37,593 bases of DNA from Actinomycetes bacterium. Its GTDB lineage: Bacteria; Actinomycetota; Thermoleophilia; Solirubrobacterales; Solirubrobacteraceae. Position 1 is the first letter of the stretch, and every line of letters begins with the position of its first letter. Shown here piece after piece: positions 1 through 37,593 of this stretch. The notes below the pieces were generated by a model. The model was not told the origin of the DNA. It made no database searches and saw nothing but the letters and a program-made list of their open reading frames with translations. The translations under genes and the position numbers were made by a program. The stretch is from contig JAJZWB010000021.1 in NCBI GenBank assembly GCA_021846845.1, forward strand, positions 1 through 37,593, in the 5' to 3' direction.

Positions 1-309
1 GTCACCAAGCAGCTGCACAAGCTGGTCAACGTGCTCAAGATCCGCGACCTGGAGCCGGCCGAGACGCTCGCGCGCGAGCTGGCGCTGTTCAAGATCTCGG
101 TTGAGGGTCCTTCGAGGACCGAGGTGGTGCAGATCTGCGAGATCTTCCGAGCGCGGATCGTCGACGTCGGGCGGCGCTCGGTCGTCGTCGAGGTGACGGG
201 AACCTGCGACAAGGTGGACGCCTTCGAGGCCCTGGTACGGCCGTTCGGGCAGGTGGAGATGGCCCGGACCGGCGAGATCGCGATCGCTCGCGGTCGCGGC
301 GAGACCTGA
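1..309 (+). CDS. ilvN: Acetolactate synthase small (regulatory) subunit, 3' part
   Basis: The reading frame is open from the first base, so the gene begins outside the window; 102 residues are visible. The start of the visible part (VTKQLHKLVNVLKIRDL) and the segment SRTEVVQICEIFRARIVDVG match the region just after the ACT domain and the C-terminal domain of IlvN. IlvN activates the catalytic subunit IlvB and carries valine feedback inhibition in the first common step of branched-chain amino acid synthesis. The missing N-terminal part should hold the ACT domain. A GC hairpin follows at 332-350. Its usual partner ilvC is not next but about 16 kb downstream. Identity is confident from the conserved C-terminal region. 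Confidence 0.9.
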   Translation, partial: VTKQLHKLVNVLKIRDLEPAETLARELALFKISVEGPSRTEVVQICEIFRARIVDVGRRSVVVEVTGTCDKVDAFEALVRPFGQVEMARTGEIAIARGRGET

Positions 310-331
310 CGGGCTTGGCCGGGAGGGTCGC

Positions 332-350
332 GCCCCCGGGATGCGGGGGC
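332..350 (+). terminator. GC hairpin after ilvN
   Basis: A perfect 7-bp stem GCCCCCG/CGGGGGC with a 5-nt loop lies 22 nt after the ilvN stop and is followed by TT and a G-run rather than a true U-tract. It may end the ilvBN transcript. The rest of 310-481 is GC-rich, with no ORF or clear promoter that I can support. Confidence 0.4.
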
Positions 351-481
351 TTGGGGGCGATCGGGTGCCGCGACCGCGGAGATCCGCCGCACGTCGCAGC
401 TCGCACGGCGCGGCAAGCCGGCGCTCGTGGGTGGGCGGCGGACGGCTCAAGCTTTCGGTGCAGCGGCCGCTTTAAGCGCTG

Positions 482-850
482 ATGGGCTTTCAGATCGGTA
501 TGGACCTGGTCGAGCTGATGGAGATGGAGCGGTCCCTGGAGATGCACGACGACCGCTTCCTGGACCGTGTGTACACACCCGCCGAGCGCGACCGTGCCCG
601 GCGTCATCCGCGCCGGCTCGCCGCCGGCTTCGCCGCCAAGGAGGCAACCATGAAGGCGTTGGGGAGAACGGACGAGGCCATCGGCTGGCGCTCGGTGGAG
701 GTGATCGGCGACGGGCGCTCGCCGTCGGTGGTGCTCCGCGGCGACGCCGCTCGCCTCGCCCGCGAGCGCGGCGTCGTCGGACTGACCCTGAGCGTGAGCT
801 GCGACGGCGAGCTCGCCGCCGCCCTGGCGATCGCAGAGGTGGCGTCGTGA
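482..850 (+). CDS. AcpS-like 4'-phosphopantetheinyl transferase
   Basis: This 122-residue protein has the AcpS family size. It would transfer phosphopantetheine from CoA to a serine of a carrier protein. The Mg-binding motifs are visible: G-M-D-L-V-E-L with Asp8 near the N-terminus, and F-A-A-K-E-A with Glu54. The usual S-x-S-H segment near the C-terminus reads SVSC (about residues 104-107), so the customary His is Cys. The ATG at 482 places the GMDLVE motif where the family has it; no strong Shine-Dalgarno is visible. The stop overlaps the GTG of the carrier-protein gene by 4 nt. That arrangement suggests an activator dedicated to the neighbouring carrier protein rather than the housekeeping AcpS, although the latter cannot be excluded. 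Confidence 0.8.
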   Translation: MGFQIGMDLVELMEMERSLEMHDDRFLDRVYTPAERDRARRHPRRLAAGFAAKEATMKALGRTDEAIGWRSVEVIGDGRSPSVVLRGDAARLARERGVVGLTLSVSCDGELAAALAIAEVAS

Positions 851-1104
851 GCGAGACGGTCAACGCCACGATCCGCACGGTGGTGCGCGACCATGCCCGC
901 CTGCCGGTCGACGTCGACACGCTTGCCGACGACGAGGACCTGTTCGCCGCAGGGATGAGCTCCCACGCGAGCGTCAACGTGATGCTCGCGCTCGAGGACG
1001 CGTTCGACCTCGAGTTCCCCGACGCGATGCTCAAGCGCAGCGTGTTCGAGAGCATCACGGCGATCGAGGCGGCGATCGCGTCGCTGCGGGAGCTCGCTGC
1101 ATGA
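847..1104 (+). CDS. Discrete acyl/aminoacyl carrier protein
   Basis: This small acidic protein of 85 residues has the carrier-protein fold pattern. The phosphopantetheine site is G36-M-S-S39-H in place of the canonical G-x-D-S-L, with Ser39 as the modified residue, followed by the helix ASVNVMLALEDAFDLEFP. The loss of Asp before the serine and the S-S-H/F-A-S-V style of this loop resemble, from memory, the stand-alone carrier proteins served by amino acid:[carrier protein] ligases (such as Bll0956 of Bradyrhizobium). The GTG start overlaps the preceding stop (GTGA), and its own stop overlaps the next ATG (ATGA), so translation is probably coupled. The amino acid carried cannot be read from sequence. 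Confidence 0.85.
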   Translation: MSETVNATIRTVVRDHARLPVDVDTLADDEDLFAAGMSSHASVNVMLALEDAFDLEFPDAMLKRSVFESITAIEAAIASLRELAA

Positions 1105-2276
1105 CCGTCCAGATTGACCGGGGACGGGCGTTCCTGGACGAGATCGAGCGGATCGCGCGGGACGTCGCGGCCGCGCACGCCGACGAGGTCGATCGCGACG
1201 CCCGCTTCCCGGTGGAGGCGATCGACGCGCTGCGCGAGGCAGGCGCGCTGTCGGCGTTCGTGCCCGCGTCCCTCGGAGGCGGCGGCGTCCCCCTCACGGC
1301 GCTCGCGCGCGCCTGCCTGGAGCTCGCACGCGGCTGCTCGGCGACCGCGATGGTGTTCGCGATGCACCAGATCCAGATCGCCACGATCGTCCGCCACATG
1401 GATCGGGGCGGCTGGTACGAGTCGTACCTGCGCCGCGTCGTCGACGAGCAGCGGCTGGTCGCGTCGATCACCTCCGAGGTGGGGACCGGCGGCGACATGA
1501 GCCGCTCGATCGCGGCCGTCACCCAGGCCGACGGCGGCCTGCTGCGATTCGAGAAGCAGGCGCCGACGGTGAGCTACGGCGCGCACGCGGACGACTTCTT
1601 CACGACCCTCAGGCGCGCCCCGGAGGTCGACGAGGGCGACCAGGTGATGGTGCTGCACCACGCCGACCAGACCGACCTGGAACGGGTCGGCACCTGGGAC
1701 ACGATCGGGATGCGGGGGACGTGCTCTCCCGGGTTCGTGGTGCGCTGCACGTTCGCCCCGGAGCAGGTCCTGGCGGCTCCGTTCTCGGCGGTGGCCAACG
1801 AGTCCCAGGTGCCGATCTCGCACGTCCTGTGGTCCCACGTATGGCTCGGGATCGCGGTCGAGGCGTTCGAGCGGGGGCGCGCATTCGTGCGCGCCGCGGC
1901 CAGGCGCAGCCGCGGGAATCCGGTGCCGGCGGCGCACAGCCTCTCCCGGGTGATGAGCGAGCTGGCGCTGCTGAGAGCGGAGGTCGGGTCCGGGCTCGCC
2001 GAGTTCGTCGCCGCCGACGAGGACGACGATCGCGACCGGCTGTCGACGATGGCGTCGATCCTGCGCTTCAACAACCTCAAGCTCGCAGCATCCGAGCAGA
2101 CGCCGCGGGTCTGCATGGGAGTGCTGGAGGTGATCGGGATCATGGCGTACAAGAACGACTCGCCCTACGGCGTCGGCCGGCAGCTGCGCGACGCGCTGTC
2201 GGCGAGGCTGATGGTCGCCAATGAGCGGGTCCATTCGATCGACGCCGGACTGCTGATGATCGCCAAGGAGGTTTGA
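1101..2276 (+). CDS. Acyl-CoA dehydrogenase-like flavoprotein
   Basis: This 391-residue protein has full acyl-CoA dehydrogenase architecture: a helical N-terminal domain (about 1-115), a beta-barrel middle domain with ITSEVGTGGD (the family LTEPGSGSD flavin loop, about 125-135), and a helical C-terminal domain (about 230-391). The position that holds the catalytic Glu in short- and medium-chain enzymes (Y-E-G-T, ten residues into the R-D-A block) aligns by eye with Val372; Glu375 is the nearest acid. It therefore may not be an ordinary fatty acyl-CoA enzyme. Being coupled to a carrier-protein gene (ATGA overlap) and an aminoacyl-carrier ligase, it plausibly oxidises an aminoacyl group on the carrier protein, as some flavoproteins do with prolyl-carrier proteins. 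That substrate is inference. Confidence 0.85.
   Translation: MTVQIDRGRAFLDEIERIARDVAAAHADEVDRDARFPVEAIDALREAGALSAFVPASLGGGGVPLTALARACLELARGCSATAMVFAMHQIQIATIVRHMDRGGWYESYLRRVVDEQRLVASITSEVGTGGDMSRSIAAVTQADGGLLRFEKQAPTVSYGAHADDFFTTLRRAPEVDEGDQVMVLHHADQTDLERVGTWDTIGMRGTCSPGFVVRCTFAPEQVLAAPFSAVANESQVPISHVLWSHVWLGIAVEAFERGRAFVRAAARRSRGNPVPAAHSLSRVMSELALLRAEVGSGLAEFVAADEDDDRDRLSTMASILRFNNLKLAASEQTPRVCMGVLEVIGIMAYKNDSPYGVGRQLRDALSARLMVANERVHSIDAGLLMIAKEV
2265..2271 (+). promoter_or_regulatory. Strong Shine-Dalgarno for the carrier-protein ligase gene
   Basis: AAGGAGG, 6 nt before the ATG at 2278. It is one of the few near-perfect Shine-Dalgarno sequences in the window and fixes this start. It lies inside the last codons of the upstream dehydrogenase gene. 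Confidence 0.75.
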
Positions 2277-2277
2277 G

Positions 2278-3207
2278 ATGACCGAGGCGCGCGCGGCCTC
2301 GCCAGACCAGGCGCAGCTGCTGGAGCGGCTGCTCGAGCACGGCCACCTGGTCGCGTCCGGCGTGCCGGGCGTCTACGGCCACGGCGCCGAGTTCGAGGAT
2401 GTCCGCGCCCGCCTCGACGAGCGGCTCAGCTCGGAGGCCGCGGATCGCGGCGCCGAACGGCTGCGCTTCCCGCCGCTGCTGCCCCGCCACCACCTGGAGT
2501 CCAGCGGCTACCTCGGCTCGTTCCCGCATCTCGCCGGCACCGTGTACTCGTTCGACGGCGACGAGCGCCAGGCGCGCGAGCAGGCCGAGCTCGCCGCTCG
2601 CCACGAGCCGTGGGGCGAGTTTCAGCAGATGACCGAGCTCACGCTGATGCCGGCGGCCTGCTATCCGGTGTACCCAGCCGTCGCGGCCCGCGGCCGCCTG
2701 CCGGTGGGCGGCGTGTTCGTCGACGCCGGCGGGGCATGGGTCTTCCGCCACGAGCCGTCGCACGATCCGGCCCGCCGCCAGATCTTCCACCAGCACGAGC
2801 TGGTGAGGATCGGGGAGCCCGAGGCGGTGCTGGAATGGCGTGAGGAGTGGGCGGACCGTGGCCTGGCGCTCCTGCGGGCGCTCGGCCTCGACGCGCGGCT
2901 GGATGTGGCCAACGACCCCTTCTTCGGCCGGCGCGGGAGGATGTTGGCCGCCAACCAGCAGGCCGAGCGTCTGAAGCTTGAGCTGCTCGTCCAGATCGCC
3001 GGTCCCGAGCCGACCGCGTGCGCCTCGTTCAACCACCACCGCGACCATTTCGGGTCGACCTGGGGGATCGAGCTGTCGGATGGCCGCACCGCTCACACGG
3101 CCTGCCTGGGCTTCGGGCACGAGCGGATCGTGCTGGCGCTGCTCCAGCGCCACGGGATGGACCCCGGCGCCTGGCCCGGTTCCGTGCGAGCGGAGCTGTG
3201 GCGGTGA
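2278..3207 (+). CDS. SerRS-like amino acid:[carrier protein] ligase
   Basis: This is a class II aminoacyl-tRNA synthetase catalytic core of only 309 residues, without the N-terminal helical arm that binds tRNA in true SerRS. Motif 2 is seen as V-F-R-H-E (155-159) with the following Q-I-F-H-Q-H-E-L-V-R-I-G, and motif 3 as G-F-G-H-E-R (278-283). Cys128, Glu174 and Cys276 fit the Cys-Glu-Cys zinc set of methanogen-type SerRS and of the Bradyrhizobium ligase Bll0957 (recalled as Cys131/Glu176/Cys279). Characterised relatives activate glycine or alanine with ATP and load it onto the phosphopantetheine of a small carrier protein instead of tRNA. The adjacent carrier protein and AcpS-like genes support that role. 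The amino acid used here is unknown. Confidence 0.88.
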   Translation: MTEARAASPDQAQLLERLLEHGHLVASGVPGVYGHGAEFEDVRARLDERLSSEAADRGAERLRFPPLLPRHHLESSGYLGSFPHLAGTVYSFDGDERQAREQAELAARHEPWGEFQQMTELTLMPAACYPVYPAVAARGRLPVGGVFVDAGGAWVFRHEPSHDPARRQIFHQHELVRIGEPEAVLEWREEWADRGLALLRALGLDARLDVANDPFFGRRGRMLAANQQAERLKLELLVQIAGPEPTACASFNHHRDHFGSTWGIELSDGRTAHTACLGFGHERIVLALLQRHGMDPGAWPGSVRAELWR

Positions 3208-4208
3208 TGGTCAAGGCCCCGGCGCCGCGCCCCACGGGCGACCGGCCGGTCGCCTCCGCGCCCAGCCTCACCGGCCACCGGCCTGAAGCCTACGAGCGTC
3301 ACCCGCTGCACGCCGCGGAGCGCGCGTACATCGAGACCAACTGCTACGCCGACGTGGTGATCGAGCTGCTGCACGCTCTCGGCTACGAGCCGCTGGCGGC
3401 GTTCGGGCATCTGGTGCGGATGGACTTCGAGGGCGACCAGTGGACGTTCTTCAAGCCGCCCGCGGAGGACCTCGAGCGGCTCTACGGCATAGACGTGCAC
3501 GAGATGCAGCCCTACCGGCCGCTGCCGGCCCAGATCGCCGAGCAGCTGGCCAGGGGGCGGACCCTGATCGTGGAGCTCGACGCGTGGTGGCTGCCCGACA
3601 CCGCCTCGACCAGCTACCGCGCGCAGCACGTCAAGACCTCGGTCGCCGTCGATGCGATCGACCAGCGCGGGCACAGCCTGCGCTACTTCCACGGGCCGGG
3701 GCTGTTCGAGCTCGCCGGCGAGGACTACCGCGGCGTGCTGCGGGTCGACGGCGTCGCGGGCGACGTGCTGCCGCCCTACACCGAGCTGGTGCGCTTCGAC
3801 GCGGGCGATCGGCTCCAGGGCCCCGCGCTGCGCGCGGAGGCGCTCGAGACGCTGCGCCGCCACCTGGCGCGGGTGCCGTCCACGAACCCCTTCGAGCGCT
3901 TCGCGGCGCACCTGGTCTCGGAGCTGCCCGCGCTGCTGGCCGGGGGGCCCGAGGACTACCACGCGTTCGCGTTCGCGACCGTGCGGATGGCGGGCTCCGC
4001 GTTCGAGCTGCTGGCCGACCATGCCCGCTGGCTGCTCGGACCGGAGGTCGATCCGGGCGTCGCCGCGATGACGGAGATCGTCGACGGCTGCAAGGCGCTG
4101 TCGTTCCGGCTCGCCCGGCGGAGGGGCTTCGACCCCGAGCCCGCGCTCGGCTTACTCGCCGACGCCTGGGAGAGGGCCCTGAGCTGCGTCGCCGCGGCGG
4201 CGGGCTGA
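3207..4208 (+). CDS. DUF1839 protein, candidate aminoacyl transferase
   Basis: 333 residues from ATG 3207, which overlaps the preceding TGA by 1 nt (TGATG); an in-frame GTG at 3204 is an alternative start. Conserved family blocks are present: E-T-N-C-Y near residue 45, DFEGDQWTFFKPP, L-Y-G-I, V-E-L-D-A-W-W-L-P-D-T, and A-Q-H-V-K-T-S. DUF1839 genes are recalled as neighbours of amino acid:[carrier protein] ligases, but their reaction is unproven. The order Cys near a helix, then G-R-x-L-I-V-E-L-D-x-W-x-L-P, then His before a strand resembles the N-terminal domain of BtrH. BtrH moves an aminoacyl chain from a carrier protein to an aminoglycoside through a papain-like Cys/His pair. I therefore suggest, as inference, an aminoacyl-carrier-protein transferase. 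Confidence 0.75.
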   Translation: MVKAPAPRPTGDRPVASAPSLTGHRPEAYERHPLHAAERAYIETNCYADVVIELLHALGYEPLAAFGHLVRMDFEGDQWTFFKPPAEDLERLYGIDVHEMQPYRPLPAQIAEQLARGRTLIVELDAWWLPDTASTSYRAQHVKTSVAVDAIDQRGHSLRYFHGPGLFELAGEDYRGVLRVDGVAGDVLPPYTELVRFDAGDRLQGPALRAEALETLRRHLARVPSTNPFERFAAHLVSELPALLAGGPEDYHAFAFATVRMAGSAFELLADHARWLLGPEVDPGVAAMTEIVDGCKALSFRLARRRGFDPEPALGLLADAWERALSCVAAAAG

Positions 4209-4215
4209 GCGCTCG

Positions 4216-6801
4216 ATGGATTCCGTGAGCGAAGCCCGGGACCGGCGCCTGCCGCTGGCCGGCGTCTGGGATCTGACCTGGACCGAGGCGGGCGCCTGCG
4301 CGCGGCCCCGCGACCTCGACGCGCTCGAGGTACGGTGGCTTCCGGCGCCGGTGCCCGGCACGGTCGCCGGCGCGCTGGCGCTGGCGACGGCCGACGGCGC
4401 CGTGCACCGGCCGGTGCCCGACGAGCGTCACATCGATCGTCTGGACTGGTGGTATCGGCGCTCGTTCCAGGCCCCCGCCGCCCTCGACGGCGAGGAGGCG
4501 GTGCTGTCGCTTGAGGGGATCGCGACCGTCTCGGAGGTCTTCCTCAACGGCCGGCGTCTGCTCGCCTCGGACTCGATGTTCGCCTCCCACGAGCGGGACG
4601 TCGGCGCGCTGCTGGGGGATGAGAACGAGATCGTGGTGTGCTGCCGCGCGCTCGCCCCGCTGCTGGCCGGCCGCCGCCGCCCTCGAGCGCGCTGGCGCAC
4701 GCGGCTGGTCGCGGAGGGAAATCTGCGCTTTCACCGCACGATGCTGCTGGGTCGCGCCCCGGGCTTCGCGCCCGGGCCGGCCGTGGCGGGGCTCTGGCGC
4801 CCGGCGGCGATCGAGCGCCGGCGCGGTCTGGTGCTGGAGCGCCCTCGGATGCGCGCCCGGCCGGACGGGCGCGACGGCGTGCTGGAGTGCTCTGCGCGGG
4901 TGCGCGCGCTGCCGGGCTTCGAGCTGCCCGACGAGCTGACCGTGGCGGTGGCATCCGGCGGCTCGACGGTGACCGGGACGCTCGCCGTGGATCGGGTCGA
5001 CGCGCGCTCCGGGGCCTGCTCGGGCGCCGTCACGGTGCCGGATGCCGAGCGCTGGTGGCCACACACCCATGGCCGTCCCGCGCTCTACGAGGTGACGATC
5101 GGCGGGCCGGATGCCGTGCTTCACCGCGCCCGCGTCGGCTTTCGGGCGCTTGAGTCGCCCGGGGAGGTCGAGGCCGACGGGCTCGACCTCAGGGTCAACG
5201 ATGTGCCGGTGTTCGCTCGCGGTGCGGTCTGGGCGCCGCCGGACCTGCGGGCCCCGCACTGCGACCGTGAGGCGCTCCGCGACATCCTGGCCCGCGTGGC
5301 CGGCGCCGGGATGAACATGGTGCGCGTTCACGGAACCGCGGCCTACGAGTCGGACGCCTTCTACGAGCTCTGCGATGAGCTCGGGATCCTCGTCTGGCAG
5401 GACTTCATGTTCGCCAACCTCGACTACCCGGACGGCGACCCGGCCTTCATCGCCGAGGTCGAGCGCGAGGCGCGCGCCCAGCTCGAGCGCCTCGGACACC
5501 ATCCGTGCCTCGCCGTCCTGTGCGGCTCCAGCGAGGTCGCCCAGCAGGTCGCGATGCTCGGCCTGGACCGCGAGCTCGCGCACGGCCCGCTGTACAGGCG
5601 GCTGCTGCCGGAGCTGGTGCGCGAGGCTCAGGTCGACGCGCCCTACGCCCCGTCGGCGCCCTGCGGTCCCGAGCTGCCGTTCCGCTACGACCGCGGCGTG
5701 GCCAACTACTTCGGGGTCGGCGCGTACCTGCGCCCGCTCTCCGACGCACGGCTGTCCGGGGTGCGCTTCGCGACCGAGTGCCTGGCCTTCGCCAACGTTC
5801 CCGACGACGATGCGCTGGCGGATCTTGACACGCCCGGCGGGCTGGCCGTCCACCATCCGGGCTGGAAGGCCGGGGTCGCCCGCGACGCCGGGGAGGGGTG
5901 GGACTTCGACGACGTCCGCGACCACTACCTTCGCCTGCTGCTCGATGTCGACCCGGTGGCGCTCCGGTGGTCCGACCAGGAGCGCTACCTGCAGCTCTCA
6001 CGCGTCGTCACCGGCGAGGTGATGGCCGACGTGTTCGGCGAGTGGCGGCGGGGCGGCTCCGCGTGCAGGGGTGCGCTGGTCCTGTGGCTGAAGGACCAGC
6101 GGCCGGGAGCGGGCTGGGGACTGCTGGATCACCGGGGCCGTCCCAAGGCGGTCATGCACCACCTCCGGCGGGCGCTGGCGCCGGTCGCGGTCTGGACGAC
6201 CGACGAGGGCCTCCGGGGGATCGACGTCCATGTCGCCAACGACCGGCCGACCCCGCAGCGGGCCGTGCTGCGGGTCGCGCTGTACCGGGACTTCGCGGTG
6301 CGCGTCGACGCGGCACAGGAGGAGATCACGATCGAGCCGCACGGGTACCTGCGCCGCTCCGTTGCGGGCCTGATCGGTCGGTTCGTGGACGCCTCCTGGG
6401 CCTATCGCTTCGGCCCGCCGGCCCAGGATCTGGTGGCGGTGACGCTCCAGGGGCGCGACGGGGCCGTGATCTCACAGGCATTCCGCTTTCCCGCCGGGCG
6501 TCCGCTGTCCGCCTGTACGGCGGACGAGCTCGGACTCGAGGCCCAGCTGCAGCCCGGGCCCGAGGGCCCGCCGCAGCTGCGCGTGCGCAGCCGGCGCTTC
6601 GCGTACGGGGTGCGGGTCGAGGTGCCCGGGTTCGTCGCCGGCGACGACTGGTTCGGCGTCGAGCCTGGAGGGGAGAGGATCCTCGAGCTGGCGCCCGCGG
6701 AGCCCGGCGCGGGTCGTGACGCGCCCGGCGGCGCCGGCGCCGCGGGGGCGCTGACCGCGCTCAACCTGGTCGGGCGCGTCCGGATCGCGCCGCCGGGCTG
6801 A
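4216..6801 (+). CDS. GH2 family protein, beta-mannosidase-like
   Basis: 861 residues, starting 7 nt after the DUF1839 stop. Glycoside hydrolase family 2 layout is visible: a sugar-binding jelly-roll domain (about 10-200), an Ig-like domain (about 205-310), a TIM barrel (about 320-600) and C-terminal beta domains. The barrel carries beta-mannosidase signatures: A-V-W-A-P-P-D (337-343), N-M-V-R-V-H-G, and Y-E-L-C-D-E-L-G-I-L-V-W-Q-D-F-M-F-A (383-400). The acid/base Glu440 sits in G-S-S-E rather than the family N-E, so the conserved Asn is Ser439. The nucleophile candidate is Glu521 in F-A-T-E-C. No signal peptide is evident, so it is probably cytoplasmic. Its place at the end of the carrier-protein operon suggests that it trims or transfers a sugar in the product, or binds one; substrate unknown. 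Confidence 0.8.
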   Translation: MDSVSEARDRRLPLAGVWDLTWTEAGACARPRDLDALEVRWLPAPVPGTVAGALALATADGAVHRPVPDERHIDRLDWWYRRSFQAPAALDGEEAVLSLEGIATVSEVFLNGRRLLASDSMFASHERDVGALLGDENEIVVCCRALAPLLAGRRRPRARWRTRLVAEGNLRFHRTMLLGRAPGFAPGPAVAGLWRPAAIERRRGLVLERPRMRARPDGRDGVLECSARVRALPGFELPDELTVAVASGGSTVTGTLAVDRVDARSGACSGAVTVPDAERWWPHTHGRPALYEVTIGGPDAVLHRARVGFRALESPGEVEADGLDLRVNDVPVFARGAVWAPPDLRAPHCDREALRDILARVAGAGMNMVRVHGTAAYESDAFYELCDELGILVWQDFMFANLDYPDGDPAFIAEVEREARAQLERLGHHPCLAVLCGSSEVAQQVAMLGLDRELAHGPLYRRLLPELVREAQVDAPYAPSAPCGPELPFRYDRGVANYFGVGAYLRPLSDARLSGVRFATECLAFANVPDDDALADLDTPGGLAVHHPGWKAGVARDAGEGWDFDDVRDHYLRLLLDVDPVALRWSDQERYLQLSRVVTGEVMADVFGEWRRGGSACRGALVLWLKDQRPGAGWGLLDHRGRPKAVMHHLRRALAPVAVWTTDEGLRGIDVHVANDRPTPQRAVLRVALYRDFAVRVDAAQEEITIEPHGYLRRSVAGLIGRFVDASWAYRFGPPAQDLVAVTLQGRDGAVISQAFRFPAGRPLSACTADELGLEAQLQPGPEGPPQLRVRSRRFAYGVRVEVPGFVAGDDWFGVEPGGERILELAPAEPGAGRDAPGGAGAAGALTALNLVGRVRIAPPG

Positions 6802-6822
6802 TCCGGCGCGCAGGGGGCGCGG

Positions 6823-6828
6823 TAGGCT
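6823..6828 (+). promoter_or_regulatory. Predicted -10 box (TAGGCT) for menF
   Basis: TAGGCT ends 10 nt before the menF ATG, in the 37-nt gap after the GH2 gene. The start lacks a good Shine-Dalgarno, so the message may be leaderless or nearly so. Confidence 0.4.
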
Positions 6829-6838
6829 CAGGGCCGGG

Positions 6839-8278
6839 ATGACGGCGCGCTCGCAGGCAACGGCGGTGGGCTGGCTGGACGCCGGGGCGGCGCAGCGGCT
6901 GGAGCGGCGGCTGGAGTCCGCCCTGCGCGAGGCCAGGCGCCGTGGGCGCGCGACCCTGGTCAGCGTCAGCTGTCGTCTCCCGGGCACGGGCGTCGACCCG
7001 AGCGCGGTCGTCGCCGCATCGCGCCGGCCCGGCGACCGGTGGTTCTGCCTGGAGCAGCCCGACCGCGACCGGTCGGCGCTCGCCGCGCTCGGGGAGGTGC
7101 TGGCGCTGGAGGACTCCGGCCCGGGGCGATTCGCCTCGCTGGCCGCGCGCTGGCGCCGCGTGGCGGGCGCGGCGCTCGCCGACGAGCCCGACGGGCCTTC
7201 GGGCGGCGGACTGGTGGCGGTCGGCGGCTTCGCATTCGATCCCGCCGGCGGGGCCTCTCGCACTTGGTCGGGCTTCGCCCCGGCGTCGCTGGTCGTGCCG
7301 GAGCTGTCGCTCGCGCGGCGCGGAGACCTCACGCGGCTGACGGTCAACGTGCTGGTGACCGCCGACGACACCGCCGAGGACGCGGGGGGGAGGATCGCCA
7401 GGCGGCTGCGGGAGCTGCGTGAGGTGCCGCTGCCGCTGCTGGATCCCGCGCCGGTGGGCGACTTCGAGGTCTCAAGCCCGCTGGCGCCGGCGCACTACGA
7501 GGAGGCCGTCGCCCGCGCGGTCGCGCGGATTCGCAACGGCGAGTTCCAGAAGGTGGTGCTCGCGCGCGAGGTCGAGGTGCACGCGCCCTCGGCGCACGAT
7601 CCGGCTGCCGTGATCGGCCTGTTGAGGGAGGCCTTCCCCAGCTCGTTCGTCTACGCGGTCGGGCGCGGCGAGGCGACCTTCACCGGCGCCACGCCCGAGC
7701 TGCTGGTGCGGCGCGAGGGCCAGCGGGCCACCACCGTCGCGCTCGCGGGCTCGACCCGCCGCAGCGCCGATCCCGCGGTCGACGACCACCTGGGCGAGCA
7801 GCTGCTTCGATCCGACAAGGACCGTGAGGAGAACGCGATCGTCGCGCGGCGGATCGCGCGGGCGCTGCGTCCGCACTCGGTCTGGGTGACCGTCGCACCC
7901 GAGCCCGTCGTGGTCAAGGTGGCCAACATCCAGCACCTGGCGGCCCCGATCCGCGCTCAGCTGACCGCGCCGGTCGATGCGGTGACGCTCGCCGGCCACC
8001 TGCATCCGACGCCGGCGGTGGGCGCCGAGCCGGCGGCCGCGCTATCGGTGATCCCGGCTCTGGAGGGCTTCGACCGCGGCTGGTACGCGGGTCCGGTCGG
8101 CTGGACCGACGCCTCCGGCGATGGGGAGTTCTGCGTCGCGCTGCGCTGTGCGCTGCTGCGGGGGCGGGTCGGTCGCTGCTACGCCGGCTGTGGGATCGTC
8201 CGCGACTCGGACCCCTCCGCGGAGCTTGCCGAGACCGAGGTCAAGCTCCAGGTGATGCTGCCGGCGCTGGCCGGGTGA
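6839..8278 (+). CDS. menF: Isochorismate synthase
   Basis: 479 residues. It isomerises chorismate to isochorismate, the entry step to menaquinone. The C-terminal chorismate-binding domain shows its usual blocks: FQKVVLAREVEV, FTGATPELLVRREG, L-A-G-S-T-R-R, DKDREENAIV, H-P-T-P-A-V-G-A-E-P, RGWYAGPVGW, and a terminal E-x-E-x-K-L block. Salicylate, anthranilate and aminodeoxychorismate synthases share this fold; the men neighbourhood decides the call. It faces menD and overlaps its 3' end by 38 bp tail to tail (8241-8278), which is consistent with one men locus. Confidence 0.9.
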   Translation: MTARSQATAVGWLDAGAAQRLERRLESALREARRRGRATLVSVSCRLPGTGVDPSAVVAASRRPGDRWFCLEQPDRDRSALAALGEVLALEDSGPGRFASLAARWRRVAGAALADEPDGPSGGGLVAVGGFAFDPAGGASRTWSGFAPASLVVPELSLARRGDLTRLTVNVLVTADDTAEDAGGRIARRLRELREVPLPLLDPAPVGDFEVSSPLAPAHYEEAVARAVARIRNGEFQKVVLAREVEVHAPSAHDPAAVIGLLREAFPSSFVYAVGRGEATFTGATPELLVRREGQRATTVALAGSTRRSADPAVDDHLGEQLLRSDKDREENAIVARRIARALRPHSVWVTVAPEPVVVKVANIQHLAAPIRAQLTAPVDAVTLAGHLHPTPAVGAEPAAALSVIPALEGFDRGWYAGPVGWTDASGDGEFCVALRCALLRGRVGRCYAGCGIVRDSDPSAELAETEVKLQVMLPALAG

Positions 8279-9965
8279 GATCGAGCGCGGCGACCGCCTC
8301 GGCGACGGCGTCGGCCACGCGCCGGTGCAGCTCCACGTTGCGGTGGCGGTCGCTCCTGATCTCGATCAGCCGGGGCCGGTCGCTTGCCAGCGCGGCGAGC
8401 AGGTCCGGCGCGGTCGCGGCTCGCACGTGCTCGAACCCGTAGAGCGCCGCCGCGTGGGCGAAGTCCAGTCCGTGCGGGGTGGCGACGTGCTCCTCGAAGG
8501 CGTCCCGCTCGCCGCTGATCGGCAGGAAGTGGAAGATCCCGCCGCCGTCGTTGTGCACCAGCACGATCGTCAGATTCAGCCGCAGGCGCCTCGCGGCGAG
8601 CATGCCGCCGATGTCGTGGGCGATCGCGACGTCGCCGATCAGCAGCGTGACGGGCCGCCCCGACGCCGCGACGATCCCGAACGCCGTCGAGACGGTTCCG
8701 TCGATCCCGTTGGCACCGCGGTTGGACACGACCCGCGGCAGCCGGTCGCCGGTGCCCAGGTAGAGCTCGGCGTCGCGGATCGGCATCGAGGCGGCCACGA
8801 CCAGCGTCTGCTCCGGTCCGAGCGCCTCGCCCAGCAGCCGCACCACGCGCGGCTCGGAGAGCTCGTCGCCGAGCACCCGCTCGACGGTCGCCGTCGCGGT
8901 CGCGTCGGCTGCCCGCCATGCCGCCAGCCAGCCGGGATCGGTCGGGCCCTGCGGCTCCCATGCCCGCAGGGTCGCGACCGGATCCCCCGCCAGCACATCC
9001 CACAGCGCGGCTGCGGGGTCGTGCCAGGCGCCCTCGGGGTCGAGCGCGATCTGCCTGATGTGACGCAGCGAACCGAGCCACTCACGCAGCGGCTTGGACG
9101 TCGGCAGGTCTCCCACGCGGAGCACCAGCTGAGGCTCGAGCGAGTCGGCGAGGTTGGGCAGGCGAAGCAGGAGGTCGTAGGTGGCGATCGCCGACTCGCC
9201 GCGGCGGGCGCCCGAGAGCGGGTCGGCGAGCAGCGGCCATCCGGCTCGCCGCGCGAACCGCGCGACCGCTCGTCCGAGCTCGGGGTCTCGCTCGTCCCGG
9301 CCGGCGACGATCACGCCGCGAGCGGGGAGCGGGACCACCGGGCTCGCGGCGGCCGCCGGCGGCGCCGGCGCGAAGGTCGTCCAGGGCCGGCCGCCGGGCC
9401 TGCCGGGCAGGCCGTCCGCGGGCAGATCGCCGGGGACGAGCGGGTCGCGCAGCGGGAAGTTGAGGTGCACGGGCCCGGGCCTGCCCGACGCGGCGGTCCA
9501 CCAGGCCCTGCAGGCGAGCTGGCGGACCCAGGCGAGCGTTGCGGGGGTCGCGACGTCGACGCCCACCTCGAAGAACCACTTGGCCGCGTCGCCGTAGATC
9601 TTGAGCTGGTCGATCGCCTGGCCTGCGCCGACCTCGCGCAGCTCGGGCGGGCGATCGGCGGTCAGCACCAGGAGCGGGATCCGCGCGTGGTGGGCCTCGA
9701 TCACGGCCGGCGCGAGGTTCGCGGCCGCAGTCCCGGACGTGCACGTGACCGCGACCGGCGCGCCCGCGGCGCGGGCGGCCCCCAGCGCGAAGAAGCCGGC
9801 CGAGCGCTCGTCGATCTGCGACCAGCAGCGGATCCGCGGCTCGCGCGCGAGCGCGAGCACGATCGGCGTGTTGCGCGATCCCGGGGAGGTGCACGCGTGG
9901 CGCATTCCGCAGCGGGCGAGCTCGTCGCAGAACGCCCGCAGCAGCAGGTGCGAATCGCCGCTCAC
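8241..9965 (-). CDS. menD: SEPHCHC synthase
   Basis: 574 residues with a GTG start. It is a thiamine-diphosphate enzyme that adds 2-oxoglutarate-derived succinic semialdehyde to isochorismate, giving 2-succinyl-5-enolpyruvyl-6-hydroxy-3-cyclohexene-1-carboxylate. MenD signatures are clear: CTSPGSRNTP near the N-terminus, WSQIDERSAGFFALG, TCTSGTAAANLAPAVIEA with the cofactor-activating Glu, LTADRPPELR, GQAIDQ, and a C-terminal L-I-G-D-V-A block followed about 25 residues later by H-N-D-G-G-G-I-F, the metal/ThDP motif. It is divergent from menH with a 53-bp gap and convergent with menF. The start is chosen because the MenD fold begins within about ten residues; no good Shine-Dalgarno is seen. 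Confidence 0.95.
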   Translation of the reverse strand: MSGDSHLLLRAFCDELARCGMRHACTSPGSRNTPIVLALAREPRIRCWSQIDERSAGFFALGAARAAGAPVAVTCTSGTAAANLAPAVIEAHHARIPLLVLTADRPPELREVGAGQAIDQLKIYGDAAKWFFEVGVDVATPATLAWVRQLACRAWWTAASGRPGPVHLNFPLRDPLVPGDLPADGLPGRPGGRPWTTFAPAPPAAAASPVVPLPARGVIVAGRDERDPELGRAVARFARRAGWPLLADPLSGARRGESAIATYDLLLRLPNLADSLEPQLVLRVGDLPTSKPLREWLGSLRHIRQIALDPEGAWHDPAAALWDVLAGDPVATLRAWEPQGPTDPGWLAAWRAADATATATVERVLGDELSEPRVVRLLGEALGPEQTLVVAASMPIRDAELYLGTGDRLPRVVSNRGANGIDGTVSTAFGIVAASGRPVTLLIGDVAIAHDIGGMLAARRLRLNLTIVLVHNDGGGIFHFLPISGERDAFEEHVATPHGLDFAHAAALYGFEHVRAATAPDLLAALASDRPRLIEIRSDRHRNVELHRRVADAVAEAVAALDLTRPAPAASPGA

Positions 9966-10018
9966 GGGCGGACCACGGCGGAGGTCGTCTGTCCTGGCTG
10001 TGCGGTCATGATCTGGCT

Positions 10019-10846
10019 ATGCAGCAGCCACCGATGACGACCCTCGTGCTCCTGCACGGATTCACCAACACGGGTGCGAGCTGGGACGGCGTGGTGACGG
10101 CGCTGCCGGCAGGCTACCGCGCCCTGGCGCCCGACATCCGCGGCCACGGCGCTGCGGCCTCTCTGCGGCCGGTGACGCTCGACGCGGTGCTGGGCGACCT
10201 CGACGCGCTCGCGCCGGGCCCGTTCGAGCTCGCCGGCTACTCGATGGGCGGTAGGATCGCGCTGCAGGCCGCGCTGAGCGACCGGCTGGCGGGGCGCGTG
10301 CGGCGCCTGACGCTGATCGGTTCCAGTCCCGGTCTCGCGGACCCGGCGCAGCGCGCCGAGCGCAGGGCCGGGGACGAGCGGCTCGCCGCGGAGGCCGAGG
10401 CGCTCGACGTGGGCGAGTTCGCGCGGCGCTGGGCGAGGACGCCGGTGCTCGCCGGGTTGACGGGCGATGCCGCGAACGCCTCGCGCATGGACCGGCTGCG
10501 CCACCCCTCCACAGCGGGACTGGCGGAGGCGCTGCGCGGCCTCGGCACCGGCGCGCTTCCGTCGCTCTGGGACCGGCTCGGCGAGCTGGCGATCCCGGTC
10601 TGCCTGGTGGTGGGCGAGCGCGACTCGAAGTTCCGGGCGATCGCGGAGCGCATGGCGGCCGCCATCGCGCGTGCCAGCCTGACCGTGGTGCCGGGCGCCG
10701 GACACGCCGTGCACCTCGAGGCGCCCGCGGCCGTCGCGTCGGCGATCGACGGTCGCGTGCACCTCGAGTCGACGGCGGCCGTCGCGCCGGCGATCGACGG
10801 TCCACCGCTATCCGGGGGCCCGGGGCGAGGCACGCCGCGCCGCTAG
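10019..10846 (+). CDS. menH: Alpha/beta hydrolase, probable SHCHC synthase
   Basis: 275 residues. MenH removes pyruvate from the MenD product to give SHCHC. The alpha/beta-hydrolase features are LLHGFTNTGASWD with the oxyanion region, nucleophile Ser in G-Y-S-M-G-G, a D-I-R-G-H-G loop, and the terminal His in G-A-G-H-A-V-H-L-E-A-P. The men neighbourhood supports MenH, although the fold alone is generic. An in-frame ATG at 10034 (MTTLVLLHG) is an equally good start; CATGAT at 10007-10012 is a weak -10 for the ATG at 10019. The C-terminus is odd: the last helix segment V-H-L-E-x-x-A-A-V-A-x-A-I-D-G occurs twice because of a 48-bp tandem duplication, followed by a Pro/Gly/Arg tail. The stop shares 4 bp with the menC stop. 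Confidence 0.82.
   Translation: MQQPPMTTLVLLHGFTNTGASWDGVVTALPAGYRALAPDIRGHGAAASLRPVTLDAVLGDLDALAPGPFELAGYSMGGRIALQAALSDRLAGRVRRLTLIGSSPGLADPAQRAERRAGDERLAAEAEALDVGEFARRWARTPVLAGLTGDAANASRMDRLRHPSTAGLAEALRGLGTGALPSLWDRLGELAIPVCLVVGERDSKFRAIAERMAAAIARASLTVVPGAGHAVHLEAPAAVASAIDGRVHLESTAAVAPAIDGPPLSGGPGRGTPRR
10709..10804 (+). repeat. 48-bp tandem duplication in the 3' end of menH
   Basis: Two adjacent copies, 10709-10756 and 10757-10804, both beginning GTGCACCTCGAG. They are imperfect but in frame and encode a repeated 16-residue segment. Confidence 0.85.
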
Positions 10847-11883
10847 CGCGGATACCAGTCCAGGAGTCCCTCGCCGAGGCCGGGACCCGCGGCCGGCGCG
10901 ATCGCGCCGCGGACCGCCGGCAGCGGGTCGGGGCGCCCCTCGAACAGCGCCAGCGTGGCAAGCCCGGAGGCCCGTCGCGGGGCGATCACGGCCGCCGCGT
11001 GCAGCGCGCCGGCGATCCCGAGCGGACCGTCGAGGGTGGAGGCCAGATAGACGTCGTAGCCGAGCGCGCGGGCGCGCATGGCGGCATCGATCGTCCCCGA
11101 GATCCCGCCGCAGCGCCCGAGCTTGAGGCAGAGGGCGTCGGCGGCGGGGCGGGTCATCGCGTCGGGGTCGTGCGCCGATTCGTCGAGCGCGAGCGGCACG
11201 CCCACCTCGGTCCACAGCCGGCGCGTCGTCGCGGCGCCGTGCACCGGCTCCTCGCAGAGCTCCAGCCCGACCGGCTCGAGTGCGTCGAGCGCGGCGCGGG
11301 CCTGGTCGTGCGACCACGCGCCGTTGGCGTCGATCCGGATCGCGATCTCCGGCCCGGCGAACGCTCGCACCGCCGCCAGGCGCCCCGCGTCATCGCCGAC
11401 CCCGACCTTCACCTTGATCGTCCGGAAGCCGTCGACGCGGGCCTGGGCGGCCTCCCGCGCGGCGCTGGAGCGGTCGGTGGTCGCGATCGTGAGGTTGACC
11501 GTGACCCGCGGCGGTCGGGCTGCGCCGAGCAGTCTCCAGACCGGCTCGCGCACGCGGCGCCCGGCCAGGTCCCAGAGCGCCAGGTCGAGCGCTGACAGCG
11601 CCGGCGCGACCACGGTCGCCTCGGAGCACCGGGCGAGGACGTCGGCGACCGGCGCGGCGTCCGGGTAGGCGGCGAGCACCGGACGGCAGTCCTCAAGCGC
11701 CCGCGCGACGGTGTCGATCGCGACCCCGTCGTAGGTCTCCAGCGGCGCCGCCTCGCCGTGCCCCTCCAGGCCGTCCGCCGCGCGCAGCGACACCAGGATC
11801 AGCTCACGATCGCTGACGGCGCCGTGCGCGGTGACGAAGGGCTCGCGCAGCGGCACGCGCACCCGCCTCCAGGAGAGCTCCAT
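10843..11883 (-). CDS. menC: o-Succinylbenzoate synthase
   Basis: 346 residues. An enolase-superfamily enzyme that dehydrates SHCHC to o-succinylbenzoate. The active-site set is complete: Lys157 and Lys159 in T-I-K-V-K-V-G, Asp185 in R-I-D-A-N-G-A-W, Glu211/Glu212 in C-E-E-P-V, Asp234 in L-D-E-S, and Lys254 in C-L-K-L-G-R-C-G-G. Dipeptide epimerases look similar; the position between menH and menA makes MenC the better call. It follows menA on the minus strand after a short gap that holds a duplicated copy of the menA end. Its TAG stop overlaps the menH TAG on the other strand. Confidence 0.9.
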   Translation of the reverse strand: MELSWRRVRVPLREPFVTAHGAVSDRELILVSLRAADGLEGHGEAAPLETYDGVAIDTVARALEDCRPVLAAYPDAAPVADVLARCSEATVVAPALSALDLALWDLAGRRVREPVWRLLGAARPPRVTVNLTIATTDRSSAAREAAQARVDGFRTIKVKVGVGDDAGRLAAVRAFAGPEIAIRIDANGAWSHDQARAALDALEPVGLELCEEPVHGAATTRRLWTEVGVPLALDESAHDPDAMTRPAADALCLKLGRCGGISGTIDAAMRARALGYDVYLASTLDGPLGIAGALHAAAVIAPRRASGLATLALFEGRPDPLPAVRGAIAPAAGPGLGEGLLDWYPR

Positions 11884-11921
11884 GATCAGCCGCTCCGTTC
11901 CCGGTCCATGATCAGCCGCTC
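11880..11921 (-). repeat. 26-bp-period direct repeat at the menA/menC junction
   Basis: The 16-mer CCATGATCAGCCGCTC (plus strand) occurs at 11880-11895 and again at 11906-11921. Each copy holds the TGATCATGG start/stop context on the minus strand. Between the menA stop and the menC ATG this leaves a seven-codon ORF (MDRERSG) that could pass ribosomes on to menC. Confidence 0.75.
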
Positions 11922-12817
11922 AGCAGCAGCCCCGCCGAGAGCAGCAGGCAGAAGCCGAGCTGGAGCTGCCCGGTCCCGGCCAGCGCCCTGTTCAGCGACG
12001 GGCCGTCGGTGTGCCGGTCGACTGTCTGCACCAGCCGCACCGCCAGCGGCACCGTCAGCCAGGTGAGCAGCAGCCACGCGCTGAAGCGGCCCGACAGCAG
12101 CCAGATCAGCGCCACGATCACGAACGGGAGCCCGACCGTCACCGCGTAGAGCGTCCGGCTGCGCGCACGGCCGACCCTCACCGCCAGCGTCCGCTTTCCG
12201 GCGCGGCGGTCGGAGTCGATGTCGCGCACGTTGTTGACGACCAGGATCGCGGCGGCCAGGAGGCCGACCGGCACCGCGAGCGCGAACGCCTCCCACTCCA
12301 GGCTCCTCACCTGCACGAAATACGAGCCGGCGACGGCCACCAGGCCGAAGAACAGGAACACGAACACCTCGCCGAGGCCCTCGTAGCCGTACGGACGCGG
12401 CCCGCCCGTGTACGCCGCGCCGGCGAGGATCGACGCCGCTCCGATCACCAGCAGGACCCACCCTGCGACCACGATCAGGTAGACGCCGGCGAGCACCGCG
12501 AGCCCGAAGGTGACGTAGGTGGCGATCAGGACCTGCCGTGGCGGCACCAGGCCGCCCGCCGTCACGCGCACGGGACCGAGCCGGTCCTCGGCGTCGGCGC
12601 CACGCCGCGCGTCTGAGTAGTCGTTGGAGAGATTCGTTCCGACCTGGATCAGGAGCGCCCCGATCAGCGCCGCCGCGAAGCGGAGCGGGTGGAAGACGTT
12701 CGCGTAGCCCGCCAGCGCGGTCCCGACGAGCACCGGGGCGACGGCTGCGGGCAGGGTCCGCGGCCTGGCCGCCATCAGCCAGATCCGCACCGTCCCGATG
12801 CCCGCGGCGGTGGTCAC
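11912..12817 (-). CDS. menA: 1,4-Dihydroxy-2-naphthoate polyprenyltransferase
   Basis: 301 residues, an integral-membrane UbiA-family prenyltransferase that attaches the isoprenoid tail to DHNA to make demethylmenaquinone. The two Asp-rich motifs are visible: N-D-Y-S-D-A-R-R-G-A-D (about 65-75) for the diphosphate-Mg site, and D-I-D-S-D-R-R-A-G-K-R-T (about 194-205). Eight or nine hydrophobic segments are spread through the chain. The GTG start overlaps the menB TAG by 1 nt (TAGTG), so menB, menA and menC form a minus-strand operon in that order. The N-terminal R-I-W-L-M-A-A-R-P-R-T-L-P-A-A is typical of MenA. Confidence 0.94.
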   Translation of the reverse strand: MTTAAGIGTVRIWLMAARPRTLPAAVAPVLVGTALAGYANVFHPLRFAAALIGALLIQVGTNLSNDYSDARRGADAEDRLGPVRVTAGGLVPPRQVLIATYVTFGLAVLAGVYLIVVAGWVLLVIGAASILAGAAYTGGPRPYGYEGLGEVFVFLFFGLVAVAGSYFVQVRSLEWEAFALAVPVGLLAAAILVVNNVRDIDSDRRAGKRTLAVRVGRARSRTLYAVTVGLPFVIVALIWLLSGRFSAWLLLTWLTVPLAVRLVQTVDRHTDGPSLNRALAGTGQLQLGFCLLLSAGLLLSG

Positions 12818-13677
12818 TAGGCCCGGCGGGGGAACTTCGAGAAGTCGGGCGTCCGCTTCTCCAGGTAGGCGTCGCGCCCCTCCGCCGCCTCCTCGCTCAT
12901 GTAGAAGAGGAGGTTCGCGTCGTGGGCGAGCTGCTGGATCCCCGCCAGCCCGTCCTCATCGGCGTTGAAGCTCGCCTTCAGCATCCGCAGCGCGAGCGGC
13001 GACATCGCGAGCATCTCCCGGCACCACTGAACGGTCTCCTGCTCGAGGCGCTCGAGCGGCACCACGGCGTTGACGAGACCCATCTCGAGCGCCTGCCGAG
13101 CGTCGTACTGGCGGCACAGGAACCAGATCTCCTTGGCCTTCTTGGGCCCGACCAGGCGTGACAGGACGCTCGCGCCGAAGCCGCCGTCGAACGACCCGAC
13201 GCGCGGTCCCGACTGCCCGAAGCGCGCGTTGTCGGCCGCGATCGTGAGGTCGCACACGACGTGGAGCACGTGCCCGCCGCCGATCGCCCAGCCGGCGACC
13301 ATCGCGACCACCGGCTTGGGCAGGCGGCGGATCTGAACGTGCAGGTCGGTCACGTGGAAGCTGCCGACGCCGCTCTGGTGACCGGCCCGCGCGGGATCGG
13401 CGCCCTGCACGTAGCCGCCCCGCGACCCTCGCACGCGCTGATCGCCGCCGGAGCAGAACGCCCTGGTCCCAGCCCCGGTGAGGATCACCACGCCGACGCT
13501 CTGATCGCGGCGAGCTCGCTCGAACGCGTCGGCGAGCTCGACGACCGTCTCGGGCCGGAACGCGTTGTGGACCTCCGGGCGGTCGATCGTGATCTTCGCG
13601 ATGCCGGCGTCGTCGCCGGTCGCCAGCTCGTACCTGATGTCGGAGTACTCGCCGGCGGGCTCCCAGCTGGTGCTCAA
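12817..13677 (-). CDS. menB: 1,4-Dihydroxy-2-naphthoyl-CoA synthase
   Basis: 286 residues, crotonase fold. It cyclises o-succinylbenzoyl-CoA to DHNA-CoA. Oxyanion-hole segments F-C-S-G-G-D-Q and G-W-A-I-G-G-G-H are present, with G-S-F-D-G-G-F-G and [18 protein letters not shown]. The residue before P-R-V-G-S-F-D is Gly (Q-S-G-P-R), as in the E. coli bicarbonate-dependent type; the mycobacterial enzyme, as I recall, has Asp there. The start is a TTG, supported by AGGAG 7 nt upstream (13685-13689) and by the normal family N-terminus. A TACAGT box at 13709-13714 on the minus strand is a plausible -10, giving a short normal leader. It is the first gene of menB-menA-menC. Confidence 0.94.
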
Positions 13678-13684
13678 GGGTCTG

Positions 13685-13689
13685 CTCCT
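13685..13689 (-). promoter_or_regulatory. Shine-Dalgarno deciding the menB TTG start
   Basis: AGGAG on the minus strand, 7 nt before TTG 13677. It supports this rare start over downstream alternatives. Confidence 0.65.
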
Positions 13690-13708
13690 GTGGGTCTCGG
13701 GTAGAGAG

Positions 13709-13714
13709 ACTGTA
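13709..13714 (-). promoter_or_regulatory. Predicted -10 box (TACAGT) for menBAC
   Basis: TACAGT on the minus strand, 31 nt before the menB start. It would give a leader of about 25 nt that includes the AGGAG site. No clear -35 is seen. Confidence 0.35.
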
Positions 13715-13829
13715 GGCGAGCATCGGGCTTCGCGGCATGCGATCGGGCCGGGCCTCCCGGCGCGCGATCCGGCGTGCGCCCCGCGTCCCGGGGTCCGGGA
13801 CGTGAGCGGGACGGCGGGCGGATGTGTGT

Positions 13830-13835
13830 TAGGGT
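13830..13835 (+). promoter_or_regulatory. Predicted extended -10 (TGTTAGGGT) before the small ORF and menE
   Basis: TAGGGT, preceded by TG and one base, ends 10 nt before the ATG at 13846. It is the best candidate promoter for the small ORF and menE. Bases 13715-13829 otherwise show only GC-rich sequence. Confidence 0.4.
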
Positions 13836-13845
13836 CCGCGCCGCG

Positions 13846-13938
13846 ATGAAGTCACTGGTGCGCAATCGAATCGTATGGGGCACGCTGGCGGCCGGTGTGG
13901 CCGCGCTCGTGGCCCGCAGGCTGATCTCCTCCAAGTAG
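13846..13938 (+). CDS. Small membrane protein, 30 residues
   Basis: An ATG ORF of 30 residues with a basic N-terminus (MKSLVRNR), one hydrophobic stretch (about residues 9-23, [15 protein letters not shown]), and a basic end (RRLISSK), so a single-pass membrane peptide is likely. A TANNNT box stands 10 nt upstream, the spacing seen for other starts here that lack a Shine-Dalgarno. It lies 36 nt before menE and would share its transcript. I do not recognise a family. Support is the promoter context, the membrane-peptide composition and an AT content higher than its surroundings; homologues would be needed for certainty. Confidence 0.45.
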
Positions 13939-13974
13939 GTCGTCCCATGGCCTGTCAGCCCGCCGGACCCGTCC

Positions 13975-15378
13975 GTGGCGGCTGACGTGGAGCACTGGCT
14001 GGCGCGCGCGGCGCGCGCCCGCGGCGACCGTCTGGCGATCACAGGCCATGGCGGCGACGCGACCTACGAGCGCCTGCATGCCGACTCGCTCGCAGTCGCC
14101 GGTGCGCTGGTGCAGCGGGGAATCGGAGCCGGCGACCGGGTGGCGCTGGCGCTGCCGTCGCGCGAGCTCGTCGTCGCGCTGCACGGCTGCCTGCTGGCCG
14201 GCGCCACAGCCGTGCCCGTCGACCTGCGGCTGCGCGCCCCGGAGCGCGCGCTGCGCACCGAGGACGTGAAGCTCGTGCTGGATGAGCCGCTGCTCGGGGA
14301 CCCGCTCGCGCCCGATGACCCGACACCCTTCGACGGCCGACGGATCGCGACTCTGATGTTCACCTCCGGGACCACGGCGGCGCCCAAGCCGGTCGCCCTG
14401 AGCCTGGACAACTGGCTCTGGAACGCGCTCGGATCGGCGCTCGCGCTGGGCCTCGACCCGGATGAGCGGTGGCTGTGTCCGATGCCCCTGGCTCACGTCG
14501 GCGGCCTCTCGATCCAGCTGCGCTCGGCGGTCTACGGGACCACCGTGGTGCTTCACGAGCGCTTCGACACGGATGCGTGCCTCGCCGCGCTGATGGACTC
14601 CGCGATGCGCGTGACGCTCGTGTCGCTGGTCCCGACGATGCTCTCGCGGCTGCTCGACGCCGGCCTGCGCGAGCCGCCCTCGCTGCGGCGGGTGCTGCTG
14701 GGAGGCGGGCCGATCGCGCCCGCGCTGCTGCGCCGCGCCGCCGACGCCGGCGTTCCCGTCTCGCCCTCCTACGGGATGACGGAGACCTGCTCGCAGCTGG
14801 TGACCGACGGGGTGGCGCTGCTGGGCGCGCAGCTGCGGATCGCAGCCGACGGCGAGCTCCTGGTGCGGGGTCCGAGCGTCGCGTCCACCGCGCTGGCGAG
14901 CGACGGCTGGCTGCACACCGGCGACCTCGGCGCGCTCGACGAGCGCGGACGCCTGACGATCACCGGCCGCAGGGCCGACACGATCGTCAGCGGCGGCGAG
15001 AACGTGGCACCGGCGGAGGTCGAGGCCGTGCTGCTGGAGCACGGGTCGCTGCTCGACGCGGCGGTGCTCGGCCGCCCCGATCCCGAATGGGGCGAGGTCG
15101 TCATCGCGCTCGTCGTCCCCGCGCCTGGCGCGGGCTTCGAGCCCGAGGCGCTGCGTGATCACTGCGCGCGACGCCTGGCGCGGTTCAAGGTTCCCAAGCG
15201 GTTCGAGCCGGTGGAGTCGCTGCCGCGCGGAGCCACCGGCAAGCTTCTGCGCCGCGAGCTGCGGGAGGTCGCCGGTGCGGGGTCCGAGCCGGCCGCCGGT
15301 GCGGGGTCCGAGCCGGCCGCCGGTGCGGGGTCCGAGCCGGCCGCCGGTGCGGGGTCCGAGGCGGCCGCCGGCGTGTAG
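13975..15378 (+). CDS. menE: o-Succinylbenzoate-CoA ligase
   Basis: 467 residues, an ANL-superfamily adenylating enzyme that activates o-succinylbenzoate with ATP and joins it to CoA. The P-loop-like motif is L-M-F-T-S-G-T-T-A-A-P-K (about 124-135), followed by SYGMTETCSQ, L-H-T-G-D-L-G, G-R-R-A-D-T-I-V-S-G-G-E-N, and the C-terminal lysine in P-R-G-A-T-G-K-L (about 420-427). The start is a GTG at 13975; GTG 13987 is also possible. After the normal end of the C-terminal domain there are four tandem AGAGSEPA octapeptides (residues 433-464), an unusual flexible tail. It follows the small ORF at 13846 and is divergent from menBAC. Confidence 0.9.
   Translation: MAADVEHWLARAARARGDRLAITGHGGDATYERLHADSLAVAGALVQRGIGAGDRVALALPSRELVVALHGCLLAGATAVPVDLRLRAPERALRTEDVKLVLDEPLLGDPLAPDDPTPFDGRRIATLMFTSGTTAAPKPVALSLDNWLWNALGSALALGLDPDERWLCPMPLAHVGGLSIQLRSAVYGTTVVLHERFDTDACLAALMDSAMRVTLVSLVPTMLSRLLDAGLREPPSLRRVLLGGGPIAPALLRRAADAGVPVSPSYGMTETCSQLVTDGVALLGAQLRIAADGELLVRGPSVASTALASDGWLHTGDLGALDERGRLTITGRRADTIVSGGENVAPAEVEAVLLEHGSLLDAAVLGRPDPEWGEVVIALVVPAPGAGFEPEALRDHCARRLARFKVPKRFEPVESLPRGATGKLLRRELREVAGAGSEPAAGAGSEPAAGAGSEPAAGAGSEAAAGV
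15271..15366 (+). repeat. Four 24-bp tandem repeats at the 3' end of menE
   Basis: Units at 15271, 15295, 15319 and 15343, each starting GCCGGTGCGGGGTCCGAG. The first three are identical; the fourth differs by one base (GAGGCG for GAGCCG). In frame they encode AGAGSEPA four times (last copy AGAGSEAA). Near identity suggests recent slippage. Confidence 0.95.
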
Positions 15379-15381
15379 CCT
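15376..15381 (+). promoter_or_regulatory. Predicted -10 box (TAGCCT) before the methyltransferase
   Basis: TAGCCT includes the menE stop codon and ends 8 nt before the GTG at 15390, the same sequence and spacing as before ilvC. It suggests a leaderless transcript. Confidence 0.4.
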
Positions 15382-15389
15382 CCTGCCCG

Positions 15390-16289
15390 GTGACCGTCGC
15401 AGATCCCGAGCAGCAGCGCGCGACGATGCGCGAGACGTGGGAGCGGGCCGCCGGTGCCTGGGGCCGGCGGGCGGAGCGCATCCGGGAGTGGGGTATGCCC
15501 GTGTCGCTGGCCATGGTCGAGGCGCTCGACCTGCGGCCTGGCGAGAGCCTGCTGGAGCTGGCCGCGGGACCCGGCGACACCGGCTTCATGGCCGCTCCTC
15601 GGATCGCGGCGCCGGGCGGCGTCGCGGCCGCGGGAGCCTCGCCCGCCGGCGTAGCGCCCGGCACGCTCCTGTGCAGCGACGGAGCCGAGGCGATGCTCGC
15701 CCTCGCCCGGGAGAGGGCCGCGCACGCGGGGGTCACGAACGTCGAGTTCCGCCAGATGGAGCTCGAGTGGATCGACCTCGCTGCCGCCGAGGTCGACGCG
15801 GCGCTGTGCCGGTGGGGGATCATGCTGGTCGTCGACCCCTCCGCCGCCGCACGTGAGATCCGACGCGTGCTGCGCCCGGGCGGGCGCGCCGCGCTCGCCG
15901 TATGGGACCTGCCCGCCGGCAACGCCTGGGCGACGATCCCGAGCGCCGCGATGGTCGAGCTCGGGCACGTGCAGGCGTCCGACCCGGACGCTCCGGGGAT
16001 GTTCGCGCTCGCCGCTCCGGGCCGTCTCGAGGCGCTGCTCGAGGATGCCGGCTTCACCGACGTCGAGATCTCAACGGTGCAGCTGTGGCGGCGGTACCGA
16101 AGCGCCCAGGAGTACGTCGAGGAGATGATCGACGTCTCCCCGACGTTCGGCGCCGCGTGGAGCGGGCTTGATGGCGCCGAGCGGGCGGAGGTCTCACGGC
16201 TGATCGCTGACGCCACCGTGCCCCACGCGGCCGCCGACGGCTCGCTCGCGCTGCCCGGAAGCTCTCTGGTCGCGACCGCGCACGCCTGA
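15390..16289 (+). CDS. SAM-dependent methyltransferase, possible MenG-like
   Basis: 299 residues, class I Rossmann methyltransferase. Motif I is L-L-E-L-A-A-G-P-G-D-T-G-F (about residues 52-64), the acidic motif II follows as C-S-D-G-A-E-A-M, and the VLRPGGRAALAVWD block is typical of the UbiE/Coq5-like clan. A 20-residue Ala/Gly/Pro-rich insertion lies between motif I and motif II. The gene starts 11 nt after menE and a methyltransferase is the one menaquinone step not otherwise seen here, so methylation of demethylmenaquinone is possible. The sequence is not a clear UbiE/MenG, so I give no symbol; a separate small-molecule substrate is as likely. Confidence 0.7.
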   Translation: MTVADPEQQRATMRETWERAAGAWGRRAERIREWGMPVSLAMVEALDLRPGESLLELAAGPGDTGFMAAPRIAAPGGVAAAGASPAGVAPGTLLCSDGAEAMLALARERAAHAGVTNVEFRQMELEWIDLAAAEVDAALCRWGIMLVVDPSAAAREIRRVLRPGGRAALAVWDLPAGNAWATIPSAAMVELGHVQASDPDAPGMFALAAPGRLEALLEDAGFTDVEISTVQLWRRYRSAQEYVEEMIDVSPTFGAAWSGLDGAERAEVSRLIADATVPHAAADGSLALPGSSLVATAHA

Positions 16290-16300
16290 GCGCGTGCCCC

Positions 16301-16332
16301 GCGCACGCGCGGGAGCGACGTCCCGCGTGCGC
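16301..16332 (+). terminator. Strong GC hairpin after the methyltransferase
   Basis: Arms 16301-16314 and 16321-16332 pair over 12 bp with a 2-nt bulge and a GCGACG loop, 11 nt past the stop. There is no U-tract. Three CGTCCCGC octamers follow at 16363-16386. Confidence 0.45.
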
Positions 16333-16362
16333 CTGCGCGCGGGCCGCGCCCACGCTCCGCGC

Positions 16363-16386
16363 CGTCCCGCCGTCCCGCCGTCCCGC
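16363..16386 (+). repeat. CGTCCCGC octamer, three tandem copies
   Basis: Perfect 8-bp units at 16363, 16371 and 16379 in the gap before ilvC. This is probably simple-sequence slippage. Confidence 0.8.
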
Positions 16387-16419
16387 CGGCCCGCGCCGCG
16401 CCCGCACCCCGGCGCCTTG

Positions 16420-16425
16420 TAGCCT
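16420..16425 (+). promoter_or_regulatory. Predicted -10 box (TAGCCT) for ilvC
   Basis: TAGCCT ends 8 nt before the ilvC ATG, and no Shine-Dalgarno fits between. The ilvC message is probably leaderless. Confidence 0.45.
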
Positions 16426-16433
16426 GCGGCCAC

Positions 16434-17429
16434 ATGTACTACGACGACGACGCTGACCTCCACAAGCTAGACGGCAAGTCCGTCGCGATCATCGGCTACG
16501 GCTCCCAGGGCCACGCCCACGCGCTCAACCTCAAGGACTCCGGCGTCGACGTGGTCGTCGGCCTGCGGGCTGGCTCGGCGAGCGTCGAGAAGGCTCAGTC
16601 CCACGGCCTGCGGGTGCTCGAGCCCGCCGACGCCGCATCCGAGGGCGACATCGTGATGCTGCTCGCGCCCGACGAGCTGCACGGCCAGATCTGGGAGGGC
16701 GGCCTGCGCGACGGGATCGCCGCGGGGAACATGCTGATGTTCGGCCACGGGTTCTCGATCCACTACCAGCAGATCGTCCCGCCGCCGGACGTCGACGTGG
16801 CGCTGGTCGCTCCCAAGGGGCCGGGGCACCTGGTTCGCCGGCAGTACCAGGAGGGCTCCGGGGTCCCGGGCCTGGTCGCCGTCCATCAGGACCCGAGCGG
16901 CGACGCGCTCGGGATCGCGCTGGCCTACGCGAAGGGCATCGGCTGCACGCGCGGCGGGGTGATCGAGACGACCTTCAAGGATGAGACCGAGACCGATCTG
17001 TTCGGCGAGCAGGCCGTCCTGTGCGGCGGCGTCACGGAGCTGGTGCGGGCTGGTTACGAAACGCTCGTGGACGCGGGCTACGACCCCAGGCTGGCGTACT
17101 TCGAGTGCCTGCACGAGCTCAAGCTGATCGTCGACCTGATGTACGAGAAGGGGATCGCGGGGATGCGCTACTCGATCTCCAACACCGCCGAGTACGGCGA
17201 CCTGACCCGGGGCAAGCGGGTCATCGGACCGGAGTCCAGGGCGGCGATGAAGCAGCTGCTGAGCGAGATCCAGTCCGGCGACTTCGCGCGCGAGTGGATC
17301 GCCGAGAACCGAGCCGGCCAGGAGAACTTCAAGCGCATGCGGGCCGAGCAGGCGAGCCACCAGATCGAGATCGTCGGGCGCGAGCTGCGCGCGCAGATGG
17401 ACTGGATCGACACCGACTTCCACGAGTAG
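16434..17429 (+). CDS. ilvC: Ketol-acid reductoisomerase, class I
   Basis: 331 residues, the short class I form. It rearranges and reduces 2-acetolactate or 2-aceto-2-hydroxybutyrate for valine, leucine and isoleucine synthesis, using Mg and NADPH. The Rossmann motif is [15 protein letters not shown] (21-35). The cofactor loop G-L-R-A-G-S-A-S (about 43-50) has the Arg/Ser pattern of NADPH use. The knotted domain has [10 protein letters not shown] with the Mg ligands and [10 protein letters not shown]. The ATG is set by the family N-terminus and the -10 box 8 nt upstream. It stands apart from ilvN, unlike the usual ilvBNC order. Confidence 0.97.
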
Positions 17430-17449
17430 CGGCGGCGGCCGGGCCCGCG

Positions 17450-17470
17450 GTGCGCGCGCGAGCGGCGCAC
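17450..17470 (+). terminator. Hairpin after ilvC
   Basis: GTGCGC/GCGCAC stem with a 9-nt loop, 20 nt after the ilvC stop and directly before the -10 box of serC. It is a weak terminator candidate. Confidence 0.3.
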
Positions 17471-17476
17471 TAGACT
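17471..17476 (+). promoter_or_regulatory. Predicted -10 box (TAGACT) for serC-serA
   Basis: TAGACT lies 102 nt before the serC ATG, so this transcript, unlike its neighbours, would have a leader of about 95 nt. Confidence 0.35.
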
Positions 17477-17479
17477 TGA

Positions 17480-20412
<2,933 letters not shown>

Positions 20413-20425
20413 GTCCGGGCCGTCT

Positions 20426-20453
20426 GAGCCGGGCCCGCCTGAGCCCGGCGCTC
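20426..20453 (+). terminator. Hairpin after serA
   Basis: GAGC-CGGGC pairs with GCCCG-(GC)-GCTC around an 8-nt loop, 13 nt past the serA stop. There is no U-tract. It may separate serCA from leuA. Confidence 0.35.
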
Positions 20454-20495
20454 GGCCCGGACCCGGGTGGGGGGTCCGGCGCAGGCGCGCGCTGC

Positions 20496-20501
20496 TACGC
20501 T
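20496..20501 (+). promoter_or_regulatory. Predicted extended -10 (TGCTACGCT) of leuA leader
   Basis: TACGCT preceded by TGC ends 8 nt before the leader-peptide GTG, so the leader ORF would be translated from the very 5' end of the leuA mRNA. Confidence 0.5.
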
Positions 20502-20509
20502 TGCCGGCG

Positions 20510-20563
20510 GTGTCGCAGCTGCTCGACCTTCGACTTCTCCTCCTCCCCCCTCGGGGGGAATAG
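20510..20563 (+). CDS. leuA leader peptide (Leu-rich)
   Basis: A 17-codon ORF, GTG to TAG, encoding MSQLLDLRLLLLPPRGE: seven leucines, with four in a row at codons 9-12, just before a C-rich/G-rich hairpin. This is what a leucine attenuation leader looks like, and leucine leaders before leuA are known in other Actinobacteria. A TANNNT box 8 nt before the GTG suggests leaderless translation. When charged leucyl-tRNA is scarce, the ribosome would stall at 20534-20545 and change the folding of the following RNA. leuA starts 72 nt after the leader stop. Confidence 0.8.
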   Translation: MSQLLDLRLLLLPPRGE

Positions 20564-20606
20564 CGCGCGGGCGGCCGCATTCAGCCGCGAACTCACACCG
20601 GAGAAG
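20534..20606 (+). promoter_or_regulatory. leuA attenuator region with long-range pairing
   Basis: The Leu-codon segment CTTCTCC (20534-20540) is perfectly complementary to GGAGAAG (20600-20606). Between them lie hairpin CCCCC-CTCG-GGGGG (about 20545-20558) and stem GCGGC/GCCGC (20571-20575 and 20584-20588). A ribosome halted on the Leu codons would prevent the long pairing and the C/G hairpin. The complementarities are seen; the switch mechanism is inferred. Confidence 0.6.
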
Positions 20607-20635
20607 CCAGCAGGACGAGCGAAGGAGCAAGCGAC

Positions 20636-22225
20636 ATGACGCAGTCTGAGGAAGCGACCGACAACCGAGTACTGATCTTCGACACCACGCTGCGCGACGG
20701 CGAGCAGTCGCCGGGCATCTCGCTCAACACGCAGGAGAAGCTCGAGATCGCCCAGCAGCTCGCGCGGCTGGGTGTCGACGTGATCGAGGCGGGCTTTCCG
20801 ATCACCTCGCCGGGGGACTTCGAGGCCGTCCAGGCGATCTCGCGCACCGTCCACGGGCCCGTGATCGCGGCTCTGGCGCGTTGCCACGCGGCCGACATCG
20901 ACGCCGCCTTCAACGCGGTCCGCGACGCCGACAGGCCGAGGATCCACACCTTCATCTCGACCTCTGACATCCACATCCGCCACCAGCTGCAGTCGACCCG
21001 CGAGGACGTCAAGGGCCAGGCCCGGGCGGCGGTCGCGCACGCCAAGAGCTACGTGGACGACGTCGAGTTCTCGCCGATGGACGCCACGCGAGCCGACCTG
21101 GAGTTCACTGCCGAGGTGTGCCAGATCGCGATCGACGAGGGCGCGACCACGATCAACATCCCCGACACGGTCGGCTACACGATGCCGCACGAGTACGAGG
21201 CGATGCTGCGCCGGCTGTATGAGCTGGCGCCGGGCCTGCGGGGCGTGGTGCTCTCGGTGCACTGCCACGACGACCTGGGGCTGGCGGTGGCCAACTCGTT
21301 CGCCGGCCTGCGCGCGGGCGCGCGCCAGGTGGAGTGCGCCGTCAACGGGATCGGCGAGCGCGCGGGGAACGCTTCGCTGGAGGAGATCGTGATGCTGCTG
21401 CACACGCGGGCGGCCGACATCGGGCTGCGCACCGGCGCCGTGACGCGGGAGATCGCGCGCACCAGTCGCATGGTCTCACGCCTGACCGGTTACGCGGTGC
21501 AGCCCAACAAGGCGATCGTCGGCCGCAACGCGTTCGCCCACGAGTCCGGCATCCACCAGGACGGGGTGCTCAAGGAGCGCACCACCTACGAGATCATGGA
21601 TGCGACCACGGTGGGGCTGGAGGCCAACTCGATCGTGCTCGGAAAGCACTCGGGGCGCCATGCGCTCGCCCAGGCGCTGTCGCAGCTCGGCTTCGAGCTG
21701 GAGGGCCAGCCGCTGAACGCGGCCTTCAAGCGCTTCAAGGAGCTCGCCGACCGCAAGAAGCAGGTCACGGCGATGGACCTCGAAGCGCTGATGACCGACG
21801 AGATGCGCCAGGAGGTCGCGGGTTACACGCTGTCCTGGTTCGATGTCGAGGCCTCGAGCCGCAGGCCCCCGCACGCAACGGTGGCCGTGCACGGCCCGGA
21901 CGGTGACGAGCTGGTCGGGTCCTTCACCGGCGACGGGCCGGTCGACGCGATCTTCCATGCGATCAACGCGGCCACCAACGTCGAGGCTCGCCTGCGCGAG
22001 TTCCGCGTGGATGCCGTCACCGGCGGCCAGGACGCGCTCGGCGAGACCTCGGTCGTGCTGGAGGCGGCCGGTGCAACCGGCGCGGGGCAGGCGGTGTCGA
22101 CCGACATCCTCGAGGCCGCGGCGCGCGCCTACGTGCGGGCGCTCTCCAATGCGGTCCGCCGCCAGGGCGCGCTCCCAGAGGCGGCTGATGCGACGGCGCC
22201 GGCCGAGATACTGAGAGCTCCGTGA
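20636..22225 (+). CDS. leuA: 2-Isopropylmalate synthase
   Basis: 529 residues, the first committed enzyme of leucine synthesis, condensing acetyl-CoA with 2-oxoisovalerate. The catalytic TIM barrel begins D-T-T-L-R-D-G-E-Q-S-P-G-I-S (15-28), with E-A-G-F-P and the metal site H-C-H-D-D-L-G-L-A-V-A-N-S. The subdomain motif G-R-N-A-F-A-H-E-S-G-I-H-Q-D-G follows. The C-terminal LeuA dimerisation domain (about 395-510), where leucine feedback acts, has TVAVHGPDG and DALGETSV. AAGGAG 8 nt before the ATG fixes the start, in contrast to the leaderless neighbours. Expression is probably set by the Leu-rich leader upstream. Confidence 0.97.
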   Translation: MTQSEEATDNRVLIFDTTLRDGEQSPGISLNTQEKLEIAQQLARLGVDVIEAGFPITSPGDFEAVQAISRTVHGPVIAALARCHAADIDAAFNAVRDADRPRIHTFISTSDIHIRHQLQSTREDVKGQARAAVAHAKSYVDDVEFSPMDATRADLEFTAEVCQIAIDEGATTINIPDTVGYTMPHEYEAMLRRLYELAPGLRGVVLSVHCHDDLGLAVANSFAGLRAGARQVECAVNGIGERAGNASLEEIVMLLHTRAADIGLRTGAVTREIARTSRMVSRLTGYAVQPNKAIVGRNAFAHESGIHQDGVLKERTTYEIMDATTVGLEANSIVLGKHSGRHALAQALSQLGFELEGQPLNAAFKRFKELADRKKQVTAMDLEALMTDEMRQEVAGYTLSWFDVEASSRRPPHATVAVHGPDGDELVGSFTGDGPVDAIFHAINAATNVEARLREFRVDAVTGGQDALGETSVVLEAAGATGAGQAVSTDILEAAARAYVRALSNAVRRQGALPEAADATAPAEILRAP

Positions 22226-22263
22226 GCCGGGCGGTTCGGCCGCGCTCCGGTCATCGCCGAGCA

Positions 22264-22346
22264 TCAGCAGCGGCCCGGGGCGAGCACCTGCAGCCCGCTC
22301 GGGCCCTAGCGGGTCGTCAGCAGCGGCCCAGCGCGAGCAGCTGGAG
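22264..22346 (-). repeat. Duplicated 3' end of the ATP-grasp gene
   Basis: About 30 bp starting TCAGCAGCGGCCC at 22317 (the last codons and stop of the minus-strand gene) recur at 22264, 53 bp away. On the minus strand the gene ends LQLLALGRC-stop, and the copy reads LQVLAPGRC-stop. Confidence 0.75.
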
Positions 22347-23459
22347 CGCCCGCGCCGCCAGCGGGAGCGGATCGTCGGCTCGGCCAAACGCATGCGTGAC
22401 GCGGGTCCCCGGCACGAGCGCGGCGAGCGACTGACGGGGAGCGAGGTGGCTGGCCTGCCAGAGCGAGTGCCGGATGTCGCCGTCCTCCCATCGATACCTG
22501 AAGCCCGGGCGTGCCGTGACGGGCCGCGGGCGCTCGCCCAGCAGCCATCGCGACCACAGCGAGGAGAGCGGCGCGCCGGCCGCGGTGCCGAGGGTCATCG
22601 AGCCGTACGGCCGCGGGTTGAAGTCGATCGCGTGCAGCGCCCCACCCGGTTGCCGGATCAGCTCAATCTCGAACACGCCCCGCCAGCCCAGCGCCATCGT
22701 CAGAGCCTCGATCGCGGCCGTCAGCCCGGGCGGGCTGGCGATCGTCTCCGAGAAGCAGGCGTTGCCGGCGCTGACCGGCCACGTTCTGACGTAGCGTGAC
22801 ACCACGGACGCGAGCAGCCCGCCATCTGTGGCGACCCCGCCGAAGCTGAGCACCGAGCCCGTCACCGGCCGCTGCACTATGCAGGCGCCCATCCGTCGCT
22901 GGGCCGCCAGCAGCGAGGCCTCGTCGCGGGCGGGGTCGCTGGGATGCCTGACCAGCGTCCCGTCACGCTCGGTGACCGTCCGCACGGCCTTGACGAACAG
23001 CGGCCACCCGAAGTCCCGCGCCGCCTCGAGCGCGTCGTCGAAGGTCTCGCAGACTCGCTGCGCGGGCGGGGCGAGGCCGACCTCGGCCGCGCGATCCGCG
23101 AACGCCGCGCGGTTCAGGCACGTCTCCACGACGGAGTGCTCCGGCAGCCCGAGCCTGACGTCGGCCTCGAGCCGGAGGCGGTCCTTCGAGATCGCGTAGA
23201 GCGAGGCGTCGGTGCCGGGGATCAGCACGGCGTGGGGCCTGGAGCGCACGATCTCGACCAGCCCGCCGACGAATCCCCTCGGATCCGAAATCGCCGGCGG
23301 GATCAGCGCGCGCGAAGCGCAGCCCCGGGACCAGAGCCCGGGCGAGACGCGTCCGGCCGCGGTCGCCGTGACCTCGTAGCCGGACGCGGCGAGGCACCTG
23401 ATCGCCGCCAGGACCGACCGCTCCCTTGCGTCGGTGACGAGGATGCGCGGCCGGGTCAT
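22317..23459 (-). CDS. ATP-grasp ligase-like protein, function unknown
   Basis: 380 residues from ATG 23459, set by GGAGG 4 nt upstream. The N-terminal Rossmann-like part begins R-I-L-V-T-D-A-R-E-R-S-V-L-A-A-I-R-C-L. The ATP-grasp domain has Lys157 in P-L-F-V-K-A-V, Glu266 in V-F-E-I-E-L, and Asn281 in A-I-D-F-N-P-R-P-Y-G, the usual nucleotide and Mg ligands. Such proteins join a carboxylate to an amine or similar nucleophile through an acyl phosphate; the closest pattern is the carbamoyl-phosphate synthase/PylC-like group. The substrate is not readable. It lies downstream of the patatin gene on the same strand, after a 129-bp gap with no ORF. Its last codons are duplicated beyond the stop. 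Confidence 0.7.
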   Translation of the reverse strand: MTRPRILVTDARERSVLAAIRCLAASGYEVTATAAGRVSPGLWSRGCASRALIPPAISDPRGFVGGLVEIVRSRPHAVLIPGTDASLYAISKDRLRLEADVRLGLPEHSVVETCLNRAAFADRAAEVGLAPPAQRVCETFDDALEAARDFGWPLFVKAVRTVTERDGTLVRHPSDPARDEASLLAAQRRMGACIVQRPVTGSVLSFGGVATDGGLLASVVSRYVRTWPVSAGNACFSETIASPPGLTAAIEALTMALGWRGVFEIELIRQPGGALHAIDFNPRPYGSMTLGTAAGAPLSSLWSRWLLGERPRPVTARPGFRYRWEDGDIRHSLWQASHLAPRQSLAALVPGTRVTHAFGRADDPLPLAARALQLLALGRC

Positions 23460-23588
23460 CAGACCTCCAGCGAGTCCATGGCTCGGCGCCGAGCACCCCA
23501 AGCGCACATCCGGGGAACCCTCTCAGCCGGTGACGACGGAAAACAAAGAGCCTCGGACCGCGTGCCCCCGCCGACCATTGCGGCGATG

Positions 23589-24575
23589 CTAACAGCCGGC
23601 CTGATCCGCCCGGGGCGCGCTCGGCGAGAGCGCCGCCGCGAGCGTCGCCCCCTGGCGATACCCGGAGGCGAGGACCGATGCGCGCGGTCCGGGGTCCATC
23701 GGATCGGCGCCGAGCTCGGCTGCGCAGGCGTCGTCGGGGGTGAGCACGAGCACCCTCGCGCCTCGCGCCAGCAGCGCCTGCCGCTCCACGGCGGCGGCCG
23801 CGCGCGCGAACGCCCGCGGCGCGGCCGTGGCACCGGTGGCGGCCAGCCCGGCGACGGGGTTCAGGCACAGCACCTGGGTGTCCCGTCCGGCGGGCGCGGC
23901 GTCGAGGTTCGTCAGGCTCCAGGTCCCGCCATCGACGTAGCGGCGCCCGCCGATCGTCACGGGCGCGAAGCGTCCCGGCACCGCACAGGAGGCGACGACA
24001 GCGTCGGCGACCCCGGCGTCGGGCGCCCCCGGGCTTCCGAACACGACCCGGGCGCCGGTCTCGCGGTCGACCGCGACGACCCTGAGGCGACCGTCGAACG
24101 CAGCCCCCAGGCGGCTCACGCGCCGGCGCAGCGCCCCGTGGCCGGCTGAGCCGCCCGGCAGGCCGCGCAGCAGCACCGAGCGCGCGAGCGCTCCCGCGGG
24201 TGCGCCGATGCGCAGCGCCAGGGGCACGAGCGGGCGTCCGGCGGTCAGCGCCGCGCGCCCGCCGAGGTGCGCAGCGAGCAGGCCCAGCGACGCGACCGCG
24301 CCGTGGTCGGCGCCCAGCGGCTCGGTCCCGTGCCATGGCCGGCGCTCGTCCGGGCCGGCGGCGGGGCGCCGCGCAGACAGCGGCGGCCGCCGCGGCGACC
24401 GGCCGGACGCGAGGTGGGCCGCCAGGATCGCGCCGGCCGAGGTGCCCACGAACGTCTCGCAGTCGCGCAGGTCCATGCCGGTCGCGTCCTCGATCCCGGC
24501 CAGGATGCCCATCATCCACGCCTCCGCCAGGACGCCGCCGCCGCCGAGCACGAGCACATCGGGGAGCGGGCGCAC
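23589..24575 (-). CDS. Patatin-like phospholipase family protein
   Basis: 328 residues with a GTG start. The patatin Ser-Asp dyad is clear: oxyanion loop G-G-G-G (11-14), nucleophile Ser46 in G-T-S-A-G, and Asp215 in Y-V-D-G-G. Members are acyl hydrolases acting on phospholipids or other esters; no signal peptide is seen, so action in the cytoplasm or at the inner membrane face is likely. The segment 55-90 is Arg/Pro-rich. A TAGGCT box on the minus strand (24582-24587) ends 6 nt before the GTG, suggesting a leaderless transcript. The gene is divergent from the XRE-cupin regulator with 63 bp between starts, so the regulator may also control it. Confidence 0.82.
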   Translation of the reverse strand: MRPLPDVLVLGGGGVLAEAWMMGILAGIEDATGMDLRDCETFVGTSAGAILAAHLASGRSPRRPPLSARRPAAGPDERRPWHGTEPLGADHGAVASLGLLAAHLGGRAALTAGRPLVPLALRIGAPAGALARSVLLRGLPGGSAGHGALRRRVSRLGAAFDGRLRVVAVDRETGARVVFGSPGAPDAGVADAVVASCAVPGRFAPVTIGGRRYVDGGTWSLTNLDAAPAGRDTQVLCLNPVAGLAATGATAAPRAFARAAAAVERQALLARGARVLVLTPDDACAAELGADPMDPGPRASVLASGYRQGATLAAALSPSAPRADQAGC

Positions 24576-24581
24576 GATTGC

Positions 24582-24587
24582 AGCCTA
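24582..24587 (-). promoter_or_regulatory. Predicted -10 box (TAGGCT) for the patatin gene
   Basis: TAGGCT on the minus strand, 6 nt before the GTG. It is in the same divergent region as the regulator operator. Confidence 0.4.
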
Positions 24588-24616
24588 CCCGGCGTGCGGC
24601 GGCGCCCGACCACGGT

Positions 24617-24632
24617 GTACGTGATAACGTAC
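24617..24632 (+). promoter_or_regulatory. Palindromic operator over the regulator -10
   Basis: GTACGTGATAACGTAC has perfect 6-bp arms around GATA. It contains TAACGT (24625-24630), a -10 box ending 8 nt before the ATG at 24639. A further ACGTA follows at 24635-24639, making three copies of the half-site. Binding here would block RNA polymerase, so autoregulation is likely. Confidence 0.6.
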
Positions 24633-24638
24633 GCACGT

Positions 24639-25229
24639 ATGACGACCTTCGAGAGCGCCGCGCACGCCGGGCTCGGCGCCAGGGTCCGCGCGCTTCGTGA
24701 GGCGATGAGCCTCTCGCTGCGGGACCTCGCGGCCAGGTCGGGCGTCAGCGCGCCGATGCTCTCGCAGGTCGAGCGCGGCGAGACGAGCCCGACGGTTCAG
24801 GTCGCCTCGCGGATCGCCGGCGGGCTTGGTCTGAGCCTGTCGCAGCTGCTGCGCCTCGACGAGGGCGGCGCGGTCACCGTCGTGCGCGCCGCGGAGCGCC
24901 GCACCGGGCCGCCGGGCGCGTCCGGGCACAGCTACGAGATCCTGACGCCCCCGCTGCCGGGCCAGCGCTCCGAGCTGAGCCTGCACAGGCTCGCTCCGGG
25001 CGCGGTCACGGGCGGCCCCGGCGACCCGCCGATGCACGAGCCGGGAAGCCGCGAGACGGCGCTGGTGCAGGCCGGGAGAGTGGTCCTGCGCTGCGACGGC
25101 GCCGCCCACGAGCTGGCGGCCGGCGACTGCGTCACGTTCGACGCCGACCTTCCGCATCACTTCGAGAATCCGGGAACCCACGAGGCGGTCCTGCTGGCAG
25201 TGGTCAGCGCGGGCCTGAGGAGGAGCTAG
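24639..25229 (+). CDS. XRE-family regulator with cupin domain
   Basis: 196 residues. The N-terminal helix-turn-helix of the XRE/Cro type (about 14-70) reads [23 protein letters not shown]; a C-terminal cupin sensor (about 110-190) has H133-E-P, Glu139 and H173-H174, which could bind metal or a small ligand. Such regulators often respond to amino acids, polyamines or sulfur compounds. The ATG is fixed by the TANNNT box 8 nt upstream; the longer open frame before it is antisense to the patatin gene. The stop lies 7 nt before leuC, with AGGAG between, so regulator and leuCD are probably cotranscribed. That suggests, but does not prove, a role in leucine synthesis. Confidence 0.85.
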
Positions 25230-25236
25230 GAGCGCA

Positions 25237-26604
25237 ATGGCCAAGAGCCTGTTCGACAAGATCTGGGAGGCGCACGAGGTCGCCCCCGGCCTGCTGTACA
25301 TCGACCTGCACCTCGTGCACGAGGTCACCAGCCCCCAGGCGTTCGAGGGGCTGCGGCTCGCCGGTCGCAGGGTTCGCCGCCCTGACCGCACGCTGGCGAC
25401 GGCCGACCACAACGTCCCGACCGACGGCACGCCGGTCGCGGCCCAGATCCGCGACGAGCTGTCGCGCGTCCAGGTCCAGGCGCTGGAGCGCAACTGCGCC
25501 GAGTTCGGCGTCCCGGTCTACTCGCTGGGCTCCGAGCGCCAGGGGATCGTGCACGTGATCGGGCCGGAGCTGGGCGTCACGCAGCCCGGCATGACGATCG
25601 TGTGCGGCGACAGCCACACCGCCACTCACGGCGCGTTCGGGGCGCTGGCGTTCGGGATCGGCACCAGCGAGGTCGAGCACGTGCTCGCGACCCAGTGCCT
25701 CGTGCAGGTCAAGCCCAGGTCGATGCGGATCCGCTACGAGGGAGCGCTCGGCTACGGAGTGACCGCCAAGGACCTGATCCTCGCGACGATCGGCCGGATC
25801 GGCGTCGACGGCGCGGTCGGCCACGTGGTCGAGTACTCGGGCCCGGCGATCGAGGCGCTCTCGATGGAGGGCCGGATGACGGTCTGCAACATGACGATCG
25901 AGGGCGGCGGTCGGGCGGGGATGGTGGCGCCCGACGAGACCACCTTCGAATACGTGATCGGACGTCCGGCCGCGCCGGCGCAGGTACCGGACGCCTGGCG
26001 GGATCTGCGCTCAGACGAGGGTGCGAGCTTCGACCGCGAGGTGGTCGTCGACGCCGCCGGGATCGAGCCGATGGTCACCTGGGGCACCAACCCGGAGATG
26101 GTCGTCGGCGTCGGCGCGGCGATCCCTGAGCCGGCGTCCGATCAGGACGAGCGCGCGCTGCACTACATGGGCCTGCAGCCCGGCACGCCGATCTCCGAGA
26201 TCCGCCTGGACCGGGTGTTCATCGGGTCCTGCACCAACTCGCGGATCGGCGATCTGCGGGCCGCCGCGGAGGTCGTCCGCGGCCGCCGGGTCGCCGCCGA
26301 CGTCTACGCGATGGTCGTGCCCGGCTCCCAGCAGGTTAAGGCGCAGGCCGAGCGCGAGGGGCTCGACGAGGTCTTCCGCGCGGCCGGGTTCGACTGGCGC
26401 GGAGCGGGCTGCTCCATGTGCCTGGGGATGAACCCTGACATCGCCGCGCCCGGGGAGCGGGTCGCCTCGACCTCGAACCGCAACTTCGAGGGACGCCAGG
26501 GGAGGGGGGCGCGCTCGCACCTGGTCTCGCCGCAGATGGCCGCCGCGGCCGCGATCGAGGGCCATTTCGTCGACATCCGAGAGTGGGAGGTGCAGGGCGC
26601 ATGA
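25237..26604 (+). CDS. leuC: 3-Isopropylmalate dehydratase large subunit
   Basis: 455 residues. With LeuD it isomerises 2- to 3-isopropylmalate, and in this genome probably citramalate to methylmalate after CimA. The three [4Fe-4S] cysteines are Cys332 in G-S-C-T-N-S-R, and Cys392 and Cys395 in C-S-M-C-L-G-M-N-P. Other aconitase-family blocks include [23 protein letters not shown], and [12 protein letters not shown] near the end. AGGAG 4 nt before the ATG supports the start, which is 7 nt after the XRE-cupin gene. The stop overlaps the leuD ATG (ATGA). Confidence 0.97.
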
Positions 26605-27170
26605 AGGCCGTGGAGACGATCACCGGACGCGTGAGCGTGCTCGACAGAGACGACGTCGACACCGATCAGATCATCCCCAAGCAGTTCCTCAAGCGGATCG
26701 AGCGCACGGGGTTCGGGGAGTTCCTGTTCCACGACTGGGCCAAGGAGCCAGACTGGGACCTGCCGGTCAACCCGATCCTGATCGCGGGCCGCAACTTCGG
26801 CTGCGGATCGAGCCGCGAGCACGCCCCCTGGGCGCTGGAGGACTACGGCTTCCAGGCGATCATCGCGCCGAGCTTCGCCGACATCTTCCGCTCCAACTGC
26901 ACCAAGATCGGGCTGCTGCCCGTGGCGCTCGACGCCGACTCCTGCCGATCGATCGCGCAGGCCGGCGAGGCGCAGGTCGACCTCGCCGCCCAGGAGGTGC
27001 GCTGGCCCGGCGGGAGCGCGTCGTTCGAGATCGACCCGGACGTCAAGCACCGGCTCCTGAACGGCCTTGACGACATCGGGCTGACGCTCGCCCAGGAGGA
27101 CTCGATCGCGGCCTACGAGCGAGACCGTGACGGCTCCGGTTGGTCGGGGCCGGACACGACCGCGCTGTGA
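26601..27170 (+). CDS. leuD: 3-Isopropylmalate dehydratase small subunit
   Basis: 189 residues, the swivel-domain partner of LeuC. Family motifs are [14 protein letters not shown] (about 17-30), [19 protein letters not shown] (58-76), and A-P-S-F-A-D-I-F. The ATG at 26601 overlaps the leuC stop by 4 nt and has GGAGGTG upstream; the in-frame start at 26583 lies inside leuC and is less likely. The stop overlaps the next GTG (GTGA), tying leuD to the methyltransferase that follows. The C-terminus is a little longer than usual, with a Gly/Ser/Asp tail. Confidence 0.96.
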
Positions 27171-27931
27171 GCGGCGAGCCCGTCGCGCGCGACTGGGACG
27201 CGACCAGCTACGACCGGATCTCGGCCCCGCAGCAGCGCTGGGCGGCAGAGCAGATGGATCGGCTCGCGCTCGACGGCGACGAGGTCGTGCTGGACGCGGG
27301 CTGCGGCTCCGGACGGGTTACCGCCGAGCTGGTCCGCCGGGTCCCGCGCGGCCGCGTCTACGGGGTCGACGCGGCGCCGTCGATGGTCGCCCATGCCCGC
27401 GAGGCGCTGGGCGACCGGGTCACCGTGCTCTGCCAGGACCTCGTCGAGCTGGACCTCCCCGAGCCGGTGGACGTCGTGTTCTCCAACGCGACGTTCCACT
27501 GGATCGCCGACCACGACGCGCTGTTCGCGGCGCTGTCGCGCAACATGGCTCCCGGCGCGCGGCTGGTCGCCCAATGCGGAGGCCGCGGCAACATCGACTC
27601 GTTCCGCCGGCTCTCCGACGAGGTGGCGCGCGAGCGACCGTTCGCCGCGCACTTCTCCGACTGGCGGGGGCCGTGGAACTACGCCGGTCCGGAGCAGACC
27701 GAGCGGCGCCTGCGGGCGGCGGGCTTCGACGATGTACGCGCCTGGCTCCAGGAGCGGCCCACGCCGATCGCCGACGCCCGCGAGTTCGTGGCCACCGTGT
27801 GCCTGGTCCGGCACCTGGACCAGCTTCCTTCCGGACTGCGCGGCCCGTTCGTCGACGCCGTGCTGGAGCGGATCGGGACGCCGCTGGTGCTCCACTACGT
27901 GCGCCTCAACATGACCGCGACGAGGCCGTAG
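27167..27931 (+). CDS. Tam/BioC-like SAM methyltransferase coupled to leuCD
   Basis: 254 residues from GTG 27167, which overlaps the leuD stop by 4 nt. Motif I is [13 protein letters not shown] (about 40-52). [10 protein letters not shown] before it and [12 protein letters not shown] after it are characteristic of the trans-aconitate methyltransferase (Tam)/BioC clan, which methylate carboxylates. Position inside the leuCD operon makes an isopropylmalate-, isopropylmaleate- or citramalate-derived acid a plausible substrate: yeast Tmt1 is known to methylate 3-isopropylmalate and trans-aconitate. A trans-aconitate clearing role, given that LeuCD and aconitase are related, is an alternative. Confidence 0.78.
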
Positions 27932-28052
27932 CGCGCGAAGGGCGCCGGCTGCGCCCGAGGGGCCGGGGCCAGCTTCGCGCCCGACGCTAGAGTCGGAGCG
28001 CGGCCGCGATCCCGGCGGCGCTCGCCGGGTGCATCCCGCGGGCGTGCGGTCG

Positions 28053-28072
28053 CCTCCCCCGTCAGGGGGAGG
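28053..28072 (+). terminator. Perfect 8-bp GC hairpin before the MMPL gene
   Basis: CCTCCCCC-GTCA-GGGGGAGG lies 121 nt after the methyltransferase stop and is followed by GCCACTTCC, not a U-tract. It could end the leuCD transcript. A TAGAGT box at 27988-27993 lies upstream, so it could instead be part of a leader. Confidence 0.4.
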
Positions 28073-28116
28073 GCCACTTCCGCCTCCGGGGCGTTTCGGC
28101 TCGAGGCGCCGATCTC

Positions 28117-28122
28117 TACGGT
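28117..28122 (+). promoter_or_regulatory. Predicted -10 box (TACGGT) for the MMPL gene
   Basis: TACGGT ends 9 nt before an ATG at 28132. That ATG opens a 14-codon ORF (MIRRPRNGEPPDVR, to 28176) overlapping the MMPL GTG at 28154, so the short ORF may be the first translated unit. Confidence 0.35.
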
Positions 28123-28153
28123 TGCGACGCGATGATCAGAAGACCACGAAACG

Positions 28154-30520
28154 GTGAGCCGCCAGATGTCCGTTAACGCCGCCTACGAGGCGCTCGGGCG
28201 GTTCGTGGTGCGCTTCCGCTGGGCGATCGTCGTCTTCTGGATCGCCGCGGCGGCGATCACCAGCGCGACCCTCCCATCCCTCGCCAGCGAGGTCAACGAC
28301 AACAACAGCGCGTTCCTCAACGCCAGCGCCCCGAGCGCCAAGGCGGCCAACCTGGCCGCCCCGCTGCTCGGAGGCGGCGTCAAGAGCAACATCTCGGAGA
28401 TCCAGATCGTGGGCGTCGCCCAGCGGCCGCTGACCGCCTCCGACCTGGCTGCGCTGCAGCGGGAGGCCACCCTCGCGACCGGCGTCCCGCGGGTCGTGTC
28501 GGCGCAGGTGCTGGGGCTCTCCGCCGACCGGGAGGCTGCGACGATCCGCGTCCGGGCCAACCTCAGCGCCAACGACATCGTCAAGGACAAGGCGGTGGTC
28601 GACGCGCTGCAGGCCACCTTCGCCCGCGCGGACGCGCCCCCGGGACTGGCCCTGCACCTCGCCGGCCAGGTGGCCACGGTCGTCGCCAACCAGGCGAGCT
28701 CCAACAAGGCCGGCAACCAGGTCCAGGGGTTCTCCTTCCTGTTCGTGATCGTGCTGCTGCTGGTCGTGTTCCGCTCGGTACCGGCCGCGATCATCACGCT
28801 GCTGCCCAGCGGCCTCGCGCTGGCGATCTCGATGCGCCTGATCGGCGCGCTCGGCGCCGGCGGGGTCAAGATCTCCGCGATCACGCAGGTCCTGCTGATC
28901 GTCCTGCTGATCGGGGCCGGCACCGACTACGGGCTGTTCCTGGTGTTCCGGGTGCGGGAGGAGCTGCGTGACGGCCACGAGCCGCACCAGGCAGTGGAGC
29001 GGGCGCTGGTCCGGGTCGGCGAGTCGATCACCGGCTCGGCGGGAACCGTGATCCTGGCGCTGCTGACGCTGCTGCTCGCCACCTTCGGCCTCTACCACGA
29101 CCTCGGCATCCCGCTCGCCGTGGGCGTCGCGGTGATGCTCGCGCTCGGCCTGACGCTGCTCCCGGCGCTGCTCGCGATCCTCGGCCGCCGCGCCTTCTGG
29201 CCGTCCAGGATCGAGCCCGGACGGCAGCGTGAGGGCGTCTGGGGAAGGGTGGCGGGACGTCTCGTCCAGCGTCCGGGAGCGACCCTGGCGCTGGGCGTCG
29301 TGCTGTTCCTGGGCCTGGCGGTCGGGGCGCTGGGCTACCACGCGGGCGGGTTCGGCGGCGCGACCAGCGCGCCCTCCGGGTCAGACGCGGCGGCCGGCAA
29401 CGCGGCCCTGCAGCAGCACTTCCCGCAGACCAGCAGCAACCCGGCCAACCTGGTGTTCTCCTACGCGCGGTCGGTGTGGACCGACCCGGGCCAGATCGCC
29501 GTCGCCGAGAGCTCCCTGCGCCGATCGGGCGCGTTCACGCAGCTGGCCGGGCCGCTCACGCCCAACGGGACCTCGCTGACGACCGCGCAGCTCACAGCGC
29601 TGCACGCCCGCCTCGGACCTCCGCAGCGCCTGCCGGTGCTGGAGCCGCCGTCGGTGCGCGTGCCGAGCGCCGCCTACAACGCCTACCGCGCCGCGGCGGC
29701 GTTCGTCTCGCCCACCGGTCGCGTGATCCAGTTCGAGGCGACGCTGGCGGCCGGTCCCCAGTCTTCGAGCGCGGCGATGAACGCCACGCCCCAGATCCGC
29801 TCCGTCGTAACGGCCGCGGCCAGGAGCTCCGGCGCGTCCGACAGCGGCGTGGCGGGCGAGGCCGCCGCGGTCTACGACATCAACAGCACCGCCAACCACG
29901 ACCTCGTCGTGGTCGTGCCGGTCGCGATCGTCGCGATCGGGATCCTGCTCGCGCTGGTGCTGCGCAGCGCGGTCGCGCCGCTGTACCTGATCGTGTCGGT
30001 GGCGCTGTCGTACATGGCGTCGCTGGGGATCGCCACGATCGCGTTCATCGACATCGGGGGGAGCAACGGGATCAGCTTCATCCTCCCGTTCCTGATGTTC
30101 ATCTTCCTGCTCGCGCTGGGCGAGGACTACAACATCCTCGTGATGACGCGGATCCGGGAGGAGGCGCGGCACCTGCCCCTGCGCGAGGCGGTCGTCAAGG
30201 CGATCTCGCGGACGGGCTCGACCGTCACCTCGGCGGGGATCATCCTCGGCGGCACCTTCGCCGTGTTCGCGATCGTCGGCGGCGGCGGCTCGGGTGGCAG
30301 CCAGCTGCGCGCGATCGGCTTCGGCCTCGCGGCCGGGATCCTGATGGACACGTTCCTGGTGCGCACCCTGCTGGTCCCGTCCACCGTGATCCTGCTCGGC
30401 TCCCGCAACTGGTGGCCCTCGAACCTGGGGCGAGACACCGAGATCGGGTACCGTGGCGGTCCATCATGGCCACCAGAAGAGTCATCCTCCTCCCCGGAGA
30501 CGGAATCGGTCCCGAGATAG
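28154..30520 (+). CDS. MMPL/RND-type transporter
   Basis: 788 residues with the duplicated RND plan: one membrane helix near residues 24-42, an extracytoplasmic domain, a five-helix block (about 192-340), a second helix near 375-395, a second extracytoplasmic domain (about 400-590), and a last five-helix block (about 590-765). Each block carries the proton-relay Asp-Tyr motif: G-T-D-Y-G-L-F and G-E-D-Y-N-I-L. MMPL proteins export lipids, hopanoids or hydrophobic compounds; the cargo cannot be told here. The start is GTG 28154; ATG 28166 is an alternative. The last 18 codons (SSSSPETESVPR region) overlap the start of leuB by 55 bp in another frame. Confidence 0.88.
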   Translation: MSRQMSVNAAYEALGRFVVRFRWAIVVFWIAAAAITSATLPSLASEVNDNNSAFLNASAPSAKAANLAAPLLGGGVKSNISEIQIVGVAQRPLTASDLAALQREATLATGVPRVVSAQVLGLSADREAATIRVRANLSANDIVKDKAVVDALQATFARADAPPGLALHLAGQVATVVANQASSNKAGNQVQGFSFLFVIVLLLVVFRSVPAAIITLLPSGLALAISMRLIGALGAGGVKISAITQVLLIVLLIGAGTDYGLFLVFRVREELRDGHEPHQAVERALVRVGESITGSAGTVILALLTLLLATFGLYHDLGIPLAVGVAVMLALGLTLLPALLAILGRRAFWPSRIEPGRQREGVWGRVAGRLVQRPGATLALGVVLFLGLAVGALGYHAGGFGGATSAPSGSDAAAGNAALQQHFPQTSSNPANLVFSYARSVWTDPGQIAVAESSLRRSGAFTQLAGPLTPNGTSLTTAQLTALHARLGPPQRLPVLEPPSVRVPSAAYNAYRAAAAFVSPTGRVIQFEATLAAGPQSSSAAMNATPQIRSVVTAAARSSGASDSGVAGEAAAVYDINSTANHDLVVVVPVAIVAIGILLALVLRSAVAPLYLIVSVALSYMASLGIATIAFIDIGGSNGISFILPFLMFIFLLALGEDYNILVMTRIREEARHLPLREAVVKAISRTGSTVTSAGIILGGTFAVFAIVGGGGSGGSQLRAIGFGLAAGILMDTFLVRTLLVPSTVILLGSRNWWPSNLGRDTEIGYRGGPSWPPEESSSSPETESVPR
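30449..30454 (+). promoter_or_regulatory. Predicted -10 box (TACCGT) for leuB inside the MMPL gene
   Basis: TACCGT ends 11 nt before the leuB ATG, within MMPL coding sequence. It would give leuB its own near-leaderless transcript. Confidence 0.35.
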
Positions 30521-31524
30521 CGGCGCCGACCGTCGAGCTCCTCGACGCCGTCGCACCCGCGGCGTTCGAGTTCGAGGAGCACCTGGTCGGCGGCGCGTCG
30601 ATCGATGCCCACGGGACCCCGCTGACCGATGAGACCCTGGCCGCCTGCCGCGCGGCCGACGCCGTACTGCTGGGCGCCGTGGGCGGGCCCAGGTGGGACA
30701 CCACCGACCCGTCCAGGCCGCGGCCCGAGCAGGGGCTGCTCGCGCTGCGCAAGGGACTTGGCCTGTTCGCCAACCTGCGCCCGGTCAGGCCCGTGCCGGC
30801 GCTGTACGACGCGAGCCCGCTGCGGCGCGAGGTGATCGAGGGCACCAGCCTGCTGGTCGTGCGCGAGCTGACCGGGGGGATCTACTTCGGCGAGAAGACC
30901 CGCACCGAGGACATGGCGTCGGACGACTGCGTCTACACGCGGGCCGAGATCGAGCGCATCGCGCGAGTCGCGTTCCGCGCGGCCCGCAGCAAGGTCACCA
31001 GCGTCGACAAGGCCAACGTGCTGGAGACCAGCCGCCTGTGGCGAGAGGTCGTGCTCGACCTCCACGCGCGCGAGTTCCCGGAAGTCGAGCTGGAGCACGT
31101 GCTGGTCGACAACGCGGCGATGAGGCTGGTCGCGGCGCCGCGGGACTTCGACGTGATCGTGACCGAGAACATGTTCGGGGACATCCTGTCCGACGAGGCC
31201 GCGATGCTGACCGGCTCGCTCGGGATGCTTCCCAGCGCGTCGCTTGGCAACGAGCTGCCGCCGAACCATCCCGACTCCACCCCGGGCGTGTTCGAGCCGG
31301 TGCACGGCTCGGCGCCGGACATCGCGGGCCGCGGGATCGCCAACCCGCTGGCCATGTTCCTGTCGGCGGCGCTGATGCTGCGACACGGCTTCGGCCTGGA
31401 GGACGAGGCCGCGGCGATAGAATCGGCTGTCGATCGTGCGCTCGCCGACGGGCTGCGCACTCCGGACCTGGGCGGCGACGCCACGACGGCGCAGGCGACC
31501 CGGGCGGTCCTACAACACCTTTAG
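30466..31524 (+). CDS. leuB: 3-Isopropylmalate dehydrogenase
   Basis: 352 residues. It oxidises and decarboxylates 3-isopropylmalate to 2-oxoisocaproate with NAD, and probably 3-methylmalate for the citramalate route. The N-terminus R-V-I-L-L-P-G-D-G-I-G-P-E-I is canonical. Substrate and metal residues are in L-G-A-V-G-G-P-R-W, F-A-N-L-R-P-V, R-E-L-T-G-G-I-Y-F-G, D-K-A-N-V-L-E-T-S-R-L-W, V-D-N-A-A-M-R-L and G-D-I-L-S-D-E-A-A. The NAD loop is G-S-A-P-D-I-A-G. ATG 30466 fits the family N-terminus exactly and lies 55 bp inside the MMPL gene. It is followed by ilvE. Confidence 0.97.
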   Translation: MATRRVILLPGDGIGPEIAAPTVELLDAVAPAAFEFEEHLVGGASIDAHGTPLTDETLAACRAADAVLLGAVGGPRWDTTDPSRPRPEQGLLALRKGLGLFANLRPVRPVPALYDASPLRREVIEGTSLLVVRELTGGIYFGEKTRTEDMASDDCVYTRAEIERIARVAFRAARSKVTSVDKANVLETSRLWREVVLDLHAREFPEVELEHVLVDNAAMRLVAAPRDFDVIVTENMFGDILSDEAAMLTGSLGMLPSASLGNELPPNHPDSTPGVFEPVHGSAPDIAGRGIANPLAMFLSAALMLRHGFGLEDEAAAIESAVDRALADGLRTPDLGGDATTAQATRAVLQHL

Positions 31525-31553
31525 CGGCGGCGACGGCGCCGCGGCCCAGATTT

Positions 31554-31559
31554 AAGGAG
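31554..31559 (+). promoter_or_regulatory. Shine-Dalgarno for ilvE GTG
   Basis: AAGGAG, 5 nt before GTG 31565, in the 40-bp gap after leuB. It decides the GTG start. Confidence 0.7.
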
Positions 31560-31564
31560 CATCC

Positions 31565-32506
31565 GTGGAACAAGCCGACCTCATCTGGCACAACGGTGAA
31601 CTCGTTGCCTGGGAGAGCGCGCAGGTCCACGTACTGACCCACGGGCTGCACTACGGCACGAGCGTGTTCGAGGGCGAGCGCGCGTACGCGACGCCCCATG
31701 GGCCGGCGATCTTCCGCCATGAGGACCATCTGCGCCGGCTGATCGCGTCCGCCGAGCTCTACTACATGCCCGTGCCCTACACGCTTGACCAGCTGCGCGC
31801 TGCGACCCACGAGCTGGTCGCCGCCAACGGGATGTCGGAGTGCTACATCCGCCCGATCGTCTATCGCGGCTACGGGCAGATGGGGCTCAACCCGCTCAGC
31901 TGCGACGTGGCGGTTTCGATCGCGCTCTGGCCGTGGGGCGCGTACCTGGGCGCGGACTCCGGGATGCGCGGCGTGCGCGCCAAGGTGGCCAGCTGGCGGC
32001 GGATCTCGTCGGACTCGCTGATCCCGCACGCGAAGGCGTCGGGCCAGTACCTGAACAGCGTCCTGGCGAAGATCGAGGCGACCAAGGCCGGTTACGAGGA
32101 GGCGATCCTGCTCGACGCGCACGGCTTCGTCTGCGAGGGGACGGGCGAGAACGTGTTCGCGGTCCGCGACGGCGCGATCCTCACTCCGCCGCAGACCGCC
32201 GGGATCCTGGACGGGATCACCCGACGGTCGATCATCGAGATCGCGCACGACCTCGGCTATGAGGTGGTGGAGCGCGACATCGCGCGCGCCGAGCTGTACC
32301 TGGCCGACGAGGTGTTCCTGTCGGGCACCGCCGCGGAGCTGGTGCCGGTGAGGGAGCTCGACGACCACACGATCGGCGAGGGGTCGCGCGGCCCCGTCAC
32401 CGCCGCGATCCAGGCCGTGTTCCTAGATGCCCTGCACGGGCGCGACGAGCGCTACGCGAAGTGGCTGGACGTCGTGCAGGTCCCGTCCGGGACGACCGCA
32501 GGGTGA
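31565..32506 (+). CDS. ilvE: Branched-chain amino acid aminotransferase
   Basis: 313 residues, fold-type IV PLP enzyme for the last step to Leu, Ile and Val. The family features are I-W-H-N-G-E-L-V near the start, L-H-Y-G-T-S-V-F-E-G-E-R-A-Y (28-41), F-R-H-E-D-H-L-R-R-L, the PLP lysine Lys157 in I-P-H-A-K-A-S-G-Q-Y, E-G-T-G-E-N-V-F and P-Q-T-A-G-I-L-D-G-I-T-R. Length is normal for the bacterial IlvE type. D-amino acid aminotransferase and PabC share the fold, but the EGERAY segment and the leuB neighbour support IlvE. Confidence 0.95.
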   Translation: MEQADLIWHNGELVAWESAQVHVLTHGLHYGTSVFEGERAYATPHGPAIFRHEDHLRRLIASAELYYMPVPYTLDQLRAATHELVAANGMSECYIRPIVYRGYGQMGLNPLSCDVAVSIALWPWGAYLGADSGMRGVRAKVASWRRISSDSLIPHAKASGQYLNSVLAKIEATKAGYEEAILLDAHGFVCEGTGENVFAVRDGAILTPPQTAGILDGITRRSIIEIAHDLGYEVVERDIARAELYLADEVFLSGTAAELVPVRELDDHTIGEGSRGPVTAAIQAVFLDALHGRDERYAKWLDVVQVPSGTTAG

Positions 32507-32525
32507 GCGGATCGGGCTCGGCGCG

Positions 32526-34160
32526 ATGAGCGGTGTGATCGAGCTCTACGACACGACCCTGCGCGACGGGATGCAGGGCGAGGGGATGTCGCTCTCGGCG
32601 GCCGAGAAGCTGCGCGTGGCGCACCGCCTCGACGAGCTCGGGGTCGATCTGATCGAGGCGGGCTTCCCGAGCTCCAACCCCAAGGAGCTGGAGCTCTTCT
32701 CGCTGCTGGAGCACGAGCGCTTCGACCACGCGCGGATCGCGGCGTTCGGGATGACCAGGCGCCGCGACACATCCGCGGAGGACGACCCCGCGCTGCGGGT
32801 GCTGGCCGAGTGCTTCGCGCCCGTCTGCACGCTGGTGGGCAAGACCTGGGCGCTGCACCTGGAGAAGGTCGTGCGGGTCGACCGCGCCGAGAACCTGCGC
32901 ATGATCGCCGAGTCGGTCGCGTTCCTCGTCGCCGAGGGCAAGCGCGTGGTGTACGACGCGGAGCACTTCTTCGACGGCTACGCCGACGACCCGCGGTACT
33001 CGCTGGAGTGCCTGCGGGCGGCGATCGACGCGGGCGCCGACACCGTCGTATGCTGCGACACCAACGGCGGCACGCTGCCCCATGCGGTGGAGGCGGCGAT
33101 GGCGGATGTCGTCGCGGCGCTGGGCGGGGCGGGAGCGCCGCGGATCGGGATCCACACCCACGACGACACCGGCTGCGCCGTGGCCAACACGCTGGCCGCC
33201 GTCCGCTGCGGGGCAGACCACGTCCAGGGCACGGTGAACGGCTACGGCGAGCGCTGTGGCAACGCCAACCTGATCACGATCATCCCGAACCTGCAGCTCA
33301 AGCTCGGCCACGAGGTGGTCACCGAGGCGCAGCTCGCGCAGCTGGGGCCGACCGCGGGATACGTCGCCGAGCTGCTCAACTTCACGCCCGACCCGGACGC
33401 TCCGTACGTCGGCCGCAACGCCTTCGCGCACAAGGGCGGGATGCACGTCGCGGGCGTCGCGGCCGACCCCGCGACCTTCGAGCACATCGATCCGGAGGTG
33501 GTCGGCAACCGCCGCGAGCTCCTGATCTCCGAGCTGTCGGGCAAGGGGACGGTGCAGGCGCGCGACCGGGAGGAAGGGATGGATGTCGACGATGCGACCG
33601 CCGCGCGGATCGTCGAGCGCGTCAAGGAGCTGGAGCACCGGGGCTACCACTACGAGGCGGCCGACGGCTCGTTCGAGCTGCTGCTGCTCAAGGAGACCGG
33701 CGAGTACGAGCCGCTGTTCACGCTCGAGGCCTGGCGCGTGATCGTCGAGAAGCGCGCCGACGGCCGCGTCGAGACGGAGGCCACGATCAAGATCTGGGTC
33801 CCGCCGGCGGAGGGCGGGATGAGCCAGCGATTCGTGCGCACCGCCGAGGGCAACGGCCCCGTCAACGCGCTCGACCGCGCGCTGCGCGACGCGCTGGGCG
33901 AGATCCATCCGCACCTGCGCGATCTGGAGCTGGTCAACTTCAAGGTCCGGATCCTCGACGAGACCAAGGGCACGGAGGCCGTCACGCGCGTCCTGCTCGA
34001 CACCTCCGACGGTGAGCGCGTGTGGGGCTCGATCGGCGTCTCCGAGAACGTGATCGAGTCCTCTTGGGAGGCGCTGGTCGACTCGCTGGAGCACGGGATG
34101 CGGATCGCCCGGCGCGGCGACGGCGCCGGCGTGGCGGCCGTCGCTCCGAGCCGCCCGTGA
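32526..34160 (+). CDS. cimA: (R)-Citramalate synthase
   Basis: 544 residues. It condenses pyruvate with acetyl-CoA to citramalate, which LeuCD and LeuB turn into 2-oxobutyrate for isoleucine. Compared with LeuA, the barrel starts L-Y-D-T-T-L-R-D-G-M-Q-G-E-G-M (7-21), where LeuA has G-E-Q-S-P-G; this G-M-Q-G-E-G form and the long D-A-E-H-F-F-D-G-Y insert mark CimA. H-T-H-D-D-T-G-C-A-V-A-N-T holds the metal His pair. A LeuA-type regulatory domain ends the protein (about 400-520). ATG 32526 starts right at the domain, 19 nt after ilvE; the longer frame runs back into ilvE. The stop overlaps the next GTG. Confidence 0.95.
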   Translation: MSGVIELYDTTLRDGMQGEGMSLSAAEKLRVAHRLDELGVDLIEAGFPSSNPKELELFSLLEHERFDHARIAAFGMTRRRDTSAEDDPALRVLAECFAPVCTLVGKTWALHLEKVVRVDRAENLRMIAESVAFLVAEGKRVVYDAEHFFDGYADDPRYSLECLRAAIDAGADTVVCCDTNGGTLPHAVEAAMADVVAALGGAGAPRIGIHTHDDTGCAVANTLAAVRCGADHVQGTVNGYGERCGNANLITIIPNLQLKLGHEVVTEAQLAQLGPTAGYVAELLNFTPDPDAPYVGRNAFAHKGGMHVAGVAADPATFEHIDPEVVGNRRELLISELSGKGTVQARDREEGMDVDDATAARIVERVKELEHRGYHYEAADGSFELLLLKETGEYEPLFTLEAWRVIVEKRADGRVETEATIKIWVPPAEGGMSQRFVRTAEGNGPVNALDRALRDALGEIHPHLRDLELVNFKVRILDETKGTEAVTRVLLDTSDGERVWGSIGVSENVIESSWEALVDSLEHGMRIARRGDGAGVAAVAPSRP

Positions 34161-35308
34161 CCGTCGCCCGCGCCTCCGGCACCGTGGACCCGCAGGCGGC
34201 CGAGGAGGGCACGATCCAGCTCGCGCGGCCGGTGATCGGAGCCGCCGAGGAACTGGCCGTGCTGGAGGTGCTGCGCTCCGGCCAGCTCTCCCTGGGACCG
34301 CGCCTGGCCGAGTTCGAGCATGAGTTCGCGCGGCGGCTGGGCGCCGCGCACGCGAGCGCGGTCTCCAGCGGTACGGCCGGGCTGCACCTGGCGCTGCGGG
34401 CCGTCGGCGTGAGCGACGGCGACGAGGTCGTCACCAGCCCGCTCTCGTTCGTCGCCAGCGCCAACGCGATCGTGTACGAGCGCGCCCGGCCGGTGTTCGC
34501 GGACATCGACCCGGTGACGCTGAACCTCGACCCGGCGGCGGCGCGGGCGGCGGTCACGCCGCGCACCGTCGCGATCCTGCCGGTCCACGTGTTCGGATAC
34601 CCGGCCGACGTGCCCGCGTTGGAGGGGCTCGGGCTCGCGATCGTCGAGGACGCGTGCGAGGCGCTCGGCGCCGTGCACGCCGACGGGGTCGCGGTCGGCG
34701 CGCGCGGCCACCCCTCGGTGTTCGGCTTCTACCCCAACAAGCAGCTCACCACCGGTGAGGGGGGGATGGTCACCACTGGGGACGCGTCCGTCAAGCGGCG
34801 GATCGACTCGGAGCGCAACCAGGGTCGCGCCCCGGACATGGGATGGCTGGACCACGATCGGCTCGGCTTCAACTACCGCCTGTCGGACATCGCCTGCGCG
34901 CTCGGGCTGGCGCAGCTCCAGCGCCTGGACCAGATGCTCGCCGACCGCGCGCGGGTCGCGGAGCTGTACCGCCAGGCGCTCTCGGGGATCGAGGGCCTGA
35001 CTCTGCCGTGCCCGGACGCGGGCGGCGATCGCCGCGGCTGGTTCGTGTTCGTCGTGCAGCTGCCGCACGGCTGCGACCGCGACCTGACCGTGAAGGCGCT
35101 GGCGGCGCGCGGCGTGCAGACGAAGCCATACCTGCCGGCGATCCACCTCATGAGCTACTACCGCGAGAGCTTCGGCCACCGGCCGGGAGAGTTCCCGGTC
35201 TGCGAGGACGTCGCGGCCCGGTCGCTGGCGCTGCCGTTCTTCCCGGGCCTCAGCGAGGGCCAGGTCGACCGGGTCGCGACCGAGCTGCGCGGGGCGCTGG
35301 GCCGATGA
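34157..35308 (+). CDS. DegT/DnrJ/EryC1-type aminotransferase
   Basis: 383 residues from GTG 34157, overlapping the cimA stop by 4 nt. Fold-type I PLP enzyme of the sugar-aminotransferase group: S-S-G-T-A-G-L-H-L-A-L (70-80), Asp165 in V-E-D-A-C-E-A-L-G-A, the PLP lysine Lys195 in F-Y-P-N-K-Q-L-T-T-G-E-G-G, and the C-terminal G-V-Q-T-K-P-Y-L-P-A-I-H. Relatives add an amino group to nucleotide-linked keto sugars (PglE/ArnB type). No nucleotide-sugar gene is nearby; instead it sits between cimA and argH in an apparent operon, so a sugar role is unproven and use of another keto acid or aldehyde is possible. Confidence 0.85.
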   Translation: MTVARASGTVDPQAAEEGTIQLARPVIGAAEELAVLEVLRSGQLSLGPRLAEFEHEFARRLGAAHASAVSSGTAGLHLALRAVGVSDGDEVVTSPLSFVASANAIVYERARPVFADIDPVTLNLDPAAARAAVTPRTVAILPVHVFGYPADVPALEGLGLAIVEDACEALGAVHADGVAVGARGHPSVFGFYPNKQLTTGEGGMVTTGDASVKRRIDSERNQGRAPDMGWLDHDRLGFNYRLSDIACALGLAQLQRLDQMLADRARVAELYRQALSGIEGLTLPCPDAGGDRRGWFVFVVQLPHGCDRDLTVKALAARGVQTKPYLPAIHLMSYYRESFGHRPGEFPVCEDVAARSLALPFFPGLSEGQVDRVATELRGALGR

Positions 35309-35358
35309 GGCGCGCGGAGACGCCCGTGGTGGTCGACTCGATCGGGGTTGGAGGGTGA
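35305..35358 (+). CDS. 17-codon linker ORF between aminotransferase and argH
   Basis: MRRAETPVVVDSIGVGG. Its ATG overlaps the aminotransferase TGA (ATGA) and its TGA overlaps the argH GTG (GTGA). It exactly bridges the 46-bp gap, so ribosomes could step from one gene to the next. argH itself has GGAGG too close to its GTG to work well. A functional peptide is not implied. Confidence 0.4.
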   Translation: MRRAETPVVVDSIGVGG

Positions 35359-36722
35359 GCGGAAGGTCCCGTTTCGGCGAGGCCCGCCACGAGGGCTTCC
35401 GGGCCCTGAACGACTCGATCTCGTTCGACTGGCGGCTCAGCCCCTACGACGTCGACCAGTCGATCGCGCACGCTGAGATGCTGGCGGCCCAGGGGATCAT
35501 CCCGGCACAGGACGGCGAGCGGCTGCGCCGCGGCCTGGAGCAGGTGCGGCGCGAGCTCGGCGAGGGCAGCTTCCCGTTCGCCGACGGCGACGAGGACATC
35601 CACATGGCGATCGAACGCAGGCTGACGGAGATCGTCGGTCCGGTCGGCGGCCGGCTGCACACCGCGCGCTCGCGCAACGACCAGGTGGCGACCGACGTCG
35701 CGATGTTCGTGCGCGCCCACGCGCAGGATGCGGTCGAGCGGATCCGGCGGCTGGCGACCACCCTCGCGGACCAGGCGGAGCGCCACCTGGACTGGCCGAT
35801 GCCCGGCTACACGCACATGCAGCGGGCGCAGCCGGTCTACCTCGGCCACCACCTCCTCGCCTACGTCTGGATGCTGCTCCGGGACCGCGCGCGGTTCGCC
35901 GCGGTGGCCGAGGCGGCCGGGACGATGCCGCTCGGCGCCGGTGCGCTGGCGGGGGTCAACTTCGACACCGACCGGCGCGCGGTGGCGGCCGCGCTCGGGT
36001 TCTCGGCCGTCGCCGAGAACTCGATCGACGCCGTCTCCAACCGTGACTTCGTGCTCGACTACCTGGCGGCGGCCGCGACCTGCGCCACACACCTCTCCCG
36101 GCTGGGCGCTGAGATCGTGCTCTGGTCGACCGAGGAGTACGGCTTCTGCGAGGTGTCGGACGCGTGGGCGTCGGGCTCGTCGATCATGCCGCAGAAGAAG
36201 AATCCCGACGCCGCCGAGCTGCTGCGCGCCAAGGCACCTAGGCTGGTCGGCAACCTGACCGCGCTGTACGGGGTCATGCACGGCCTGCCGCTGACCTACA
36301 ACAAGGACATGCAGGAGGACAAGGAGCCTCTGTTTGACTCCTGCGACACCCTGGAGCTGTGCCTGGATGCGGCGGACGGCATGCTCCAGACGATCCGCTT
36401 CTCCCGCGAGCGCCTCGCCGCCGCCGCCGCCGATCAGTTCCTGGCAGCCACCGACGTGGCCGATCTGCTGGTTCGCCGGGGGATGCCGTTCCGGGAGGCG
36501 CACGGGATCGTCGCGGGTCTCGTGCGCCGCGCGCTGGCGGACGGGCGGCGGCTGTCGGACCTGACGCGCGAGGATCTGGCCGCTCAGTCGGAGCTGCTCG
36601 ACGACGAGTTCTACCGCCTGCTCGGCGACGGGGCGTGGCTGGAGAGCAAGGTCTCCGAGGGCGGGACGAGCGTCGCGCGCGTGCGCGAGCAGCTGGCGCG
36701 CGCCCGGGCCGCGCTCGCATGA
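35355..36722 (+). CDS. argH: Argininosuccinate lyase
   Basis: 455 residues, the last step of arginine synthesis, splitting argininosuccinate to arginine and fumarate. Fumarase-superfamily signature G-S-S-I-M-P-Q-K-K-N-P-D lies at 274-285 with the catalytic serine; other blocks are E-D-I-H-M-A-I-E-R-R-L, T-A-R-S-R-N-D-Q-V-A-T-D, P-G-Y-T-H-M-Q-R-A-Q-P, and Y-N-K-D-M-Q-E-D-K-E. The N-terminus begins M-S-G-R-S-R-F-G-E-A rather than the common W-G-G-R-F, but the length and N-x-S-I-x-F-D-x-R-L segment match the family. No other arg gene is nearby. The stop overlaps the DNA glycosylase ATG by 4 nt. Confidence 0.96.
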   Translation: MSGRSRFGEARHEGFRALNDSISFDWRLSPYDVDQSIAHAEMLAAQGIIPAQDGERLRRGLEQVRRELGEGSFPFADGDEDIHMAIERRLTEIVGPVGGRLHTARSRNDQVATDVAMFVRAHAQDAVERIRRLATTLADQAERHLDWPMPGYTHMQRAQPVYLGHHLLAYVWMLLRDRARFAAVAEAAGTMPLGAGALAGVNFDTDRRAVAAALGFSAVAENSIDAVSNRDFVLDYLAAAATCATHLSRLGAEIVLWSTEEYGFCEVSDAWASGSSIMPQKKNPDAAELLRAKAPRLVGNLTALYGVMHGLPLTYNKDMQEDKEPLFDSCDTLELCLDAADGMLQTIRFSRERLAAAAADQFLAATDVADLLVRRGMPFREAHGIVAGLVRRALADGRRLSDLTREDLAAQSELLDDEFYRLLGDGAWLESKVSEGGTSVARVREQLARARAALA

Positions 36723-36803
36723 GCGCGGCGGAGGTGGCTGCGGCCGTCCCCGAACTGGAGGATGGCGCTCGCGTGAGCGTGGACGGAGCGGCTGCGGCCC
36801 TCC
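36711..36803 (+). repeat. 54-bp-offset duplication at the argH/glycosylase junction
   Basis: GCGCTCGCATGAGCG at 36711 recurs as GCGCTCGCGTGAGCG at 36765, and the similarity extends through GGCTGCGGCCxTCCCC (copies 36711-36749 and 36765-36803). The start codon region is duplicated in frame: MSAAEVAAAVP and MSVDGAAAALP. Confidence 0.7.
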
Positions 36804-37414
36804 CCGCGGGTCCGGCGGGCGCCGGCGGTCGCCCGGCGCTGGGACCCTCCTTCTACGACCGGCCGGTGCTCGACGTGGCCCGCGATCTGGTCGGCTGCGT
36901 GGTCCTGCACGCCGGGTGCTCCGGCGTGATCGTCGAGACCGAGGCGTATCACGAGTCCGAGCCAGCCTGCCACGCGTACGTGGGGCTCACACCCCGGACC
37001 CGGACGCTGTTCGGGCCGCCCGGGAGGGCCTACGTCTACCGCTCCTATGGGGTGCACGCGCTGCTCAACGCGGTCTGCGAGCCTGAGGGGACCGCTGCGG
37101 CCGTTCTGATTCGCGCGCTCGAGCCGCTGAAGGGACTGGCTGCGATGCGCGCCCGCCGGGGGGTCGACCGCGATCGGGACCTGTGCTCGGGACCCGGCAA
37201 GCTGACCCGGGCGCTGGGGATCGGCCTGGAGCGAAACGGATCGGACCTGCTCGGGTCCGGCCCGATCTCGATCCTGCCCCGCCCGCCCGCGTGGCGACAG
37301 GTGGCGATCGCGTGCGACACCAGGATCGGGATCACCCGCGCGGTCGACCTGAGATGGCGCTTCTGCGCCGTCGGCAGCCGCCACCTCTCGCGTCCGGTGC
37401 GCCGGGGCGCCTGA
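36719..37414 (+). CDS. 3-Methyladenine DNA glycosylase (AAG/MPG family)
   Basis: 231 residues. It removes alkylated purines from DNA. The AAG fold is seen from F-Y-D-R-P-V-L-D-V-A-R-D-L-V-G (45-59), with the catalytic motif I-V-E-T-E-A-Y (71-77), R-T-R-T-L-F-G-P-P-G-R-A-Y-V-Y-R-S-Y-G, and G-P-G-K-L-T-R-A-L-G-I. About 40 Ala/Gly-rich residues precede the domain, including a duplicated start segment; the GTG at 36773 would give a shorter protein closer to the family length. ATG 36719 is listed because it overlaps the argH stop (ATGA). The gene runs convergent to the next one with a 2-bp gap. Confidence 0.9.
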   Translation: MSAAEVAAAVPELEDGARVSVDGAAAALPAGPAGAGGRPALGPSFYDRPVLDVARDLVGCVVLHAGCSGVIVETEAYHESEPACHAYVGLTPRTRTLFGPPGRAYVYRSYGVHALLNAVCEPEGTAAAVLIRALEPLKGLAAMRARRGVDRDRDLCSGPGKLTRALGIGLERNGSDLLGSGPISILPRPPAWRQVAIACDTRIGITRAVDLRWRFCAVGSRHLSRPVRRGA

Positions 37415-37416
37415 GC

Positions 37417-37593
37417 TCAGCCGCCGAGACCGGCGCCGCCGCTGGTCCCGGTACCGCCCGCGCTCCCGCCGCTCGGCGCGCCCGCGCCTCCGCCCGCCGG
37501 CGATCCCGTGGAGCCGCCCCCGGGCGCCGGTGCGCCGGTCGACCCGCCGGCGGCGCCGTTGCCGCCGCCCGGGTTGGCGGTGCCGCCGGCGGC
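37417..37593 (-). CDS. Gly/Ala/Ser/Pro-rich C-terminal tail of an unknown protein (partial)
   Basis: The minus strand is open from the window edge to a TGA at 37417-37419, giving 58 residues that are almost all Gly, Ala, Ser, Thr and Pro with a few Asn (for example NPGGGNGAAGGSTGAP). Plus-strand and other-frame readings are less orderly, and the gene converges on the glycosylase, so a real coding end is likely. Tails like this occur on penicillin-binding proteins and secreted proteins, but there is no domain to identify it. Confidence 0.5.
   Translation of the reverse strand, partial: AAGGTANPGGGNGAAGGSTGAPAPGGGSTGSPAGGGAGAPSGGSAGGTGTSGGAGLGG

What the first reader, a model, noticed from the sequence alone, without database searches (positions are those of the whole stretch)
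482..6801. Six-gene operon built around an amino acid:[carrier protein] ligase
A tRNA-synthetase catalytic core without a tRNA arm (2278-3207) is coupled to a discrete carrier protein (847-1104), a private AcpS-like activator (482-850), a flavin dehydrogenase (1101-2276), a DUF1839 protein (3207-4208) and a GH2 protein (4216-6801). Spacings are -4, -4, +1, -1 and +7 nt. Ligases of this kind are known to charge carrier proteins with Gly or Ala in proteobacteria, but their end product is unknown. The bundled activator and glycosidase make this a more complete pathway: activate, load, oxidise, transfer, and process a sugar.
Basis: partly seen in the sequence, partly recalled or inferred. Interest (0 to 1): 0.85.

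Follow-up and report, generated by a model that had tools for sequence, protein, structure and literature searches.

The report
Amino acid-to-sugar coupling operon
This is a soil-actinobacterium copy of a widespread but unsolved bacterial gene cluster that probably loads a small amino acid onto a carrier protein, oxidises it and attaches it to the amino group of a sugar; the cluster is already known, but this copy brings its own carrier-activating enzyme and our fold match makes the attachment step directly testable.

Summary
Five (carrier protein, ACAD-fold flavoenzyme, aa:[CP] ligase, DUF1839, GH2) form a module conserved across Pseudomonadota, Actinomycetota, Myxococcota and Acidobacteriota: of the 80 best ligase loci, 79 have the carrier, 78 the flavoenzyme, 78 DUF1839, 72 GH2. 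Module and likely role (amino acid amide-linked to a cell-surface amino sugar) were predicted in 2010 (PMC2922099), so it is not new. New here: (1) the predicted DUF1839 structure matches CcbD, a carrier-dependent amino-sugar amide synthase (Z 19.8), far above unrelated folds; (2) the 'dehydrogenase' lacks both acyl-CoA dehydrogenase catalytic glutamates and resembles amino-sugar N-oxygenases as much as dehydrogenases, so it is probably not a desaturase; (3) the AcpS belongs to a lineage that travels with the operon in one ligase clade (Actinomycetota, Myxococcota, relatives) and is absent from the alpha/beta-proteobacterial copies examined: a distinct subtype; (4) the window's start overlaps a contig carrying exopolysaccharide-type genes and the usual partner hydrolase. 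No step is shown biochemically; the amino acid, its oxidation product and the acceptor remain unknown.

The parts
482..850 (+). AcpS-type 4'-phosphopantetheinyl transferase, operon-linked lineage
   Evidence: PF01648 E 2.6e-12, TIGR00556 52.5 bits v cut-off 45.35; 28 operon-linked AcpS form one side of a 100/100 branch against 23 other AcpS of the same order
847..1104 (+). aminoacyl carrier protein, GMSS motif, predicted phosphopantetheine site Ser39
   Evidence: NF005480 above cut-off; matches the CP of the 4h2w complex E 2e-21
1101..2276 (+). ACAD-fold flavoenzyme, probably monooxygenase/oxidase rather than desaturase
   Evidence: AF2 model pLDDT 90.9, ACAD/class D fold; both ACAD catalytic Glu positions lost; KijD3/ORF36/DnmZ among top sequence matches
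2278..3207 (+). amino acid:[carrier protein] ligase (class II SerRS-like core)
   Evidence: NF005479 above cut-off; Bll0957 E 1e-76; C128, E174, C276 aligned to the Bll0957 zinc ligands and invariant in 22 homologues
3207..4208 (+). DUF1839: predicted carrier-protein-dependent amide synthase, papain-like, C46/H141
   Evidence: PF08893 E 3e-96; AF2 pLDDT 91; VIA Z 19.8 to CcbD, 17.8 CtaG, 17.7 AziU3, next unrelated 7.6
4216..6801 (+). GH2 beta-mannosidase-like enzyme, no obvious signal peptide, both catalytic Glu (E440, E521) invariant
   Evidence: beta-mannosidases E 1e-55; invariant in 29 homologues; N-terminus
1..309 (+). C-terminal part of ilvH (acetolactate synthase small subunit) at the contig edge; flanking, not part of the module
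   Evidence: same family as the ilvH of L049; 123-nt overlap with contig C206 end, 3 mismatches
6839..8278 (+). menF-like chorismate-binding enzyme, flanking gene 37 nt downstream
   Evidence: PF00425 E 9e-71

Best explanation
A carrier-protein pathway that couples a small amino acid to an amino sugar. AcpS puts phosphopantetheine on Ser39 of the carrier (inferred from family). The SerRS-like ligase adenylates a small amino acid, Gly or Ala by homology, and loads it as a thioester (inferred from Bll0957). The flavoenzyme oxidises the carrier-bound aminoacyl group, more likely by oxygenating the amine or forming an imine than by alpha,beta-desaturation (inferred from lost bases). DUF1839 takes the acyl group on Cys46 and passes it to the amino group of a sugar to make an amide, as CcbD does (inferred from fold and conserved Cys/His). 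GH2 trims or transfers a sugar of the product in the cytoplasm. The product is probably an N-aminoacylated sugar for a surface glycan or a small glycoconjugate.
For: Ligase and carrier families above curated cut-offs, zinc ligands conserved. Near-invariant co-occurrence. DUF1839 fold = CcbD/CtaG/AziU3; CcbD forms amides between CP-bound amino acids and an amino sugar by a Cys-His-Glu ping-pong mechanism (PMC12945683). D125/H141 spacing (16) resembles D114/H131 of CcbD (17). hhalign to BtrH_N aligns C46, D125 and H141 with the invariant Cys, Asp and His there (weak score). Flavoenzyme analysis. Surface-glycan neighbours: GT4/GT2, Wzx, Wzz, GH5, sugar transferase. bll0957 and bll0958 both show a 3.0-fold change in a Bradyrhizobium phaR mutant (PMC10888616). 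Independent 2010 prediction of the same scheme.
Against: No biochemistry of any step beyond ligase and carrier in homologues. The third residue of the DUF1839 triad differs (invariant H162 where CcbD-type enzymes have an acid; another study proposes C-T/S-H). Structure does not separate dehydrogenase from oxygenase (Z tied at 39-41). Conexibacter DBS9H8 has only carrier and ligase at this locus. In the window the operon is flanked by ilv and men genes; the glycan genes are on the adjoining contig.
Confidence: 0.6

Rival explanations
1. The acceptor is not a sugar: the module makes a small nonribosomal amide (amino acid on a polyamine, peptide or cofactor), and GH2 only removes a sugar from a protected precursor, as in a natural-product pathway.
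For: CtaG (acceptor diaminopropane, from own knowledge) and AziU3 share the fold with DUF1839 almost as well as CcbD; a methyltransferase and an aminotransferase occur in some loci.
Against: GH2 is in nearly all loci and glycosyltransferases, Wzx and Wzz recur.
Confidence: 0.25
2. The flavoenzyme is a true dehydrogenase making an alpha,beta-unsaturated or imino acyl-CP (as ColB1 or prolyl-ACP dehydrogenase do), and the oxidised acyl group is the point of the pathway. (This concerns one step and is compatible with the main explanation for the others.)
For: Equal structural similarity to ACADs, including ColB1 7xp7; prolyl-ACP dehydrogenase 4irn is a sequence match; the best profile hit is an acyl-CoA dehydrogenase, 7p98.
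Against: Both Glu base positions are V/I and S/T/A in the family; KijD3 and nitrososynthases score similarly. Loss of these bases does not by itself exclude amine-to-imine oxidation.
Confidence: 0.3
3. DUF1839 is a thioesterase or peptidase that releases or edits aminoacyl-CP rather than a transferase.
For: Papain-like fold; cysteine peptidases appear at lower rank.
Against: The match spans both the papain-like core and the C-terminal helical half only in CcbD/CtaG/AziU3 (Z 17-20 v 7.6 or less).
Confidence: 0.1

Closest known systems
aa:[CP] ligase / carrier pairs Bll0957 and Atu2573/Atu2571 (Mocibob et al. 2010; PDB 3mey, 4h2w) and their conserved neighbourhood (PMC2922099 note in proof)
   Same: Ligase family, carrier family, zinc-ligand residues, neighbourhood of carrier, redox enzyme, conserved ORF (DUF1839) and glycosidase, predicted amino-sugar acylation
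   Different: This copy is in Solirubrobacteraceae and has a linked AcpS; in the alpha/beta-proteobacterial copies examined there is none
CcbD / LmbD lincosamide condensing enzymes
   Same: Fold of DUF1839 over 286 residues, carrier-bound amino acid donor, amino sugar acceptor proposed
   Different: Only 10-12% identity; donor activated by an aaRS-like ligase instead of an NRPS adenylation enzyme; triad third residue differs
BtrH (butirosin) acyl-ACP:aminoglycoside transferase, PF14399
   Same: Papain-like acyl-carrier transferase to an amino sugar; Cys/Asp/His aligned
   Different: DUF1839 is not matched by PF14399; profile similarity is weak
KijD3 / ORF36 / DnmZ amino-sugar N-oxygenases
   Same: ACAD fold, top or near-top sequence matches for the flavoenzyme
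   Different: About 24% identity; acts presumably on an aminoacyl-CP, not a dTDP sugar; activity untested
Mycothiol pathway (MshC, CysRS-like ligase on GlcN-inositol)
   Same: aaRS-derived enzyme leading to an amino acid amide on an amino sugar (from own knowledge; parallel drawn in PMC2922099)
   Different: MshC forms the amide itself; here a carrier and a separate amide synthase are proposed

Membership tests
amino acid:[carrier protein] ligase (NF005479) | Curated family score | tested here: met
   389.7 bits v cut-off 357
amino acid:[carrier protein] ligase (NF005479) | Zinc ligands (Bll0957 C131/E176/C279, numbers from memory) | tested here: met
   C128, E174, C276 align and are invariant in 22 homologues
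amino acid:[carrier protein] ligase (NF005479) | No tRNA-binding domain | tested here: met
   309 aa; matches only the C-terminal catalytic part (about 310-505) of 520-aa SerRS
amino acid:[carrier protein] ligase (NF005479) | Charges a carrier protein, not tRNA | not testable with these tools
   Needs enzyme assay
aminoacyl carrier protein (NF005480) | Curated score and Ser in GxSS motif | tested here: met
   111 bits v cut-off 72; GMSS with Ser39
AcpS PPTase | PF01648 / TIGR00556 score | tested here: met
   47.2 v 25 and 52.5 v 45.35 bits
AcpS PPTase | Housekeeping holo-ACP synthase model (TIGR00516) | tested here: not met
   41.3 v cut-off 59.8; separate lineage in the tree
acyl-CoA dehydrogenase | ACAD fold | tested here: met
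   VIA Z about 40
acyl-CoA dehydrogenase | Catalytic Glu at the SCAD/MCAD or IVD position | tested here: not met
   V/I and S/T/A at these positions in the family; the SCAD/MCAD Glu is present in four ACADs of the same genome
class D flavin N-oxygenase (nitrososynthase) | Nearest sequence and structure relative | tested here: inconclusive
   Top or tied matches, not separated from ACADs
class D flavin N-oxygenase (nitrososynthase) | Oxygenates an amine with reduced flavin | not testable with these tools
   Needs enzyme assay
DUF1839 (PF08893) | Curated family score | tested here: met
   323 bits v 22.5
CcbD/CtaG/AziU3-type amide synthase | Fold over both halves | tested here: met
   Z 17.2-19.8 over 266-288 residues; next unrelated 7.6
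CcbD/CtaG/AziU3-type amide synthase | Cys-His-acid triad | tested here: inconclusive
   C46 and H141 conserved; H162 instead of an acid by position; no coordinates available for superposition
BtrH (PF14399) | Pfam family match | tested here: not met
   No PF14399 hit for P0005; hhalign probability 12%, E 0.0024
GH2 beta-mannosidase-like | Two catalytic Glu | tested here: met
   E440 and E521 align to Glu of BtMan2A (roles from own knowledge) and are invariant in 29 homologues

The most novel reading that the evidence does not exclude
A self-contained, cross-phylum pathway with its own phosphopantetheinyl transferase makes a still undescribed class of surface or secreted N-(oxidised aminoacyl) amino sugars, for example N-hydroxyglycyl-sugars, using an aaRS-derived ligase, an N-oxygenase acting on a carrier-bound amino acid, and a CcbD-like amide synthase.
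Probability: 0.25. Interest if true: 0.85.

Novelty: new variant of a known kind. Interest (0 to 1): 0.5.

Why it matters
aa:[CP] ligases have been known since 2010 and I found no reported product. The CcbD match names the reaction, the nucleophile (Cys46) and the acceptor class to test, and the flavoenzyme analysis says which mass shift to look for. The AcpS-bearing subtype offers a self-sufficient set for reconstitution without guessing the activating enzyme.

Tried and rejected
Literature searches with Bll0957-type names found no characterisation of the product; only open-licence papers are held, and the original PNAS paper was not read. Structure-based separation of dehydrogenase v oxygenase failed: all Z tied. 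Sequence search of the DUF1839 profile against PDB gave nothing; a BtrH-family profile used as a bridge found AziU3 only at E about 0.9. No promoter or terminator pattern in 1-7200. Considered that AcpS is merely the housekeeping gene: made unlikely by two further ACPS-family loci in the genome and the tree. Considered that the operon is a contaminant contig: unlikely, since relatives L049 and L050 share ilvB-ilvH-operon-menF. A polysaccharide deacetylase on C206 suggested how a free amino group could arise, but no other locus examined has it, so it is not used as evidence.
Full report
What was checked. The six ORFs are present at the stated coordinates with the stated spacing. Curated families confirm the ligase, carrier, DUF1839 and PPTase, and Pfam confirms a GH2 N-domain and an ACAD N-domain. 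The window is a whole 37,593-base contig (C56) of a 3.68 Mb draft genome; named duplicates of its relatives are Solirubrobacteraceae, Conexibacter and Thermoleophilia MAGs.

Conservation. Searching by DUF1839 alone, blind to context, 28 of 201 relatives carry it; around these hits the carrier, flavoenzyme, ligase, DUF1839 and GH2 are adjacent apart from contig ends and a few rearrangements. Proteobacterial plasmids show the same order. From the genome-contig scan with the ligase, the 80 best of 579 loci contain CP 79, ACAD 78, DUF1839 78, GH2 72, two-domain hydrolase 50 and AcpS 15. These 80 are the ones most similar to the query, so the figures are not an unbiased sample. One complete genome (Conexibacter sp. 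DBS9H8, L067) keeps only carrier and ligase at the same site, between ilvH and menF, which looks like a reduced copy.

Already predicted. [quoted passage not shown] PMC10318531 places DUF1839 among papain-like folds.

DUF1839. An AlphaFold2 model from 26 sequences (mean pLDDT 91) matches AziU3, CcbD and CtaG with Foldseek E 5e-8 to 9e-6 and nothing else below 0.02. VIA-align gives Z 19.8 (CcbD, 286 residues, 3.4 A), 17.8 (CtaG), 17.7 (AziU3); the next row is 7.6. CcbD condenses a carrier-bound amino acid with an amino sugar by a Cys-His-Glu triad (PMC12945683). DUF1839 has a near-invariant C46 (lost in one paralogue, L011) and invariant D125, H141 and H162. D125 and H141 are 16 residues apart, as D114 and H131 in CcbD are 17 apart; hhalign with BtrH_N proteins pairs C46, D125 and H141 with their invariant Cys, Asp and His, with a weak score. 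The third catalytic residue is unsettled: PMC10318531 proposes Cys-Thr/Ser-His.

Flavoenzyme. The best single-sequence PDB hits are the amino-sugar N-oxygenases KijD3 and ORF36, level with an acyl-CoA dehydrogenase, 7p98; with profiles 7p98 leads, with KijD3 close behind in one and other ACADs between them in the second. The model has the ACAD fold and cannot separate the groups. In an alignment with four canonical ACADs of the same genome, their EGT/EGN glutamate is V or I in the operon family; the IVD-type position is S, T or A and is followed by an invariant His241. A classical desaturation is therefore unlikely. Oxygenation or amine oxidation is inferred, not shown.

AcpS. The genome has three ACPS-family loci. 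Operon-linked AcpS from Actinomycetota, Myxococcota and others form one side of a 100/100 branch against 23 other AcpS from Solirubrobacterales; AcpS of Myxococcota other than the operon-linked ones were not sampled. On the ligase tree all 24 AcpS-bearing operons fall in one clade of 32 (97/84), with Actinomycetota, Myxococcota, a delta-proteobacterial MAG, an unplaced proteobacterial MAG and one Acidobacteriota MAG without AcpS; no alpha- or beta-proteobacterial copy examined has it. L069 has a longer PPTase next to its carrier instead. I read this as a real subtype.

GH2 and surroundings. GH2 aligns to beta-mannosidases with both catalytic glutamates invariant and shows no obvious signal peptide by a simple hydrophobicity look, so it probably acts in the cytoplasm. 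Frequent further partners are a roughly 600-residue hydrolase combining exosortase-A-associated hydrolases 2 and 1, a methyltransferase, GT4/GT2 glycosyltransferases, Wzx, Wzz and GH5. The first 123 bases of the window overlap the end of contig C206 with 3 mismatches, joining the two halves of ilvH; C206 carries two such hydrolases, a GNAT, a GT4, a polysaccharide deacetylase and an undecaprenyl-type sugar transferase. L049 has the same layout: sugar transferase, hydrolase, ilvB, ilvH, operon. The operon thus appears to sit near glycan genes here too, although the window alone does not show it.

Verdict. The system is known in outline since 2010, and I found no reported product. This copy is an AcpS-bearing variant. 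The most useful additions are the CcbD match and the loss of dehydrogenase residues, which make the chemistry testable. Shown here: gene content, conservation, predicted folds, residue conservation, trees. Inferred: every reaction step, the substrate (Gly/Ala by homology), the acceptor (amino sugar) and the destination (surface glycan or small glycoconjugate).

Noticed in passing
window 1-309 and contig C206 (L151) end: The window's left edge overlaps contig C206 by 123 nt with 3 mismatches inside ilvH; C206 carries exopolysaccharide-type genes and two homologues of the partner hydrolase, so the real neighbourhood extends upstream.
   Followed up: yes
L044:12737-14605; L101:14461-17787: The frequent partner hydrolase combines exosortase-A-associated hydrolase 2 (N-half) and 1 (C-half), and is fused to a Wzx-like flippase in Rhizobium, which hints at a link with XrtA/PEP-CTERM-type exopolysaccharide systems.
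   Followed up: partly
L067:8966-12381: Conexibacter sp. DBS9H8 (complete genome) keeps only carrier and ligase between ilvH and menF, without flavoenzyme, DUF1839, GH2 or AcpS at the site.
   Followed up: partly
L069:5882-18307: Rearranged relative: a longer PPTase beside the carrier, plus a class-III aminotransferase, an ATP-grasp ligase and a divergent flavoenzyme near the aa:CP ligase.
   Followed up: partly
L101:6252-8290: Rhizobial loci carry a class II tRNA-synthetase-like protein and a radical SAM protein just upstream (EpmA/EpmB-like), a second synthetase-derived enzyme beside the module, possibly by chance.
   Followed up: no
window 6839-10846: menF, menD (- strand, 8241-9965) and a menH-like alpha/beta hydrolase follow the operon; the + strand ORF 8325-10037 over menD has no family match and is probably spurious.
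   Followed up: partly
L011:9953-10969 and 18391-19311: Cupriavidus campinensis has two DUF1839 copies; the second has lost the catalytic Cys (NRH instead of NCY).
   Followed up: no

Follow-up and report, generated by a model that had tools for sequence, protein, structure and literature searches.

The operon and its genes

The window, that is, the whole stretch of 37,593 nucleotides that was analyzed, carries on its + strand an operon for AcpS, a carrier protein (CP), an acyl-CoA-dehydrogenase-like protein (ACAD), a SerRS-like ligase, a DUF1839 protein and a GH2-like glycosidase (Table 1). The DUF1839 reading frame encodes 333 amino acids, and its ATG shares one base with the TGA of the upstream ligase. 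It matches the profile PF08893 over residues 26-329 with 323 bits (curated cut-off 22.5); NCBIfam holds no DUF1839 model. C130, E176 and C278 of the ligase are each present in all rows of its alignment (73/73), and Glu occupies both expected places of the GH2 protein in most rows (E440: 61/65; E521: 64/65). Menaquinone genes follow at 6839-12817, among them a chorismate-binding enzyme recognized by profile search and MenD-, MenH-, MenC- and MenA-like genes assigned by eye from translations.

Table 1 Genes of the operon and DUF1839 codons discussed in the text
Feature	Position	Strand	Evidence
AcpS-type phosphopantetheinyl transferase	482..850	+	PF01648 E 2.6e-12; 20/73 loci
Carrier protein (CP)	853..1104	+	PF00550 E 6.3e-7; attachment Ser 77/77
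Acyl-CoA-dehydrogenase-like flavoprotein (ACAD)	1101..2276	+	PF02771 E 7.2e-15; upstream of DUF1839 in 74/77 loci
SerRS-like amino acid:[carrier protein] ligase (loader)	2278..3207	+	NF005479 389.7 bits, cut-off 357
DUF1839 protein, proposed CP-dependent aminoacyl transferase	3207..4208	+	PF08893 E 2.7e-96
C46 codon, proposed nucleophile (T-N-C)	3342..3344	+	81/81; first residue of helix 46-57
D125 codon	3579..3581	+	81/81; aligned BtrH-family Asp 12/12
H141 codon, catalytic His of the sequence-only reading	3627..3629	+	80/81; precedes strand 143-152
T144 codon, Thr/Ser in canonical papain/BtrH His slot	3636..3638	+	strand register vs BtrH-family model; PMC10318531 (accessible part)
H162 codon (Y-F-H), proposed catalytic His, canonical acid/Asn slot	3690..3692	+	81/81; last residue of strand 157-162; PMC10318531 (accessible part)
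GH2-like glycosidase, cassette partner	4216..6801	+	PF22666 E 1.8e-17; downstream of DUF1839 in 76/77 loci

Relatives and conserved residues of DUF1839

A contig scan for DUF1839 returned at least 556 confirmed relatives, of which the best-scoring 80 were aligned with the protein of the window (alignment A2, 81 rows); because these were chosen by score, the sample is biased toward near relatives. The motifs picked out by the sequence-only reading lie at residues 44-46 (T-N-C), 117-132 (G-R-T-L-I-V-E-L-D-A-W-W-L-P-D-T), 139-145 (A-Q-H-V-K-T-S) and 159-162 (R-Y-F-H), and their conservation across the 81 aligned members shows that they are not chance. Within A2, which covers the window and the best 80 of at least 556 relatives, N45, C46, D125, D131, K143 and H162 are invariant (81/81), position 144 holds either Thr (51 of 81 rows) or Ser (30 of 81 rows), and H141 occurs in 80 of 81, the exception being Asn in locus L030. 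K296 and R304, each present in 80 of 81 rows of A2 with a gap in the remaining row, are in the final portion of a long helix, at which the CP could dock. In CcbD, according to the accessible part of PMC12945683, contacts to the acceptor come from Asp114 and His131, and those to the CP from Arg residues 312-324; the order of elements suggests that D125 is the counterpart of Asp114.

The cassette is present in Pseudomonadota, Actinomycetota, Acidobacteriota, Planctomycetota, Verrucomicrobiota, Myxococcota and Abditibacteriota; Azospirillum is one of its cultured, genetically tractable hosts. Among 296 genomes of the phylum of the window, three have DUF1839, all three with the ligase, and seven have the ligase. 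L030, in which the cassette is present, comes from a MAG titled Klebsiella pneumoniae; it groups with uncultured proteobacteria in the DUF1839 tree, and the title may be wrong. The DUF1839 proteins of L041 and L048 (Propionibacteriaceae) are nested within Rhizobiaceae with full support, pointing to gene transfer.

Predicted fold and its solved matches

The AF2 model of DUF1839 built from A2 (pLDDT 94.4, pTM 0.90) has a papain-like domain (residues ~30-200) and a C-terminal helical bundle (~205-332). C46 opens helix 46-57, after which come the strands 119-125, 143-152 and 157-162, just as had been expected of a Cys at the start of a helix and strands thereafter. A Foldseek search returned 19 chains at E <= 0.001, all of them AziU3/U2, CcbD or CtaG. 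VIA-align ranked the same proteins first (CcbD: Z = 19.9; AziU3/U2: Z = 18.1; CtaG: Z = 17.7), with 14 rows at Z = 16.2-19.9 over 266-288 residues, near full length, the next row at 7.6 and single-domain peptidases at 6-7. The predicted papain-like transferase fold is therefore supported, with these three families well ahead of all other solved matches. For BtrH we modeled a PF14399 protein (first row L101, 12 rows, pLDDT 82.1); the same three families came first (Z = 19.7-21.3), followed by single papain-like domains (Z <= 11), and its C19 starts helix 19-30 as C46 starts helix 46-57 in DUF1839.

Sequence comparison gave fainter links, BtrH being represented by 12 PF14399 relatives. The DUF1839 protein of the window had no match to PF14399 (BtrH_N) listed at E up to 10, and the BtrH profile reached it at E = 2.7; Pfam BtrH_N is listed for 15 of the 81 members of A2 (window and best 80 of at least 556; best E = 9.3e-4). 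The profile-profile check proposed along with the BtrH idea aligned 277 columns with Cys on Cys (hhalign E = 4.2e-4), a link in the expected place but a weak one (probability 34.5%). PDB sequence searches returned only coiled-coil chance matches with the DUF1839 profile, and mostly the same matches plus one C39-like peptidase with the BtrH profile, so the relation of DUF1839 to CcbD, AziU3 and CtaG is visible by fold only.

The idea that DUF1839 is a BtrH-like aminoacyl transferase finds good support as a way of working, because the modeled fold is shared with CcbD, which moves CP-bound proline, and because CcbD, AziU3/U2 and CtaG are the top matches of both models; its catalytic His was probably misplaced. 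CcbD is described as a ping-pong enzyme with a Cys-His-Glu triad that joins CP-bound proline to the amine of a thiooctose, an amino sugar (PMC12945683, accessible part). DUF1839 resembles CcbD and LmbD, the lincosamide condensation enzymes, in fold over almost the entire length (Z = 19.9, rmsd 3.4, 285 residues) and in its Cys at a helix start; CcbD and LmbD likewise act on a CP-bound amino acid supplied by a separate loader enzyme (same source, same part). It differs in its predicted C-(T/S)-H triad, its ~11% identity to CcbD, and its loader, usually SerRS-like in the DUF1839 cassette; the acceptor of CcbD is an amino sugar. The BtrH (PF14399) family belongs to the same fold group, with the same Cys position and weak sequence links, but by strand register DUF1839 has Thr/Ser in place of the canonical His of this family and His in place of its canonical Asp. 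CtaG (closthioamide) is similar over nearly its full length (Z = 17.7), whereas the residues named in its PDB titles (C11, H128 and D144) follow the ordinary order, not the swapped one. AziU3/U2 (azinomycin) is also a near full-length match (Z = 18.1), but forms a two-protein complex according to its PDB titles. The chemistry of AziU3/U2 is aziridine formation, not plain acyl transfer, and with this pair among the matches the modeled fold alone does not fix the reaction.

The catalytic histidine

The His of the A-Q-H motif (H141), formerly taken as catalytic, is probably not the catalytic one. In the BtrH-family model (L101), strand 134-142 begins with H134, and D152 comes directly after strand 147-151. 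The hairpins of L101 and DUF1839 match position by position at an offset of 10 (H134 to T144, D142 to D152 and D152 to H162), 19 residues separate the conserved Asp that precedes the hairpin from the His slot in both (D115-H134 in L101; D125-T144 in DUF1839), and H141 falls on I131 of L101, three residues outside. Since the strand register is equal in both models, T144 takes the place of the BtrH His and H162 that of the BtrH Asp. A 2023 survey of papain-like proteins described DUF1839 as papain-like with a C-(T/S)-H triad in which His and Thr/Ser are exchanged (PMC10318531, accessible part), and a swapped triad C46-(T/S)144-H162 is likely from the models. If true, the active site would be rearranged in a way unusual for a transferase.

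For the canonical order, with His at a strand start and the acid closing the following strand, the register thus gives Thr/Ser144 and H162, whereas sequence alignments mostly give H141. That the same transferase works instead with a C46-H141 dyad, as the sequence-only reading had it, is unlikely in our view, though several observations favor it. H141 is nearly invariant in A2 (window and best 80 of at least 556), 19 of the 20 members whose BtrH-profile alignments cover the His column place the BtrH His on it, hhalign does the same, and the Asp-His spacing of other PF14399 relatives is 16, as between D125 and H141. However, the supporting alignments, that of hhalign included, require compensating gaps of three residues. 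The one remaining member of the 20, the best-scoring L043, has the BtrH His aligned to T144, in agreement with the strand register of both models; L030 lacks H141 yet keeps C46, Ser144 and H162; and the accessible part of PMC10318531 gives C-(T/S)-H. Our choice of H162, which is probably right, follows the modeled strand register and the modeling in that part of the survey, against most sequence alignments.

Gene neighborhood and replacement of the loader

Locus counts were drawn from the DUF1839 loci of the best 80 of at least 556 relatives, with loci too short to tell excluded from each count. The ligase lies immediately upstream of DUF1839 in 70/78 loci, the CP is found in 75/76, and an exosortase-hydrolase-like alpha/beta protein, so named from models scoring below their cut-off, follows GH2 in 32/62. 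No fusion of DUF1839 with CP or ligase was evident from the reading frames of the loci. Among the eight loci lacking an adjacent upstream ligase, two have it further upstream (L016 and L060), two elsewhere in the genome (L041 and L048), and four have none. The genomes of L025, L037, L079 and L085 yielded no match to NF005479 and none to the ligase of the window at E up to 10; the L015 genome, a MAG, had no ligase match.

All four genomes of the former set (4/4) encode an amino-acid adenylation protein with 57-100% identity to that of L037, which served as the query and is itself the 100% (matches over 505-515 residues, E < 1e-187). The two adenylation proteins checked passed the TIGR01733 cut-off, and in L025 and L037 the gene lies inside the fetched DUF1839 locus. 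None of 46 ligase-bearing control genomes (6 + 40) had a match above 39% identity; 4/4 against 0/46 has a chance of 1 in 230,300 if genomes are independent, which they are only in part. The four swap rows stand apart in the DUF1839 tree, and four changes are needed, all forced by well-supported branches. The pocket motifs of the adenylation proteins look alike across the four genomes, and these motifs allow no amino acid to be assigned.

Because the loader was swapped while DUF1839 stayed, the input of DUF1839 is probably aminoacyl-CP; the simplest reading is that it needs aminoacyl-CP and is indifferent to which enzyme made it. Gene order and the loader swap thus support the earlier placement of DUF1839 at the step after carrier-protein loading.

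Proposed reaction and its alternatives

Family, fold, conserved residues, gene order and loader swap were computed for DUF1839. It most likely takes an amino acid off the CP and attaches it to another molecule, probably an amino sugar. We are reasonably confident in predicting that DUF1839 belongs to the CcbD/BtrH fold group and works as a CP-dependent aminoacyl transferase, which forms an acyl-enzyme on C46 and serves an amine acceptor, with H162 as base together with Thr/Ser144. We infer the acyl-enzyme, the amine acceptor, the sugar and the order of steps. The SerRS-like ligase, or the adenylation protein in some genomes, would load an amino acid on the phosphopantetheine of the CP; the dehydrogenase-like flavoprotein may then alter the CP-bound amino acid; C46 would receive it in thioester linkage; and this thioester would be attacked by an amine, most likely that of a sugar or glycoside, yielding an amide, with H162 acting as base, steadied by Thr/Ser144.

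The ACAD position that corresponds, in an alignment by eye, to the catalytic Glu of medium-chain acyl-CoA dehydrogenase holds Val, Ile or Leu in 75/75 rows. Since the usual catalytic Glu seems absent, its sequence indicates that ACAD may be no ordinary acyl-CoA dehydrogenase, and these residues fit the monooxygenase-like role suggested in 2010 (PMC2922099, accessible part).

Other roles can be set against aminoacyl transfer. A thioesterase or editing hydrolase removing wrongly loaded aminoacyl groups from the CP would need little more than a papain-like Cys enzyme next to the loader, and the cassette has no certain acceptor gene; we nevertheless hold it improbable, as CcbD, an amide-forming transferase, is among the nearest solved folds whose reaction has been described, and a cassette left with no transferase would offer no outlet for the loaded amino acid, yet GH2 is nearly always there. 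The presence of AziU3/U2 among the three best fold matches speaks for a reaction other than transfer on the carrier-bound amino acid, a cyclization or elimination as in that pair. We think this quite improbable, given that C46 and H162 are invariant in the window and the best 80 of at least 556 relatives, as Cys catalysis predicts, and that the cassette has no evident leaving-group enzyme. The accessible part of PMC10318531 proposed, from gene context, a cell-wall or glycan-processing peptidase-like enzyme, to which the papain-like fold and the GH2 neighbor would be suited; it leaves unmentioned the match to CcbD, CtaG and AziU, and in the comparison with the DUF1839 model single-domain peptidases reach Z of only 6-7, compared with 16-20 for those families; we regard this role as very improbable.

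Returning to aminoacyl transfer, we offer only tentatively a wider picture in which a widespread pathway ends with DUF1839, itself a branch of the CcbD/BtrH transferases marked by the swapped triad, the amino acid being first oxidized on the CP by ACAD and then passed to an amino sugar or glycoside that is trimmed by GH2, with the loader replaced several times and the transferase kept.

Loading of amino acids on carrier proteins by relatives of aminoacyl-tRNA synthetases was reportedly described in 2010. A note in proof of that year predicted that Atu2574, a conserved ORF beside the SerRS-like ligase that from its gene set would be a DUF1839 protein, attaches an amino acid to an amino sugar at the cell surface (PMC2922099, accessible part). 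The outline is therefore not new, as a ligase role for this ORF had been foreseen in 2010 (PMC2922099) and the survey of 2023 had already given the papain-like fold (PMC10318531). The accessible parts of these two accounts name neither the match to CcbD, CtaG and AziU3 nor the loader swap. In the CC-licensed PMC literature, beyond which print may differ, one paper was found to name DUF1839 and none to name it together with CcbD, LmbD, CtaG or AziU3; as far as that literature shows, the tie to CcbD, CtaG and AziU3 and the repeated loader swap are new. A 2022 review called the biological role of carrier-protein aminoacylation still unknown and gives Gly and Ala as the amino acids of such ligases (PMC9437257, accessible part). 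The tie to CcbD gives this aminoacylation a concrete, testable reaction and, if true, our reading of DUF1839 fills the missing step of a widespread, unexplained bacterial pathway.

Surroundings of individual cassettes

On a plasmid of Rhizobium acidisoli (L009:10007-12454) the cassette adjoins nif genes, and the matches to GH2 are scattered over five separate pieces of reading frame in a region with no annotated gene; GH2 looks broken there, and the DUF1839, ligase, ACAD and CP genes look intact. The locus of Reinekea (L037:1-20945) also holds FemAB-like, deacetylase-like and FkbH-like genes and two exosortase-hydrolase-like proteins, mostly recognized by eye from translations, which suggests a surface-polysaccharide setting.
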